Shown: one piece after another, positions 1 to 64,000 of the stretch
How the letters are laid out: every line of letters begins with the position of its first letter
Numbering within the stretch: position 1 is the stretch's first letter
DNA from: an uncultured Pelagibacteraceae bacterium
GTDB lineage: Bacteria > Pseudomonadota > Alphaproteobacteria > Pelagibacterales > Pelagibacteraceae
Assembly: GCA_902599335.1 (NCBI GenBank)
Contig: CACKFA010000001.1
Coordinates: 62,001-126,000 of the forward strand
Length of the DNA stretch: 64,000 nucleotides
Direction of reading: 5' to 3'
Made by a program: the position numbers and the translations under genes
The notes under the pieces: generated by a model
Told to the model about the DNA's origin: nothing
The model's input: the letters and a program-made list of their open reading frames with translations, nothing else
The model's database searches: none

Positions 1-106
1 TATTTTCAGATATTCTTTTTTTTTAGCAATAACCATTGGGATTATCATTGCATCTGGAGGTATAGGAAAAAAAGAACTTTCTATAAAAGATACAAGCCCT
101 AAATAA
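1..106 (+). CDS. C-terminal end of an unidentified membrane protein (partial)
   Basis: An open frame enters from the left edge and stops with TAA at 104-106. The visible tail of about 34 residues holds a hydrophobic stretch (LAITIGIIIASGGIG) followed by a short charged end (KKELSIKDTSPK). This looks like the last membrane helix of a polytopic protein with a short soluble tail. The fragment is too small to assign a family. The gene ends about 50 bases before the probable tRNA-Leu promoter, so the two are probably separate transcripts. Confidence 0.5.
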   Translation, partial: IFRYSFFLAITIGIIIASGGIGKKELSIKDTSPK

Positions 107-156
107 AAATTTGAACTTTTATGTGCGGCTAATTCTAAACATTTTTTGTAAAGTGT

Positions 157-184
157 TTGAAACATTTTTTGGTTTTAATATAAA
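157..184 (+). promoter_or_regulatory. Probable sigma-70 promoter of tRNA-Leu
   Basis: TTGAAA at 157-162 and TATAAA at 179-184 are separated by 16 bases, close to the sigma-70 consensus. The predicted start near 190 would give a leader of about 38 bases before the tRNA. AT-rich sequence produces such matches by chance, so confidence is modest. Confidence 0.4.
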
Positions 185-227
185 TTTAGTTCTTATACTA
201 TTTAAATATAATTTAATTGAATACCTA

Positions 228-312
228 GGGCGAATGGCGGAACTGGTAGACGCGCACGACTCAAAATCGTGTTTCGTAAGAAGTGAGAGTTCGATTCTCT
301 CTTCGCCCACCA
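228..312 (+). tRNA. tRNA-Leu (CAA)
   Basis: The acceptor arms GGGCGAA and TTCGCCC pair over seven bases and are followed by A and an encoded CCA. The anticodon stem CACGA/TCGTG encloses the loop CTCAAAA, giving anticodon CAA, which reads UUG leucine codons. A long variable arm (class II tRNA) and a T arm with GTTCGATTC are visible. The acyl-CoA synthetase ATG lies only seven bases after the CCA, so the tRNA and that mRNA are very likely cut from one transcript. Confidence 0.95.
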
Positions 313-319
313 AGTAACT

Positions 320-2050
320 ATGAATTTAAATAATTTAAATAATTTGATCGAATTATTTGTCAATCAAGCAAATAAACAAAATAAAAAAGATATTTTTTTA
401 GAATGGCTAAACCCAAGCAATAAAAAAACATATACATGGGAACAAACTGAAAAGAATATTTTAAAATTATCAAAAGTTATTAAAGAAAATATAAATGAAG
501 GTGATAGATGTCTATTAGTTTCGGAGAATAGACCAGAGTGGTTTGTTTCTGATTTAGCTATTATGGTAGCTGGTGGAATTACAGTTCCAGCATACACAAC
601 TTATACAGAAGATGATTACAAGTACTTGATAGAAGATTGTGAGCCTAGCTTAGTTGTTGTTTCAAATAATGAAATGTTAAAAAAACTAAATAATTCAATT
701 AACGAAAAAGACTTTATCAAAAAAGTTATTACTTTGGATGAAAAAACCAAGGTAACAAATAGTTTAAATATAATTAACAAAGAAAAATATTTAGATTTTA
801 ATTTAATTATAAATAATAATTTATTAACAGAAGATAAAATTGAAAATAACAAATTAAAAAGAAATTCTCCAGCATGTATTATTTATACTTCTGGAACTGG
901 AGGTAATCCAAAAGGAGTAATTTTAAGTCATGGTGGAATTTTAAATAATCTCGTAGGAGCATGTGAAATTATGAAACCATTGTTTAATTCAAGACCAGTA
1001 TTTTTAACTTGGCTTCCTCTTTCACACTCTTATGAGCATTGTGTTCAATTTGCACAGATAGCTGTAGGAGCAAAAGTATTCTATGCAGAAAAAATAGAAA
1101 AACTTTTAGAAAATATATCTGAGGCAAAACCCACAATTATGACAGCAGTTCCAAGGTTCTACCAAAACCTTTACAACAAAATAAACATGAATTTAAAAAA
1201 GCAGACAGGTTTTAAAGCAAAATTGATTGAAGCAACCCTTCGTTTGGGAAGAAAAAAATTATTAAATCAAAAAATGACATTTTCTGAAAAATTACTCAAT
1301 TTTATAGTTGATAAATTAGTAAGAAAAAAAATAAAAAAACAGTTCGGTGGAAACTTGAAAGCTTTCGTTTCAGGTGGTGGGGCACTAGACAAAGAAATAG
1401 GAGAATTTTTGAATTCTGTAGGGCTACCTACTCTTCAGGGTTATGGTTTAACAGAAACATCACCGGTGGTAAGTTGTAATCCAATACATAAAATTAAAGT
1501 GGAAACTGTAGGACCTCCATTTCAAGGTAATGAAGTCAAAATTGCTGAGGATGGAGAAATTTTAGTTAAAGGTGAAAATGTAATGTTGGGATATTGGAAC
1601 AAAAAAGAAGAAACTGAGAAAGTAATTATAAATGGATGGTTACATACAGGTGATATTGGAGAGATAGATCCAAATGATGGTTATTTAAAAATTACTGATA
1701 GAAAAAAAGATATCATAGTAAGTGCTGGTGGAGATAACATTTCACCTGCTAAAATTGAAAATATGATTACGAATGAACCAGAGATAGATCAATGTATGGT
1801 TTATGGTGATAAAAAAAATTACTTAGTTGCTTTAATTGTTCCTAATAAAGATTTTTTAAATGAAAAAGAAAAAATAAATAAAGTAATTGAAAAAATAAAT
1901 AAAAAACTAACTTTATTAGAAAAGATAAAAAAAATTCAATTAATAGATGAAAATTTTTCTATTGAAAATGGTTTAATGACGCCAACAATGAAAGTAAAAA
2001 GAAAAAAAGTTACAGAAAAATATAAAAATCAGCTAGAAAATCTTTATTAA
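320..2050 (+). CDS. fadD: AMP-forming long-chain acyl-CoA synthetase
   Basis: This activates a fatty acid with ATP and CoA through an acyl-adenylate. The P-loop-like adenylation motif YTSGTGGNPKGV lies near residues 191-202. Further signatures are GYGLTETSP, GWLHTGDIG and the hinge region DRKKDIIVSAGGDNISP, followed by a C-terminal domain with a Lys-rich end. At 576 residues it is slightly shorter than the roughly 600 of FAA1/FadD-type ligases. The start is the ATG seven bases after tRNA-Leu; no Shine-Dalgarno is visible in that gap, so initiation on the processed mRNA would be nearly leaderless. Chain-length preference cannot be read from sequence, and the symbol is a family-level label. Confidence 0.85.
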   Translation: MNLNNLNNLIELFVNQANKQNKKDIFLEWLNPSNKKTYTWEQTEKNILKLSKVIKENINEGDRCLLVSENRPEWFVSDLAIMVAGGITVPAYTTYTEDDYKYLIEDCEPSLVVVSNNEMLKKLNNSINEKDFIKKVITLDEKTKVTNSLNIINKEKYLDFNLIINNNLLTEDKIENNKLKRNSPACIIYTSGTGGNPKGVILSHGGILNNLVGACEIMKPLFNSRPVFLTWLPLSHSYEHCVQFAQIAVGAKVFYAEKIEKLLENISEAKPTIMTAVPRFYQNLYNKINMNLKKQTGFKAKLIEATLRLGRKKLLNQKMTFSEKLLNFIVDKLVRKKIKKQFGGNLKAFVSGGGALDKEIGEFLNSVGLPTLQGYGLTETSPVVSCNPIHKIKVETVGPPFQGNEVKIAEDGEILVKGENVMLGYWNKKEETEKVIINGWLHTGDIGEIDPNDGYLKITDRKKDIIVSAGGDNISPAKIENMITNEPEIDQCMVYGDKKNYLVALIVPNKDFLNEKEKINKVIEKINKKLTLLEKIKKIQLIDENFSIENGLMTPTMKVKRKKVTEKYKNQLENLY

Positions 2051-2125
2051 AATATTTAATTTAAGTTGTTTATTAACCGCATAAACATTAACTAAATTAA
2101 TAAAAAAAAGTTTTATAAAAATAAA

Positions 2126-2157
2126 AAGTTAAAAAAAATTTTTATAAAATTTAACTT
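2126..2157. repeat. AT-only inverted repeat after the acyl-CoA synthetase gene
   Basis: AAGTTAAA and TTTAACTT form perfect 8-base arms around an A/T-only centre. It lies between the acyl-CoA synthetase stop and the promoter of the polybasic peptide gene. It could be a weak 3' end signal or a protein-binding site. Chance occurrence is possible in such AT-rich sequence. Confidence 0.35.
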
Positions 2158-2169
2158 CTAATTAAAGAA

Positions 2170-2199
2170 TTGACATAACTTATAGAAAAAAATAAAAAT
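2170..2199 (+). promoter_or_regulatory. Consensus-like promoter of the polybasic peptide gene
   Basis: A perfect -35 hexamer TTGACA at 2170-2175 is followed after 17 bases by an A/T -10 region (TAAAAAT, 2193-2199). A full TTGACA at this spacing upstream of a clear Shine-Dalgarno suggests a strong promoter. The predicted start near 2205 would place the inverted repeat at 2202-2232 at the very 5' end of the mRNA. Confidence 0.55.
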
Positions 2200-2201
2200 A
2201 T

Positions 2202-2232
2202 GTTAACAACGAATCAATTTGATTCGTTTAAC
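2202..2232 (+). promoter_or_regulatory. Inverted repeat / 5' UTR hairpin upstream of the polybasic peptide gene
   Basis: AACGAATCAA and TTGATTCGTT (2208-2228) are exact reverse complements around one central T. An outer GTTAA/TTAAC pair (2202-2206 with 2228-2232) can extend the stem through a bulge. It sits between the promoter and the Shine-Dalgarno GGGAG at 2240-2244. It could be an operator for a dimeric regulator or an mRNA hairpin affecting stability or translation. Confidence 0.5.
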
Positions 2233-2250
2233 TAAAAAAGGGAGCTAAAG

Positions 2251-2343
2251 ATGCCTAAGAAAAGAAAAAAAGCGGCAAAGAAAACTAAGAAAAAAGCTAA
2301 GAAAAAAGCTAAGAAAAAAGCAAAAAAAAGAAGAAGAAAATAG
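2251..2343 (+). CDS. 30-residue Lys/Arg-rich polybasic peptide
   Basis: This ATG-to-TAG frame is too short for the ORF track. It encodes 30 residues of almost only K, R and A: it begins MPKKRKKAAKK, continues with KKKA repeats and ends in RRRK. A GGGAG ribosome-binding site lies six bases before the ATG, a TTGACA promoter lies upstream and a GC-rich terminator follows, so it is a complete monocistronic unit. The composition resembles histone-H1-like tails, which suggests binding of DNA or RNA. No family is recognised. It converges on carD, whose product carries a similar A/K tail. The coding sequence contains a perfect 12-base tandem repeat. Confidence 0.75.
   Translation: MPKKRKKAAKKTKKKAKKKAKKKAKKRRRK
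2285..2320 (+). repeat. Three perfect copies of a 12-base tandem repeat
   Basis: The unit CTAAGAAAAAAG occurs three times in a row inside the polybasic peptide gene, each copy encoding one A/T-K-K-K step. An exact in-frame repeat could expand or contract without breaking the frame, changing the length of the basic tract. Confidence 0.85.
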
Positions 2344-2361
2344 TAACTTAGTATTCTTTAC

Positions 2362-2406
2362 AAAAAACGCTTCTCATTACAGTAGTGTGTGAGAGGCGTT
2401 TTTTTT
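2362..2406. terminator. Bidirectional rho-independent terminator
   Basis: AACGCTTCTCA pairs with TGAGAGGCGTT (one G-T pair), flanked by an A-run on the left and a T-run on the right. It can therefore terminate the polybasic peptide transcript on plus and the helicase-TerB-fdxA-carD operon on minus. The T-run touches the carD stop codon. It is one of only three GC-rich terminators noticed in the window. Confidence 0.85.
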
Positions 2407-3292
2407 ACTCGTCAATTGGTTCGTCGTTATCAGAAATTGGCTCGTCTACAGGTAGTTCACTAGTTGGCGTTTTTGCAACTGTTACTGGTTGAGGCTGCCC
2501 ACCTAAATTTCTTTTTAGTGCTTTATCCAATTTTTTTTGAGTATCTTCTAACGATACATTCAAAACAATCTGAAATTCAGACAAAATTCTTTCATAAGCT
2601 TTTTCAAATAATTGTCTTTCACTATAAGACTGATCAACCATAAGGTCATCACCCTTGTTTAAATCTCTGACAACCTCAGCTAATTCATATATTTTTCCAG
2701 AAGATATTTTTGCTTCATATTCTTGCGCTCTTCGACTCCACATTGATCTTTTAATTTTTGGTTTACTTTTTAAAATTGAAATACACTTGTTCACTTGATT
2801 AATGGTTGCTAACGGCCGTAAGTGAGACTGCTTGTTTACAGGGACCATTCCGTTCGCCTTGTCTTTTTCAAATTTAATAACATAAGTTTCAACATCAATT
2901 CCACCAATATTGATCTTTTTAAATTCAGTAATTTGCCCTACCCCATGCTTTGGATAAACAACATGATCTTTAATTTTGTATTCTCTTTTTTCGGTTTCTT
3001 GTTTTTTAACTTTTTTTATTTCAGGTTTAACTTCATTTGTTTTTGAAATCCTTAAATTATCTACTTTAGGTTCAGCTGTGGTTTCTGTAATTTTAACAGC
3101 TTTTTTTGTTTTAGTTAATTTAGGTGTAACTTTTTTAGCAACTTTTTTGATTTTTTTTGAAATTATTTTTTTAGCTTTTTTAGCTTTTTTAGCTTTTACA
3201 ACTTTCTTTTTAGAAACTTTTTTTTTCACTTTTTTGTCTGTTTTGCCTTTAAAGATTTTCTTTAAAATATTTTTCGTACTTATTTTGCTCAT
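2405..3292 (-). CDS. carD: CarD-family RNA polymerase-binding regulator with a histone-H1-like N-terminal tail
   Basis: The CarD/CdnL core begins at about residue 97 with [17 protein letters not shown], the Tudor-like RNA polymerase-binding module. A helical domain follows ([35 protein letters not shown]). Such proteins stabilise open promoter complexes. The first ~90 residues are an extended K/A-rich tail ([10 protein letters not shown] and similar), and the last ~25 are acidic. I chose the ATG at 3292 (MSKISTKN) over the track's 3334, which adds 14 residues inside fdxA; even so the gene overlaps the fdxA 3' end by 44 bases. It is last in the minus-strand operon and ends in the bidirectional terminator. 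Confidence 0.85.
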
Positions 3293-3575
3293 TTTTAAAT
3301 TTCTCGTGATCCGATGGTGGATCTTTTTTTTCACTTATGTTAGGCCAGATTTCAGAATATTTTTTATTGATCTCTAACCATTTTTCACTTCCAGGTTCGG
3401 TGTCTGCTTTTATGGCATCGACAGGACATTCTGGCTCGCAAACGCCACAATCTATACACTCATCGGGTTTAATTACAAGCATATTTTTACCTTCGTAAAA
3501 GCAATCAACTGGGCAGACATCAACACAGTCTGTTAGCTTGCACTTAATACAATTGTCGTTAACGATATATGTCAT
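3249..3575 (-). CDS. fdxA: FdxA-type ferredoxin (7Fe-8S)
   Basis: This small soluble electron carrier has cysteine clusters [17 protein letters not shown] and [12 protein letters not shown] in the first 55 residues. The spacing is that of 3Fe-4S plus 4Fe-4S ferredoxins of the alphaproteobacterial FdxA group. The 108-residue length is usual, with a C-terminal tail rich in K, E and N. Its start overlaps the TerB-like gene stop by four bases and its end overlaps carD, so it sits mid-operon. The redox partner is unknown from sequence. Confidence 0.92.
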
Positions 3576-3982
3576 TCTAAATTTTGTTTAATTTTTTCTT
3601 TAATATCGCCCATTGTTTTATTGTCAATGTAAAGTAAACCCGCAAGTCGTCTCATTAAATTAGTTTCATATATATCAGCATCTTTGTTTGAATAGATTAT
3701 GGACCACAAAGCCTCAATAATTTTAATTTTATCTTTCTCGGGTAATCCCTTTACTTCTCGAGTAAAGTCTAAAATTTGATTTGAGTTTTCTTCAATTTTT
3801 TTTGCTTCTTCAATTGTTTTAGAAACATTTTCACTTTCTATACCTAGCTCATTAAGTGTTCTTTTAATAATTTCTTCCTCTTTATCTGTATAGTTCTCAT
3901 CTATTTTTGCAGCATGAATTAATAAAGCACAAACTTTTGTGAGAAAATTATTATTTTTTGTTTCTTCTTTTTTAAAAAACAT
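3572..3982 (-). CDS. TerB-family (tellurite-resistance-like) helical protein
   Basis: The 136-residue all-helical protein matches the TerB fold (COG4103 type). [26 protein letters not shown] resembles the acidic metal-binding first half, and an acidic helix pair follows in the second half ([13 protein letters not shown]). Its cellular role is not established. It lies one base after the helicase gene and overlaps fdxA by four bases. In some other alphaproteobacteria, as I recall, an S4-type RNA-binding gene stands between helicase and fdxA, so TerB here may be a lineage difference. Confidence 0.7.
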
Positions 3983-3983
3983 T

Positions 3984-6464
3984 TTAATTTAAATTTAAAT
4001 TCTTTAATATTTTAAATGGATTTTCGTTTGAGATCTTCTTTGTTGTAATTTTTTTAAATTTCTTATTAGGACTATATTTAAAAAATGTTTCATTTTCTTT
4101 TTCAAATATTTTATAATTCATTTTTTGAAGTAATTTTTTGAAATTATCTTTACTACATCCTAAAAGATTTAACATTTCTGGAACTAATTTTATTTCAGAA
4201 TTTTCCTTTGAACTAGAATTTATTATTAATACAAATAATCTTTCCAAAATATCAATTCTTACAAAAAAATTATCAAACCTTTCAAATCCACACAAAAGCA
4301 TAAAGTTTTTATTTTTTATTTCTTTATCGTCTAAAAAATTCAAACCAAAGGTGGGTGGTTTTAAATTATGAAATTTTTGATAAAAATTTTTCCACAATAA
4401 TGTTCGCAAAGATACTGCTTCTGGTTTGATTAATTGATAAAGGAAAACATGATATCTCCCAAACTTTACTCCTAAGTCTCTAAGAATTTTTCTTTCATCT
4501 TGTTCTAAGTTTTTTAGGTATTCAGAAACTTGATCTCGCTTTAATACTCCATTATTTTCATAGAGTTGGTATGCTAGTGCTTTAATTGACGAATTATTTT
4601 CTTTTATATTTTTTAAATCAATTAAACTTTTAAGAACGTTATTTATTTTTGAATGTATCCATTTATTAACATAATCATTTAATTTCTGTTTAGTGTTTTG
4701 TTCAATGATATCATCAACGATTAAATCAAAATTAGGATTTAAATAATCATTACCCGTTGTTAATTTGGCAATTGGGAAATCATTCCAGTAAATTTTAAAA
4801 TCTTCATTTAAATTAATTAATCCCGTATCAATTATTGATTGAACACGTTTTTCTAATTCCGGACCAATAGTTTGTCTTGCAGCTTTTTTTAAAGATTTAA
4901 TATCAGTTTCCAAAGCACCTTTTTTTAAATCTAGTTCTAATTTTAGCCCTTTTATCTTTCCGATGAATTGATCGTCAATTTTAACATCATTGTTTTGTAA
5001 AATTTCAGTTTTAAATTCCATATCTTGTTTTAAACCTCTAGCGAGCACGCTTGCTCTTTTGTCAATAAAAGTTTTAGTAAGTTCTTCATGTAATCTGTCT
5101 GAAAGTCTATCTTCTAAGTGTTTAGTTTTTTCAATCCAATAACTTTGATTTTCTACCCAATTATTTTTATTCGAAACATATGACCAAGTTCTGACATTTG
5201 CAATTCTATTTGATAAAGAATCTACATTTCCATCTAATTTATCTAGTTTCATAAGCTGTAATCTCATATAATCTTCAGAAATTAGTCCTTTTTTGCTAGT
5301 TAAAAATTTAAATACATTTCCTATAACTTCAAAATGATTTCCATAAGTTTTTTTTACAAAATCAGGTATTTGGCAACATTCCCACAAGAGCATTAAAGTT
5401 TTCCTATCAAATTCTTTATTTAAAATTTTTTGATCTTTTAAAAAATATTTAAGTGCTTTTTCATCCTCACATTCATTAATTTTTCTTAGCCATTCCACCT
5501 GAGGTTTTTCCTCTAAACTTTTAATTAAACTAATTGGGTTATTGAAATTAAGATTTGAATTTCTCCAAAACAAAGTTCTAATTTCTTCAAATTTATGATT
5601 TTCTAATAATTCTACCTCTTCTGGAGATATTTCTTTACAATCACCAGTAATACCAAAACTTCCATCGTTAAGGTATCGACCAGCTCTACCGGCTATTTGA
5701 CCTATTTCAGATAAATTTAATCTTCTTAATTTTTTTCCATCAAATTTCTTAACATTTGAAAAATAAACAAAATCTAAATCCATGTTTATTCCCATCCCAA
5801 TTGCATCTGTTGCAACTAGAAAATCAACATCTCCAGATTGATATAATTCAACTTGAGCATTTCTTGTTTTTGGACTTAGTGATCCCATTACAATAGCGGC
5901 ACCACCCTTTTGTCTTCTTATTAACTCAGCAATGGCGTAAACCTCCTCTGCTGAAAACGCAATGATTGCTGTTTTTCTGTCAATTCTTGATACTTTTTTA
6001 TGACCAGCGTAGGTAAGTTTAGATAGTCTTTCTCTATTTATAAATTCAATATCTCCATCTAATTTTGAAATAATATTTTTAATGGTACTTGAGCCCATTA
6101 GCATTGTAAGTTTTTCCCCCCTCATATTTAAAAGTCTATCAGTAAAAATATGACCTCTTTCATGATCAGAGCACATTTGAATCTCGTCTACGCCAACAAA
6201 CTCAAGATGTTTGTCAATTGGCATAGACTCCACTGTGCATAAAAAATATTTTGCATTAGATGGGATTATTTTTTCTTCTCCAGTTATAAGTGCAACTTTA
6301 TCTAAACTTATTTTCTTGATTACTTTGTCATATACTTCTCTTGCAAGTAATCTAAGTGGAAATCCAATCATGCCACTCTCAAAAGAAAGCATGGTTTCGA
6401 TAGCAAGATAGGTTTTGCCTGTATTTGTAGGACCGAGAACAGCTGTAATCTTATTTTTAGTCAT
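3984..6464 (-). CDS. Suv3-like superfamily 2 RNA helicase
   Basis: This 826-residue ATP-dependent helicase has Walker A GPTNTGKT at residues 11-18, the DEIQ box, SAT-like GSSTIK, and motif VI QIAGRAGRY. The order and the motif PLRLLAREVYDKV match the Suv3 / mitochondrial degradosome helicase family. The region after residue ~330 is Lys/Asn-rich and poorly recognisable. A role in RNA turnover is inferred from Suv3 biology. It is the first gene of a four-gene minus operon; the 168-base gap upstream is shared with the divergent aminotransferase gene. Confidence 0.85.
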   Translation of the reverse strand: MTKNKITAVLGPTNTGKTYLAIETMLSFESGMIGFPLRLLAREVYDKVIKKISLDKVALITGEEKIIPSNAKYFLCTVESMPIDKHLEFVGVDEIQMCSDHERGHIFTDRLLNMRGEKLTMLMGSSTIKNIISKLDGDIEFINRERLSKLTYAGHKKVSRIDRKTAIIAFSAEEVYAIAELIRRQKGGAAIVMGSLSPKTRNAQVELYQSGDVDFLVATDAIGMGINMDLDFVYFSNVKKFDGKKLRRLNLSEIGQIAGRAGRYLNDGSFGITGDCKEISPEEVELLENHKFEEIRTLFWRNSNLNFNNPISLIKSLEEKPQVEWLRKINECEDEKALKYFLKDQKILNKEFDRKTLMLLWECCQIPDFVKKTYGNHFEVIGNVFKFLTSKKGLISEDYMRLQLMKLDKLDGNVDSLSNRIANVRTWSYVSNKNNWVENQSYWIEKTKHLEDRLSDRLHEELTKTFIDKRASVLARGLKQDMEFKTEILQNNDVKIDDQFIGKIKGLKLELDLKKGALETDIKSLKKAARQTIGPELEKRVQSIIDTGLINLNEDFKIYWNDFPIAKLTTGNDYLNPNFDLIVDDIIEQNTKQKLNDYVNKWIHSKINNVLKSLIDLKNIKENNSSIKALAYQLYENNGVLKRDQVSEYLKNLEQDERKILRDLGVKFGRYHVFLYQLIKPEAVSLRTLLWKNFYQKFHNLKPPTFGLNFLDDKEIKNKNFMLLCGFERFDNFFVRIDILERLFVLIINSSSKENSEIKLVPEMLNLLGCSKDNFKKLLQKMNYKIFEKENETFFKYSPNKKFKKITTKKISNENPFKILKNLNLN

Positions 6465-6632
6465 TTCTATTTTTTGTGCTTCTTTTTTTTTACCTACCAG
6501 ATATTGTTACTGCTAAAGAACAAAAATAGACTAAAACATGACCGAATCGGAGGGTAAAAAGTTCTCATTTTCTTTTAAATGTTAGTGAGATTATCATAAA
6601 TAAGTTTAATCCTATAATAATAAAATAATTTA

Positions 6633-7859
6633 ATGTTAAAAAAATTAGTTAAAAATTTAAAGCCATCTTCTACTCTTTTAATTAACGAAACTTCCAAAAA
6701 ATTAGAAGATCAAGGTAAGAAAATTTTTAAATTTGGTTTTGGACAATCCCCATTTAAAGTACCTGAAGATATAGTCGAAGAATTAAAAAATAATGCTTAT
6801 CAAAATAAATACCTACCTATGCAAGGTCTTCAGGAATTAAGAGAATCTGTAGCAAAATATTCATCTAAAAAGAAAAATTATAACTATAAAGCGAGCAATG
6901 TAATTATTGGACCAGGAACTAAAGAATTAATGTTTTTATTGCATGTAATTTTTGATGGTGAAATTATATTGCCAGCACCCAGTTGGGTTTCATATGCACC
7001 ACAAGCTATTTTAGGGAGAAATAAAATTCAAATTCTCCAAACAGAAAGGGAAAACAACTGGTTTCCTACTGGAGCACAAATTGAGAAAATTATATCAAAA
7101 GATAAAGATAAAAATTATTTATTATTTTTAAATTCACCGAACAATCCTTCCGGACAGGTTTGTAACAAATTAGAAGAAATTTCAAAAATTGCCAAAAAGT
7201 ATAATCTTATAATTTTATCAGATGAAATATATTCAGAATTAACATTTTCAAAAAATTTTAAATCTATCTCAAGTTATTGTCCTGAAACAACTATTATTAG
7301 TACTGGACTTAGTAAATGGTGTGGTGCAGGGGGATGGAGACTTGGTTATTTTATAATTCCAGATGAATTGAACGATCTAAAAAATATGATCAATGTATTA
7401 GCTAGTGAAACTTTTTCTGCTGTGAGTGCACCTATTCAGTATGCAGCAATTAAAGCTTATGAAAACGATCATTCAAATTATATCTCAAAATCAATAAATA
7501 TTTTAAGTGCAATTGGTAAATATGTTTTTTTAAATTTAAAATCAAATAAGGTATTAATTAATGAGCCTCAAGGAGGGTTTTATTTGATGCCAGAATTTTT
7601 AAATAACAAATTTAAAACTTCATCAGAAATGTGTGAAGATATATTAAATAATACTGGAGTTGCTTTATTACCAGGTTCTGATTTTGGGTTTAATCCAGAT
7701 AAAATGTTAGCAAGGTTAAGTTTTACAGATTTTGATGGACAAGAGTTTATGAAAAATATTGATGAAACAAAAAAAATTGATGAAAAATTAATTAATAAGT
7801 TTGCGCCAAAAGTAGTAGAAGGTGTTAATAAACTAAAGAATTGGTCAGAATCCTTATAA
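6633..7859 (+). CDS. PLP-dependent class I/II aminotransferase (aspartate aminotransferase-like)
   Basis: The fold-type I aminotransferase has the PLP-anchoring stretch FLNSPNNPSGQV, SDEIYSEL, and the Schiff-base lysine in STGLSKWCGAGGWRLGY (about residue 229). A substrate-carboxylate arginine is likely in MLARLSFTDF. The length of 408 residues is normal. The substrate cannot be fixed; aspartate or an aromatic amino acid are candidates. A TATAAT-like box (6613-6618) lies 15 bases before the ATG with no Shine-Dalgarno, so the mRNA may be nearly leaderless. The flanking TRAP genes have their own leader. Confidence 0.82.
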   Translation: MLKKLVKNLKPSSTLLINETSKKLEDQGKKIFKFGFGQSPFKVPEDIVEELKNNAYQNKYLPMQGLQELRESVAKYSSKKKNYNYKASNVIIGPGTKELMFLLHVIFDGEIILPAPSWVSYAPQAILGRNKIQILQTERENNWFPTGAQIEKIISKDKDKNYLLFLNSPNNPSGQVCNKLEEISKIAKKYNLIILSDEIYSELTFSKNFKSISSYCPETTIISTGLSKWCGAGGWRLGYFIIPDELNDLKNMINVLASETFSAVSAPIQYAAIKAYENDHSNYISKSINILSAIGKYVFLNLKSNKVLINEPQGGFYLMPEFLNNKFKTSSEMCEDILNNTGVALLPGSDFGFNPDKMLARLSFTDFDGQEFMKNIDETKKIDEKLINKFAPKVVEGVNKLKNWSESL

Positions 7860-7939
7860 AATCACCCTATACACCTACGATTATTTTTTGTTAAAATAAA
7901 ATTATAAAAATAACGACATATAATATAGAGGGGTAAATA

Positions 7940-8944
7940 ATGAAAAAAATAATCACATCTCTATCAAGTGCTTTACTGATTTTATTTGCATCATTGTCTT
8001 TGACAACTGTTGCTAAATCAGCTGAGTTCTTTACGATAGGAACAGGCGGACCTACAGGAGTATATTTCCAAACAGGGAACGCTATATGTAAAATGCTTCA
8101 TAAATCAGCAATTAGTGCTGAACATGGAAGAAAAAAAGGTACAGCTAAAGCTTATAGATGTACTGCTCCATCCACTGGTGGATCTAACTACAATATTGGT
8201 CAGATAGCAGCTGGAGAATTCCAATTTGGTGTAGCACAATCAGACTGGCAGTATCACGCTGTTAATGGATCTAGTAAATGGGAAGGAAAACAATTTAGTA
8301 ATCTAAGAGCAGTGTTCTCAGTTCACAATGAGCCTTTTCAAATTTGGGCTAGAAAAAAAGCAAAAATTAAAGATTTTGCTGGATTAAAAGGAAAAGTAGT
8401 TAATATCGGTAATCCTGGTTCAGGTCAAAGAGGAACTATGGAAGAACTGATGAAAGCAATGGGTGTTGATAACAGTTTCTTTAAATCAACAACTGAACTT
8501 ACATCTTCTGAACAAGTTAAAGCGCTATGCGACGGAAAAATAGATGCATTTGGTTATTCTGTTGGATTTCCAAATGGTGCTATGGAACAAGCAGCAACTT
8601 GTGCAGCTAAAGCATCTCCAATTAATTTAACAGGTTCTGAGGTTCAAGGTTTAATTGATGGTGCAGATTATTATGCACAGGCAGTAATCCCTAAAGGAAC
8701 TTACACAGGTCAGAAAAAAGATGCTACAACTTTTGGTGTAAAAGCTACTGTTGTTACTTCTGCGGATGTTTCTGAAGAGCTTGTTTATTTAGTTACAAAA
8801 GCTGTGATGGAAAATTTTGATGATTTCAAAAAACAACATCCAGCATTTGGATTCTTGGAAAAGAAAAACATGATTAAAGATGGTTTATCTGCTCCATTAC
8901 ATCCTGGTGCAATAAAATACTATAAAGAAGCTGGGTTAATGTAA
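7940..8944 (+). CDS. TAXI-family TRAP transporter periplasmic substrate-binding protein
   Basis: A signal peptide (residues 1 to about 27, ending near AKSAEF) is followed by FFTIGTGGPTGVYFQTGNAIC, the hallmark start of TAXI receptors, and by the conserved GNPGSGQRGT. It captures an organic acid or amino-acid-like substrate in the periplasm for the fused permease next door. A very good Shine-Dalgarno (GAGGGG) lies six bases before the ATG, the best seen in this window. A terminator hairpin follows directly, so the binding protein is likely made in excess over the permease. Confidence 0.93.
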   Translation: MKKIITSLSSALLILFASLSLTTVAKSAEFFTIGTGGPTGVYFQTGNAICKMLHKSAISAEHGRKKGTAKAYRCTAPSTGGSNYNIGQIAAGEFQFGVAQSDWQYHAVNGSSKWEGKQFSNLRAVFSVHNEPFQIWARKKAKIKDFAGLKGKVVNIGNPGSGQRGTMEELMKAMGVDNSFFKSTTELTSSEQVKALCDGKIDAFGYSVGFPNGAMEQAATCAAKASPINLTGSEVQGLIDGADYYAQAVIPKGTYTGQKKDATTFGVKATVVTSADVSEELVYLVTKAVMENFDDFKKQHPAFGFLEKKNMIKDGLSAPLHPGAIKYYKEAGLM

Positions 8945-8961
8945 TCCAATTTTTATTAATT

Positions 8962-8998
8962 AAAAAGGCCTGGTAATTTTTACCGGGCCTTTTTTTTA
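8962..8998 (+). terminator. Rho-independent terminator between TAXI receptor and TRAP permease genes
   Basis: AAAAGGCCTGGTA pairs with TACCGGGCCTTTT around a short AT loop, followed by a T-run. The stem of about 13 pairs with one T-G is strong. It lies inside the presumed transporter operon, 18 bases before the permease ATG, so it probably acts as a partial terminator that lowers permease expression. Confidence 0.85.
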
Positions 8999-9015
8999 TG
9001 GTATGAATAATTTTA

Positions 9016-11337
9016 ATGAGCGACTCAATCAGCAGTAAAATTAAAAATAAAATAAGCGAAGACTTATCACCAACTAGAAATATTACTGGTTTTCATTTAA
9101 AAATTGTTTCAGCAATAGCAATTATTTGGTCATTATTTCAACTTTGGTACGCTTCACCATTTCCATTTATGTTTAATTTTGGAATGTTTAAGGGATTACC
9201 AGCAAGAGCAATTCATTTAGGTTTTGCTTTAACTTTAGCCTTTTTAATTTACCCGATCTCAAAGGGTAAAAAAATTTCGTTTTTTGATGTTTTGATCAGT
9301 TTTATCGGAGCGATATCGTGCCTTTATATTTATTTTTTTTATGATCAGTTGGTTGAGAGAGGGGGTGTTCTTTTAAATCTGAAGATATCAGAAACATTAA
9401 ATTTTCCATTAGAATTGATTTTAGGAGGATGTGGAATTTTAATTCTTTTAGAGGCTACCAGAAGAGCAATTGGTTTACCTTTGGTAATTATAGCTAGTTG
9501 TTTTTTGTTATTTTCATATTTTGGAAGGTATGCGCCTGAAATAATTTCTCATGGTGGTTTGTCTTTAAATAGACTTGTAGGCTTCCAGTGGCTTGATCAA
9601 GAAGCAATTTTTGGAATTCCAATTGGGGTATCAGTAGATTTTATTTTCCTATTTGTTTTATTTGGCGCTTTGCTTGAAACTGCTGGTGGTGGAAAATATT
9701 TTTTAGATCTTGCTTTTGCAATGGTTGGAAAAATGAGAGGAGGACCTGCAAAGGCAGCAATATTAGGCTCAGGTATGACTGGATTAATTTCGGGATCTTC
9801 AATTGCAAACACAGTTACTACTGGAACTTTTACAATTCCAATTATGAAAAAAACTGGTTTTTCAAAAGAAAAAGCTGGTGCTATCGAGGTTTCCTCATCA
9901 GTCAATGGTCAGATCATGCCACCTGTCATGGGCGCGGCTGCATTCGTAATGGCAAGTTTTATTGGTGTAACTTACTTTGAAATAGTTAAACATGCTTTCT
10001 TACCAGCAATTATTTCTTACATAGCATTATTTTATATTTCACATTTAGAAGCTTTAAAATTAAATCTCAAAGGAATGGATGATGCAGATGTTCCTCATTT
10101 AAAAAAAACTTTTTTATCTGGTATACATTTTTTAATACCAATTTTTGTTTTAATTTATACTTTGGTTTATTTAAGATTTACTGCCTCATATTCAATTTTT
10201 TATGCAACCATTACTTTGGTTTTAGTCAATTTAATAAATTTGTTAATTAAAAATGAAATTAAAAAAGATGCTCTTAAAGAATGGTTTAATCAAACAATAG
10301 TTGGTTTTGAAAAAGGCGCTTTAAATATGGTTGCTGTTGGTATAGCGATTGCAACTGCAGGAATTATTGTTGGTGCAGTTGGATCTACAGGCTTAAGTAC
10401 TAATTTAATAATAGTTATAGAATCTATAGCCAAGGATAATGTTACTATTTTATTGTTTTTAACAATCATTCTATGTTTGCTTTTAGGAATGGGTTTGCCA
10501 ACAACGGCAAATTATGTTGTTGTTGCTTCTTTAATGGCGACTGTGTTGGTGGATGTTGGGAATGCCTCAGGTTTTATTTTTCCGTTAATTGCAGTTCATT
10601 TATTTGTCTTTTATTTTGGCTTAATGGCTGATGTAACGCCACCAGTGGGACTTGCCTCTTATGCAGCTGCAGGAATATCTGGTGGAGATCCCTTAAGAAC
10701 AGGGGTGCAAGCTTTTTGGTATAGTTTAAGAACAGGAATTTTGCCGATTGTATTTTTATTTAACCATGAACTTTTACTTATTGGTATTGAAAATATTTGG
10801 CATGGATTGATTGTAATTATAACTTCTTTAATTGGGATTTTAGTATTTACCTCAGCCACTCAAGGATGGTTTATAAATAAACTTAAATGGTATGAAATAA
10901 TTATTTTCTTAGTAATTTCTATTTCCTTGTTATCACCTGACTTTGTTTTAAACAAATTTTATCCAAAATATAATTATGAGGAAATTACTAAAATTAATTC
11001 AATGAAATTAGACTCAACAAAAGAAATTCAAATTAAAATAACAAGGCCTAGTTTATACGGAGAAAGATATAAGTTGTTTGTGATATCAAAAAATACTTTT
11101 GAGGATAAATTTACTTTAGAGGACTATGGAATTACATTAATGAAACAAGATGACAAAATTATTGTTGATAATTTGAAATGGAATGGAGAAGCAAAAAAAA
11201 GTGGTTTTGAAATGGGAGACTATATAAGTGAATTTAAAATTGAAAATTCAGATAGACCACCCAAAAATACCGTTTATCCTATAGCAATATTATTGTTAGT
11301 AGTATTTGGATACTTTAACTTAAAAAGAAAAGAGTAA
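9016..11337 (+). CDS. Fused TRAP transporter permease (DctQ-DctM type) with C-terminal DUF3394/PDZ-like domain
   Basis: The 773-residue polytopic inner-membrane protein joins the small and large TRAP permease subunits. N-terminal helices (residues ~30-170) are followed by the large domain with GSGMTGLISGSSIANTVTTG, the conserved glycine-rich hairpin, and by LLGMGLPTTANYVVVAS. After residue ~640 a soluble segment includes GEAKKSGFEMGDYI, which resembles the PDZ-like DUF3394 region, then a last helix and KRKE. It uses an ion gradient to import the substrate delivered by the TAXI protein. The start follows a terminator, and the only nearby ribosome-site candidate is weak. Confidence 0.92.
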   Translation: MSDSISSKIKNKISEDLSPTRNITGFHLKIVSAIAIIWSLFQLWYASPFPFMFNFGMFKGLPARAIHLGFALTLAFLIYPISKGKKISFFDVLISFIGAISCLYIYFFYDQLVERGGVLLNLKISETLNFPLELILGGCGILILLEATRRAIGLPLVIIASCFLLFSYFGRYAPEIISHGGLSLNRLVGFQWLDQEAIFGIPIGVSVDFIFLFVLFGALLETAGGGKYFLDLAFAMVGKMRGGPAKAAILGSGMTGLISGSSIANTVTTGTFTIPIMKKTGFSKEKAGAIEVSSSVNGQIMPPVMGAAAFVMASFIGVTYFEIVKHAFLPAIISYIALFYISHLEALKLNLKGMDDADVPHLKKTFLSGIHFLIPIFVLIYTLVYLRFTASYSIFYATITLVLVNLINLLIKNEIKKDALKEWFNQTIVGFEKGALNMVAVGIAIATAGIIVGAVGSTGLSTNLIIVIESIAKDNVTILLFLTIILCLLLGMGLPTTANYVVVASLMATVLVDVGNASGFIFPLIAVHLFVFYFGLMADVTPPVGLASYAAAGISGGDPLRTGVQAFWYSLRTGILPIVFLFNHELLLIGIENIWHGLIVIITSLIGILVFTSATQGWFINKLKWYEIIIFLVISISLLSPDFVLNKFYPKYNYEEITKINSMKLDSTKEIQIKITRPSLYGERYKLFVISKNTFEDKFTLEDYGITLMKQDDKIIVDNLKWNGEAKKSGFEMGDYISEFKIENSDRPPKNTVYPIAILLLVVFGYFNLKRKE

Positions 11338-11339
11338 AA

Positions 11340-11765
11340 TTACCCACCTGGACCTAAATTAGAAGGCTTTATTTTAATAATTTTCCATACTCCAGAGGCA
11401 GAGGTAATTATTTTATCATTACACTTTAACTCACAAAATAAAAACACAAGAGTATTTGTTTTTTTTAAAATTTTTGTATGTCCAATAATTTCATCTCCAA
11501 CTTTTGAAGCGCCTATAAATTTTATATCTAAAGAGATAGTTACACATGGAGCATTTCCTGCAGCTCTATGTGCGGCTGTTCCTGCTCCTGCATCTATTAA
11601 AGCAGATAAATAACCCCCATGAGTTATTCCAGCAGCATTTAAATGATTTTCATTAATTATAGATTTAAATTCATATTCATTTTCTGAAATAGCTCTAAAT
11701 AAAACACCCCCATTGTGTTTCATAAATCCAGGTTTAATACTTATTTGCTCAAATTTACTGCTCAT
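11340..11765 (-). CDS. PaaI-like hotdog-fold thioesterase
   Basis: The 141-residue hotdog protein has the catalytic-helix motif HGGYLSALIDAGAGTAAH near residues 48-65 and the strand CVTISLDIKF. It probably hydrolyses acyl-CoA or aryl-CoA thioesters; the substrate is not evident. It converges on the TRAP permease gene with only two bases between stop codons. The 32-residue membrane peptide gene lies six bases upstream on the same strand, so the two are likely cotranscribed. Confidence 0.85.
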   Translation of the reverse strand: MSSKFEQISIKPGFMKHNGGVLFRAISENEYEFKSIINENHLNAAGITHGGYLSALIDAGAGTAAHRAAGNAPCVTISLDIKFIGASKVGDEIIGHTKILKKTNTLVFLFCELKCNDKIITSASGVWKIIKIKPSNLGPGG

Positions 11766-11771
11766 AATTTT

Positions 11772-11870
11772 TTATAATACAAAAGTTAAAATTAATAAAA
11801 TAATTAAAATAATTATAAAAAAATAAATTACTGATTTTTGCAAAGATGCATTCAAAAGCCAATTAAACAT
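11772..11870 (-). CDS. 32-residue single-helix membrane peptide
   Basis: This short frame is absent from the ORF track. It runs from an ATG at 11870 to TAA at 11772: a short amphipathic start (MFNWLLNASLQKS) followed by one long hydrophobic helix of I, L, F and V to the end. An AAAGGA ribosome-binding site lies eight bases before the ATG. It ends six bases before the thioesterase start, which suggests translational coupling. No family is recognised. It may be a membrane microprotein acting on a partner. Confidence 0.55.
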   Translation of the reverse strand: MFNWLLNASLQKSVIYFFIIILIILLILTFVL

Positions 11871-11883
11871 TTTTTTTCCTTTT

Positions 11884-11960
11884 TGGTGGACCGCCCAGAA
11901 CTCGAATCTGGAATCTCCCGGTTCGTAGCCGAGCGCCTTATCCAATTTGGCCAGCGGTCC
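11884..11960 (-). tRNA. tRNA-Arg (ACG)
   Basis: On the minus strand, GGACCGC pairs with GCGGTCC, followed by A and an encoded CCA. The anticodon stem CTCGG/CCGGG (with one wobble) encloses CTACGAA, giving anticodon ACG. This reads CGU, and CGC/CGA once A34 is edited to inosine by TadA. The D arm with GGATAAGGC and T arm GTTCGAGT-type sequence are visible. The tRNA ends 13 bases before the membrane peptide ATG. Confidence 0.95.
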
Positions 11961-12033
11961 TTTTTAATAATATATCCCATATATCAAAGTTTTTGATGTA
12001 ATTTAACTTATAAAATATTATGTTAATTACTTT

Positions 12034-13221
12034 ATGAGCAAAAATTCTAGCGATGTTGTTATTACTTCAGCATTAAGAACTCCAATTGGAAGATACAAAG
12101 GATCGTTAAAAAATCTTAGCGCATCAAAATTAGGATCAATAGCAATTAAAGAGGTAATTTATAAATCAAAATTAGATTTAGAGGAGATTGATGAAGTAAT
12201 TATGGGGCACGTTTTAACTTCTGGACTTGGTCAAAATCCTGCTAGACAAGCTTCAATTGGTGCCGGAGTACCAGTTTCAAAACCTGCTCACATTGTTAAT
12301 CAGGTTTGTGGATCTGGATTAAGATCTGTTGTATCGGGATATCAATCAATAAGTTTAGGAGAAAACCAAATTGTAATTGCAGGTGGTCAAGAAAATATGT
12401 CTAGAGCAACTCATGCAATTTATTATAGAGAAGAAAAAAAATTTTCTGAAAATAAATTAGTAGATACAATGATAAAAGATGGTCTGCTAGATTCATTTAA
12501 TGATTATCATATGGGTGTCACAGCTGAGAATGTTGCTGAAAAATATAAAATTTCAAGAGATGAACAAGATAATTTTTCTTTAAATTCTCAGAAAAAAACA
12601 GAAAACGCATATAGTGAAAATAAATTTCAGGATGAGCTGATTAAATTACAAATTGAAGATGGTGATAAAAAATTTATTTTTGAAAAAGATGAACATCCTA
12701 GAGAAAATTTAAGTATAGATGATTTAAAAAATTTAAAAACAGTATTCAAAGAAAATGGGACTGTAACACCTGGAAATTCCTCAGGTATAAATGATGGTGC
12801 TGCGGCCTTAGTTTTAATGTCTAGAGAACAAGCAGAAAAAAAATCATTAGAGCCATTGGTTAAAATTGTATCTTGGGCTACTTGTGGAGTTGAGCCTTCA
12901 TTAATGGGACTAGGACCCATACCTTCAATTCAAGAAGCATTATCTAAAGCAAATTGGAAAATAGATGAAGTGGATTTATTTGAAATTAATGAGGCTTTTG
13001 CAGCACAAAGTATTGCGGTAATTAAAGAATTACAAATCCCTGAACAAAAAGTTAATGTTAATGGAGGAGCAATCGCTTTAGGTCATCCGATTGGAGCTTC
13101 TGGGTCAAGAATTTTGGTTACACTTGTCCATGAAATGATCAAGCAAGATAAAAAAAAAGGTTGTGCGGCACTCTGTATTGGTGGTGGTATGGGGATAGCT
13201 ATGTGTATTGAGAGAAGCTAA
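12034..13221 (+). CDS. Acetyl-CoA acetyltransferase (thiolase)
   Basis: This type II thiolase condenses or cleaves acetyl-CoA and acetoacetyl-CoA. The nucleophilic cysteine is in NQVCGSGLRS, the histidine and substrate loop are in NEAFAAQS and GGAIALGHPIGASGSR, and the second catalytic cysteine is near the end in GGGMGIAMCIE. The length of 395 residues is standard. It may be biosynthetic (phaA/atoB-like) or part of fatty acid breakdown. It has its own upstream gap after tRNA-Arg and is followed by a 128-base gap before aceE. Confidence 0.92.
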   Translation: MSKNSSDVVITSALRTPIGRYKGSLKNLSASKLGSIAIKEVIYKSKLDLEEIDEVIMGHVLTSGLGQNPARQASIGAGVPVSKPAHIVNQVCGSGLRSVVSGYQSISLGENQIVIAGGQENMSRATHAIYYREEKKFSENKLVDTMIKDGLLDSFNDYHMGVTAENVAEKYKISRDEQDNFSLNSQKKTENAYSENKFQDELIKLQIEDGDKKFIFEKDEHPRENLSIDDLKNLKTVFKENGTVTPGNSSGINDGAAALVLMSREQAEKKSLEPLVKIVSWATCGVEPSLMGLGPIPSIQEALSKANWKIDEVDLFEINEAFAAQSIAVIKELQIPEQKVNVNGGAIALGHPIGASGSRILVTLVHEMIKQDKKKGCAALCIGGGMGIAMCIERS

Positions 13222-13349
13222 AAAGCTTAAAATTCATTTATTTTTTTATTTTTTATACAATAAAATTACAAGATTAACGAAAAAATCTTATTAATGTGTT
13301 AAAATAAAATCCAATAATGTTTTTTTGGGTATATAAAACATTTTAAAAA

Positions 13350-16300
13350 ATGAGCGAAAAATTACTTGTTCCTGACATTGGTGATTTTGAAAATGTTGAG
13401 GTTATAGAGATACTTGTAAAACCTGGTGATCAAATTAAAGAAAATGATCCACTAGTCACAATTGAAAGTGATAAATCAAGCGTTGAAATTCCTTCTACAG
13501 TGGCTGGGACAGTAGATAGTTTAGCAGTTAAAGTTGGTGATAAAGTTTCTAAAGGAGATTTGTTGCTTAATCTTAAATCATCATCAAAAACATCATCAGA
13601 AAGCACTCTTCCAAAAGATACAGAAAATATAATTAAACAAGCTGAAGAAGCAATGGCTGAAAAAAAAGAGGAAGAAAAAATTATATCTGAACCAATAATT
13701 GAGAAAAAACAATCTACAATACAAGTAGTTAATGGGACTGATATTGATCCGCTTGAAACTCAAGATTGGTTGGAGTCTTTATCAGCAGTTATTTCAAAAG
13801 ATGGAAATCAAAGAGCTCATTTTTTGATTAAAGAACTAATTAACAAAGCTTATCGAGAAGGAGCGAATATTCCTTATACTCAAAATACACCTTACATTAA
13901 TACAATACCCCCAGAGGCTGAAGTAAAGTCTAGTGGTGATCAAAATATTGAAAGAAGAATTAGATCGTTAATTAGATGGAATGCAGCAGCAATGGTAGTT
14001 CGAGCAAATAAAAAACACCCTGAACTTGGTGGACACATTGGTACATTTGCATCTGCTGCAACATTATACGATGTTGGCATGAACCATTTTTGGAGAGCAA
14101 AAAATAATAAATTTGGTGGAGATTTAATTTATTTCCAAGGGCATAGTGCTCCAGGAATGTATGCAAGAGCCTTCTTAGAAGGTAGATTAAATGAGAAACA
14201 ATTAGATAGTTTTAGACAAGAGGTAAAGCCTGGAGGTCTATCGTCATATCCACACCCATGGTTAATGCCAAAATTTTGGCAGTTCCCCACAGTATCGATG
14301 GGGTTAGGCCCCATGCTTGCTATATATCAAGCCAGATACATGAAATATTTAATCAATAGAGGTTTGATTAAAGATGAAGGAAGAAAAGTGTGGGCCTTTT
14401 TAGGTGATGGAGAAATGGATGAGCCAGAGTCGATGGGAGCAATTGGGCTGGCTGCAAGAGAGAATTTAGATAATTTAATTTTTGTAGTTAATTGCAATCT
14501 TCAAAGATTGGACGGTCCAGTTAGAGGTAATGGAAAAATTATTCAAGAACTTGAAGGAAGTTTTAGAGGATCTGGGTGGAATGTAATAAAGGTAATTTGG
14601 GGATCGTATTGGGACTCATTACTTGCTAATGATAAAACTGGTCAATTAGTAAAAATTATGAATGAAACCGTAGATGGTGAGTATCAAGCAATGAAAGCAA
14701 GAGATGGTGCTTATGTAAGAGAAAAGTTTTTTGGAAAATCCCCTGAAACATTAGAATTAGTTTCAAGCATGTCTGATAAAGATATATGGCGGCTAAACAG
14801 AGGTGGACATGATCCTCATAAAGTTTTTGCAGCATATGATAAGGCAACTAAAAATAAAGGAAGCCCAACAGTAATTATTGCTAAAACTATTAAAGGTTAT
14901 GGAATGGGAAAATCCGGTGAAAGTGTAAATACTACTCATCAAACTAAAAAATTAGATGTTGATGACTTGATGTATTATAGAGATCGATTTGATGTTCCTT
15001 TAACAGATGAACAGGTAAGAAATATTGAATATTTTAAGCCTGATGAAAAATCACCCGAAATAAAATATCTTAAAGAAAGAAGAATTAAATTAGGTGGATT
15101 TTTACCTGAGCGATCTACTTTTGCAAAATCAATAAAAGCACCAACTAAAGATATTTTTGATTTTATGAAAGTATCGACTGGTGAAAAAGAAATGTCCACT
15201 ACAATGGCACTTGTGAGAATGCTAACTAATTTATTAAGAGATAAAAATATATCTCCTAGATTAGTTCCAATTATTCCTGATGAAGCCAGAACTTTTGGAA
15301 TGGAAGGTTTTTTTCAAAAAATTGGAATTTATGCACATGAGGGACAAAAATATGAACCTGAAGATGCTGCTCAATTAAGTTCTTATAGAGAAGATAAAAG
15401 TGGTCAAGTTTTAGAAGAAGGTATCAATGAGGCAGGTGCTATGTCTTCATGGATTGCTGCTGCCACTGCATATACTAATCATGATATCGAAATGATCCCA
15501 ATTTATATTTTTTATTCAATGTTTGGTTTCCAAAGAATAGGAGATCTAGCTTGGGCAGCCGGGGATAGTCAGGCTAGAGGATTTTTGGTAGGTGCAACAG
15601 CTGGAAGAACAACATTAGCTGGAGAAGGCTTACAACACCAGGATGGACATAGTCATTTAATTGCATCAACTATTCCAAATTGTGTAACTTATGATCCTAC
15701 ATTTCACTATGAGTTAGCTGTAATTTTTCGAGAAGGTCTAAGAAGAATGCATGAGAAAAATGAGAATGTTTTTTATTATATTACAACAATGAATGAAAAT
15801 TACACACATCCAGAAATGCCGAAAGATAAAAATTGTGAGGAAGGCATTTTAAAGGGTATGTATAAAATAAAAGAATTTAACAAATACAAAAAAACTAAAA
15901 TCCAACTTTTAGGATCAGGAACAATCTTAAGGGAAATGATGTCTGCTGCAGAGATTTTGCAAAATGATTATCAAATTGATAGCGAGATATGGAGTGTAAC
16001 AAGTTTTAATGAATTAAGAAAAGATGGAATGGAGGTAGAAAGATTTAATCTTTTGAATCCTGATAAAGAACCTAAAAAATCTTATGTTGAGCAATGCCTG
16101 GGCCAAACAGAGGGCCCAATTATGGCTGCATCTGATTATATGAGAATGAATTCAGATCAAATCAGACCTTATACTAATAAAAGCTTTTATTCATTAGGAG
16201 CAGATGGTTTTGGAAGAAGTGATACAAGAAAAAATTTAAGAAAATTTTTTGAGGTAGATAAAGAACATTTGGTTGCTTATGGTTTAAGTATTTTAGCAAA

Positions 16301-16388
16301 AGAACAGCTTATAACTTCTAAATATGCAAAAGATGCAATGAAGAAGTATAATATTGATACTAACAAACCAATGCCAACAAAATTATAA
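13350..16388 (+). CDS. aceE: Pyruvate dehydrogenase E1 (homodimeric) with an N-terminal lipoyl domain
   Basis: E1 decarboxylates pyruvate with thiamine diphosphate and acylates lipoyl groups. Residues 1-75 are a complete lipoyl domain (VPDIGDF... with lysine 42 in IESDKSSVEIP). A charged linker runs to about residue 125, then the AceE core starts (ETQDWLESL). The thiamine diphosphate motif is GDGEMDEPES, with NCNLQRLDGPV downstream. At 1012 residues the protein exceeds ordinary AceE (about 890) by the extra domain. The stop overlaps the aceF ATG (TAATG). The 128-base upstream gap holds no clear promoter. The E3 gene (lpd) is not nearby. Confidence 0.95.
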   Translation: MSEKLLVPDIGDFENVEVIEILVKPGDQIKENDPLVTIESDKSSVEIPSTVAGTVDSLAVKVGDKVSKGDLLLNLKSSSKTSSESTLPKDTENIIKQAEEAMAEKKEEEKIISEPIIEKKQSTIQVVNGTDIDPLETQDWLESLSAVISKDGNQRAHFLIKELINKAYREGANIPYTQNTPYINTIPPEAEVKSSGDQNIERRIRSLIRWNAAAMVVRANKKHPELGGHIGTFASAATLYDVGMNHFWRAKNNKFGGDLIYFQGHSAPGMYARAFLEGRLNEKQLDSFRQEVKPGGLSSYPHPWLMPKFWQFPTVSMGLGPMLAIYQARYMKYLINRGLIKDEGRKVWAFLGDGEMDEPESMGAIGLAARENLDNLIFVVNCNLQRLDGPVRGNGKIIQELEGSFRGSGWNVIKVIWGSYWDSLLANDKTGQLVKIMNETVDGEYQAMKARDGAYVREKFFGKSPETLELVSSMSDKDIWRLNRGGHDPHKVFAAYDKATKNKGSPTVIIAKTIKGYGMGKSGESVNTTHQTKKLDVDDLMYYRDRFDVPLTDEQVRNIEYFKPDEKSPEIKYLKERRIKLGGFLPERSTFAKSIKAPTKDIFDFMKVSTGEKEMSTTMALVRMLTNLLRDKNISPRLVPIIPDEARTFGMEGFFQKIGIYAHEGQKYEPEDAAQLSSYREDKSGQVLEEGINEAGAMSSWIAAATAYTNHDIEMIPIYIFYSMFGFQRIGDLAWAAGDSQARGFLVGATAGRTTLAGEGLQHQDGHSHLIASTIPNCVTYDPTFHYELAVIFREGLRRMHEKNENVFYYITTMNENYTHPEMPKDKNCEEGILKGMYKIKEFNKYKKTKIQLLGSGTILREMMSAAEILQNDYQIDSEIWSVTSFNELRKDGMEVERFNLLNPDKEPKKSYVEQCLGQTEGPIMAASDYMRMNSDQIRPYTNKSFYSLGADGFGRSDTRKNLRKFFEVDKEHLVAYGLSILAKEQLITSKYAKDAMKKYNIDTNKPMPTKL

Positions 16389-17650
16389 TGTCAGAAACTG
16401 AGATTAAAGTACCTAATATTGGAGATTTTAAAGATGTTGAGGTTATTGAGGTATTAGTTACAGAAGGTCAATCAATTAAAAAAAATGATGCTCTAATAAC
16501 AATCGAAAGTGATAAATCTAGTGTAGAAATACCATCAAATTTAGAAGGTAAAATTAAAAATTTAAAAATAAAAGTAGGAGACAAAGTTTCTGAGGGCGAC
16601 TTAATTTTAACTATAGAAAGTGATTTAAAAGTTAAAAAGCAAGAGGTTAAAGAAAAACCAGAAATTGAAAAAGAGTCAAAAAATATTGAGGTAATAAAAC
16701 CTGAAATCCAAGAAAAAACATTTTCTAAAAATAATTTTTCAGACATTTCATCTGCAAGTCCAAAAGCTAGAAAATTTGCTAGAGAACTTGGTGTAGATAT
16801 TAATCAAGTAGCGGGAAGTCAGAAAGATGGCAGAGTTGTTGAAGATGATATTAAAAAATTTGTTTCATCTAATTCAAAAAACAACGTTGTAGTAAAAGAT
16901 AGTAAACCAGATAAAATTAAAAACGAATTTGAACATTCTGATTTTGGTGAAATAGAAATTAAAGACATACCAAGAGTAAAAAAATTATCATCAAAATATC
17001 TTACAAATTCATGGACAACAATTCCTCATGTTACAAATCACGATGAAGCCGACATAACAGAGATGGAAAGTTTTAGAAGTTCCTTAACCGATATGTATAC
17101 TGGAGAAAAAATTAAAATTACACCTCTAGCATTTATAATAAAGGCTTTAGTTGCATCTCTAAAGAAATTTCCTAGCTTTAATTCCTCTATTGACGAAATT
17201 GAGACTGGAAAAATGACTTTAAAAAAATATTACCATATTGGGATAGCAGTTGATACGCCAAATGGATTGATGGTTCCAAAAATAAGAAATGCAAATAACA
17301 AAAAAATTTCTCTGATAAGTAAAGAGTTAAAAGAGGTAAGTGAACTTTGTAGAAATTTAAAAATTGATAAAAAAGAATTGTTTGGTGGCTCGATGACAAT
17401 TACGAGTTTAGGTGGTATAGGAGGTTCTTTTTTTACACCTATAATTAATTATCCTGAAGTTGCTATATTAGGAGTAGGAAGATCAGAAAAAAAACAAATT
17501 TTTATGAATGGTAAGTTTCAAACCAGGATTATGCTCCCAATTTCTTTATCTTATGATCACAGAATTATTGATGGTGCAGAAGCAGCTAGGTTTAATAATG
17601 ATCTAAAAGAAAACTTAGGCAAAAATTTTGCTTATAAACTAGCTGTCTAA
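16388..17650 (+). CDS. aceF: Dihydrolipoamide acetyltransferase, pyruvate dehydrogenase E2
   Basis: E2 moves the acetyl group from lipoyl-lysine to CoA and forms the complex core. The domain order is one lipoyl domain (residues 1-76, lysine 43 in IESDKSSVEIP), a charged linker, a peripheral subunit-binding domain (SASPKARKFARELGVD... about 119-155), then the catalytic domain with LSYDHRIIDGAEAARF at about 388-403 carrying the active-site histidine. The lipoyl domain is very like the one fused to AceE. The 420-residue length suits a single-lipoyl E2. Translation is probably coupled to aceE by the one-base overlap. Confidence 0.95.
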   Translation: MSETEIKVPNIGDFKDVEVIEVLVTEGQSIKKNDALITIESDKSSVEIPSNLEGKIKNLKIKVGDKVSEGDLILTIESDLKVKKQEVKEKPEIEKESKNIEVIKPEIQEKTFSKNNFSDISSASPKARKFARELGVDINQVAGSQKDGRVVEDDIKKFVSSNSKNNVVVKDSKPDKIKNEFEHSDFGEIEIKDIPRVKKLSSKYLTNSWTTIPHVTNHDEADITEMESFRSSLTDMYTGEKIKITPLAFIIKALVASLKKFPSFNSSIDEIETGKMTLKKYYHIGIAVDTPNGLMVPKIRNANNKKISLISKELKEVSELCRNLKIDKKELFGGSMTITSLGGIGGSFFTPIINYPEVAILGVGRSEKKQIFMNGKFQTRIMLPISLSYDHRIIDGAEAARFNNDLKENLGKNFAYKLAV

Positions 17651-17656
17651 TTAAAA

Positions 17657-18550
17657 ATGAGTAAATCCATATCATTATTTAGTGCCTTATTGTGCACTTT
17701 CATTTGGGGAACAACTTTTATTGCCCAAGACACAGGCATGGATAATATTGGCCCTTTTACATTTAATGCTGTGAGGTTTTTTGTTGGTTTTTTAGCCATA
17801 ACTCCGCTTTTGATTTTGTTTGAATTAAAAAATTTTAAATCAGAATTTAAATTAGATAAAAAAACTTTCATAATTTATTCATTGTTAATTGGAATTTCTT
17901 TATTTTTAGGCTCTGCACTTCAACAAGTTGCTTTGCTTTATACAGATGTTGCAAATGCTGCTTTTTTTACAATTTTTTATGTGCCAATGGTACCGATTAT
18001 CATTTTTTTGTTTGGTAAAAAATCAATGCATTGGAGTGTATGGCCTTCTGTAATTCTATGTTTAATTGGAGGATATTTATTAACAAATTTTCATGATGCA
18101 ACAGTAAGATTAGGAGATACTTTAGTTGTTCTAGGAGCTTTATTTTGGAGCACTCATATTATTTTTACTGGGATCATTATAACTAAATACAATCTTCCAC
18201 TTACCTTAGGAGCTGCACAGACTTTAATTGTGGCTATTTTTTCATTTATAATTGGAATTATTTATGAAGAATTTATTTTAAGTAATATTTTAATGGAAAT
18301 TTATTCAATTTTATATGCAGGTATATTATCTGGCGGATTTGCATTTGTTCTACAAATTTATGCACAAAGAAATATTACACCTGCACCAGCAGCTATTATA
18401 TTTTCACTTGAAGGTGTATTTGCGACTATAGCTGCTTGGTTTATTTTAAATCAAATTCTAGATGTTAATAATTTACTTGGATGCTTTTTTATTCTATGCG
18501 GAGTTCTTTTATCTCAATTACTGCCTTTAATTAAAAAGAAATATACTTAA
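17657..18550 (+). CDS. EamA-family (DMT) transporter
   Basis: The 297-residue protein has about ten hydrophobic helices in two EamA repeats, beginning SLFSALLCTFIWGTTFIAQD, a typical first helix of RhaT/EamA exporters. The substrate is unknown; relatives export metabolites or amino acids. It starts six bases after the aceF stop and may be read through from aceEF. Its stop overlaps the end of the convergent uppP gene by four bases. Confidence 0.88.
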   Translation: MSKSISLFSALLCTFIWGTTFIAQDTGMDNIGPFTFNAVRFFVGFLAITPLLILFELKNFKSEFKLDKKTFIIYSLLIGISLFLGSALQQVALLYTDVANAAFFTIFYVPMVPIIIFLFGKKSMHWSVWPSVILCLIGGYLLTNFHDATVRLGDTLVVLGALFWSTHIIFTGIIITKYNLPLTLGAAQTLIVAIFSFIIGIIYEEFILSNILMEIYSILYAGILSGGFAFVLQIYAQRNITPAPAAIIFSLEGVFATIAAWFILNQILDVNNLLGCFFILCGVLLSQLLPLIKKKYT

Positions 18551-19311
18551 TAAACTAAACTAAATAAAATCAAAGCAATTATTATTCTATAAATTACAAA
18601 CGCATTCATTGAAAATTTATTTATATAAATTAAAAAGAATTTAACTGTTAGGAAAGAAAAAATAAAAGAAGATATAATTGCGATAACAACTAAGTAATTA
18701 AACTGAATTGATTGTTCAAAAACATCTTTTAAACTTAAGACACTAGCTCCAGCTAATGCTGGGATTGAAAGTAAAAAAGATATCTTACTTGAATCTACTC
18801 TATTAAATTTTAAAATTCTCGCAGCTGTTATAGTAATTCCTGCCCTACTCACTCCGGGTACAAGAGAGAAAATTTGGAAAACACCTATAAATATTATTGA
18901 CTGAAAATTTAAATTTGAGGAAATTTTTTTATCAAATCGATTTTTGTCTGAGATGTATAAAATAATTGCGAATATTAAAGTAGTCCAAGCAATGACTTCT
19001 AAATTTCTTAACTGATAAATTAAATTTGTACTATAAAGTATGTATCCAACAATTATTAATGGAATAGATCCTAATACAATTAAATTTAAAATTCTTTTAT
19101 TTTTTCTGATATCAAACAATTCATCTTTAAAAAAATAAATTATAGCTATTAGTGAACCTAGATGGAGGCTGATATCAATAAGCAAAGAACTAGATTTAAA
19201 TTCATATAAAGTAGAAACCAAAATTAAATGAGCAGAAGAACTAATAGGAAGAAATTCAGATATTCCTTGAATTGCGGAGAGAATTAAAACTTCTATAATA
19301 TTTTGAAACAT
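18547..19311 (-). CDS. uppP: Undecaprenyl-diphosphatase UppP (BacA type)
   Basis: This inner-membrane enzyme dephosphorylates undecaprenyl diphosphate to recycle the lipid carrier for peptidoglycan and O-antigen. The two signature loops are visible: AIQGISEFLPISSSAHLIL (residues ~14-32) and VPGVSRAGITITAARI in the second half. The 254-residue length is slightly shorter than the ~270 of E. coli BacA. It converges with the DMT gene and is divergent from gltD across a 183-base gap. Confidence 0.93.
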   Translation of the reverse strand: MFQNIIEVLILSAIQGISEFLPISSSAHLILVSTLYEFKSSSLLIDISLHLGSLIAIIYFFKDELFDIRKNKRILNLIVLGSIPLIIVGYILYSTNLIYQLRNLEVIAWTTLIFAIILYISDKNRFDKKISSNLNFQSIIFIGVFQIFSLVPGVSRAGITITAARILKFNRVDSSKISFLLSIPALAGASVLSLKDVFEQSIQFNYLVVIAIISSFIFSFLTVKFFLIYINKFSMNAFVIYRIIIALILFSLVY

Positions 19312-19418
19312 TGTTTCTTCGTAACTTATAAAGTATTTATTTAAAACAATTCGATTTAAGCATAATAGCTATGCAATAATTAAAAACGTGTTAATTGGCG
19401 GTAATAATTTAAAAATTA

Positions 19419-19437
19419 AGGTCAATATATATGACCT
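19419..19437. promoter_or_regulatory. Inverted repeat (candidate operator) upstream of gltD-gltB
   Basis: AGGTCA and TGACCT are exact reverse complements separated by seven A/T bases (centre-to-centre 13), a layout typical of a dimeric regulator site. It lies 58 bases before the gltD ATG within the gap shared with uppP. The regulator cannot be named. Confidence 0.45.
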
Positions 19438-19494
19438 ATTTTATGCTTTATATACATAAATCAGGGTATATTTTGCCAAAACTTAAATAATATT

Positions 19495-20934
19495 ATGCCA
19501 GATAAAATGCTTAAATTTGTTAAAATAGGTCAACAAACTCCACCTAAAAGAGAAGTTGATACGAGAAAGAAAGATTTTAATGAAATTTATGACGAGTATA
19601 TTAATGAAAAAGCCAAAGAACAGTCGAGTAGGTGCTCGCAATGTGGAGTACCTTTTTGCCAAGTTCATTGTCCTTTAAGTAATAACATTCCAGATTGGCT
19701 TAAACTGACAGCAGAGGGAAGATTAAAAGAGGCGTATGAATTATCCCAAAGCACAAACAATATGCCTGAAGTGTGTGGCCGAATTTGCCCCCAAGATAGA
19801 TTATGCGAGGGAAATTGTGTAATTGAACAGTCTGGTCATGGAACAGTAACTATTGGATCAGTAGAAAAATATATTACAGATAATGCTTGGGCTCAGGGTT
19901 GGGTAAAACCAATTAAAGTAACGAATGAAAAAAATCAAAGCGTAGGAATTATAGGAGCAGGTCCTGCTGGTTTAGCTGCTGCAGAACAATTAAGAAAAAA
20001 TGGATATAAAATTACTGTCTACGATAGATATGATAGAGCAGGAGGATTATTAATTTATGGAATTCCAAATTTTAAATTAGAAAAAGAAGTTGTAGAGCGA
20101 AGAACAAAACTCTTAAAGGATGGAGGAATTGAATTTGTTCAAAATTTTGAAGTTGGTAAGGATGCAAGCCTAGACCAATTGAGAAAAAAACACGATGCAA
20201 TTTTAATTGCTACAGGGGTTTATAAAGCAAGAGAAGTAAACTTACCTGGAAATGATCTTGATAATATTTTTCCTGCAATGGATTTTTTAACAGCATCTAA
20301 TAAAAAAGGTCTAGGAGATGATGTTGAGTTGTTTGATAAGGGAATTTTAAACGCAGAAGGTAAAGATGTTGTTGTAATCGGTGGAGGTGACACAGCAATG
20401 GATTGTGTAAGAACTTCTATAAGACAGAAGGCAAAATCTGTTAAATGTTTGTATAGAAGAGATAAAGAAAATATGCCAGGATCTGCTAGAGAAGTTGCAA
20501 ACGCAGAAGAAGAAGGCGTTGAGTTTGTTTGGTTATCAAGTCCTAAAGAATTTAAGGGTAAAAATAAAGTAGAAAAAATAATTGTAGATCAAATTAAATT
20601 AGGTGATCCAGATGAGACAGGAAGAAGAAAGCCACAAGTGCAAGAAGGTTCAAATTACGAAACAAAAGCAGATATGGTCATCAAAGCACTAGGTTTTGAT
20701 CCTGAGGATTTACCAAATTTATTTGACAGTAGTGAATTACAAGTAACAAAGTGGGGAACTATTAAAACAGATTTTGATACTATGGAAACAAATATAAAAG
20801 GAGTTTTTGCAGCTGGTGATATAGTTAGAGGAGCTTCATTAGTTGTTTGGGCGATAAAAGATGGAAGAGATGCAGCAGCTTCAATTAAAACTTATCTAGA
20901 GAGTAAATCTAAAGTGGAAAAAAGAGTGGCTTAA
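19495..20934 (+). CDS. gltD: Glutamate synthase (NADPH) small subunit
   Basis: The beta subunit takes electrons from NADPH through FAD to the iron-sulfur centres of GltBD. N-terminal cysteine clusters (CSQCGVPFCQVHCP, CGRICPQDRLCEGNC) are followed by the FAD Rossmann motif GIIGAGPAGLAAAEQL and the NADPH motif VVVIGGGDTAMDC, then GVFAAGDIVRGASLVVWA. The length of 479 residues is normal. It precedes gltB, the reverse of the E. coli gltBD order, and its TAA overlaps the gltB ATG by one base. Confidence 0.96.
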   Translation: MPDKMLKFVKIGQQTPPKREVDTRKKDFNEIYDEYINEKAKEQSSRCSQCGVPFCQVHCPLSNNIPDWLKLTAEGRLKEAYELSQSTNNMPEVCGRICPQDRLCEGNCVIEQSGHGTVTIGSVEKYITDNAWAQGWVKPIKVTNEKNQSVGIIGAGPAGLAAAEQLRKNGYKITVYDRYDRAGGLLIYGIPNFKLEKEVVERRTKLLKDGGIEFVQNFEVGKDASLDQLRKKHDAILIATGVYKAREVNLPGNDLDNIFPAMDFLTASNKKGLGDDVELFDKGILNAEGKDVVVIGGGDTAMDCVRTSIRQKAKSVKCLYRRDKENMPGSAREVANAEEEGVEFVWLSSPKEFKGKNKVEKIIVDQIKLGDPDETGRRKPQVQEGSNYETKADMVIKALGFDPEDLPNLFDSSELQVTKWGTIKTDFDTMETNIKGVFAAGDIVRGASLVVWAIKDGRDAAASIKTYLESKSKVEKRVA

Positions 20935-23900
20935 TGGAAAATTATAAAAAAAACCTTCATCTTTTAAAAGAAAATAATGTTTATTCAGAAGACATGGAGC
21001 ACGATGCTTGTGGTGTTGGTATAATTGCATCAACAGAAGGTAAAAAATCTCGTAAAGTTGTAGAGTATGGTATTGAAGCATTAAAAGCAGTTTGGCATAG
21101 AGGCGCTGTAGATGCCGATGGAAAAACTGGTGATGGAGCTGGAATTCATGTTGAAATACCAAAAGATTTCTTCATTGAAAAGATTGAAGTGACAGGACAC
21201 ACATATGACAATTCTGAAATATGTGTGGGCATGATATTTCTACCTCGGAATGATTACGCAGCACAAGAAAGTTGCAAAACTATTGTTGAAAGTGAATTAA
21301 CAAAAAACGATTTTAGTATTTATGGCTGGAGACAAGTTCCAGTTAATCCAAAAGTTTTAGGAGAAAAAGCATTCCAAACAATGCCTGAAATTATTCAAGT
21401 ATTGTTTAAACCTTATGATCCAGAATTAACAAATAAAGATTTAGAAAGAAAAATTTATGAAACTAGAAGAAAGATAGAAAATGAAGCTTTTAAAAAGTCT
21501 TTAAACAATTTTTATATTTGTTCATTGAGTTCTAAATCTATCATTTACAAGGGAATGTTTTTAGCTGAAGCTATCTCAGATTTCTACCTTGATCTAAAAG
21601 ATGAGAGATTTGTTTCAAGGTTTGCTATTTTTCATCAAAGATTTTCAACAAACACAGCACCTAGTTGGAATTTAGCTCAACCCTTTAGAGCTATAGCGCA
21701 TAATGGAGAAATTAATACTTATAGAGGAAATAAAAATTGGATGAAAGTTCATGAACAAGAGATGAACAGCCCCCTTTTTGACGATGTTGAGAACTTAAAA
21801 CCTGTTATACAACAGGGAGCATCAGACTCTGCTGCATTAGACAATGTTTTTGAATTATTAAATATATCTGGTCAGCCTGCGCCTTTGGCGAAGCTTATGC
21901 TAGTTCCAGACGCATGGTCTAAAAAAAATAAAACTCTACCAAAAGATCACCAACAATTATTTAATTTTTTAAACAGTACTATGGAGCCATGGGACGGACC
22001 AGCTGCTATTGCTGGAACTGATAACGAGTGGGTTATAGCCGCAAATGATAGAAATGGATTAAGACCTTTAAGATACGCAATTACAAAAGACAAATTATTA
22101 TTTGCAGGTTCTGAAACAGGAATGATTGAATTAAATGAAAAAAGAATTTTGTCAAAGGGAAGATTGGGTCCTGGGGAAATAATTGGAGTTAGAATAGAAA
22201 AAGGAAAAGTATTTACTAATAAGCAAATAAAAGATTATTTAGCGAAAGAATATAAACACTTTAATTCACAAATTATCGACCTAGATGACAAGTTAACCAT
22301 TTCAGATGAAAAAAATTTTTTTTCGGGAGATGATTTAAGAAGAAGGCAATATACTTTTGGAATAAGTTTAGAAGACCTTGAGCTCATACTGCATCCTATG
22401 GCAGAAGATGCTAAAGAAGCAACTGGATCTATGGGGGACGATACACCATTGGCTGTTTTGTCAGATAGGTATAGACCTTTATACCATTTTTTTAGACAGA
22501 ATTTTAGTCAAGTCACAAACCCGCCAATAGACTCTTTAAGAGAAAACAAAGTTATGAGTTTGAAAACAAGATTTGGAAATCTTGGAAATATTTTAAATTT
22601 TGATAATTTAACAAAGCAAAATATTTATGTTTTAAATAGTCCAATATTATCAAATTCTCAGTTTGAAAAATTTATAAATTTTTTTGGCAACAATTCATCT
22701 ATAATTGATTGTACTTTTTCTGAGGAAGAAACTTTATTTGATTCAATTAAAAAAATTCAAAAAGAAGCTGAAATTGCAGTAAGACAGGGAGTTACTCAAT
22801 TGATCTTAAGTGACAAAGAGCTTTCTAACTTAAAACTTCCAATACCAATGCTTTTAGCAGTTGGATCAATTAATTCATTCCTTATTGAAAAAAAACTAAG
22901 AGGATATGTATCAATAAATGTTCAATCTGGAGAGGCTTTAGATACACACTCTTTTGCAACATTAATAGGAGTTGGAGCAACTACTGTAAATCCATATTTA
23001 GCATTTGATAGTTTATTTCAGCGTCATGAAAAGAAATTATTTGGTCAATTTAGCTTTGATGAATGCGTAGAGAGATACATAAAATCAGTAAACGCAGGTT
23101 TATTAAAGATCATGTCTAAGATGGGTATTTCAGTTCTAAGTTCTTATAGAGGTGGATGTAACTTTGAAACCGTAGGTTTAAGTAGAACAATTGTTGCAGA
23201 TTATTTTCCAGGAGTTGTCTCTAAAATTTCAGGTATTGGACTTACGGGTATAGAGAAAAAAATCAGAGAAATCCATAAAGAGGCATTTGAAAGTTCTGAA
23301 ACTATATTGCCGATAGGCGGTATATATAGATATCGTAAAAATGGCGAAACTCATCAATATCAAGGAAGATTAATTCATTTACTTCAAAGTGCAGTAGGAT
23401 CTAATTCTTATGAAGCTTATAAAAGATATGTGGATGGGATATACAGTTTACCACCTATTAATCTTAGAGACTTAATTGATTTCAGAGAAAAAAAATTAAG
23501 TGGGCCAATAGATATTTCTGAGGTTGAGCCAATAGAAAATATTTTGAAAAGATTTGGAAGTGGGAGCATGTCTCATGGAGCCTTATCTAAAGAGGCACAT
23601 GAAACATTGGCAACTGGTATGAATAGGATCAAAGGTGCCTCATGTAGCGGTGAAGGCGGTGAAGACGCAACTAGATTTAAAGTTTTAGATAATGGTGACA
23701 GCGCAAACTCAAGAGTAAAACAAATAGCTTCTGCAAGATTTGGAGTTACAGTTAATTATCTTAATAATTGTAATGAGATAGAAATTAAAATTGCACAAGG
23801 CGCTAAGCCTGGTGAGGGAGGCCAGTTACCAGGATTTAAAGTTACAGAGGAGATTGCTAAACTTAGACATTCGACTCCTGGAGTTACTTTAATATCACCA

Positions 23901-25439
23901 CCACCACATCATGATATTTATTCAATCGAAGATCTTGCACAACTAATTTATGATTTAAAACAGATAAATCCTAAAGCAAGAATTGGAGTTAAGCTTGTTG
24001 CTTCCTCTGGAGTAGGAACAATTGCAGCTGGTGTAGCTAAAGCAAAAGCAGATATAATATTAATTTCTGGACATAATGGTGGAACAGGAGCAACACCACA
24101 GACTAGTGTTAAGTATGTTGGAATACCATGGGAAATGGGTTTGACGGAAGCAAACCAAGTATTAACTTTAAATAATCTTAGACATAAAGTTACATTAAGA
24201 ACAGACGGTGGAATTAAAACTGGAAGAGATGTGGTGATAGCTGCAATGATGGGTGCTGAAGAATATGGTGTTGCTACTACAGCATTAGTTGCAATGGGAT
24301 GTATAATGGTAAGGCAGTGTCATTCAAATACATGTCCTGTAGGCGTTTGCACTCAAGATGAAAAGCTTAGAGAAAAGTTTACTGGAACTCCAGAAAAAGT
24401 AGTTAATTTGTTCACATTTATAGCCAGTGAAGTAAGAGAAATACTAGCAAATTTAGGCTTTAAATCATTAAATGAAGTGATTGGTAGGACAGACTTGTTA
24501 AAACAGGTTAGTAAGGGTTCTCCAAATTTAGACGATTTAGATTTAAATCCTTTATTTGTTCAAGCTGATACTGGAAATAATCCAAGGTATTGTGAGGATC
24601 AAAAAATAAATAGTGTACCAGATACTCTTGACCAACAAATTTGGCCAGAAATTGAACAAGCTTTAGATAATTCTGAAAAAATTGAGAAAGAATATCAAAT
24701 AAAAAATACTCATAGGGCAGTTGGCACAAGAATTTCTCATCATTTGTATAAAAAATATGGTTATGAAAAACTTGATGAAAACTTTTTAGTTTTAAATTTT
24801 AAAGGATCAGCAGGTCAATCATTTGGTGCATTTTCTTCTAAAGGTTTGAAACTTGTATTAAAGGGAGATGCAAATGATTATGTTGGTAAAGGTTTGTCAG
24901 GAGCTACTATTTCAATAAAATTACCTGAAGAGAGCAATTTAGTTTCAAATGAGAATACAATTTTAGGAAATACTGTTCTTTACGGAGCTACTTCAGGAAA
25001 ACTTTTTGCTGCTGGCCAAGCTGGTGAAAGATTTTCAGTTAGAAATTCTGGTGCAGTTACAGTAATTGAAGGATGTGATTCTAATGGATGTGAATATATG
25101 ACTGGTGGAACTGTAGTAATTTTAGGAGATGTTGGTGATAATTTTGCAGCTGGTATGACAGGTGGAATGGCCTTTATATATGACAAATCTCAACAATTTG
25201 AAAAGAAAGTAAATCCAGAATCAGTAGTTTGGCAAAATGTAGAGACAGATTATTGGAAAGAATATTTAAAAAATTTAGTCAGTGAGCACTTTAAAGAAAC
25301 TGATTCTCAATTATCGAAAAAAATAATTGAAAACTTTGATGATGAAGTAAATAATTTTGTTCAGGTATGTCCTAAAGAAATGTTGGATAAATTAAAAAAT
25401 CCGATTACTTTAAAAAAAGATATAAAAAAAGTTAGCTAA
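20934..25439 (+). CDS. gltB: Glutamate synthase (NADPH) large subunit
   Basis: GltB converts glutamine plus 2-oxoglutarate to two glutamates. The N-terminal class II amidotransferase domain has its nucleophile at Cys26 in EHDACGVG, implying removal of a 25-residue propeptide. The central domain and the FMN synthase domain follow, with the 3Fe-4S motif CHSNTCPVGVC, and a C-terminal glycine-rich beta-helix (GNTVLYGATSGKLFAAG). At 1501 residues it is full length. Its stop overlaps the end of the convergent hydrolase gene by four bases. It completes nitrogen assimilation together with GltD. Confidence 0.97.
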   Translation: MENYKKNLHLLKENNVYSEDMEHDACGVGIIASTEGKKSRKVVEYGIEALKAVWHRGAVDADGKTGDGAGIHVEIPKDFFIEKIEVTGHTYDNSEICVGMIFLPRNDYAAQESCKTIVESELTKNDFSIYGWRQVPVNPKVLGEKAFQTMPEIIQVLFKPYDPELTNKDLERKIYETRRKIENEAFKKSLNNFYICSLSSKSIIYKGMFLAEAISDFYLDLKDERFVSRFAIFHQRFSTNTAPSWNLAQPFRAIAHNGEINTYRGNKNWMKVHEQEMNSPLFDDVENLKPVIQQGASDSAALDNVFELLNISGQPAPLAKLMLVPDAWSKKNKTLPKDHQQLFNFLNSTMEPWDGPAAIAGTDNEWVIAANDRNGLRPLRYAITKDKLLFAGSETGMIELNEKRILSKGRLGPGEIIGVRIEKGKVFTNKQIKDYLAKEYKHFNSQIIDLDDKLTISDEKNFFSGDDLRRRQYTFGISLEDLELILHPMAEDAKEATGSMGDDTPLAVLSDRYRPLYHFFRQNFSQVTNPPIDSLRENKVMSLKTRFGNLGNILNFDNLTKQNIYVLNSPILSNSQFEKFINFFGNNSSIIDCTFSEEETLFDSIKKIQKEAEIAVRQGVTQLILSDKELSNLKLPIPMLLAVGSINSFLIEKKLRGYVSINVQSGEALDTHSFATLIGVGATTVNPYLAFDSLFQRHEKKLFGQFSFDECVERYIKSVNAGLLKIMSKMGISVLSSYRGGCNFETVGLSRTIVADYFPGVVSKISGIGLTGIEKKIREIHKEAFESSETILPIGGIYRYRKNGETHQYQGRLIHLLQSAVGSNSYEAYKRYVDGIYSLPPINLRDLIDFREKKLSGPIDISEVEPIENILKRFGSGSMSHGALSKEAHETLATGMNRIKGASCSGEGGEDATRFKVLDNGDSANSRVKQIASARFGVTVNYLNNCNEIEIKIAQGAKPGEGGQLPGFKVTEEIAKLRHSTPGVTLISPPPHHDIYSIEDLAQLIYDLKQINPKARIGVKLVASSGVGTIAAGVAKAKADIILISGHNGGTGATPQTSVKYVGIPWEMGLTEANQVLTLNNLRHKVTLRTDGGIKTGRDVVIAAMMGAEEYGVATTALVAMGCIMVRQCHSNTCPVGVCTQDEKLREKFTGTPEKVVNLFTFIASEVREILANLGFKSLNEVIGRTDLLKQVSKGSPNLDDLDLNPLFVQADTGNNPRYCEDQKINSVPDTLDQQIWPEIEQALDNSEKIEKEYQIKNTHRAVGTRISHHLYKKYGYEKLDENFLVLNFKGSAGQSFGAFSSKGLKLVLKGDANDYVGKGLSGATISIKLPEESNLVSNENTILGNTVLYGATSGKLFAAGQAGERFSVRNSGAVTVIEGCDSNGCEYMTGGTVVILGDVGDNFAAGMTGGMAFIYDKSQQFEKKVNPESVVWQNVETDYWKEYLKNLVSEHFKETDSQLSKKIIENFDDEVNNFVQVCPKEMLDKLKNPITLKKDIKKVS

Positions 25440-26179
25440 ATTAATAATTTAAGCTCTTTTAAAATTATATTTAACCATTTTTTATTTGATAAACTGTGAT
25501 CACCTTTTTTTATAATATTTAATTTTTTCTTAGCGCTTGGAAATAATTTTAAAACTTTTCTTGAATATGAGACAGGAACAGCCTCATCTTTTTCACCATG
25601 CACCATTGTAACTTTAATATTTGAATTAATTTTTTTATTTAAGACTTTATTTTTTCTTCCATCTTTTATTAATTGTAGAGTTATTGGATATTCATAATTA
25701 CCATGCTTTAATTGATAAATGCCCTTACGTATTGTTTCCTCTTTCATTTTTTTAGTAAATTTTTTCCACATTAAATTTTCTAAAAATTCAGGAGCAGCCC
25801 CTATTCCTAAAAATCCTTTAATTTGTTTTTTGAAAATTTTGAATTGATTTAGTGAAATCCATGCGCCCATACTTGAACCAATTAGTACAAATTCTTTTTT
25901 TTTAACGTATTTTTTTATTAAAATTGACGTCTCTTTACTCCATTTTGAAATATTTCCATTTACAAATTTTCCAGAAGATTTCCCATGACCAGAGTACTCA
26001 AGTGCTAAAAAACTTATTTTATTTTTTTTAGCAAATTTCAAAAATGCATTTGGTTTTTTGCCTTCAAGATCTGACATAAAACCATGCAAAAAAACTATAA
26101 AAGAACTATTCCTAAAAGTTTTGGAAATATATCTAATTTTCTTTGTATTTGATATTTGATGAAATCTGAAATTTGCCAT
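25436..26179 (-). CDS. Alpha/beta hydrolase
   Basis: The 247-residue soluble hydrolase has nucleophile elbow GSSMG (serine near residue 102), an acid in HGEKDEAVP and a histidine in KKGDHSLSN, a full catalytic triad. An HGF loop (VFLHGFMSDLEGKK) forms the oxyanion region. Close relatives are annotated as carboxylesterases or serine aminopeptidase-like proteins; the substrate is not evident. It is divergent from the glycosyltransferase gene with 42 bases between start codons. Confidence 0.83.
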   Translation of the reverse strand: MANFRFHQISNTKKIRYISKTFRNSSFIVFLHGFMSDLEGKKPNAFLKFAKKNKISFLALEYSGHGKSSGKFVNGNISKWSKETSILIKKYVKKKEFVLIGSSMGAWISLNQFKIFKKQIKGFLGIGAAPEFLENLMWKKFTKKMKEETIRKGIYQLKHGNYEYPITLQLIKDGRKNKVLNKKINSNIKVTMVHGEKDEAVPVSYSRKVLKLFPSAKKKLNIIKKGDHSLSNKKWLNIILKELKLLI

Positions 26180-26221
26180 AATCGTTTATAAGTTTTGTCT
26201 ATTAATATATAATCATATCAA

Positions 26222-27376
26222 ATGTCATCTGATTTAAAAGTTTTACAAGTAATTCCAAAGTTAGGTTATGGAGGAGCTGAAACAGGCTGTTATGATATTG
26301 CACATTATTTACCAGAAAATAATTGCAAATCATTTATTGTAACAAGTGGTGGTGAATTGCTTAAATTTGTAGATAGAAAAAAAGTTAAAATATTTAGACT
26401 TCCAGTGCAAAGCAAAAATCCTTTATTAATTTTAATTAATTCCTTTATCTTAATTGGAATAATTTTAGTTTACAATATTTCTCTTGTTCACGCTAGAAGT
26501 AGAGCACCTGCTTGGTCATGTTTGTTAGCAACAAAAATCACAGGACGAAAATTTGTAACTACATTTCATGGAACATACAATTTTAAGAGCAATATAAAAA
26601 AAATTTATAATTCAGTAATGACTAGAGCAGATTTAATAATTGCAGGATCTAATTTTATTTTTTCTCATATTAAAAAAAATTATTCAAAATATTTAAATGA
26701 GAAAAAAAAATTAATGGTTATTTTTAGAGGAATAAACGTCGACTACTTTGACCCAACAACTAAAATTGAAATTGAAGAAAAAAAATTATTAAAAAAATGG
26801 GACATCGAAAAAGATAAAAAAATTATCCTTTTACCTGGTAGATTAACTTTCTGGAAAGGACAGGAAGTTTTTATAGAGGCAATTAATTTAGTGAACATAG
26901 AATTGGGTTATGAAGCATTTTATGCTGTCATTCTAGGTAGTGATCAAGGTAGAGATTTATATAAGAAAAAATTAATAAGACTTTCGGAGCAATACAGATT
27001 GTCTAAACAAATAAGATTCATAGATCATTGTAATGATATGGCATTAGCTTATAAAGTTTCCGATATTATTGTTTCAGCCTCAACCGAACCAGAGGCTTTT
27101 GGTAGAGTTGCTGTTGAGGCACAATCGATGGAAAAACCAATTATAGCAAGTAACATTGGAGGTTCTAATGAAACAATAATTGATGAAAAAACTGGTTTTT
27201 TGTACGAAGCAGGAAATGCCAAATCATTAAGTGATAAAATATTAAGAACTCTTAACATGGATGAAACTCTATTAAAATCAATTGGTAATGAGGGAAGAAA
27301 AAACATAGTTCAAAAATTTAATGTTGAAAAAATGTGCTTTTCTACTTATTCAGAGTATAAGAGATTGTTAAATTAA
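26222..27376 (+). CDS. GT4-family glycosyltransferase
   Basis: This GT-B fold sugar transferase has a glycine-rich acceptor-side start (LQVIPKLGYGGAETGCYDIAHYL) and a C-terminal donor site EPEAFGRVAVEAQSMEKPIIASNIGG, the E-x7-E signature of family GT4. The hydrophobic patch near residues 66-83 may associate with the membrane. It probably adds a sugar in lipopolysaccharide or glycan synthesis; donor and acceptor are unknown. Its TAA is followed at once by the thrS ATG, so it is cotranscribed with the translation operon. Confidence 0.87.
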   Translation: MSSDLKVLQVIPKLGYGGAETGCYDIAHYLPENNCKSFIVTSGGELLKFVDRKKVKIFRLPVQSKNPLLILINSFILIGIILVYNISLVHARSRAPAWSCLLATKITGRKFVTTFHGTYNFKSNIKKIYNSVMTRADLIIAGSNFIFSHIKKNYSKYLNEKKKLMVIFRGINVDYFDPTTKIEIEEKKLLKKWDIEKDKKIILLPGRLTFWKGQEVFIEAINLVNIELGYEAFYAVILGSDQGRDLYKKKLIRLSEQYRLSKQIRFIDHCNDMALAYKVSDIIVSASTEPEAFGRVAVEAQSMEKPIIASNIGGSNETIIDEKTGFLYEAGNAKSLSDKILRTLNMDETLLKSIGNEGRKNIVQKFNVEKMCFSTYSEYKRLLN

Positions 27377-29293
27377 ATGCCTATAATAACATTACCTGAC
27401 GGAAACAATATTGATTTTCCTAATAAAGTCACTGGACTGGAAGTGGCTGAAAAAATTAGTAAATCATTAGCTAAACAAGCTATGGTTATAAGTGTTGATG
27501 GAGAGCTTAAAGATCTTGATTTTCTAATTGAAAATGATTGTTCTGTAAAAATTTTTACCTCAAAAAATCCTGAGGGCTTGGAAACTATAAGGCATGACAC
27601 AGCTCATATATTAGCTATGGCTGTTCAAGAATTGTTTCCTGGCACCCAAGTAACAATTGGACCCGTGATAGAAAATGGATTTTATTATGACTTTGCTAGA
27701 AAAGAACCATTCACAGAGGATGATCTAGTAAAAATTGAAAATAAAATGAAAGAAATTGTTGATAGGAATGAAATAACAAAAAGAGAAGTTTGGGATAGAA
27801 ACAAAGCAATTAACCATTTTAAAAAAAAAGGAGAAATTTATAAAGCTGAGTTGATTGAAGCAATACCTGAAAACGAAGATGTATCAATTTATTTTCATGG
27901 AGAATGGCATGATTTATGCAGAGGTCCACATCTCTCTTCCACAGGTAAAATCGGAAAATATTTTAAACTCACAAAAGTATCAGGAGCATATTGGAGAGGA
28001 GACTCTAATAATGAAATGTTGCAGCGAATATATGGTACGAGTTGGGCAACTCAAAAAGATCTAGATGAATATTTAAAAAGAATAGAAGAAGCAGAAAAAA
28101 GAGATCATAGAAAGTTAGGCAGAGAAATGGATTTATTTCATTTTAGAGAGGAAAGCCCTGGCTCAGTATTTTGGCATGAAAGAGGATGGGGTTTATTTCA
28201 AAAACTCATTAACTACATGAGAAGCAGACAAGATGCTGCTGGTTATAAAGAGGTAAATACTCCAGAGGTACTTGATAGACAATTATGGGAAAAATCTGGG
28301 CATTGGGAAAAATATGGGGAAAACATGTACACATCTGAAACACCAGATGAGAAAGTTTTTGCAATTAAACCGATGAATTGCCCTGGTCATATTCAGGTAT
28401 TTAATCAAGGCCTAAAAAGTTACAGAGATCTTCCTTTACGTTTTGCTGAATTTGGGAAAGTTCATCGTTATGAGCCATCAGGCGCTCTACATGGGTTATT
28501 AAGAGTAAGAGCTTTTACTCAAGATGATGCCCATATTTTTTGTACTGAAGATCAAATTACTAGTGAATGTTTAATTGTTACAAATTTAATACTAGATATT
28601 TATAAGGACCTTGGTTTTGAGAATGTAATTCTAAAATATGCAGATAGGCCAGAAGTAAGAGTTGGTGATGATTTGGTATGGGATAAAGCAGAAGCTTCTT
28701 TGCTTGAAGCTGTTAAAGCTTCTAAATTAGAATATACTATTAATAAAGGTGAGGGAGCATTTTATGGTCCTAAAATTGAATTTGTTTTACGAGATGCTAT
28801 TGGCAGAGATTGGCAATGTGGAACTTTGCAAGTAGATTTAAATTTGCCTGGAAGATTAGATGCTTCTTATGTTGACAAAGATGGAACTAAAAAAGTTCCT
28901 GTTATGTTGCACAGAGCATTATTTGGTTCTCTAGAGAGGTTTATTGGAATTTTAATTGAAAACTATGCAGGTAAGTTTCCATTTTGGATATCTCCTTTAC
29001 AGACTATGGTAATACCTATTTCGGAAGAATTTAATGATTATGCAGTTGAGGTATCAAATAAAATTAAAAATTCAGGTATAAGTTCTGCAGTAGATTTAAA
29101 AAATCATAATTTAAATTATAAAATTAGAGATCATTCTTTGGCAAAAATACCGCTTTTATTAATTTGTGGTAAAAAAGAAGTTGACTCCAATTCAGTAACG
29201 ATTAGAAGATTAGACTCTAACAAACAAGAAAATATGGGTATAGATCAATTCTTAAAAACATTCTCTGCTTTAAACAAAGCATCATCAAACTAA
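27377..29293 (+). CDS. thrS: Threonyl-tRNA synthetase
   Basis: ThrS charges tRNA-Thr. The N-terminal TGS domain (residues 1-60) is followed by the editing domain with HDTAHILAMAVQ, the class II core with KPMNCPGHIQVF (a zinc-ligand cysteine) and motif 2 RFAEFGKVHRYEPSG, motif 3 MLHRALFGSLERF, and the anticodon-binding domain. The 638-residue length is normal. It leads the classic thrS-infC-rpmI-rplT-pheS-pheT run. tRNA-Thr(GGT) is encoded at 59206-59279. Confidence 0.97.
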   Translation: MPIITLPDGNNIDFPNKVTGLEVAEKISKSLAKQAMVISVDGELKDLDFLIENDCSVKIFTSKNPEGLETIRHDTAHILAMAVQELFPGTQVTIGPVIENGFYYDFARKEPFTEDDLVKIENKMKEIVDRNEITKREVWDRNKAINHFKKKGEIYKAELIEAIPENEDVSIYFHGEWHDLCRGPHLSSTGKIGKYFKLTKVSGAYWRGDSNNEMLQRIYGTSWATQKDLDEYLKRIEEAEKRDHRKLGREMDLFHFREESPGSVFWHERGWGLFQKLINYMRSRQDAAGYKEVNTPEVLDRQLWEKSGHWEKYGENMYTSETPDEKVFAIKPMNCPGHIQVFNQGLKSYRDLPLRFAEFGKVHRYEPSGALHGLLRVRAFTQDDAHIFCTEDQITSECLIVTNLILDIYKDLGFENVILKYADRPEVRVGDDLVWDKAEASLLEAVKASKLEYTINKGEGAFYGPKIEFVLRDAIGRDWQCGTLQVDLNLPGRLDASYVDKDGTKKVPVMLHRALFGSLERFIGILIENYAGKFPFWISPLQTMVIPISEEFNDYAVEVSNKIKNSGISSAVDLKNHNLNYKIRDHSLAKIPLLLICGKKEVDSNSVTIRRLDSNKQENMGIDQFLKTFSALNKASSN

Positions 29294-29839
29294 GTGGCAG
29301 ACTTCAAACAAAATTATTTTCAAAGAAGAACTAAGGACAGAGGTCCAAGATCTAATAATAGAATTTCTTCTCCTGATGTGCAAGTTATAGCAAGTGATGG
29401 AGAAAATCTTGGAGTGATGAATACCAATGAAGCTATTTCCATGGCAAAAAATCAAGGTTTAGATTTAATTGAAATAGCACCTAATGCAAATCCTCCTGTA
29501 TGTAAAATAATGGATATGGGTAAATATAAGTATGATGCTCAGAAAAAAGCAAATCTTGCAAAGAAAAAACAAAAAATTGTTTCTTTAAAAGAAATTAAAA
29601 TGAGGCCTGTTACGGAAACTCATGATTATGAGTTTAAAGTCAAAAATGCTAAAAAATTTATAGCAAAAGGAGATAAGGTTAAATTCACTATTAGATTTAA
29701 AGGCAGAGAACTTCAGCATTCTCATCTAGGAAATGAACTTATGGGCAAAATTAAAGAAGATATGAAGGATATCGGTAAAGTAGAATTGCATCCCAAGTTT
29801 GATGGGAAGCAAATGATAATGGTAATTCAGCCTTTATAA
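29294..29839 (+). CDS. infC: Translation initiation factor IF-3
   Basis: IF-3 binds the 30S subunit and checks start codons. The N-terminal domain includes VMNTNEAISMAKNQGLDLIEIAP, the linker is Lys-rich, and the C-terminal domain has KEIKMRPVTETHDYEFK. The 181-residue length is usual. The start is GTG directly after the thrS TAA. E. coli infC uses the rare AUU for self-regulation; whether GTG has a similar effect here is unknown. Confidence 0.96.
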   Translation: MADFKQNYFQRRTKDRGPRSNNRISSPDVQVIASDGENLGVMNTNEAISMAKNQGLDLIEIAPNANPPVCKIMDMGKYKYDAQKKANLAKKKQKIVSLKEIKMRPVTETHDYEFKVKNAKKFIAKGDKVKFTIRFKGRELQHSHLGNELMGKIKEDMKDIGKVELHPKFDGKQMIMVIQPL

Positions 29840-29892
29840 GCCTTAATAGAGGTTGTAAAATTATATCTTTCTTTGTATAAGTCCGCAGAATT

Positions 29893-30099
29893 ATGCCAAA
29901 ACTAAAAACAAAAAGCTCAGCAAAAAAAAGATTTAAAATATCAGCTAAGGGTAAAGTTATTTCTGCTCAAGCAGGTAAAAGACATGGTATGATCAAAAGA
30001 ACGAATTCACAAATAAGAAAACTAAGAGGCACTACAACATTGTCTAAACAAGATGGAAAAATTGTTAAGTCATACATGCCTTACAGTTTAAGAGGTTAA
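29893..30099 (+). CDS. rpmI: 50S ribosomal protein L35
   Basis: The 68-residue basic protein begins [15 protein letters not shown] and contains [10 protein letters not shown], both L35 signatures. It assembles in the large ribosomal subunit. It lies 53 bases after infC and two bases before rplT. The infC-rpmI gap shows no obvious terminator. Confidence 0.97.
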
Positions 30100-30101
30100 T
30101 A

Positions 30102-30458
30102 ATGGCAAGAGTTAAAAGAGGTGTAACTAGTAAAGCTAAACATAAAAAAGTTTTAAAAGCTGTAAAAGGTCAATGGGGTAGAAGAAAAAATACTATTAGA
30201 GTTGCTAAGCAAGCTATGGAAAAATCCATGCAATACGCTTACAGAGACAGAAGAAATAAAAAAAGAGATTTTAAATCATTGTGGATACAGAGAATCAATG
30301 CTGGAGTTAGAGCCGAGGGCTTAACTTATTCAAAATTTATCAATGGATTAAATAAATGTGGTATTGAAATAGATAGAAAAATTCTTGCTGAAATTGCCTA
30401 CGATAGCCCAGAAGCATTCAAAACAATTGTACAAAAAGCTCAATCAGCTTTAAATTAA
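30102..30458 (+). CDS. rplT: 50S ribosomal protein L20
   Basis: The 118-residue L20 begins [19 protein letters not shown] and includes [21 protein letters not shown] and the typical [25 protein letters not shown]-terminal region. It binds 23S rRNA early in assembly and represses its own operon in other bacteria. It starts two bases after rpmI. Confidence 0.97.
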
Positions 30459-30473
30459 TCTTCGCTATTGTTT

Positions 30474-30492
30474 TTATTTCTTAAGGAAATAA
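30474..30492 (+). promoter_or_regulatory. Small hairpin over the pheS ribosome-binding site
   Basis: TTATTTC and GAAATAA are exact reverse complements around the loop TTAAG. The Shine-Dalgarno AAGGAA (30483-30488) lies in the loop and 3' arm, ten or more bases before the pheS ATG at 30502. Folding would partly cover the ribosome site. The stem is AU-only apart from one G-C pair and so is weak. Confidence 0.35.
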
Positions 30493-30501
30493 TCTACTAA
30501 T

Positions 30502-31569
30502 ATGTCAGAGATAAAAAATATTAGAGATCAGTTCATATCAAAGCTTGAAAATGATTTAAGCATTGATCAAATAAATGAAATCAAGTCTGAGCTCTTTGGT
30601 AAAAATGGTTTAATTTCGTCAAAATTTAAAACAATAGGATCAATTCCAGAGACTGATAGAAAAAAATTTGCATCAGATTTAAATCAAGCTAAAGACGAAC
30701 TTCAAAATCTGATAACTTCTAAAATTAGCGAGATAGAAGGAAAAAAAATAAACGAAAAATTAGAAAAGGAAAAAGTTGATATAACTTTACCTGAAAGACC
30801 ATTCGTTAGAGGAAAAGTTCATCCAGTATCACAAACTATTGATGAAATTTCATCCATTTTCTCTGAAATAGGATTTAGTGTTGAGGAAGGCCCTGATGTT
30901 GAAAATGAATATAACAATTTTACTGCTTTAAACACACCTGACAATCATCCAGCAAGAGATATGCATGATACGTTTTACTTAGATGAAAGCAAAGAGGTTT
31001 TATTACGAACACATACTTCACCAGTTCAAATTAGAACTATGCTAAAAGACAAACCCCCATTTAAGATCATTGCTCCAGGAAGAACTTATAGATCTGATAG
31101 TGATCAAACACACGCACCAATGTTTCATCAAGTAGAAGGTTTACATATTGATACAAATATTAATATGGGGCATTTGAAAGGATGCTTGAATTATTTCATT
31201 AAAGAATTTTTTGAAGTTGAAAAAATTAAAATGAGATTTAGACCTAGTCATTTTCCATTCACAGAACCATCTGCAGAAGTTGATATTGGTTATGAAATAA
31301 AAGATGGCAAAATTATTATTGGAGAAGGAGATAAGTGGCTTGAAATTTTAGGCTGTGGCATGGTGCATCCTAATGTTTTAAAAAATGTAAAAGTAGACCC
31401 TTCAAAATATCAAGGATATGCCTTTGGTATAGGTATAGATAGATTAGCAATGCTTAAATATGGCATTAATGATTTAAGAGCTTTTTTTGATTGTGACTAC
31501 AGATGGCTAAATCATTTTGGTTTTGATCCACTTGATGTTCCTTCAAATTACAGAGGTTTAAGCAGATGA
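30502..31569 (+). CDS. pheS: Phenylalanyl-tRNA synthetase alpha subunit
   Basis: PheS forms the catalytic half of the heterotetramer. An N-terminal coiled-coil (residues 1-90) precedes the class II core with [41 protein letters not shown] and [14 protein letters not shown]. The 355-residue length is normal. Its TGA overlaps the pheT ATG by four bases. tRNA-Phe(GAA) is at 63402-63476. Confidence 0.97.
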
Positions 31570-33976
31570 AGATTACATATGATTGGCTAAAAGATCATTT
31601 AAAAATAAGTGCTAAAGAAGATAAACTTCTTGAGAAACTAACAGACATAGGTCTTGAGGTTGAGAGTATAGAAAACTTATCTGAAGGGTTAGATTTGTTT
31701 AAGGTAGCAAAAATCTTAAAAACAGAAAAACATCCTAACGCAGACAGACTTAAAGTTTGTGATGTTGATGTTGGTGATAAAGAAATCAAAAAAGTTGTTT
31801 GTGGAGCTGAAAATGCAAGAGAGGGCCTTCTTACTGTATATGCCCCACCAGGCGCTATAATCCCAAAAAACAAAACCAAACTTGTTGTTGCTAAAATCAG
31901 AGATGTTACATCTTATGGAATGCTCTGTTCTGAATCTGAATTGAATTTATCAGATGAAAGTGATGGGATTACTGAGCTGTCGTTATCGAAATATGGTAAA
32001 AATATTGGAAAAAGTTATTTTTCTAAACCAAGTTCTAATCTTATCGATTTATCAATTACACCAAATAGATCAGACTGTCTTGGTGTTCGGGGGATAGCGA
32101 GAGATTTATCAGCAGCAGGTTTCGGAAACTTAAAACCAGAAAAAGATAAAAAAATTAAATCTAATAAAAAACAGACTTTAAAAGTAAAAATAACAAAAGA
32201 AAAAAACCAATGCTGTTTATCTTTTGGTAGCTGCTTAATAACTAACGTCAAAAATACAGAAAGTCCTCAATGGTTGAAAGATAAATTAATCTCTATAGGC
32301 CAAAAACCAATATCTGCAATTGTAGATATAACTAACTATGTCATGATTGATATTAATCGTCCTTTGCACGCATACGATGCTGACAAAATTGACAAGGGAA
32401 TAATCGTTAGAAATTCAAAATCAGGAGAAGAATTTACTGCTCTAGATAATAAAAATTATAAACTAGATGATGGAATGTGTGTAATAAGCGACAACAAAGG
32501 TGTCTTAGGTCTAGGTGGAATTATTGGAGGAGTAAGATCTGGTACAGAGATAGATACAAAAAATGTTTTATTAGAGTCGGCTTATTTTGAGCCAAGATCA
32601 ATCAGAAAAACTGCTAAAAAACTGAATATTGATACAGATGCTAAATTTAGATTTGAAAGAGGTATTGATCAGTTATCAATTGAAAATGGATTAAATAAAG
32701 CAGCTATTTTAATTAAGGAAATTTGTGGTGGTGAAATTAGTAAAATAGATATTCAAAAAATAGAATCTTACAAAAAAAAAGTAATAAAATTTGAACCAAA
32801 AAACATTTCAAAAAATAACTGGTTTTAAAATTTCAATCAAAGAAATGATAAACATTTTAGAAAAACTTGGTTTTAAATTAAAAACAGAAAAAAAATTCTT
32901 TAAATTATCAGTTCCATCTTGGAGACCAGATATTGTTCAAGAAATTGATATAGTTGAGGAACTTGTAAGAATTAGTGGTTATGAAAAAATAAAAATAGAA
33001 AACCCTATTAAAGAAAGATCAAAAAACACTTTAAATCCAACTCAAAAGTTATTTCATTTTCTTCAAAGGGCAGTAGCATCTAAAGGGTATTTAGAAGCAA
33101 TTACTTGGTCTTTTTCAGATTCAAAATATAACGATCACTTTAAAGAAGCCAATAAAGAAATAAAAATTGTAAATCCAATTAGCTCTGAATTGGGAGTATT
33201 AAGAAATTCTATTTTTTCAAATTTAGTGATGTACATGAGCAAAAACTTAGATAGAGGAATTAAAGATTTATCAATATTTGAAATAGGGCCAATATTTTAT
33301 GGTTCACAACCTGGAGAACAGAATACTGTTATTTGTGGCTTGTCAGCTGGAAAAAAAATCTAGACTTTCATGGATTGAAAAAGATAGAGATGTAGATGTT
33401 TTTGATACTAAAAGAGATGTCATACAGACTTTAGTAGAAGCTGGTTATGACTCAGAAAAATTCTATTTAGATGACGAAAGCCCCAACTATTATCATCCGG
33501 GCAAATCAGGCAGGATATTTTTAAATAAGGGAAAAGATAAGGTGGCTGCTTATTTTGGAGAAATTCATCCAAACATAATCAAAATGCTAGATATCAAAAC
33601 AGAGTCTCTAGTAGGATTCGAAATATTTCTAGATAATTTAAAATTGCCAAAAAAACCATTAAAAGATCAAAAAACAAAATATTTAGTATCCGACTTTCAA
33701 AAATCTGAAAGAGATTTTGCATTTATTGTTGATAGAAAAGTAAAAGTACAAGAATTAGTAAGTATTATATCCAGTATTGATAAAAATTTAATTTCAAACA
33801 TTAAAGTATTTGATGTTTATGAGGGGGATAATATTCCTGAAAATCAAAAATCAATTGCTATCAGTGTAACAATTCAATCTTTAGAAAAAACTTTAACAGA
33901 TAATGATTTAGAAAAAATTAATAATTTGATAATAGAAACAGTTGAAAATAAAACTGGTGCTAAAATTCGTTCCTAA
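31566..33976 (+). CDS. pheT: Phenylalanyl-tRNA synthetase beta subunit, interrupted by two +1 frameshifts
   Basis: Three overlapping frames (31566-32828, 32791-33363, 33299-33976) together give one colinear PheT of about 802 residues, the usual size. The first holds the tRNA-binding domain ([16 protein letters not shown]) and B3/B4 editing domain, the second the B5 and start of the synthetase-like region, and the third the FDX-ACB domain ([19 protein letters not shown]). Shift 1 is at the A6 run 32810-32815, shift 2 at the A8 run 33351-33358. Removing one A from each restores an unbroken frame. PheT is essential, so sequencing error, assembly error or slippage rescue is more likely than true loss. 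Confidence 0.9.
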
Positions 33977-33985
33977 AATAAATTA

Positions 33986-35794
33986 ATGAGTTTGATTGAT
34001 AATATAAGAAATTTTGCAATTATTGCACACATTGATCATGGAAAATCTACTATTGCTGATCGGATTATTCATAGTTGTGGTGGATTAACCGAAAGAGAGA
34101 TGAAAGCTCAAGTTTTAGATTCTATGGATATTGAACGAGAGAGAGGAATTACAATTAAAGCTCAGACAGTTAAACTAAATTATAAAGCTAAAAATGGAGA
34201 AAATTATATTTTAAATATTATTGATACTCCAGGTCATGTAGATTTTAGTTACGAAGTAAGTAGATCTTTATATGCATGTGAAGGTTCAATTTTAATCGTA
34301 GATAGTACACAGGGAGTAGAAGCTCAAACTTTAGCAAATGTTTATCAAGCCTTGGATACTAATCATGAAATAATACCTGTTTTAAACAAGGTTGATTTAC
34401 CTGCATCTGATTTAGATAGAACAAAAAAACAAATTGAGGACGTAATAGGAATTGATACTGAAAATGCAATTCCATGCTCAGGTAAAACAGGAGAAGGAAT
34501 ACATGATATTTTAGAGCAAATAATCACATCATTACCCGCTCCAAAAGGAGAAAGTTCAGCAGATCTAAAATGTTTATTGGTTGATAGTTGGTATGATACA
34601 TATCTAGGTGTAGTGATTTTAGTAAGAGTGATAGATGGTAAACTTTCAAAACACATGAAAATAAAAATGATGTCTACTAATCAAGAATATATTGTTGAAA
34701 AAGTTGGGGTTTTTACTCCAAAGCCAGTAGACATAAATGAACTAAAGACAGGTGAAATTGGATTTATTACAACAGGAATTAAAGTTTTGTCTGAAACAAA
34801 AGTTGGAGATACAATTTGTGATGCTTTAAAACCATTAAATGAAGCTTTGCCAGGATTTAAACCAAGTAAACCAGTGGTATTCTGTGGATTATTTCCTGTA
34901 GACAGTTCAGAGTTTCAAAAATTAAAAGATGGTTTAGCAAAATTACAGTTGAACGACGCAAGTTTTTCATTCGAACCAGAATCATCATCTGCTTTAGGTT
35001 TAGGTTTTAGATGTGGTTTTTTAGGATTACTTCATTTGGAAATTGTGACAGAAAGATTAGAAAGAGAATTTGATGTTAATTTATTAACCACAACACCAGG
35101 TGTAGTTTATAAAGTTTATCTCAATAATGGAGACATAATTGATCTTCAAAACCCATCAAGTTTGCCCGATCCTACTTTAATAAAGTGTATCGAAGAACCT
35201 TGGATAAAAGCTACAATTATTACACCAGATGAATATTTGGGCTCAATAATTAAAATGTGTCAGAATAAAAGAGGTATTCAAACTAATTTAAGCTATTCTG
35301 GAAATAGAGCCGTTGTAAATTATGAGCTTCCATTAAATGAGGTTGTTTTTGATTTTAATGATAAATTAAAATCTATGACAAGTGGTTACGCTAGCTTTGA
35401 TTATGAAATTATACAGCACAGAGAGGGCGATCTTGTTAAACTTGGAATTTTAGTAAACGGCGAAGCTGTTGATGCTTTAGCAATGATGATACATAAAGAT
35501 TTTGCACAAAAAACAGGAAGAGAAGTATGTGAGAAATTAAAAGACTTAATACCGCGCCATAATTTTATGATTCCAGTCCAGGCTGCAATTGGTGGAAAAA
35601 TTATAGCAAGAGAAACTATTAAAGGATTTAAAAAAGATGTTTTAACAAAAATTCATGGTGGTGGAGCAACAGATAGAAAAAGAAAACTTTTAGAGAAACA
35701 AAAAAAAGGTAAAGCAAGATCAAAACAATTCGGTAGAGTTGAAATACCTCAAGAAGCATTTATTGGTGTTCTTAAAATAAACAATGAGAAATAA
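33986..35794 (+). CDS. lepA: Elongation factor 4 (LepA)
   Basis: This ribosomal GTPase is thought to help translocation or ribosome maturation. G motifs are AHIDHGKST (residues ~13-21), [18 protein letters not shown] and NKVDLP. The LepA-specific C-terminal domain ends with [16 protein letters not shown]. The 602-residue length is standard. It starts nine bases after pheT and continues the translation block. Confidence 0.97.
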
Positions 35795-35836
35795 AAAATA
35801 ATTGATTAAAATTTTTATTCTATATAAAAAAGTAAT

Positions 35837-37096
35837 ATGAAAGTAGGTTTTTTAGGATTAGGAAAATTAGGTTTACCAGTGGCTTTAGCAATAGAGTCAA
35901 AAGGACATGATATTTTTGGTACCGATATATCTAATAATACTTTAGAAAATATAAAAAATAAAAAAATTAATTATAAAGAAATTTGGGTTGATGATTATAT
36001 AAAAAACACAAAACTACAAGTTCTTGACTTAGAAGGTATTGTTAGAAATTCAGATATAATCTTTGTTCCTATTCAAACTCCGCACGAGGAAAAATACGAG
36101 GGTATTACAAGAATACCAAAAGAAAGAGCTGATTTTAATTACGAATATCTGATCAAAGGTATGAAAGATTTATCTAATGAAATTGAAAAACAAGGATTTA
36201 ATAAAATTGTAATAATTATATCGACAGTTTTACCTGGAACAATTAGAAAAGAAATTAAACCTTTATTAAGTAAAAAAGTAAAACTTTGTTACAATCCTTT
36301 TTTTATTGCCATGGGTTCTACAATGAGAGATTTCCTTCATCCAGAATTTGTTTTATTTGGTGTTGATGATTTAGAGGCTTATAAAGTGTGCAAGCAATTT
36401 TATAAGACTATAACTAATGCTCCTTTGTATGATACGACAATAGAAAATGCGGAACTTATAAAAGTTGCTTACAATACTTTAATTTCTACAAAAATAGCTT
36501 TTTCAAACACATTAATGGAATTATGTCATAAGTTGCCAAATACCAATGTAGATGATGTGACTAATGCATTAAAACTTGCAAATAGGAGATTAATTTCAGG
36601 ATACTATATGGATGGAGGTATGGGTGATGGTGGCGGTTGTCATCCAAGAGATAATATTGCAATGAGCTACTTGTCAGAAAAGCTTAATATTTCACATAAT
36701 TGGTTTGAGCATATTATGAAGCAACGTGAAAATCAGACTGAATGGTTAGCCAAATTAATTATTGAAAATTCAAAACATTTTAAAATAAATATTTTAGGAA
36801 AATCATTTAAATCAGAATCAAATTTGACATTAGGTAGTCCAGCAATACTTTTGAAAAACATACTTCAAGAAAAACAAAAACAAATTAATATTTGGGATCC
36901 AATTGTTGATGGAAATTTTGAAGAATATGAAAAAAAATATCAATGGAAAACTGAACCACAATTATATTTTATAGCAACTAAGCACGATTATTTTAACAAT
37001 TTTCCTTTTTACAAAGGTTCTATAGTAATTGATCCCTGGAGATATATTACAGATAGAAACGAAATTAAATTGATTAGAATTGGTGACAGTAAATAA
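35837..37096 (+). CDS. Nucleotide-sugar (UDP-glucose-type) dehydrogenase
   Basis: The NAD Rossmann motif GFLGLGKLGLPVA opens the protein. The central family region includes YNPFFIAMGSTMRDFLHPEFVLFG, and the catalytic cysteine loop is GGMGDGGGCHPRDN at about residues 255-268. It oxidises a UDP-hexose to the uronic acid for surface polysaccharide. The 419-residue length fits. The exact sugar is unknown. Its 3' end overlaps the next polysaccharide gene by 17 bases. Confidence 0.85.
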   Translation: MKVGFLGLGKLGLPVALAIESKGHDIFGTDISNNTLENIKNKKINYKEIWVDDYIKNTKLQVLDLEGIVRNSDIIFVPIQTPHEEKYEGITRIPKERADFNYEYLIKGMKDLSNEIEKQGFNKIVIIISTVLPGTIRKEIKPLLSKKVKLCYNPFFIAMGSTMRDFLHPEFVLFGVDDLEAYKVCKQFYKTITNAPLYDTTIENAELIKVAYNTLISTKIAFSNTLMELCHKLPNTNVDDVTNALKLANRRLISGYYMDGGMGDGGGCHPRDNIAMSYLSEKLNISHNWFEHIMKQRENQTEWLAKLIIENSKHFKINILGKSFKSESNLTLGSPAILLKNILQEKQKQINIWDPIVDGNFEEYEKKYQWKTEPQLYFIATKHDYFNNFPFYKGSIVIDPWRYITDRNEIKLIRIGDSK

Positions 37097-38115
37097 AAAA
37101 AAAATAAAAACATTAATTTGTATATTAGGGCAAACAAGAGCCCAAGATATAACTTGGGATAGCTTTAATACATATTTATTAAAAAGTCTTCATGCAGATT
37201 TAGCGCTTTGTGTTGCAGAAAAAAAAAATAAAAACAATCATATGTATAAAAATGCAAAGTATATATGGCAATACAAAGATTCTGATGATTACACTAAATA
37301 TTTTGAAAAAGCACAGAATAAATTAATTAAATCAAAAAAAATTTTGAAAAGACCTAATTGGAAAAAATTACTTAAAATAAAAGATTTTTGGTTGGCAAGA
37401 ATTAAAGGATCTTCAAGGATAAGATCTGGTACAGGGGCATTGTTGATATACAATAGATGGTTTTTATTACAAAATATTATTAAAGAAAAATTGATTAAAA
37501 AATATGATAGATTCATAATAACAAGATCTGATTTTATATGGAATATACATCATCCTAAAATGTCAAATTTAAACTCTAATTACATATGGATACCAAATGG
37601 TGAAAAATATGGTGGCTATACAGATAGACATGCGATTTTATCTAGAAAAAATATATACGATTATTTGAATTTAATTGAACCCATACTTCTTGAGCCAAAC
37701 AGTTTGTATGAAAAAATGAAATCAAAAAAAAAACTGGAATTTAGAAAGGTATATTAAATTTTATTTAGATCAAAAAGGATATTCAAAAAAAATAAGATTC
37801 TTCCCATATATAATGTACTCTGTTCGCAATAATAAAATTAAAACAATATTTAGACCTGGAAGATACTCTTATAAGCACAAGTATTTTATAAAATATTTTA
37901 AAGAATATTTATCAAGTATTATAAATTATTATTTAGTAGGAAATAAAAATAAAAATTATTCAAATTTTATTCAATTAAATTTTATGCATAAAATATTTAA
38001 AAATTTATTTAAGATTAAAATATTTCTTCATTTATTTTTATTTCAGAAAGATTTAACAAAAAAGTTTGATAAAGATTTTTTAATACATAACCTTAAAAAA
38101 AAATTTATATTTTAA
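37080..38115 (+). CDS. WavE-like lipopolysaccharide synthesis protein, interrupted by one +1 frameshift
   Basis: The track splits this into 37080-37757 and 37813-38115, but the frame after the A10 run (37724-37733) continues without a stop as NWNLERYIKFYLDQKGYSKK and joins the second ORF. Removing one A gives one protein of about 344 residues. KYDRFIITRSDFIWN and PNGEKYGGYTDRHAILSR resemble WavE-type LPS glycan proteins. The start is TTG at 37080 or GTG at 37083, inside the upstream gene. The Lys/Asn-rich C-terminus is poorly recognisable. Function is inferred from family resemblance and neighbour only. Confidence 0.6.
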
Positions 38116-38130
38116 TTTATTTGTTAAGAT

Positions 38131-38220
38131 GGAGAGGTGGCCGAGTGGTTGAAGGCGCACGCTTGGAAAGCGTGTAAAGGAGAAATTCTTTCATGGGTTC
38201 GAATCCCATTCTCTCCGCCA
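38131..38220 (+). tRNA. tRNA-Ser (GGA)
   Basis: GGAGAGG pairs with TCTCTCC (last pair G-T), then discriminator G and an encoded CCA. The anticodon stem CACGC/GCGTG encloses TTGGAAA, giving anticodon GGA for UCC/UCU. A long variable arm (GGAGAAATTCTTTC) marks a class II tRNA, and the T arm is GGGTTCGAATCCC. It lies between the frameshifted polysaccharide gene and gyrB. Confidence 0.95.
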
Positions 38221-38281
38221 TTAAATAAGCTTGATTTTTCAAGGGTAATTTGAGTATTTTACAATTTTTTTGTTAAGATAA

Positions 38282-40393
<2,112 letters not shown>

Positions 40394-40395
40394 AA

Positions 40396-41676
40396 ATGAA
40401 GTTCTTTGAAACTTCAAAATATCATTCTTTTAAAAAATCAACATATATAACTCTTAGATGGATCGGTATTATTGGTCAATTAATTGCAGTAAATTTTGTA
40501 TATTTATTTCTAAATCCTAGTTTTGATTTTATTACCTCAAATTTAGTTATTTTTTTAGGAATATTAAGTAATTTATATTTAATTTTTATTTATAAAAAAA
40601 CACAATTATCAGATAGATCTGCTTTTATCTTCCTATTTATAGATATTTTGCAATTAGGTGTGCTTCTTTATTTATCTGGAGGAATAACTAATCCATTTAT
40701 AATTTTTATATTAATACCAAGTGTTTTTTCTTCATCAAATTTGAGCTTAAAAACTAATATATTATTAGTAAGTTTAACAATAATTATAATTATTTTTCTA
40801 ACTTTTAATTATGAAGATTTGCCAATTAATCTAAATAGTGATTTTCATAATAATCATTATTTTTATTATTCTATTCCAACTTCTTTGATCATTGCATTAG
40901 TTTTTTTAAACTATTTTGCAATGACATTTGGTACACAATCTAGATTAAGAAAAGAAGCATTAGGAAAAATGGAAGAGGTCATGGCTAAAGAACATGAATT
41001 ATTATCTTTAGGTGGTCAAGCTGCTGCAGCGGCACATTCTTTAGGCACGCCACTTTCCACGATAACAATAGTTGCGCATGATTTAATGAAACAATTTAAG
41101 GGGCAAAAAGATTTAGAAAAAGATATAGAGTTATTGAATAGTCAAGTCGAGCGATGTAATGAAATTTTAAAGCGATTAACATTAAATCCTGTGGAAGAAG
41201 ATGAATTTATTGATAAAGATATTAATATTCGAGATTATTTGCATGAAATTATTTCCTCATTTAAGGAAATAAGCAAAAAGGAATTTGTCTTCAATTTTGA
41301 CCAGGACTCAAACTCAAAAAAGATAACCAAATCTATAGAATTAGTTTATGGGTTAAGAAATTTTATTGGAAACGCGAATAAATTTGCCAAAAATACAATT
41401 TTTATTAATTTGAAAAGTGATAGTGAAATAACTGAAATAACAGTTGAAGATGATGGTGATGGTTATCCTAGAGATATAATTTCAAAAATTGGTGAGCCAT
41501 ATTTGAAATCAAATTATTCTAAAGACAAATCTAAAGAGGGTTTAGGTCTAGGCTTGTTTATTGGAAAAACTTTATTAGAAAAAAATTTTGCATCAGTTAA
41601 TTGTAGAAATTCAAAAACGCGTAATGGTGCAGAAGTTGTGATTAGATGGAAGAATAAGGAATTATTTAATATTTAG
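40396..41676 (+). CDS. regB: RegB/PrrB-type redox-sensing histidine kinase
   Basis: About six membrane helices (residues 20-180) precede the kinase. SGGITNPF in the membrane part matches the quinone-binding GGxxNPF motif of RegB. The H-box [14 protein letters not shown] carries the phosphorylated histidine, the redox cysteine of the family is likely in [12 protein letters not shown], and DDGDGYP and [14 protein letters not shown] are the ATP-binding boxes. In relatives RegB controls respiration and carbon or nitrogen genes through RegA, which is not in this window. It starts two bases after gyrB. Confidence 0.88.
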
Positions 41677-43472
41677 TGGTATTTGTTCTTTGTCTCAAAT
41701 AATGAGCTTAATTGAGATATCATAACATCTCCTAATTCATTTACGTCAGTAATCTTGATAGCTTTATTATAATATCTTGAAACATCATGACCAATTCCTA
41801 TGGCCAAAACTTCAATATCTGATTTATTTTCAATAAACTTAACAATCTTTTTTAAATGTTTTTCTAAAAAGTCACCTGAATTTACAGAAAGAGTTGAGTC
41901 ATCTACAGGTGCTCCATCAGAAATAACCATTAATATTTTTCTTTCTTCTTTTCTCTTTTTAATTCTATTATAGGCCCACGATATAGCTTCTCCATCAATG
42001 TTCTCTTTGAGCAATCCTTCTTTAAGCATTAGTCCTAAATTATTTTTCGCCTGTCTCCAATGGGTATCTGCTCCTTTGTAAATTATATGTCTTAGGTCGT
42101 TCAATCTTCCTGGCGTTTTAGGTTTAGAATTTTTGGTCCATAATTCTCTGCTCTGTCCACCCTTCCAATTTTTAGTTGTGAAACCTAAAATTTCAACTTT
42201 AACAGAGCATCTTTCTAGCGTTCTGGATAAGATATCTGCACAAATAGCCGCAATAGTGATTGGTCTTCCTCTCATAGATCCAGAATTATCTATGAGTAAA
42301 GTCACCACTGTATCTTTAAAATCTAAATCTTTTTCTTTTTTGAATGATAAAGAATTATATGGATCCATAATAATTCTTGGAAGTTTTGAACTGTCTAATA
42401 ATCCCTCCTCTAAATCAAATTCCCATGCTCTATTTTGTTTTGCAAGCAATTGTCTTTGAAGTTTATTTGCAAGTTTTGTTATAATATCTTGAAAGCCTAT
42501 TAATTGTTGGTCTAAATTTTTTCTTAGTTTTGTTGCTTCATCTGCATTTTCTAGATTTTCAGCTTTTACAACCTCATCAAATTGAGTAGTAAATATTTTA
42601 TAGTCTAAATTAATATTATCTATTTTTTTTTGAGCTACTTGCTCTGAGCTTTGTTCATCAGACTCTGTGTCTGACAATTGTTCATCAAAGTTAAATTCAT
42701 CAACACTATAATCGGCATCTAGTGAAGCCTCTGATACATTTTCATCTTTTTCATCTTTATTATCTTCTTTATCATTATTTTCATCTTCATTTGATGGATT
42801 ATCTTGTCCTTGATCTTGATTTTCTTCTTTTCTTTCGTCTTCATCTTCACTTTGAAAAATATCCATTTCTTCCAATATTTCTGAAAACTTTGAACTATAA
42901 ATATTTTGATCTTCAAGATTTTTAAGTAAAAATTCTTTATGTTTTTCTATAGCATCCTCAAAGTCTCTTTCCCAAAAATTGAGCATTTTTGTTGTTAAAG
43001 GATTTAGCTTAACTTTATGAAAATTCTTAAGCATATATAGCTCAAATGCCTCTGAAACAGATACATCCTCTTTAGTTTTTAGTTGATCTTTTCTTTTACG
43101 ATTTATTTCTTGATGATAATTTTCTTGAAAATTTTTCTCAATTCCTTTTAACATTTTTCCTCCCAGAGTCTCATAACGTATTTTTTCAGCAATATTATAA
43201 AGAGATCTAGAAGATGTATTCGAGGGAAGGTTTTTTTTGTAAATTATTTCATTACAAAATTTTTTTTTCAAAGCAGAGGAGTCTGACTCTGCACGTAATC
43301 TTATAAAATCAGCTGGAGTAGTTAAATTATCAATCTCCAGAAAATTAAATTCTTTTATTTTTTTTTCTTCAGAATTTGTTTTTTTCACATCAAAATCATC
43401 AGCAATTACCTTTGCCGTAGAAGTTAAAGCAATTTTGAATTTTTCTTTTAAATTATTATCTTTAGTACTCAT
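41673..43472 (-). CDS. cobT: CobT-like von Willebrand factor A protein (cobaltochelatase subunit family)
   Basis: The 599-residue protein has an N-terminal helical part, a very acidic middle (about residues 210-275, runs of D, E, N, Q), and a C-terminal VWA domain with the MIDAS motif DNSGSMRG and ISDGAPVDD. This is the architecture of CobT, the partner of the AAA+ CobS in cobalt insertion. No cobN or other cobalamin genes are seen here, so the target may differ. The start overlaps the CobS stop by one base; the end overlaps regB by four bases. Confidence 0.9.
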
Positions 43473-44446
43473 TAGATTTGAATATTAATCAAAGATTCTG
43501 GTAATTCTTCACCAAAACATCTTTGATAATATTCTGCGATAGTATTTTTTTCAATATCATCACATTTATTTAGAAAAGTTACTCTAAAAGCGTAACCAGT
43601 GTCTTTAAATATTTCTGCATTTTCTGCCCAATGTAATACTGTTCTTGGGCTCATCACTGTCGAAATATCTCCTGCAATAAATCCTTTACGTGTTAAAGAT
43701 GCCACTTTTATCATGTTGGCAACCTTCTCTTTACCTTTTACGTTATTTAAGTTTTTATTTTTAGACAAAACAATGTCCATTTCTCTATCTAGGCTCAGAT
43801 AGTTTAATGTTGTAACTATATTCCATCTATCCATTTGACCTTGATTAATTTGCTGCGTACCGTGATAAAGACCTGTAGTATCACCAAGTCCAACAGTATT
43901 TGAAGTAGCAAATAATCTAAAAAATTTATTTTGTTTAATTACTTTATTTTTATCTAGTAATGTAAAATTTCCCTCAGCTTCTAAAACTCTTTGAATTACA
44001 AACATTACATCAGGTCTACCAGCATCATATTCATCAAAAACAAGAGCAACTGGATTTTGAATAGACCATGGTAAAATTCCTTCATTAAATTGGGTTACTT
44101 GTTTACCATCTTTAAGAACGATCGCATCTTTTCCAATCAAATCAATTCTACTTACATGACTATCTAAATTTACACGGATACAAGGCCAATTTAATCTTGC
44201 AGCAATCTGCTCAATGTGAGTAGATTTTCCAGTACCATGATATCCTTGAACTAAAACTCTCTTATTAAATGCAAATCCTGAAATAATGGCTAAAGTAGTA
44301 TCTCTATCGAACTTGTAGTTTTTATCAATTTCAGGAACATATTCATTTTTTTTTGAAAATGCGTCTACTTCCATTTCTGAATCAATTCCAAAAGTTTGTT
44401 TTAATGAAACTTTAATATCTGGTTCTGTATTAAGGTTTGGTGTCAA
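43472..44446 (-). CDS. cobS: CobS-like AAA+ ATPase (MoxR/CobS family)
   Basis: The 324-residue AAA+ ATPase has Walker [15 protein letters not shown] (residues ~69-82), Walker [15 protein letters not shown] and sensor region [22 protein letters not shown]. The start overlaps the J-protein stop by 17 bases. CobS with CobT forms the ATP-driven part of aerobic cobaltochelatase, or a MoxR-VWA remodelling pair when CobN is absent. Confidence 0.92.
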
Positions 44447-44963
44447 TTTTTTCCCTATAGGTATTTTTTAATTGAGTGTAAGCTAATGTTATAAGTTTAA
44501 GTTTTTCCTCGTATTTTTTATTTCCAGAATTCATATCAGGGTGAAATTTTTTGACAAGTAATTTGAATTTATCTTGTATTTTCTTCCACTTTAAACCCAC
44601 AGAAACCCCCAATATTCCAAATGCTTTTATATCTTTATGATCAAATTTAAATTGACGCATATGATTATAATCTCCATTTATTTTTTCTTTATCGAGTTCA
44701 TCTCTCAAAGTTGTGTTCCACAATACTTTGAAAAAATTATCTGAGGAGCTAAAACTTTGAGTGGGTTTGTGCCAAGTCATATCAGACTTTAAAAAATCCA
44801 TTACCTGGTCATCATCCATTCCTGAAAAATAGTTCCAATTTTTATTAAATTCTTTAACATGTTCAAGGCAAAGCATTCTAAATTTTCTACTGTTATCTTT
44901 TTCAACTGGTGCCTTATATTCACCTATTTCATTACAATTATTCCAGTCACAAATATTTTTCAT
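44430..44963 (-). CDS. J-domain (DnaJ-family) protein with an N-terminal Cys/His motif
   Basis: I chose the ATG at 44963 ([10 protein letters not shown]) over the track's 44978 because it leaves 17 bases before the divergent bolA start. The N-terminus carries CDWNNC and CLEH, which together resemble a zinc-binding site. The C-terminal J domain holds the essential HPD in [10 protein letters not shown]. It probably recruits DnaK to a client. It is conserved beside bolA and cobST in alphaproteobacteria, so CobS/CobT may be its clients (inference). Confidence 0.87.
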
Positions 44964-44980
44964 GATATATAATAACATAT

Positions 44981-45241
44981 ATGAATATAAATGAGCTAAT
45001 TACAATTGTAAAAAATAAATTATTAAATCAAATTAATATTGAAAGTATAAATATTGAAGATAAATCTTTTATTCATAAAAACCATAAAAGTAATGAAAAA
45101 GGAAAATTCCATTTAAAATTAATTATAGAGTCAAAACAATTAAAGCAAATGAACAAAATTGAGAGTAATAAAAAAATTTTTAAGGTTTTAAAAGAAGAAT
45201 TGAAAAACTACATACACTCAATTCAAATATTAATAAAGTAA
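44981..45241 (+). CDS. bolA: BolA-family protein
   Basis: The 86-residue BolA fold includes the histidine-bearing loop DKSFIHKNHK and GKFHLKLIIESKQL, with a helix-strand end. BolA proteins bind glutaredoxin-type [2Fe-2S] clusters or nucleic acid and act in iron and stress regulation. It is divergent from the J-protein gene with 17 bases between starts and converges with aroB with a 12-base overlap. Confidence 0.88.
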   Translation: MNINELITIVKNKLLNQINIESINIEDKSFIHKNHKSNEKGKFHLKLIIESKQLKQMNKIESNKKIFKVLKEELKNYIHSIQILIK

Positions 45242-46336
45242 CTCCTTTTTCAAAAAAGCATGTAATTTCTTTTTATTAAAACTTTTATCAATTATTGGAA
45301 TTCCAATTTTTTTTAAAAGAATTAAATTTATTTTGTTTGACTTATTTTTTTTATCATTTGCCATATAAGAAATGATTTTGTTTACATCTTTTGAATTAAA
45401 ATATTGTGACAATTTACTTGGAAAATTAGAATTGTTTAAGTGATTTGCTATTTTTAAATAATTTTGCTTATTTATTAATTTTTCATTAATACTAAAATTT
45501 ACTGCAGACTTAATTCCTAAAAGAACAGCTTCACCATGATTTAATTTTTTTGAGTATTTTAGAGCGGCCTCATAAGCGTGTCCAAAAGTATGTCCAAAAT
45601 TTAAAGTTTTTCTTAATCCCGTTTCTTTTTCGTCATTTTCAACAATATTTTTTTTAATTTTGCAACTTTCAAATATTGATTTTTCTATATATGGAGATTT
45701 TAAATTGAGAATATTTTTAATATTTTTGTTTAAATAAGAAAAAAATTTATTATTGGCTATCACTGAATGTTTAAAAATTTCAGCATAACCACAAATTATT
45801 TCTCTCTTACTTAAAGTTTCAAGAAAATTTGTATCACTAATTACAATTTTGGGCTGGTAAAAAGTTCCAATTAAATTTTTTCCATTTTTTGTGTTAACAC
45901 CAGTTTTACCACCAATTGAAGAGTCTACCTGAGATAATAACGTTGTAGGAACATTTATAAAATTAATTCCTCTTTTATATAAACTCGCTGCGTATGCTGT
46001 AATATCTCCAGTTATTCCCCCACCAATTGCTATTAAGCAGTCATTTCTAGAAAAATTTTTTTTTAAAATAATATTTAAAATTTCATCTACATTTTTTTGT
46101 ACTTTGTTTTTTTCTGTAGCATAAAAGTAATATGTAGATATTTTTTTATTATCTAATGATTTAGTTAGTTTTTTAACCATTTTTGACGGAACATTTTTAT
46201 CAACCACTAAGAAATATTTGGAAATTTTTAGATTACAATTTTTTACATATTTAGAAAAATTAGAGATTATGTTGTTTCCAATAATTAATGGATAGGTGAT
46301 ATTTTTTTGCTTTATATTTAATTTAATTTTTTTCAT
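45230..46336 (-). CDS. aroB: 3-dehydroquinate synthase
   Basis: AroB converts DAHP to 3-dehydroquinate, step two of the shikimate pathway. The NAD-binding region GGGITGDITAYAASLYKRG and substrate motif PTTLLSQVDSSIGGKTGVN lead to GKNLIGTFYQP and metal-binding NFGHTFGHAYE. The 368-residue length is normal; the C-terminus is very Lys/Asn-rich. Its start overlaps aroK by 14 bases and its end overlaps bolA. Confidence 0.96.
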   Translation of the reverse strand: MKKIKLNIKQKNITYPLIIGNNIISNFSKYVKNCNLKISKYFLVVDKNVPSKMVKKLTKSLDNKKISTYYFYATEKNKVQKNVDEILNIILKKNFSRNDCLIAIGGGITGDITAYAASLYKRGINFINVPTTLLSQVDSSIGGKTGVNTKNGKNLIGTFYQPKIVISDTNFLETLSKREIICGYAEIFKHSVIANNKFFSYLNKNIKNILNLKSPYIEKSIFESCKIKKNIVENDEKETGLRKTLNFGHTFGHAYEAALKYSKKLNHGEAVLLGIKSAVNFSINEKLINKQNYLKIANHLNNSNFPSKLSQYFNSKDVNKIISYMANDKKNKSNKINLILLKKIGIPIIDKSFNKKKLHAFLKKELLY

Positions 46337-46835
46337 AAATTTCTAAAATTTTATCAACTATTTCATTTTTTTTTAAACTATCGCATTTTATCTCGTATAA
46401 AGCTTTTGAGTAAAATCTAGATCTTTTTTTTATTAGTCTAATTAATTCACTATCTGTTGCATTAATAGCTAATGGTCTATTTCTACTATTTTTAATCCTA
46501 TTTACTAAGACCTTACTATCCCAATTTAACCAAAAAGATAAATGATTTTTTAAAATTTCTTTTCTTATATTACTATTTGTAAAAGTCCCACCTCCAAGAG
46601 AGATAACAGTAGCGTTTAATTTAAGTTTTTTTAAAGTTATTTCTTCTTCAATTTTTCTAAAAAATTCTTCACCTTTGTTCTCAAATATTTTTTTTATTGT
46701 AGTGTTTAATTTTTTTTCAATTTCTTTATCTGTATCTATAAAATTATATCGCAACTTTTTTGCTACTAAGCGACCTATAGAGGTTTTCCCGGATCCCATC
46801 ATCCCTAAAAAAACTAGATTTTCTTTTGATTTCAT
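46323..46835 (-). CDS. aroK: Shikimate kinase
   Basis: The 170-residue kinase phosphorylates shikimate with ATP. Walker A is GMMGSGKTSIGRLVAKKL (residues ~11-28), the shikimate-binding DTDKEIE follows, then SLGGGTF and the lid NRPLA. It is the first gene of an aroK-aroB pair, a common bacterial order. It is divergent from a small membrane protein gene across 58 bases. Confidence 0.95.
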   Translation of the reverse strand: MKSKENLVFLGMMGSGKTSIGRLVAKKLRYNFIDTDKEIEKKLNTTIKKIFENKGEEFFRKIEEEITLKKLKLNATVISLGGGTFTNSNIRKEILKNHLSFWLNWDSKVLVNRIKNSRNRPLAINATDSELIRLIKKRSRFYSKALYEIKCDSLKKNEIVDKILEIYEKN

Positions 46836-46893
46836 AAGTTTCTTTTATTGAAAAAACATAAATATGTCTTAATTTGAAATTAATTAAAACTAT

Positions 46894-47076
46894 ATGCAAT
46901 TCATTAAAAATTCAAGTTCGAGCAAAGCAGGCATTGTGGGATTTGTTATAAAATCTATAATTGGATTAGTTGTAATTTTAGCAATTATTTTTTTTCTAAG
47001 TAAAATTGATTTCCCTGCACCAAAAAAAGAAATAGAAAAAATTATTTCAAATGAAAATTTTAAAATTGTTAAATAA
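46894..47076 (+). CDS. 60-residue single-span membrane protein of unknown function
   Basis: A short polar start (MQFIKNSSSSKAGIVG) is followed by one strong helix (IIGLVVILAIIFFLSKI) and a charged tail PAPKKEIEKIISNENFKIVK. It overlaps the following exported-protein gene by 26 bases in another frame, which suggests coupled translation and a joint role. No family is recognised. It is not the missing start of the next gene, because that gene has its own signal peptide. Confidence 0.6.
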   Translation: MQFIKNSSSSKAGIVGFVIKSIIGLVVILAIIFFLSKIDFPAPKKEIEKIISNENFKIVK

Positions 47077-48808
47077 AAAAATTGTATCAACTTTTATTTA
47101 TTTTTCTCTCTCTTTATTTACTTTTGCTGAGGAAAAGCCAATCGACATTTGGGACATTAAAAAACAACAAAATGAAAATTTAGAAAAAAAATTAATTGAG
47201 GAAAATGCAGAAATCATAGGTCAAAATAGCATTTATGAATTACAGGCGCTCAAAGAAAAAGAGACAATAAAACTTGATAAAAATTTTTCATCAAAAGAAA
47301 TTAAAATTGTTGGATTATACGATCCTAGCGAATACGGCCTAAGTATGGATATGTGGTCAAATTCTGATGGATCTAAATTAAAAAATTTATTTCAGAATAT
47401 TAATAAGTTTAATCTTTCTGAGGATGCATCTGATATAATGCACATATCTTTATTAACTAATGCTTATACCCCAACTCAAAATATTACTGAGCAAGAATTT
47501 ATGAGCTTTAAATCTGATTGGTTAATAAAAAATTCAAACTTAGAATTAATAGAAGAATATTTGATTAAAAACCAAATAATAAACTTGCATCCAAAATTAG
47601 CAAGATATTTAGTTGATAGTTATTTATCAGAATCAAATGTAAAAAAATCTTGTGAGATTTTTTCTAAAAATACAGAACCCCTCCAAGATGAATATCTATC
47701 CAAATTTAATTTATATTGTTTAATTAATTATGGAAAAAATGAAGAGGCGCAACTAATCTTAGATTTAAAAAAAGAGTTAGGTTTCGAAGATAATTATTTC
47801 GAAAACAAAATAAATTATTTATTTGGATATATAGATGAAGCAGATAAAGAAATATCAATAAACTCAATTTTAGATTTTCATTTAGCACATAGAACTAATC
47901 CTGAATTTTCTTATGAACCAAGAGAGGGCACACCTAAAATAATTTGGAAATATCTTTCAGCTGCAAATTTGCTCTTCAAAATTCAAGATATAGAAATTAC
48001 TGATGTAGAAAAAATTTCTACAATAGAAAAAGCTGTAAATGATAAAAATTATTCTGAGCAAGAGTTGTTCGAATTTTATAAAAAATTTCAATTTAATATT
48101 AATCAATTTTTAAACGCAAAAGAGGTATATAAATCTCTATCTTCAATCGAGGGACGCGCTCTTTTATATCAAAGAACTCTTTTAACTGAAGAACCAACAA
48201 TTAAATTAGAATTTATTAAGATATTAAAGGATCTATTTATATCTGATGAAATAGGTGATGCCTTTGATTTGGAATTAAAAAAATTTTTAAGTCAAATTAA
48301 TGTTGAGGATGTGCCTTCAAACTTTACAACATTTTATAATAGCAATCTAAACAAGAAAGAGACAGTAGATAAAAAGATTAAATATAATAGTAAAATTTTA
48401 CATCAATCAAAACTTATAAATTATTTCAATGGGGACTATGCAAAATCTAAAATTGAAGCTGATCTAGATAAATTTTTAAAGAAAATTAAAAAAGATAAAA
48501 AATATTTTTTATCTAAAAAAGATATAATTTTTCTAGAGGCGCTTAAATCTGACGGAGTTGAAATTTCAAAAAAATATGATGGTCTTTATGAGATAAAACA
48601 ATCAGAGATGCCTGCTGATATTCAAACAATGATAAATAATAATGAGATTGGTGCTGCTTTACTAAGAGTTATTCAAGTAATTGGTGATGAAAATATAGAA
48701 AATATTGATGATGACACAGTTTATTTTATTATCAATACTTTAAATCAATTAAATGTTGATTTAATTAGAAATAAACTATTGCTAAAAGTTCTTCCTTTAA
48801 AAGTATAA
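47051..48808 (+). CDS. Unrecognised 585-residue exported helical protein
   Basis: An N-terminal signal peptide (KIVSTFIYFSLSLFTFAEE, cleavage about residue 26) suggests export. The mature part is acidic, helical and full of Leu/Glu/Lys, with possible TPR-like helical pairs; no catalytic motif stands out. The overlap with the upstream 60-residue membrane protein and the short gap before def-fmt-truA put it in a probable operon. A periplasmic scaffold or envelope factor is possible, but the function is unknown. Confidence 0.65.
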   Translation: MKILKLLNKKIVSTFIYFSLSLFTFAEEKPIDIWDIKKQQNENLEKKLIEENAEIIGQNSIYELQALKEKETIKLDKNFSSKEIKIVGLYDPSEYGLSMDMWSNSDGSKLKNLFQNINKFNLSEDASDIMHISLLTNAYTPTQNITEQEFMSFKSDWLIKNSNLELIEEYLIKNQIINLHPKLARYLVDSYLSESNVKKSCEIFSKNTEPLQDEYLSKFNLYCLINYGKNEEAQLILDLKKELGFEDNYFENKINYLFGYIDEADKEISINSILDFHLAHRTNPEFSYEPREGTPKIIWKYLSAANLLFKIQDIEITDVEKISTIEKAVNDKNYSEQELFEFYKKFQFNINQFLNAKEVYKSLSSIEGRALLYQRTLLTEEPTIKLEFIKILKDLFISDEIGDAFDLELKKFLSQINVEDVPSNFTTFYNSNLNKKETVDKKIKYNSKILHQSKLINYFNGDYAKSKIEADLDKFLKKIKKDKKYFLSKKDIIFLEALKSDGVEISKKYDGLYEIKQSEMPADIQTMINNNEIGAALLRVIQVIGDENIENIDDDTVYFIINTLNQLNVDLIRNKLLLKVLPLKV

Positions 48809-48829
48809 AAATTATAATAAAATCAAGAT

Positions 48830-49348
48830 ATGGCTATCAGAACTATAATAACAGAACCTAATAAATTACTTAGACAAATTTCTAAACCAGTCAATGTTGT
48901 TGGTAAAGAAGAACAAAAATTGATGGATGATATGCTTGAGACAATGTATGACGCAAATGGAATTGGTCTCGCGGCCATACAAGTTGGTGTACCAAAGAGA
49001 ATTATTGTAATGGATATAAGTAAAGATGAGAGTAAAAAAGAGCCAAGATATTTCGTAAATCCAGTTATTAAAAATAAAGATCCACTAAAAGCAACTTATG
49101 AAGAAGGATGTCTTTCTGTGCCAAATCAGTTTGCAGAAATTGATAGACCTAGTAAGTGTGAAGTAGAATATCTTGATTATGATGGAGAGAAGAAATTGCT
49201 AAAGGCAGATGGTCTTCTTGCAACATGTATTCAGCACGAGATGGACCATTTAGAGGGAATACTATTTATTGATTATCTTTCAAAATTAAAAAGGGCAATG
49301 ATAATTAAAAAATTATTAAAATTAAAATCTACCTCTGTAGAAGCTTAA
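48830..49348 (+). CDS. def: Peptide deformylase
   Basis: The metalloenzyme removes the formyl group from new proteins. The three motifs are visible: GIGLAAIQVGVPKR, EEGCLSVPNQ (metal-ligand Cys) and QHEMDHLEGILFID (two His and the catalytic Glu). The 172-residue length is normal. It starts 21 bases after the exported-protein gene and precedes fmt by three bases. fmt adds the formyl group that Def removes. Confidence 0.96.
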   Translation: MAIRTIITEPNKLLRQISKPVNVVGKEEQKLMDDMLETMYDANGIGLAAIQVGVPKRIIVMDISKDESKKEPRYFVNPVIKNKDPLKATYEEGCLSVPNQFAEIDRPSKCEVEYLDYDGEKKLLKADGLLATCIQHEMDHLEGILFIDYLSKLKRAMIIKKLLKLKSTSVEA

Positions 49349-49351
49349 TAA

Positions 49352-50278
49352 ATGCTAAAAAAAATAGTTTTTATGGGTACTCCCATGTTCGCTGTTCCAA
49401 TTTTAAAATCACTTTATCAAAATGGATATCCTATTTCTTGTGTCTATACACAACCACCTCAAAAATCTAAAAGAGGTCAAAAAATTAACAAATCACCTAT
49501 CCAATTAATTTCAGAAACTTTAAATATAGAATTTAGAACACCAAATTCATTAAAAGAAAATTTAGAGGAATTAGAATATTTTAAATCTTTAAAGGCAGAT
49601 TTGGCAATAGTTGTTGCTTATGGTCAAATTATACCAAAGTCATATTTAAATTTAACTAAAAAAGGATTTATTAATATACATGCATCTATTCTTCCAAAGT
49701 GGAGAGGTGCTGCCCCGATTCAAAGATCAATTATGAATTTAGATAAAGAGACAGGAATTAGTATTATGAAAATAGGAGAAGAACTAGATACAGGACCGGT
49801 ATGTAATGTTTATAAAATTAATATACAAAATAATTCAAATGCTGAAGATATTAATGAAAAGCTATCAAGTTTGGCTGCAGAGAAAATTTTAGATAATATA
49901 GATGATATATATGAGGATAAAGCAAACTTTGTAGAACAAGATCATTCATCAGCGACATACGCATCAAAAATTCAAAAATTAGAGGGGCAGATTAATTGGA
50001 AAGAAGATGCAAAAAATATAATAGGTAAAATAAATGGACTTTATCCAGTTCCAGGAGCTTATTTTATGTTTAACGGTGAGAGATATAAAATATTAAAAGC
50101 AGAAATTGGACAAGCACAAGGAAAACCAGGTGAGGTTTTATCTGAACATTTAGAAATTTCGTGTGGAGATAAAAAATCAATAAAAATTAAAAAAATTCAA
50201 AGACAAGGAAAAAAGTCCCAAAGTATTGGAGAATTTGTTTTAGGAACACAAATTAAAAAAGGTTCATTTTTATTATGA
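49352..50278 (+). CDS. fmt: Methionyl-tRNA formyltransferase
   Basis: Fmt formylates Met-tRNAi using 10-formyltetrahydrofolate. The opening MLKKIVFMGTPMFAVPIL, the folate-site ILPKWRGAAPIQRSI and the GEELDTGPV motif are typical. A C-terminal OB-like domain follows. The 308-residue length is standard. Its TGA overlaps the truA ATG by four bases. Confidence 0.95.
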   Translation: MLKKIVFMGTPMFAVPILKSLYQNGYPISCVYTQPPQKSKRGQKINKSPIQLISETLNIEFRTPNSLKENLEELEYFKSLKADLAIVVAYGQIIPKSYLNLTKKGFINIHASILPKWRGAAPIQRSIMNLDKETGISIMKIGEELDTGPVCNVYKINIQNNSNAEDINEKLSSLAAEKILDNIDDIYEDKANFVEQDHSSATYASKIQKLEGQINWKEDAKNIIGKINGLYPVPGAYFMFNGERYKILKAEIGQAQGKPGEVLSEHLEISCGDKKSIKIKKIQRQGKKSQSIGEFVLGTQIKKGSFLL

Positions 50279-51015
50279 ACAGATACCAAATACTTATTGA
50301 GTATGTAGGGACAAATTATAGAGGATGGCAAATTCAAAAAAAGGGCCCAACAATTCAAGGATTAATTCAAGAAAAATTATCGAAATTATTAAAAGAAAAA
50401 ATTGTTTTACATGGTCAAGGAAGAACTGATGCAGGGGTTCATGCATTTGAGCAATCTGCACACTTTGATTACAAAAATAAAATAACCGATAAAATTAAAT
50501 TTTTAAAATCCATTAATCATTTTTTAAATTTAAAGGACATTGCAATTAAAAATATTAAAAAAAGAAATAATAAATTTCATGCTAGATTTTCAGCAAAACA
50601 AAGAATTTATAAATACTTTATTTTTAATCAAATAAGCCAACCAATAATTGAAAAAAATAGAGCATGGCATGTTCGTAGGCCTTTAAATTTAGAATTAATG
50701 AAAAAGGGTGCAAAAAAGTTATTAGGAACTAATGATTATTCAACTTTTAGATCTTCAAGCTGTCACGCTAAAAGTCCAATTAAAACTATTAAATCAATTA
50801 AAATTAAATCATCAAAAAATAAAATTGAATTTCAATTTAGTTCTCAATCATTTTTACAACATCAGGTTAGATCTATGGTTGGTTGTTTAAAATACTTAGG
50901 AGAAACTAAATGGGATTTGAAAACTTTTGAAAAGAGATTTAAGTCAAAAAAAAGAACACTGTGCGCTCCTCCAGCACCACCAAGTGGTTTATTTTTATTT
51001 AGAGTTCTTTATTAA
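50275..51015 (+). CDS. truA: tRNA pseudouridine synthase A
   Basis: TruA makes pseudouridine at positions 38-40 of tRNA anticodon stems. The catalytic aspartate is in GRTDAGVHAFEQSAHF near residue 53, and FSSQSFLQHQVRSMVG is the second signature. The 246-residue length is normal. Its 3' end overlaps the convergent SET-domain gene by 21 bases. Confidence 0.95.
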   Translation: MNRYQILIEYVGTNYRGWQIQKKGPTIQGLIQEKLSKLLKEKIVLHGQGRTDAGVHAFEQSAHFDYKNKITDKIKFLKSINHFLNLKDIAIKNIKKRNNKFHARFSAKQRIYKYFIFNQISQPIIEKNRAWHVRRPLNLELMKKGAKKLLGTNDYSTFRSSSCHAKSPIKTIKSIKIKSSKNKIEFQFSSQSFLQHQVRSMVGCLKYLGETKWDLKTFEKRFKSKKRTLCAPPAPPSGLFLFRVLY

Positions 51016-51486
51016 TTTATTTTTATTGCTCATAGCAAACTTTTTATTTATTCGCCATCTAGACTCAGCTCTTACAATATATCCACAACAGTTTTTTGAT
51101 TTACATTTACAAGGAAATTGTTTGTAATTTTCATCATAACCAAATCCATAATCACAGGTAAACTCCTCCCCTTTTTTAATATCTTTGATTGCTTTGACCC
51201 AAATTTTCAATCCCTTTCCATCGTAATCACAATTATTATCACAAGAATGATTGATTAAACCTGCGGTATTCCATGAAAAATCTCCATCTAGATCGTATCT
51301 TTTATTTATTGTGAATAAATATATTGGTTTACTATTATCGTACTTATCAGAATCTTGTGTTTGTTTTTTTGTTATAAGTTTTCCGACATAGTCAATTATT
51401 TTGGTTCCCTCTTTAATGTCACGAGTTGCATAAAGTCCTCTACCTTTGTTATCAATTCCAGACTTTTTTATTTTATATAATTTCAT
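50995..51486 (-). CDS. SET-domain protein-lysine methyltransferase-like protein
   Basis: The 163-residue protein is a compact SET fold: GRGLYATRDIKEGTKIIDYVG at the start, NHSCDNNC (the AdoMet/pseudoknot motif), EEFTCDYGFGYD, and a post-SET cysteine cluster FPCKCKSKNCCG that would bind zinc. Such proteins transfer methyl groups to lysine side chains; the substrate is unknown. The HDAC-like gene lies 33 bases upstream on the same strand. Bacterial SET proteins occur sporadically and may reflect old transfer, though base composition matches the neighbours. Confidence 0.82.
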   Translation of the reverse strand: MKLYKIKKSGIDNKGRGLYATRDIKEGTKIIDYVGKLITKKQTQDSDKYDNSKPIYLFTINKRYDLDGDFSWNTAGLINHSCDNNCDYDGKGLKIWVKAIKDIKKGEEFTCDYGFGYDENYKQFPCKCKSKNCCGYIVRAESRWRINKKFAMSNKNKLIKNSK

Positions 51487-51519
51487 GAAGATTTTTATTT
51501 AGAGTTTTATTAAGATTTA

Positions 51520-52449
51520 TCAATTAAATTCTAAAAGAGCATCAACATGTCTTTTAGTGCTGTCTCGAAGTGCGTTTAGGTCATAACCGCCCTCTAAAAT
51601 TGAAACAACTTTTCCATTACAAAACTTTTTAGAAGCCTCTAATACTCTTTTAGTAATAGTAAAATAATCCTCTGTTTTTAAATTAAATTGAGCGAGGGGG
51701 TCATCTTCATGGGCGTCAAAACCAGCGCTAATTAATATAAACTCTGGTCTAAACTCCTCTAATTTTTTTAATACACGGTCAAATACGTTTAAATATTCTT
51801 CTGAACTTATGCCAGCTGGCAAAGGTATATTAAAGATATTGTTAAATTTACCTCTTTCTTGTTCAGAACCAGTTCCTGGGTAGTAGGGATATTGGTGAGT
51901 TGATATAAAAAGAACATTTTCATTTTCATAAAAAATATCCTGTGTTCCATTACCGTGATGTACATCAAAATCTATTATTGCAACTTTTTTATATTTATAT
52001 TTTTTCAACAAATAATTTGCACCAATACTCACTGAATTTAAAATGCAAAAACCAGCTGCTTTATTTTGTGAACTATGATGTCCAGGAGGTCGAACACCAC
52101 AAAATGCATTTCTAAATTCTTTTTTTTCTACTCCATCAATTGCAGCAATTATTGATCCAACTGCATCGAAAGTTGCATCTTTGCTTCCAGGTGAAATGAT
52201 TGTATCACCATCAAGTAAAGAAAAACCTTTTTTTGGGAAAGAACTTTTTACTAAATTTAAATAATTATTTTCATGTGTGGTTAATAGAATATCATCTGAA
52301 ACTTTAGATGGTTTCTTCCATATAAGATTTTTATTATTAAGTTTTTTAAAATTTTCTATTATGACTGATACCCTTGCTATTTGTTCTGGATGCCCAGGAC
52401 CTGTATCATGATTTTGAGATGTATCTGATGTAATTAAGCCTGTTTTCAC
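51520..52449 (-). CDS. Histone-deacetylase-family zinc hydrolase (HDAC-like)
   Basis: The 309-residue arginase-deacetylase-fold enzyme has RPPGHHSSQNKAAGFC (general-base His pair), DFDVHHGNGTQD and SAGFDAHEDDPL (zinc ligands), and EGGYDL near the end. Family members deacetylate lysines or acetylpolyamines; the substrate cannot be fixed. The start overlaps the dapE stop by four bases, so it is part of the rpmH-to-dapE minus operon and probably expressed with lysine biosynthesis genes. Confidence 0.9.
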   Translation of the reverse strand: MKTGLITSDTSQNHDTGPGHPEQIARVSVIIENFKKLNNKNLIWKKPSKVSDDILLTTHENNYLNLVKSSFPKKGFSLLDGDTIISPGSKDATFDAVGSIIAAIDGVEKKEFRNAFCGVRPPGHHSSQNKAAGFCILNSVSIGANYLLKKYKYKKVAIIDFDVHHGNGTQDIFYENENVLFISTHQYPYYPGTGSEQERGKFNNIFNIPLPAGISSEEYLNVFDRVLKKLEEFRPEFILISAGFDAHEDDPLAQFNLKTEDYFTITKRVLEASKKFCNGKVVSILEGGYDLNALRDSTKRHVDALLEFN

Positions 52450-53603
52450 TTAAAGTAATTATCTAAGATTTTAGTATAAATTAAAGTTAATCTTTTTAAA
52501 TCAGATAAGGACACACATTCCCCTACTTTATGCATAGTTTTTCCTACTAACCCAAATTCTAAACATGGAGCTATTTTTCTTATAAATCTAGCATCCGACG
52601 TGCCACCAGTTGTTGATAATTTTGGTTTAATTCTAGTAACTTTTTTAATTGTATTTTGAATCATAAATGTAGTTTTGTTTGGTTTAGTTAAAAAAGCCTC
52701 ACCAGAAACACTATATTCAATTTTAAATTTTGATTTATTTTTATTACAAATTTGTTTTATTATTTTGTTTATTTTATTCTTTAATTTGTAGGATGTATGT
52801 TTATTATTAAATCTAATATTAAAAGAAGCACTAGCTAAACCTGGAATTATATTGTCAGCTGAATTATCAATGTTAATTTTTGTTATTTCCAAATTTGTAG
52901 GTTGAAAATCTTTTGTACCTCTATCAAATTTAATTTCTTTTAACTCTTTTAGTATTCGAACTAAAGCTGTTGAAGGATTGTTGGCTCTATTTGGGTAAGC
53001 AACATGACCTTGAATACCAATGACAGTCAATTTTCCAGTCATACTCCCTCTACGACCAATTTTAATCATTTCTCCTAATTTATTTGGATTCGTAGGTTCT
53101 CCTACTAAGCAAAAATCTATTTTTTCTTTTCTTTTTCTCAAATACTCAACAACTTTTTTTGTCCCATTAATTGCAACTCCTTCTTCATCTCCAGTGATTA
53201 GAAGACTAATAGACCCAACGAATTTTTTATTTATTTTAGAAAAATTACTAACCGCAGTAACAAATGCAGCTATTGAGCTTTTCATATCATTTGCACCTCT
53301 ACCAATTAAGTATCCTTTTTTAACAGCTGGTTTAAAGGGATTAATAGTCCAATCATTTAAATTGCCAGGTGGTACAACATCTAAATGACCTGCATAACAA
53401 AAATTTGGACTTGCGGTACCAAGTCTTGCATAAAGATTTTTTACAGGATAACTATTTTTATCTTTGAACTCGAGAATTTTAGTCTTAAAGCCGATTTTTT
53501 TTAATTTTTTTTCTAAAAATTTAATTACACCGGCATCAGTTTTTGTAACAGATGGAAACCTAATTAGCTCTTTAGCTAATTGAAGTTCATTAATTTTTTG
53601 CAT
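52446..53603 (-). CDS. dapE: Succinyl-diaminopimelate desuccinylase
   Basis: This M20 di-zinc hydrolase gives LL-diaminopimelate for lysine and peptidoglycan. Metal-site motifs are CYAGHLDVVPPG, RGANDMKSSIAAFV and ITGDEEGVAINGTKKV, with GGTSDARFIR at the C-terminal catalytic half. The 385-residue length is normal. It starts two bases after dapD and directly continues its pathway. Confidence 0.94.
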   Translation of the reverse strand: MQKINELQLAKELIRFPSVTKTDAGVIKFLEKKLKKIGFKTKILEFKDKNSYPVKNLYARLGTASPNFCYAGHLDVVPPGNLNDWTINPFKPAVKKGYLIGRGANDMKSSIAAFVTAVSNFSKINKKFVGSISLLITGDEEGVAINGTKKVVEYLRKRKEKIDFCLVGEPTNPNKLGEMIKIGRRGSMTGKLTVIGIQGHVAYPNRANNPSTALVRILKELKEIKFDRGTKDFQPTNLEITKINIDNSADNIIPGLASASFNIRFNNKHTSYKLKNKINKIIKQICNKNKSKFKIEYSVSGEAFLTKPNKTTFMIQNTIKKVTRIKPKLSTTGGTSDARFIRKIAPCLEFGLVGKTMHKVGECVSLSDLKRLTLIYTKILDNYFK

Positions 53604-53605
53604 TT

Positions 53606-54433
53606 TTATTCTCTTAAAAGATCGTTAACTGATGTTTTTGATCTTGTCTTTTCATCAACTTGTTTAATTATTACTGCACAATACAAAGATGGCGCTTGTG
53701 GATTGTTTTTATCTGGCAAGGATCCTGGAACTACCACTGAATAAGGTGGAATTTTTCCATAAGTTATTTCACCAGTTTTTCTATTAACAATTTTTGTTGA
53801 TTGTCCAATATACATTCCCATACTTAGAACAGAACCTTCTCCAACTATTACACCTTCAACTACTTCGGACATTGCTCCTAAGAAAACATTATCTTCAATA
53901 ATCGTTGGTAATGCTTGAGCAGGTTCTAATACACCTCCAACTCCAGTACCAGCTGAGATATGACAATTTTTTCCAATCTGACAACAACTTCCTGCACGAC
54001 TAAATGTATCCATCATTGTTCCTTCATCAATATATGCACCAATATTTACATAACATGGCATTAAAACCGCATTCTTTCCTACAAATGATCCTTTTCTTAC
54101 AGGTGAATTAGGTACCATTCTAAAACCAGCTTTTTCATGATCTTCTTTTGTCCATCCAGCTGTTTTCCCTTTAAGTAGATGAGCTTTGTCATACCAACTA
54201 CTGTATGGACCATTTAAATTTTCCATTGGATACATTCTAAAACTTAACATTATAGCTTTTTTTAGATGTTGATGTGTAACCCATTCACCATTGATTTTTT
54301 CAGCTACTCTTGCTTTCCCACTGTCTAAATCATCAATGATTTGATTCACAGCATCCTTTAAAGATTTATCTGAATTTTGATTTACTTGGTCTTTATTTTC
54401 CCAAGCTTCATTTATAATTTTCTCAATACTCAT
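53606..54433 (-). CDS. dapD: 2,3,4,5-tetrahydropyridine-2,6-dicarboxylate N-succinyltransferase
   Basis: The 275-residue left-handed beta-helix acyltransferase succinylates tetrahydrodipicolinate. Hexapeptide-repeat sequence (GKNAVLMPCYVNIGAYIDEGTM) and VLSMGMYIGQSTKIVNRKTGEI are characteristic. It sits four bases after the HAD gene and feeds DapE. The dapA, dapB and dapC steps are not in the window. Confidence 0.95.
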   Translation of the reverse strand: MSIEKIINEAWENKDQVNQNSDKSLKDAVNQIIDDLDSGKARVAEKINGEWVTHQHLKKAIMLSFRMYPMENLNGPYSSWYDKAHLLKGKTAGWTKEDHEKAGFRMVPNSPVRKGSFVGKNAVLMPCYVNIGAYIDEGTMMDTFSRAGSCCQIGKNCHISAGTGVGGVLEPAQALPTIIEDNVFLGAMSEVVEGVIVGEGSVLSMGMYIGQSTKIVNRKTGEITYGKIPPYSVVVPGSLPDKNNPQAPSLYCAVIIKQVDEKTRSKTSVNDLLRE

Positions 54434-54437
54434 ATTT

Positions 54438-55109
54438 TTATGAGTTTTTTAATAACCTTATTTCTTTTAAAAATAAAGAAAGATTTTCAATTTTGTAATC
54501 AATATACTCTTCATCAGACTCTTTTTTACCCCAGTATTCATCATTGATTAGCCAAACTGTTTTTGCTCCTCTTTCTTTTCCAATAGATAAGTTTTTTGCT
54601 ATATCCTCGATATAAAGTGTCTCGGTTGGATCGATTTGAAATTTTTTGACCATAAGGTCAAATGCTTTTGCTGTAGGTTTAGGACTGTATTCAGCATCGA
54701 CAATATCAAAAACACCACTAAATTGATCATCAATTCCTAAGTGAGTAGTAATATTCTTAACATGTTCTTTGCTACCATTTGTAAACACAAATTTGTTTAG
54801 ATTAGTATTTTCTAGCTCATTCCTCAAAACAGTATCTTTTTCTAAAAAATCTAAATTAATATCATGTACGTAGTCTAAAAATTCTTTTGGAGGTATGTCA
54901 TGATGGATCATTAAACCATTAAGGCTAGTGTTGTATTTATGAAAATAATTTGTTTGCAATTCTTTTGCTTTTTTTAAATCTACATCCAATTTATTTGAAA
55001 TATATTGGGTCATTTTTTTACTGACCTGTCCAAATACTCCTTCAAGATCAGCATACAGCACACCGTCACAATCAAACAAAATATTCTTAATATTTTTTAA
55101 TTCTTTCAT
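54438..55109 (-). CDS. HAD-superfamily hydrolase (pyrimidine 5'-nucleotidase-like)
   Basis: The 223-residue HAD phosphatase has motif I LFDCDGVLYAD, motif II FVFTNGSKEH, and motif III/IV regions with KPTAKAFD and YIEDIAKNLSIGKERGAKTVW. It resembles the SDT1/pyrimidine 5'-nucleotidase group. It overlaps argB by four bases and lies four bases before dapD. Its placement suggests a link to argB/dap metabolism, but the true substrate is unknown. Confidence 0.83.
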   Translation of the reverse strand: MKELKNIKNILFDCDGVLYADLEGVFGQVSKKMTQYISNKLDVDLKKAKELQTNYFHKYNTSLNGLMIHHDIPPKEFLDYVHDINLDFLEKDTVLRNELENTNLNKFVFTNGSKEHVKNITTHLGIDDQFSGVFDIVDAEYSPKPTAKAFDLMVKKFQIDPTETLYIEDIAKNLSIGKERGAKTVWLINDEYWGKKESDEEYIDYKIENLSLFLKEIRLLKNS

Positions 55110-55954
55110 TGTCTTATTAGGGTCCCAGAGCCCTTGTCAGAGAATATTTCCCATAAACACGAATGTGGCTTTGTGCCATTGATTATACCAACTGCTGTTA
55201 CACCATTATTTACAGCGTCTAAGCATGCGTTTATTTTAGGTATCATACCTTCTGTAATAGTTTCATCTTTAACCATCTCAAGAACCTCAGATGAAGAAAT
55301 TTCCTCTATTAATTTCTTATTTTTATCTAAAACACCATCAACATTCGTCATTAATAATAGTCTTCTAGATTTTAAAGATTTTGCTATAGCCATCGCAGCT
55401 GTATCTCCATTAATATTATATGTTTGGTTTTCTTTACCTAATCCTAATGGAGAAATTATAGGAATTTTATTTTGATTAATTATATTTAATATTTTTTTAT
55501 TATTAATCTCATTTGGTATTCCTACAAATCCAAGCTCTTCTGCTTCTGGTATAGTTTTTATAGCATTATTATTTTTTGTGTGAATAGAGGTTGCCTCTGT
55601 GCCTTTGTCTTTTAAAGAATTAACAATGTCATTATTAAAATCAATCAAAACAGATTCAACAATATCAATTATATTTTTGTCAGTTACTCTTAGTCCTCTT
55701 ATAAATTTTGATTGAATATTTGATTTTTCTAGCTCTCTTTTAATTCTAGGTCCACCACCATGAATTACCACAGTTGCAAGGCCTAATTTATTTAAAACAC
55801 TAAGATCAGTTATAAAATTATTAAATACGTTTCTATCAATTAAAACATTTCCACCATATTTAATTACTATCAAATCATTTTTATATTTTTCAATATATTT
55901 AGTTACTTCATTAATCGGTGGCCCATCTTTAGGTAATATCTTTTCAAGGTCCAT
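55106..55954 (-). CDS. argB: Acetylglutamate kinase
   Basis: ArgB phosphorylates N-acetylglutamate, the second step to arginine. Amino-acid-kinase motifs are VIKYGGNVLID, VVIHGGGPRIKRELEKS, INGDTAAMAIAKSL and MLPKIN-type TEGMIPKINACLDAVNNG. The 282-residue length is standard. It follows yidC by 14 bases. Confidence 0.95.
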   Translation of the reverse strand: MDLEKILPKDGPPINEVTKYIEKYKNDLIVIKYGGNVLIDRNVFNNFITDLSVLNKLGLATVVIHGGGPRIKRELEKSNIQSKFIRGLRVTDKNIIDIVESVLIDFNNDIVNSLKDKGTEATSIHTKNNNAIKTIPEAEELGFVGIPNEINNKKILNIINQNKIPIISPLGLGKENQTYNINGDTAAMAIAKSLKSRRLLLMTNVDGVLDKNKKLIEEISSSEVLEMVKDETITEGMIPKINACLDAVNNGVTAVGIINGTKPHSCLWEIFSDKGSGTLIRQ

Positions 55955-55968
55955 TTATTATTTTTTAA

Positions 55969-57648
55969 TTAGGTTACAGTTTTAACTGTTGTACGTTTCA
56001 TTATTACAACCTGCTGAGCCATCGTTAAAATGTTATTAACTGTCCAATAAATTACTAGCCCACTTGGGAATGGTGCAAGAATTACTGTTAAAAATAAAGG
56101 GAAGAACATAAATATTTTTGCTTGCATTGGATCTGTTGGAGCGGGATTTAACTTTTGTTGCACCCACATTGATACCCCCATAGCAACTGGCCATGCTCCA
56201 ATTACAAGGAAAGAAGGTACGTCATAAGGAAACAATCCAAATAAATTAAATATAGAAGTAGGATCCTTAGCACTTAAATCTTGGATCCAACCATAAAAAG
56301 GCATATGACGCATTTCTATCGTTACAAATAAAACTTTATACAAAGCAAAAAATACAGGTATTTGAATCAGAATTGGCAAACATCCAGACATGGGATTTAC
56401 TTTTTCCTTCTTGTAAAGAGCCATCATTGCTTGTTGCAATTTCATCTTGTCATCTTTGTGTACTTCTTTAAGTCTTGCCATCTCAGGCTGAAGAGCTTTC
56501 ATTTTAGCCATGCTTCTGAATGAAAAATTAGCAAGTGGAAAAAATGCTACACGAATACAAACGGTAACAGCAATAATTGCTAATCCATAATTACCAAATA
56601 TTTTAAAGAAATATTCTAAAGCAGTAAACAAAGGACGTGTTAAAAAGTATAAGAATCCCCAATCAATCGTAAGATCAAATTTATCAATTTTTAATGATTC
56701 TGCGTACCCATCAATTACATCAACTCTTTTTGCAGCTACTATTACTTGCAAGTTTTCTTCTATAGAAGAGTTTCCAGTTAACTCTAATGGTTCAGTTGTA
56801 ACAAAGTTTATTCTGTATTTGTTTTTGTAATCCATCGTAGTTTTAAATTCTTTTTCTCTTGGTGGAATTAGAGTTGATATGTAATATTTATCTCCTAGAC
56901 CTAACCATCCTTTTTGGGCAGTTCTTGAGAATTTTTTCTCTTCAATATCGTCATAATCCTCCTCAATTAATTCTTCGTCTAATGTAGCGATAGGGCCTTC
57001 ATGAAGAATGTAAAAATCGGTTAAACCTTCTGGGATTTGATTTCTTATAATTTGTCCATAAGAATAGAAGTCATAGTTTTTATCAGTAGAATTTATAACT
57101 CTTTGTTTTATTGTGAATAAAAACTTATCATCTAATGCAATTTCTTTTTCAAAAGTGATGCCTTGATCATTAGTCCAACTTAGTTTTATAGGAGATTGAT
57201 CAGTTAATTTTTTATTTCCAGAAACTGACCAAATTGAATCTGCATTTGGAATATCGATATTTTTATCAGTAGTTATTAAACCACTTTCTATTATATAGCC
57301 TTCTTTAGAGCTTCGTGGTGCAAGAAATTTTACTTTTTCATCGCTTTCTAAACTAACATTGTATTCTTTGAAAGTTAGATCGTCTATTGCGGCCCCCTTT
57401 AATGAAATAGATCCAACAATACTTTGGTTTTCAAATTGAATTCTTTTACTTTGTTGTAATGCTTCTTCTCGTGAAATTTCGGTTACATTTTCTTTTTGAT
57501 CAAGACTAGGTGCATCTGAATTCTGTCCAGTTTTAGTTTTTTCGGTTAAATTTTCTTTCGTTACAGGAGGTGGTGCAAAAAATAGAGAGTATAATATAAT
57601 TACAGCAGCTGATAAACTTATGGCAGCAATTATATTTCTAGTTTCCAT
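55969..57648 (-). CDS. yidC: Membrane protein insertase YidC
   Basis: YidC inserts and folds inner-membrane proteins. An N-terminal helix (residues 5-25) precedes a large periplasmic beta domain, then the conserved core begins near LEYFFKIFGNYGLAIIAVTV. The core includes NFSFRSMAKMKALQPEMARLKE, KKEKVNPMSGCLPILIQIP and further helices to the end. The 559-residue length is typical for Gram-negative YidC. It overlaps yidD by one base, as in many bacteria. Confidence 0.97.
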   Translation of the reverse strand: METRNIIAAISLSAAVIILYSLFFAPPPVTKENLTEKTKTGQNSDAPSLDQKENVTEISREEALQQSKRIQFENQSIVGSISLKGAAIDDLTFKEYNVSLESDEKVKFLAPRSSKEGYIIESGLITTDKNIDIPNADSIWSVSGNKKLTDQSPIKLSWTNDQGITFEKEIALDDKFLFTIKQRVINSTDKNYDFYSYGQIIRNQIPEGLTDFYILHEGPIATLDEELIEEDYDDIEEKKFSRTAQKGWLGLGDKYYISTLIPPREKEFKTTMDYKNKYRINFVTTEPLELTGNSSIEENLQVIVAAKRVDVIDGYAESLKIDKFDLTIDWGFLYFLTRPLFTALEYFFKIFGNYGLAIIAVTVCIRVAFFPLANFSFRSMAKMKALQPEMARLKEVHKDDKMKLQQAMMALYKKEKVNPMSGCLPILIQIPVFFALYKVLFVTIEMRHMPFYGWIQDLSAKDPTSIFNLFGLFPYDVPSFLVIGAWPVAMGVSMWVQQKLNPAPTDPMQAKIFMFFPLFLTVILAPFPSGLVIYWTVNNILTMAQQVVIMKRTTVKTVT

Positions 57649-57899
57649 TATTTATTATCCTTCATTTCTTTTTTAACCGGATCAAACCCTTCTCCACCCC
57701 CTAAAAATTTTATTGGATGGCAGGATAAAATTCTTTTTATACTAATTAATAAACCTTTAAAAAAACCATATTCTTTTAAAGCATCTATGCTGTATTCAGA
57801 ACATGTTGGTAAATATCTACAAGAATGACCCAATAATGGACTGATCAAATATTTATAGGCTTTGATAAATTTAATTAAAATTAAAGTAAATATATTCAT
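57648..57899 (-). CDS. yidD: Membrane protein insertion efficiency factor YidD
   Basis: The 83-residue YidD has the family core [26 protein letters not shown] and KRILSCHPI with two conserved cysteine sites. It assists YidC. It lies between rnpA and yidC with one-base overlaps on both sides. Confidence 0.95.
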
Positions 57900-58240
57900 T
57901 ATTTTATTTTTGCAAAATCCTGAAAAAGAGTTTCTTTTATAATTTTGTATTCATTATTTAGCATAGAAGACTTAGCTATAACAAGAAATGAATAATCAAA
58001 GTTTATCTCTGTTTTTTTAACAGCTTCATTCATGATGTTTCTTAATCTTCTTTTAATTTTATTTCTCTTTACTGCATTACCAATTTTTTTTTTAGTTACA
58101 AAACTGATATTTAGTCTTTTTTTATCTTTATTTATTAATTTTCCGAAAAAAATACTTACGTATTTATTGGTAATCTTTTTTTGTTTAAGTAAATTTTTAA
58201 ATTCTTCGTTTTTTGAAAGAGCAAGTATTTTGCTTTTCAT
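57899..58240 (-). CDS. rnpA: Ribonuclease P protein component
   Basis: The 113-residue basic protein binds the RNase P RNA and helps tRNA 5' maturation. The RNR signature [16 protein letters not shown] is intact; [17 protein letters not shown] precedes it. It starts four bases after rpmH, as in nearly all bacteria. Confidence 0.93.
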
Positions 58241-58244
58241 TATT

Positions 58245-58385
58245 CTATACAGAAACAGTTAGTGATTTTCTTCCTCTTGCTCTTCTTCTAGCCAAAAGTT
58301 TTTTACCACCTTTAGTTTTCATTTTTGAACGAAATCCGTGTTTTCGAGCTCTTTTTTTATTTGAGGGTTGATAAGTTCTTTTCAT
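58245..58385 (-). CDS. rpmH: 50S ribosomal protein L34
   Basis: This 46-residue gene is too short for the ORF track. The protein starts [19 protein letters not shown] and continues [21 protein letters not shown], a textbook L34. It is first in the rpmH-rnpA-yidD-yidC run and has a 97-base divergent gap to the TVP38 gene, where its promoter must lie. Confidence 0.96.
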
Positions 58386-58482
58386 AATTAGATTTGATAT
58401 AGTTTTTTATAATTTTTGCACCTTTATATTAGTAATAATTAAAATAGCAAATAGAAGATTAAGCATTAAAATAAGAAGAATC

Positions 58483-59205
58483 ATGGAAAATACAAAAAAA
58501 ATTAAATTATTTATAGGTTTATCTTATCTATTAATTATTTGTGTATTTTTGTATTTCTTTTTTTCAAAATTTAGTCTTTCAGAAATCACATCCTATGATT
58601 TTCTAAGAGATAACCAATCTTATTTTTTTGAACTTAAAAAATCTAACTTATTTTTAATTTCTATTATTTTTTTAGCATTAACTATTCTTTGGGTTTTCCC
58701 TTTTTTAGGATTCGGATCTCCAGTTGCTTTAATGGGAGGTTTTATATTTGGAAAATGGATAGGTACATTTGTTGTTGTTTTAGGCTTGAGTATTGGTGCT
58801 ACTTTTTTATATATTTTCGGAAATTATTTTTTAAAACAGCTTATTAGAGAAAAGTTTTTAAATAAGTTTCAAAACTTGGAAATAAGATTTAAACAATCTG
58901 AATTTATTTATTTATTAATTTACCGTTTTATAGGTGGTATACCTTGGCAGCTGAGCTGTCTCTTACCAACCTTATTTAATGTTAAGGTTATAAATTTTTT
59001 CTTTGCTACATTGATTGGAATAATTCCTCAAATTTTTTTGGCAGTTTCTATTGGTAGTGGATTAGAAAAAATTATAGACCAAAATGCTGAAGTACCAGGA
59101 ATAACTGATATAATATTTTCACCTGATATATATGTTCCTATTTCAGCTTTCTTTATTTTAATTCTGATTACAATATTTTTGAGAAAGTTTTTTTACAGAA
59201 ATTAG
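58483..59205 (+). CDS. TVP38/TMEM64 (DedA-superfamily) membrane protein
   Basis: The 240-residue protein has about five helices. VFPFLGFGSPVALMGGFIFGKWIGTFVV and the re-entrant IYRFIGGIPWQLSCLLPTLFNVK region match the SNARE-associated/VTT domain of the DedA superfamily. Members are thought to move lipids or support membrane homeostasis. The gene ends on TAG at 59203-59205, and the convergent tRNA-Thr begins on the very next base. Confidence 0.87.
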   Translation: MENTKKIKLFIGLSYLLIICVFLYFFFSKFSLSEITSYDFLRDNQSYFFELKKSNLFLISIIFLALTILWVFPFLGFGSPVALMGGFIFGKWIGTFVVVLGLSIGATFLYIFGNYFLKQLIREKFLNKFQNLEIRFKQSEFIYLLIYRFIGGIPWQLSCLLPTLFNVKVINFFFATLIGIIPQIFLAVSIGSGLEKIIDQNAEVPGITDIIFSPDIYVPISAFFILILITIFLRKFFYRN

Positions 59206-59279
59206 TGGTGCTCCCACCCTGTACTGACCAGGGAACTAGTCATTACCAATGACTTGTTATACCATTTAACTACAGGAGC
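59206..59279 (-). tRNA. tRNA-Thr (GGT)
   Basis: On minus, GCTCCTG pairs with TGGGAGC (two wobble pairs), followed by A and an encoded CCA. The anticodon stem AGTCA/TGACT encloses TTGGTAA, giving anticodon GGT for ACC/ACU. The D arm TAGTTAAATGGTATAAC and T arm CCCTG/CAGGG are clear. Its 3' end abuts the TVP38 stop codon with no gap. Confidence 0.94.
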
Positions 59280-59379
59280 TTAGAGACAAATTGTATTTTA
59301 TTGATAATAAAGCATTTTTTTCAAATTATTGCCTTAATTTTTTGATGAATATGATTTATATCTATTTTAGGAAAATGTT

Positions 59380-59580
59380 ATGGGAATTCATTACGACTAC
59401 AAATCAACTAAAGGTAATAAGCTTATGGAAAAGCAAGCTAAAAGGGAGAGAAAGCTTGCTGAAAAAAAAGCTAAACGTTTAGCTAAAGAAGGCCCAAAAA
59501 AAGAAGAGAAAAAAGCACCTGCACTAGATCCCAACAAACCAATTTCTTTAGATTTCTTGACTAACCCAAACAAAGAATGA
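59380..59580 (+). CDS. 66-residue Lys-rich small protein of unknown function
   Basis: The N-terminus MGIHYDYKSTKGNKLMEK is followed by a charged helix rich in K, E, R and A, then a Pro-bearing C-terminus [18 protein letters not shown]. An AGGAAAA ribosome-binding site lies a few bases before the ATG. The TGA overlaps the next ATG by four bases, the first of a three-gene coupled chain ending with dcd. The family is not recognised. Confidence 0.65.
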   Translation: MGIHYDYKSTKGNKLMEKQAKRERKLAEKKAKRLAKEGPKKEEKKAPALDPNKPISLDFLTNPNKE

Positions 59581-59678
59581 GTTCAAAAGAAAAAAATGAG
59601 CGTTTAAGTTTGGCGCTTAGAAAAAATTTGAAGAAAAGAAAAATTTTCCAAAAAAAAAATAAAAAGAAAAATAAATAA
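59577..59678 (+). CDS. 33-residue polybasic microprotein
   Basis: Absent from the ORF track, this frame runs from the ATG that overlaps the previous TGA to a TAA that overlaps the dcd ATG. The product starts [20 protein letters not shown] and ends in a Lys/Asn-rich tail. Exact stop-start overlaps on both sides support real translation. Its function is unknown; a basic RNA- or ribosome-associated peptide is possible. Confidence 0.6.
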
Positions 59679-60238
59679 TGTCAATTCAACCTGATTCTTG
59701 GATAAAAAAAATGTGCAAAGAGCACAATATGATAGAGCCATTTTTGGATCATCAAGTTTCTGAAGGTAAAATTTCTTATGGATTAAGTAGTATGGGATAT
59801 GATGTAAGAATCTCCGATGAATATAGAATATTTACTAATGTAAATAGTTCTTTGGTTGATCCAAAGAATTTTTCTGATGATAACTTTATAGAACGAAAAG
59901 GACCACACTGTATTATACCACCAAATTCATTCGTATTAGCTAAAACAGTAGAATATTTTAGAATACCAAAAGACGTTTTATGTATTTGTGTTGGAAAAAG
60001 CACTTATGCAAGGACAGGAATTATTTGCAATGTTACTCCAATTGAAAATGAATTTGAGGGAAATATTGTAATTGAGCTAAGTAATACAACACCTAACCCT
60101 GCAAAAATTTATTCAAACGAGGGAATAGCACAATTTTTATTTTTCAAATCAGATACTCAGCCAGAAACAACTTATAAATCAAAGAACGGTAAATATCAGG
60201 GTCAAACCACAATTCAAGTTGCTAAAATTAAAAAGTAA
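59678..60238 (+). CDS. dcd: dCTP deaminase
   Basis: Dcd converts dCTP to dUTP in thymidylate supply. The trimeric dUTPase-fold signature [23 protein letters not shown] (arginine and glutamate of the active site) is intact, and [20 protein letters not shown] is the N-terminal family motif. The 186-residue length is normal. The ATG overlaps the stop of the microprotein, and murA follows after three bases. Confidence 0.95.
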
Positions 60239-60241
60239 TTT

Positions 60242-61501
60242 ATGGATAAATTTCTGATTAATGGCCCTTGTAAAATCAAGGGTAATGTTTCAATTTCAGG
60301 TTCGAAGAATGCATCCCTACCGATATTAGCTGCAACATTATTATTTGATAAACCTGTGGTTATCAAAAATTTACCAAGAGTTAGAGATATTAATACAATG
60401 TTAAATTTATTAAAGTCTCTTGGTTCTAAAATAATTTTATCAAGAGATAAAAAAACAGCAAAAATTATAAATAAAAAAAATATGAAAACTTTTGCTAGTT
60501 ATTCTTTAGTCAAAACAATGCGTGGTTCTATTTTAGTGTTAGGTCCACTTATTTCAAAATACAATAAATCTAAAATCTCTTTACCTGGCGGATGTTTAAT
60601 TGGTGCTAGACCAGTTAATTATCATCTAGCTGCATTAAAAAAACTTGGTATGAAATATGAATTAAAAGATGGATATATTCTTGCAAAATCAAAAGGAAAA
60701 CTTAGTGGAACAACTATAAATTTTCCAAAGATAAGTGTTGGGGCAACTGAAAATTCTATAATAGCAGCATGTTTAGCAAAAGGAAAAACAGTTTTAAAAA
60801 ATTGTGCAATAGAACCTGAGATTAAAGATCTTACAAATTTTTTAAATAAAGCTGGAGCGAAAATAAAATGGAGAGGAAGAGTTTGTAAAATTATAGGTGT
60901 AAATTCTTTACATGAAACTGAATATTCTGTAATGGCTGATAGAATAGAAGCGGGCACATTTTGTGTAGCTGCAACACTTGCAAAAGGCAATTTACAAATA
61001 AACAATTTAAATCCTAAAATTATTGGCACAGAAATAAAATTACTAAAAAAAGTTGGTGCTAAAATTAAAACTAGTGAAAATAAAATCTTAATTAAAGGAC
61101 CTGAAAAAATAAAATCAATAAAAAGTATTAAAACTAAAGAGTTTCCAGGCATTCCTACAGACCTTCAAGCACAATTGATGGTTTTGATGTGCAAAGCAGT
61201 TGGTAAAAGTTCAATAACTGAAAGTATTTTTGAAAATAGATTTATGCATGTTGCAGAATTGCAAAGATTAGGAGCAAAAATAAATATTAAAAATAATACC
61301 GCTACAATAGAAGGAAATACTAAATTCATTGGTGCCGAATTAATGTCTAGTGATTTAAGAGCTTCTGTTGCTTTGGTTCTAGCAGCTGTAGTTTCTACTG
61401 GTAAATCATATATTAACAGAATTTATCACTTAGATAGAGGTTATGAAAAAATAGAAAATAAATTAAAAAAAATAGGTGTTAAAATTAAAAGATTAAAATA
61501 G
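60242..61501 (+). CDS. murA: UDP-N-acetylglucosamine 1-carboxyvinyltransferase
   Basis: MurA starts peptidoglycan precursor synthesis by adding enolpyruvate to UDP-GlcNAc. The start INGPCKIKGNVSISGSKNASLP and the loop LPGGCLIGARPVNYH with its reactive cysteine (about residue 119) are clear. The 419-residue length is standard. Its TAG overlaps the next GTG start by one base. Cysteine at this position suggests fosfomycin sensitivity in principle. Confidence 0.96.
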   Translation: MDKFLINGPCKIKGNVSISGSKNASLPILAATLLFDKPVVIKNLPRVRDINTMLNLLKSLGSKIILSRDKKTAKIINKKNMKTFASYSLVKTMRGSILVLGPLISKYNKSKISLPGGCLIGARPVNYHLAALKKLGMKYELKDGYILAKSKGKLSGTTINFPKISVGATENSIIAACLAKGKTVLKNCAIEPEIKDLTNFLNKAGAKIKWRGRVCKIIGVNSLHETEYSVMADRIEAGTFCVAATLAKGNLQINNLNPKIIGTEIKLLKKVGAKIKTSENKILIKGPEKIKSIKSIKTKEFPGIPTDLQAQLMVLMCKAVGKSSITESIFENRFMHVAELQRLGAKINIKNNTATIEGNTKFIGAELMSSDLRASVALVLAAVVSTGKSYINRIYHLDRGYEKIENKLKKIGVKIKRLK

Positions 61502-61893
61502 TGAATAAATATTTAGCAAAAATAATAGCAAGTGACCAAGAAGGTTTACAAATGATTTCAGCTTGTAGTTCAGGGGCTAAGGTTAAAATTGCAGATATAA
61601 AATATCTCGCTTCCAATAAAGTTTTTTTATTATCAATTGAAAGAACCAAGGTTGAAAGTGATCAGGAAGATAAAAAAATCAATAGCATTTGTAGGTTTGA
61701 TTTTGTTGATAAAGTAAGATCAAAGAACATTGATCAATCAAATCAAGAAACAGTTTTAGAGCTAATAGGTATAGATTATTTGAAAAATAATGATGTTTAT
61801 GAAATAAATCTTATTTTTAATAACAATGCGCATATTGCTTTAACTACAGAAACTATTGAAGCAAGATTAGAGGATCAAAGTGAGATTAAATAG
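61501..61893 (+). CDS. DUF2948-family protein
   Basis: The 130-residue protein (YLAKIIASDQEGLQMISACSSGAKVKIADIKY) matches the DUF2948 proteins found between murA and hisD in alphaproteobacteria. No catalytic motif is visible and its function is unknown. It starts on GTG overlapping the murA stop, and hisD begins two bases after it, so it is tightly coupled to both. Confidence 0.82.
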   Translation: MNKYLAKIIASDQEGLQMISACSSGAKVKIADIKYLASNKVFLLSIERTKVESDQEDKKINSICRFDFVDKVRSKNIDQSNQETVLELIGIDYLKNNDVYEINLIFNNNAHIALTTETIEARLEDQSEIK

Positions 61894-61895
61894 TT

Positions 61896-63179
61896 ATGAA
61901 GATATTAAATAGTAAAAATAAAAATTTCGATAAATTATTAGAGAATTTGCTTTTACAAAGAAAAAAAAAAATTCAATCAGATTCTGTTTCTGTAACAAAT
62001 ATAATTAAAGATGTAAAAAAAAATGGTGATAAAGCATTATTAAAATACGAGAAAAGATTTAATCAAAATAACATAATCATTCCAAGCACAAAACAAATAA
62101 AAAAATCTATAAATTCACTTGATAAAAAAGTAAAGAAAGCAATCGATACGGCTTATAATAGAATTTATAAATTTCATTCACTTCAAAAATTTAAAAATAT
62201 TTCTTATACAGATAAATTAAAAAACAAACTTGAATATAAATATGTGCCTTTAGAGTCTGTTGCAATTTATGTTCCTGGTTCTACTGCTTCATACCCATCA
62301 AGTGTATTGATGAATGCTATTCCAGCAATTGTTGCAGGCGTTAAGAGAATAGTTATGATTAATCCAGGCTATAAAGGAAAACAAAATCCAGCTGTATTAT
62401 ACGCAGCAAAAAAATGCAAAATAAAAGAAATTTATTCTATCGGAGGCCCTTCTGCTATTGCAGCAGTATCCTATGGGACTAAAAAAATTAAAAAAGTTCA
62501 TAAAATAGTTGGTCCAGGAAACGCCTATGTTGCGGCTGCAAAAAAAGAAGTTTTTGGTGTTGTTGGAATTGAAGGCATGACCGCAGGTCCTTCAGAAGTG
62601 ACTGTTGTTTGTGACAAATTCTCAAATCCTGAGTGGGTTGCAAGTGATTTAATTGGACAAGCCGAACATGATATTCTTGCACAATGTATTTTGATTTCAA
62701 AAGATAAAGATTTGCTAGATAAAGTAAAAATTGAAATTACCAAACAATTAAAAGTAATTCCAAGATCCTCTGTTGCAAGAAGAAGTTTAATTAATAATGG
62801 AATTCTTATGTATGTTTATTCAGACGCTAAAATAATTAGTGTTATAAATAAAATTGCACCAGAACATTTAGAATTAAATATTAAAAATTATAAATCGTTA
62901 GTTCCAAAAATAAAAAATTCAGGATCAATATGCTTAGGAAAATATGCAGTGATGGCAATGACTGATTATAATGTTGGATCAAACCATGTGTTGCCAACTA
63001 ATGGTTCTGCAAAATACTCAAGCGGTATAAGTGTAAATGAATTTTATAAAAGGATTTCATACATAAACTTATCAAAAAAGGGTATTGAAAGTCTTGGACC
63101 ATCAGTTATAACACTTGCAAATTACGAAGGGTTAGTTGGACACGCTCAATCTGTAGTAAAACGAATAGGGAGAAAATAA
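61896..63179 (+). CDS. hisD: Histidinol dehydrogenase
   Basis: HisD performs the last two oxidations to histidine with NAD and zinc. Signatures are [48 protein letters not shown] and [14 protein letters not shown], plus [16 protein letters not shown] near the C-terminus. The 427-residue length is normal. It is the only histidine gene in the window. Confidence 0.96.
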
Positions 63180-63181
63180 AT

Positions 63182-63397
63182 TTGTCAAAACAAGACTTAC
63201 TGGAATTTAAAGGTACAGTGATAGACCTACTTCCGAACGCTATGTTTAGAGTAAAATTAGAAAATGGACATACTGTTACTGCCCATACAGCTGGTAAGTT
63301 AAGAAAAAACAGAATTAGAGTTCTCCAAGGTGATAATGTGACAGTTGAAATGACACCTTACGATCTTACTAAAGGAAGAATTATCTTTAGGGGATAA
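63182..63397 (+). CDS. infA: Translation initiation factor IF-1
   Basis: The 71-residue OB-fold protein has [24 protein letters not shown] and [12 protein letters not shown], typical of IF-1. The frame opens on TTG two bases after the hisD stop; no ATG alternative keeps the conserved start. It binds the 30S A site during initiation. tRNA-Phe follows after four bases. Confidence 0.95.
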
Positions 63398-63401
63398 ATA
63401 A

Positions 63402-63476
63402 GGCTGAGTAGCTCAGGAGTAGAGCAGAGCCCTGAAAAGGCTTGTGTCGGAGGTGCGAATCCTTCCTCAGCCACCA
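63402..63476 (+). tRNA. tRNA-Phe (GAA)
   Basis: GGCTGAG pairs with CTCAGCC, followed by A and an encoded CCA. The anticodon stem GAGCC/GGCTT encloses CTGAAAA, giving anticodon GAA for UUC/UUU. The D arm GCTCAGGAGTAGAGC and a T arm with GTGCGAATCC are visible. It is cotranscribed with infA by position. Confidence 0.94.
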
Positions 63477-63556
63477 CCATAAAGTTTCATCTTGAAATAA
63501 TCGTAAAAGAAATTACCTTTAAGAGATAATAAATAACAAAAGGACTAAGAAATAAG

Positions 63557-63769
63557 ATGAGTACACTACAAGGAAAAATTAAATGGTATAATGGTAAAAA
63601 GGGATATGGCTTCATTGAAAGAGATGATAAAGAAAAAGATGCCTTTGTTCACGCTTCAGCGGTAAAAGCTGCTGGTATGAGATATCTCAATGAAGGTGAC
63701 AAACTTGAATTCACATTAGAAGATGGTCCCAAAGGTCCTTCTGCAGTTAATTTAAAAAAAATAGACTAA
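63557..63769 (+). CDS. Cold-shock-domain protein (CspA family)
   Basis: The 70-residue nucleic-acid chaperone has RNP1 KGYGFIE and RNP2 DAFVHAS in a standard cold-shock domain starting GKIKWYNGKKGYGF. It binds single-stranded RNA and melts structure. It has an 80-base leader after tRNA-Phe, a ribosome site in AAAGGACTAAG and a strong terminator after it. Whether it is cold-induced or constitutive cannot be told. Confidence 0.94.
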   Translation: MSTLQGKIKWYNGKKGYGFIERDDKEKDAFVHASAVKAAGMRYLNEGDKLEFTLEDGPKGPSAVNLKKID

Positions 63770-63783
63770 TTTAGAAATTATTT

Positions 63784-63824
63784 AAAAGGACGTTTTATCT
63801 ATCAAATAGATAAACGTCCTTTTT
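63784..63824 (+). terminator. Rho-independent terminator of the cold-shock gene
   Basis: AAAAGGACGTTT-ATCTAT pairs with ATAGATAAACGTCCTTTT with a single bulged T and a CAA loop, followed by more T. The stem of about 18 pairs is the longest hairpin I noticed in this window. Its near-symmetry with flanking A and T runs would allow function on both strands. Confidence 0.9.
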
Positions 63825-63855
63825 CTATTTAGACCTTGAATATTAATTTTTTTTT

Positions 63856-63945
63856 GTCTAAAAGACTGCTCATGAATATAAATATTACATACAGAAAGAC
63901 TTTTAGAAGTACTCACAGAAACTGTTTCCATAGCCAATAGGCTAT
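63856..63945 (+). promoter_or_regulatory. Structured leader upstream of a gene beyond the right edge
   Basis: Two inverted repeats occur in this gene-free end. TCTAAAAG (63857-63864) pairs with CTTTTAGA (63900-63907), and ATAGCC (63930-63935) pairs with GGCTAT (63940-63945). The window ends in AAAGAGGATA, a likely ribosome site for a plus-strand gene starting just outside. The rest of 63825-64000 shows no gene I can support. The class of the leader is unknown. Confidence 0.4.
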
Positions 63946-64000
63946 TTATTTATATTATAATTTTAAATCCACATAAAATAAGATAAAAACAAAGAGGATA

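Follow-up and report, generated by a model that had tools for sequence, protein, structure and literature searches.

Small basic ribosomal proteins (bTHX, bS22, and bL37) are known in other phyla. Among H1-like proteins, the length of Hc2 varies through in-frame repeat elements (PMC2848022), and peptides made of KPAA repeats have been shown to bind DNA in vitro (PMC9239181). GcrA is a cell-cycle activator of alphaproteobacteria, and in relatives of SAR11 methylation at GANTC sets the timing of cell-cycle genes. The promoter motif relevant here was described in Caulobacter, where TGATTCG (more broadly YGAKTCK) was proposed as the extended methylated-GANTC motif for activation by GcrA, with GcrA peaks counted within −40 to +40 (PMC7987155). 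Below, these systems are compared with a locus identified in a 64,000-nucleotide stretch of the genome of an uncultured Pelagibacteraceae bacterium (the window; contig CACKFA010000001.1, positions 62,001 to 126,000).

Organization of the transcription unit

The preliminary description of this locus listed a complete transcription unit comprising a promoter, a 10-bp inverted repeat, GGGAG, ATG, and a terminator. All of these parts are present (Table 1), and conservation excludes their occurrence by chance; window statistics alone are insufficient for this, with one promoter match found and 1.4 expected in shuffled sequences. TTGACAT and AGGGAGCTAAAG-ATG were invariant across 38 aligned relatives, and every other SAR11 genus examined had TTGACA or TTGACT as its −35 element. 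The terminator stems of other genera differ in sequence with pairing kept. In the window, the terminator hairpin occupies 2366 to 2400 and the T-run 2399 to 2406, the latter abutting the stop codon of the convergent CarD-like gene; the hairpin was missed by the terminator scan, for which its loop is too long. The predicted transcript folds more stably than shuffled sequences (z = −4.4), and Rfam identified only tRNAs in the window.

Table 1. Features of the locus, in window coordinates
Feature	Position	Strand	Remarks
−35 element TTGACA	2170..2175	+	TTGACAT invariant in 38 congeneric loci
−10 region TAAAAAT	2193..2199	+	Weak; promoter match 10/12; position inferred
Predicted TSS	near 2206	+	Approximate position
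Inverted repeat, perfect 10-bp (2208-2217/2219-2228)	2208..2228	+	9-bp hairpin at predicted mRNA 5′ end
CGAATCA (TGATTCG on − strand), extended GANTC	2210..2216	−	Predicted CcrM methylation and GcrA site, ~+5
Second TGATTCG, inverted	2220..2226	+	Doubles as 3′ arm of 5′-terminal RNA hairpin
Shine-Dalgarno GGGAG	2240..2244	+	Inside invariant AGGGAGCTAAAG
ORF, polybasic 30-aa peptide MPKKRKKAAKKTKKKAKKKAKKKAKKRRRK	2251..2343	+	ATG at 2251, stop at 2341-2343
Post-stop element CTTAGTATTCTTT	2347..2359	+	Conserved; near-complement of CDS segment AAAGAAAACTAAG; lineage-specific
Intrinsic terminator, AACGCTTCTCA / TGAGAGGCGTT plus T-run	2366..2406	+	Probably bidirectional
CarD/CdnL-like gene	2405..3289	−	Convergent; lysine-rich N-terminal tail; syntenic anchor

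The post-stop element is predicted to pair with its near-complement in the coding sequence and is conserved in part of the genus only. The N-terminal tail of the SAR11 CarD-like protein is lysine/alanine rich and extends for ∼80 to 90 residues; such a tail is partly present in some other alphaproteobacterial CarD proteins. Two other identities for the locus were considered and rejected. A regulatory leader peptide would require a downstream gene on the same strand, and here the terminator is followed by a convergent gene. None of the four lesser Pelagibacter RNA motifs of Meyer et al. 2009 was found at the locus.

Conservation of the reading frame

The 30-codon ORF is a real gene. A DNA search of relatives returned 30 loci, and a homologous ORF lay behind the same AGGGAGCTAAAG-ATG in 28; one of the remaining two begins within the match at a contig end (L029) and the other is an unrelated lysine-rich hit (L030). 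Exact copies of the 15-mer AGGGAGCTAAAGATG were found in 165 of 297 genomes from the order, each time as a single copy and always in this genus (approximately 165 of 198 genomes), and the reversed AGGGAGCTAAAGATG used as a control had no match among the genomes listed. Five congeneric genomes without AGGGAGCTAAAGATG were checked. Four were also without a detectable CarD gene, making an assembly gap likely, and in the fifth the gene is present, but its ribosome site differs at one base.

All 39 distinct coding sequences were in frame and encoded 20 to 35 amino acids, with length changes in whole codons only. Across 12 disjoint pairs of equal length, 23 synonymous and 8 nonsynonymous differences were counted (pN/pS 0.08; p = 2e−11). 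The frame is thus under strong purifying selection within the genus, and the synonymous/nonsynonymous comparison proposed in the preliminary description came out in favor of the gene. The promoter, Shine-Dalgarno sequence, and terminator are conserved along with the frame. The arrangement of AAG and AAA codons also keeps A-runs short (mean longest run, 7.2 versus 8.4 to 9.1 in shuffles; 0/500), which is consistent with selection against slippage when the message is translated.

The product had also been called abundant, which codon usage does not show. AAG is in excess (29% versus 11%), but EF-Tu and sampled ribosomal proteins reach 13% when pooled. The AAG excess goes with A-run avoidance and is absent from highly expressed SAR11 genes; the bias reflects avoidance of long A-runs, and the argument from codon usage to high expression was rejected.

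Gene callers usually apply a lower limit of 90 nt; 32 of the 39 distinct homologues fall below 30 amino acids and would be missed. As judged from its sequence, digestion with trypsin would leave fragments of three residues or fewer; the abundance of AlgP is likewise suspected to be underestimated owing to trypsin (PMC9239181). With such short copies and a peptide that trypsin hides from ordinary proteomics, the gene has possibly been missed twice, and its absence from annotation and proteomics would not be evidence that it is absent. Three short ORFs without names were reported in a structured-RNA survey of the SAR11 strain HIMB5, and this gene may already have been noticed as one of them. A primary-transcriptome paper on the Red Sea does not mention the locus in its section on SAR11.

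Distribution across SAR11

Using the CarD gene as a syntenic anchor, a convergent K/R-rich ORF was identified in 16 of 16 loci that reached far enough, from ten other SAR11 genera. As judged by position, every inspectable genus of SAR11 (Pelagibacterales), i.e., 11 genera in two families, has a homologue at this site in convergent orientation to the CarD gene, and the gene appears to be order-wide. Because profile searches fail on such a composition, synteny and the common leader are the basis for orthology in the distant genera. When the peptide or an 84-amino-acid form from family f2 served as the query in profile and protein searches, composition filters removed low-complexity hits, even those to known orthologues.

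The predicted proteins are 21 to 24 amino acids long in genera g8 to g10, 31 in g6, 36 to 38 in g5, and 50 to 58 in g7. Overall, family f1 spans 20 to 58 amino acids, and f2 encodes KAAPKKKK-repeat proteins of 80 to 91 amino acids, which read MEELKIIFAKAKKKAKKKAAPKKRKAAPKKKK and match H1-like proteins in composition. The short form resembles a reduced version of such a protein, and change may have run from long to short.

Beyond SAR11, 27 CarD loci from the class were examined and none had such a neighbor; other genomes of the class yielded scattered look-alikes only. One, in a Xanthobacteraceae metagenome-assembled genome (L121:1944-2024), is a 26-amino-acid look-alike or distant relative with GAGG upstream and a hairpin downstream. 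Another is a KAAPKKKKK-repeat protein of 58 amino acids (75 from an upstream GTG) on the minus strand of an AT-rich alphaproteobacterium (GC, 27%; L122:1347-1574), located between the aconitase and ccmA genes. Both lie in other gene contexts and may have arisen by convergence.

Leader sequence and promoter motif

The inverted repeat consists of two inverted copies of TGATTCG, an exact match to the GcrA motif near the predicted TSS of a σ70-type promoter. In 22 leaders from 11 genera, CGAATC was found 39 to 41 nt from the start of the −35 element, i.e., at ∼+5 of the predicted TSS. One CGAATCA copy is present in all 11 genera, and the second copy, in the 3′ arm, is variable. Both GcrA and a member of the N6-methylase family were encoded in eight of eight SAR11 genomes tested. 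In the genome to which the window belongs, the methylase matched Caulobacter CcrM in the PDB over nearly its full length (E value, 7e−140), and the GcrA copy also had a PDB match to GcrA.

GANTC is underrepresented in one SAR11 genome (G062; 1,737 sites observed versus 3,145 expected from base composition), with several other permutations of its bases even rarer. Of the 12 to 19 copies of TGATTCG per SAR11 genome, 42 to 47% lie between genes, compared with a base rate of 4%. In two genera the intergenic counts were 6 of 14 and 5 of 12 (gene boundaries in these two genomes were set by simple ORF calling), and in both TGATTCG ranked first of 420 7-mers of the same composition for intergenic location; the genome of the window had 9 of 19. 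A doubled TGATTCG site, allowing one mismatch, was identified in that genome at this gene only. Promoter copies elsewhere precede recA, clpP, and clpX, with GANTC positions conserved between genera, and ftsK in one genome (G061). A further copy lies between an acyl/propionyl-CoA synthetase gene and proteorhodopsin. Sites in G062 and G061 (loci L128 to L246), together with loci L247 to L265 of the window's own genome, delineate a putative SAR11 GcrA/CcrM regulon.

A published survey counts few conserved P. ubique orthologues as high-probability GcrA targets (PMC7987155), which speaks against control by GcrA. That survey could have missed this locus, since an unannotated gene could not be included and the motif model came from other organisms. 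No ctrA orthologue was found in Pelagibacter in a 2010 comparative study (PMC2877005).

The preliminary description took the inverted repeat for a 5′ mRNA hairpin. This part was upheld, as RNA pairing is kept, but the repeat also matches a doubled GcrA/CcrM promoter motif. In g8 to g10 the 3′ arm reads GATTTG, losing GANTC and keeping pairing through a G-U pair; the leaders of g5 to g7 form new stems of 8 to 10 bp, and in one congeneric locus (L026) an A-U pair is changed to G-C in both arms. Because pairing is retained in the GATTTG arms and through other stems in three genera, an RNA constraint beyond GcrA alone is indicated. Two constraints thus probably act on the leader, namely, a methylation/GcrA site in the 5′ arm and a 5′-terminal hairpin. 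The leaders of g5, g7, and f2 also contain CUCC or CCUC, which could base pair with the ribosome site and hint at translational control there.

These same observations could mean that the repeat is an RNA element only, a 5′-terminal stem-loop that stabilizes the mRNA, perhaps with feedback of the peptide on its leader and with no part for GcrA or CcrM. Such an element would account for a predicted 5′-end hairpin in every genus, for stems that have G-U pairs or are altered yet paired where the 3′ arm has changed, and for the pairable CUCC/CCUC segments; moreover, half-sites spaced 4 or 5 nt apart are atypical of an operator bound by a dimer. However, CGAATCA in the 5′ arm is invariant although pairing alone would permit change, and it is the GcrA motif that is promoter-enriched at other genes that have no hairpins. 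A purely RNA-based role is considered rather unlikely.

In the f2 leaders (L072 to L077, ∼30 to 110 nt upstream of the ORF), a CTAACCTCTAACTAAAC segment is conserved, and a CCC/GGG mini-hairpin stands beside the Shine-Dalgarno site (CGC/GCG in L074 and L075). Their CCUC could pair across the start region, making translational control possible.

Nature of the peptide

More than 20 of the 30 residues of MPKKRKKAAKKTKKKAKKKAKKKAKKRRRK are Lys or Arg, none is acidic, and the peptide lacks a hydrophobic core. It consists of K/A(/P)-rich low-complexity basic repeats, whose number varies in frame to give 20 to 35 amino acids in the genus and up to 91 in the order. No histone-like family was matched in Pfam or NCBIfam up to an E value of 10, a search weakened by composition correction. 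On the basis of the repeat composition, the in-frame variation in repeat number, and the KAAP orthologues, the peptide probably belongs to the H1-like proteins in a shortened form and binds nucleic acids. The H1-like peptide put forward in the preliminary description is thus supported in its composition and by KAAP-repeat orthologues in other genera, and binding to DNA or RNA would follow from its charge. Short K/A-rich sequences can, as a caveat to homology, arise convergently.

A ribosome- or rRNA-associated micropeptide of the bTHX/bS22/bL37 type, missed by SAR11 annotation, would share the length of 20 to 35 amino acids, the highly basic composition with a MAKRRKK start, and the strong Shine-Dalgarno sequence of its own. 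Its length, however, differs by 15 codons within the genus and 4-fold across the order. The peptide is a K/A repeat, where a nonrepetitive rRNA-binding sequence of near-constant length would be looked for. A PDB search, including solved ribosomal chains, identified no match, although low-complexity sequence weakens such searches. The promoter motif is, in addition, common to recA, clpP, clpX, and ftsK, and because these are recombination, cell-cycle-protease, and division genes, a chromosomal role is favored over a ribosomal one, which we consider quite improbable.

Polybasic peptides also bind RNA, a point against a role confined to the chromosome. The product could accordingly be a polycation with several functions whose main partner is RNA or polyphosphate rather than the chromosome, in the way that AlgP acts on granules. 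Charge is not specific for DNA, AlgP links polyphosphate granules and DNA (PMC9239181), and Hc2 binds RNA well (PMC2848022); sharing a promoter motif with chromosome-related genes is what argues the other way, and we give this possibility little credence.

Proposed function and comparison with known systems

On balance, we think it probable that the gene encodes a nucleoid-binding, H1-like micropeptide, monocistronic and SAR11-wide, with transcription coupled to replication through GcrA/CcrM. RNA polymerase with σ70 and GcrA would fire the promoter once CcrM has methylated the GANTC near +5, so that peptide synthesis would be tied to the passing of the replication fork. The 5′ end of the mRNA is expected a few nucleotides upstream of ACGAATCA, where the hairpin could protect the transcript, and translation would start from the strong Shine-Dalgarno site. 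With more than 20 positive charges in 30 residues, the disordered peptide would bind DNA, and possibly RNA, by charge and help to compact the nucleoid. What the sequences show is the gene and its conservation; that it is expressed, that its product binds DNA, and that methylation controls it are inferences.

More tentatively, the peptide of 20 to 35 residues could be a minimal bacterial histone, an H1-type tail alone, with adenine methylation in the wake of the replication fork acting as the gate for its synthesis; we see this as a possibility with the chances somewhat against it. If true, the ocean's most abundant heterotrophs would have a replication-coupled DNA-packaging peptide with a logic comparable to that of S-phase histones. 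A DNA-packaging role would also offer a candidate answer to how the chromosome is compacted in very small, AT-rich SAR11 cells. The promoter analysis provides a testable sketch of a SAR11 GcrA/CcrM regulon that includes this gene, recA, clpP, clpX, and ftsK.

Like bTHX, bS22, and bL37, the peptide is polybasic and 20 to 35 amino acids long; unlike them, it has a repeat sequence and a strongly variable length, and the PDB search, weakened by low complexity, linked it to none of them. The promoter resembles the GcrA/CcrM σ70 promoters of Caulobacter in having TGATTCG within −40 to +40 (PMC7987155), in a genome that encodes both regulators, at a position fixed across SAR11 orthologues. It differs in that the site is a palindromic pair overlapping an RNA hairpin, at a gene not described as a GcrA target, with methylation and binding predicted. 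Unlike chlamydial Hc2, Bordetella BpH1, and Pseudomonas AlgP and PhaF, the peptide of this SAR11 genus is only 20 to 35 amino acids long and has no folded N-terminal domain; Pfam models gave no match in a search weakened by composition correction, and its DNA binding is predicted. It shares with Hc2, BpH1, and the C-terminal domain of AlgP/PhaF the Lys/Ala(/Pro) repeats, a repeat part free of acidic residues, and a repeat number that varies in frame (PMC2848022, PMC9239181).
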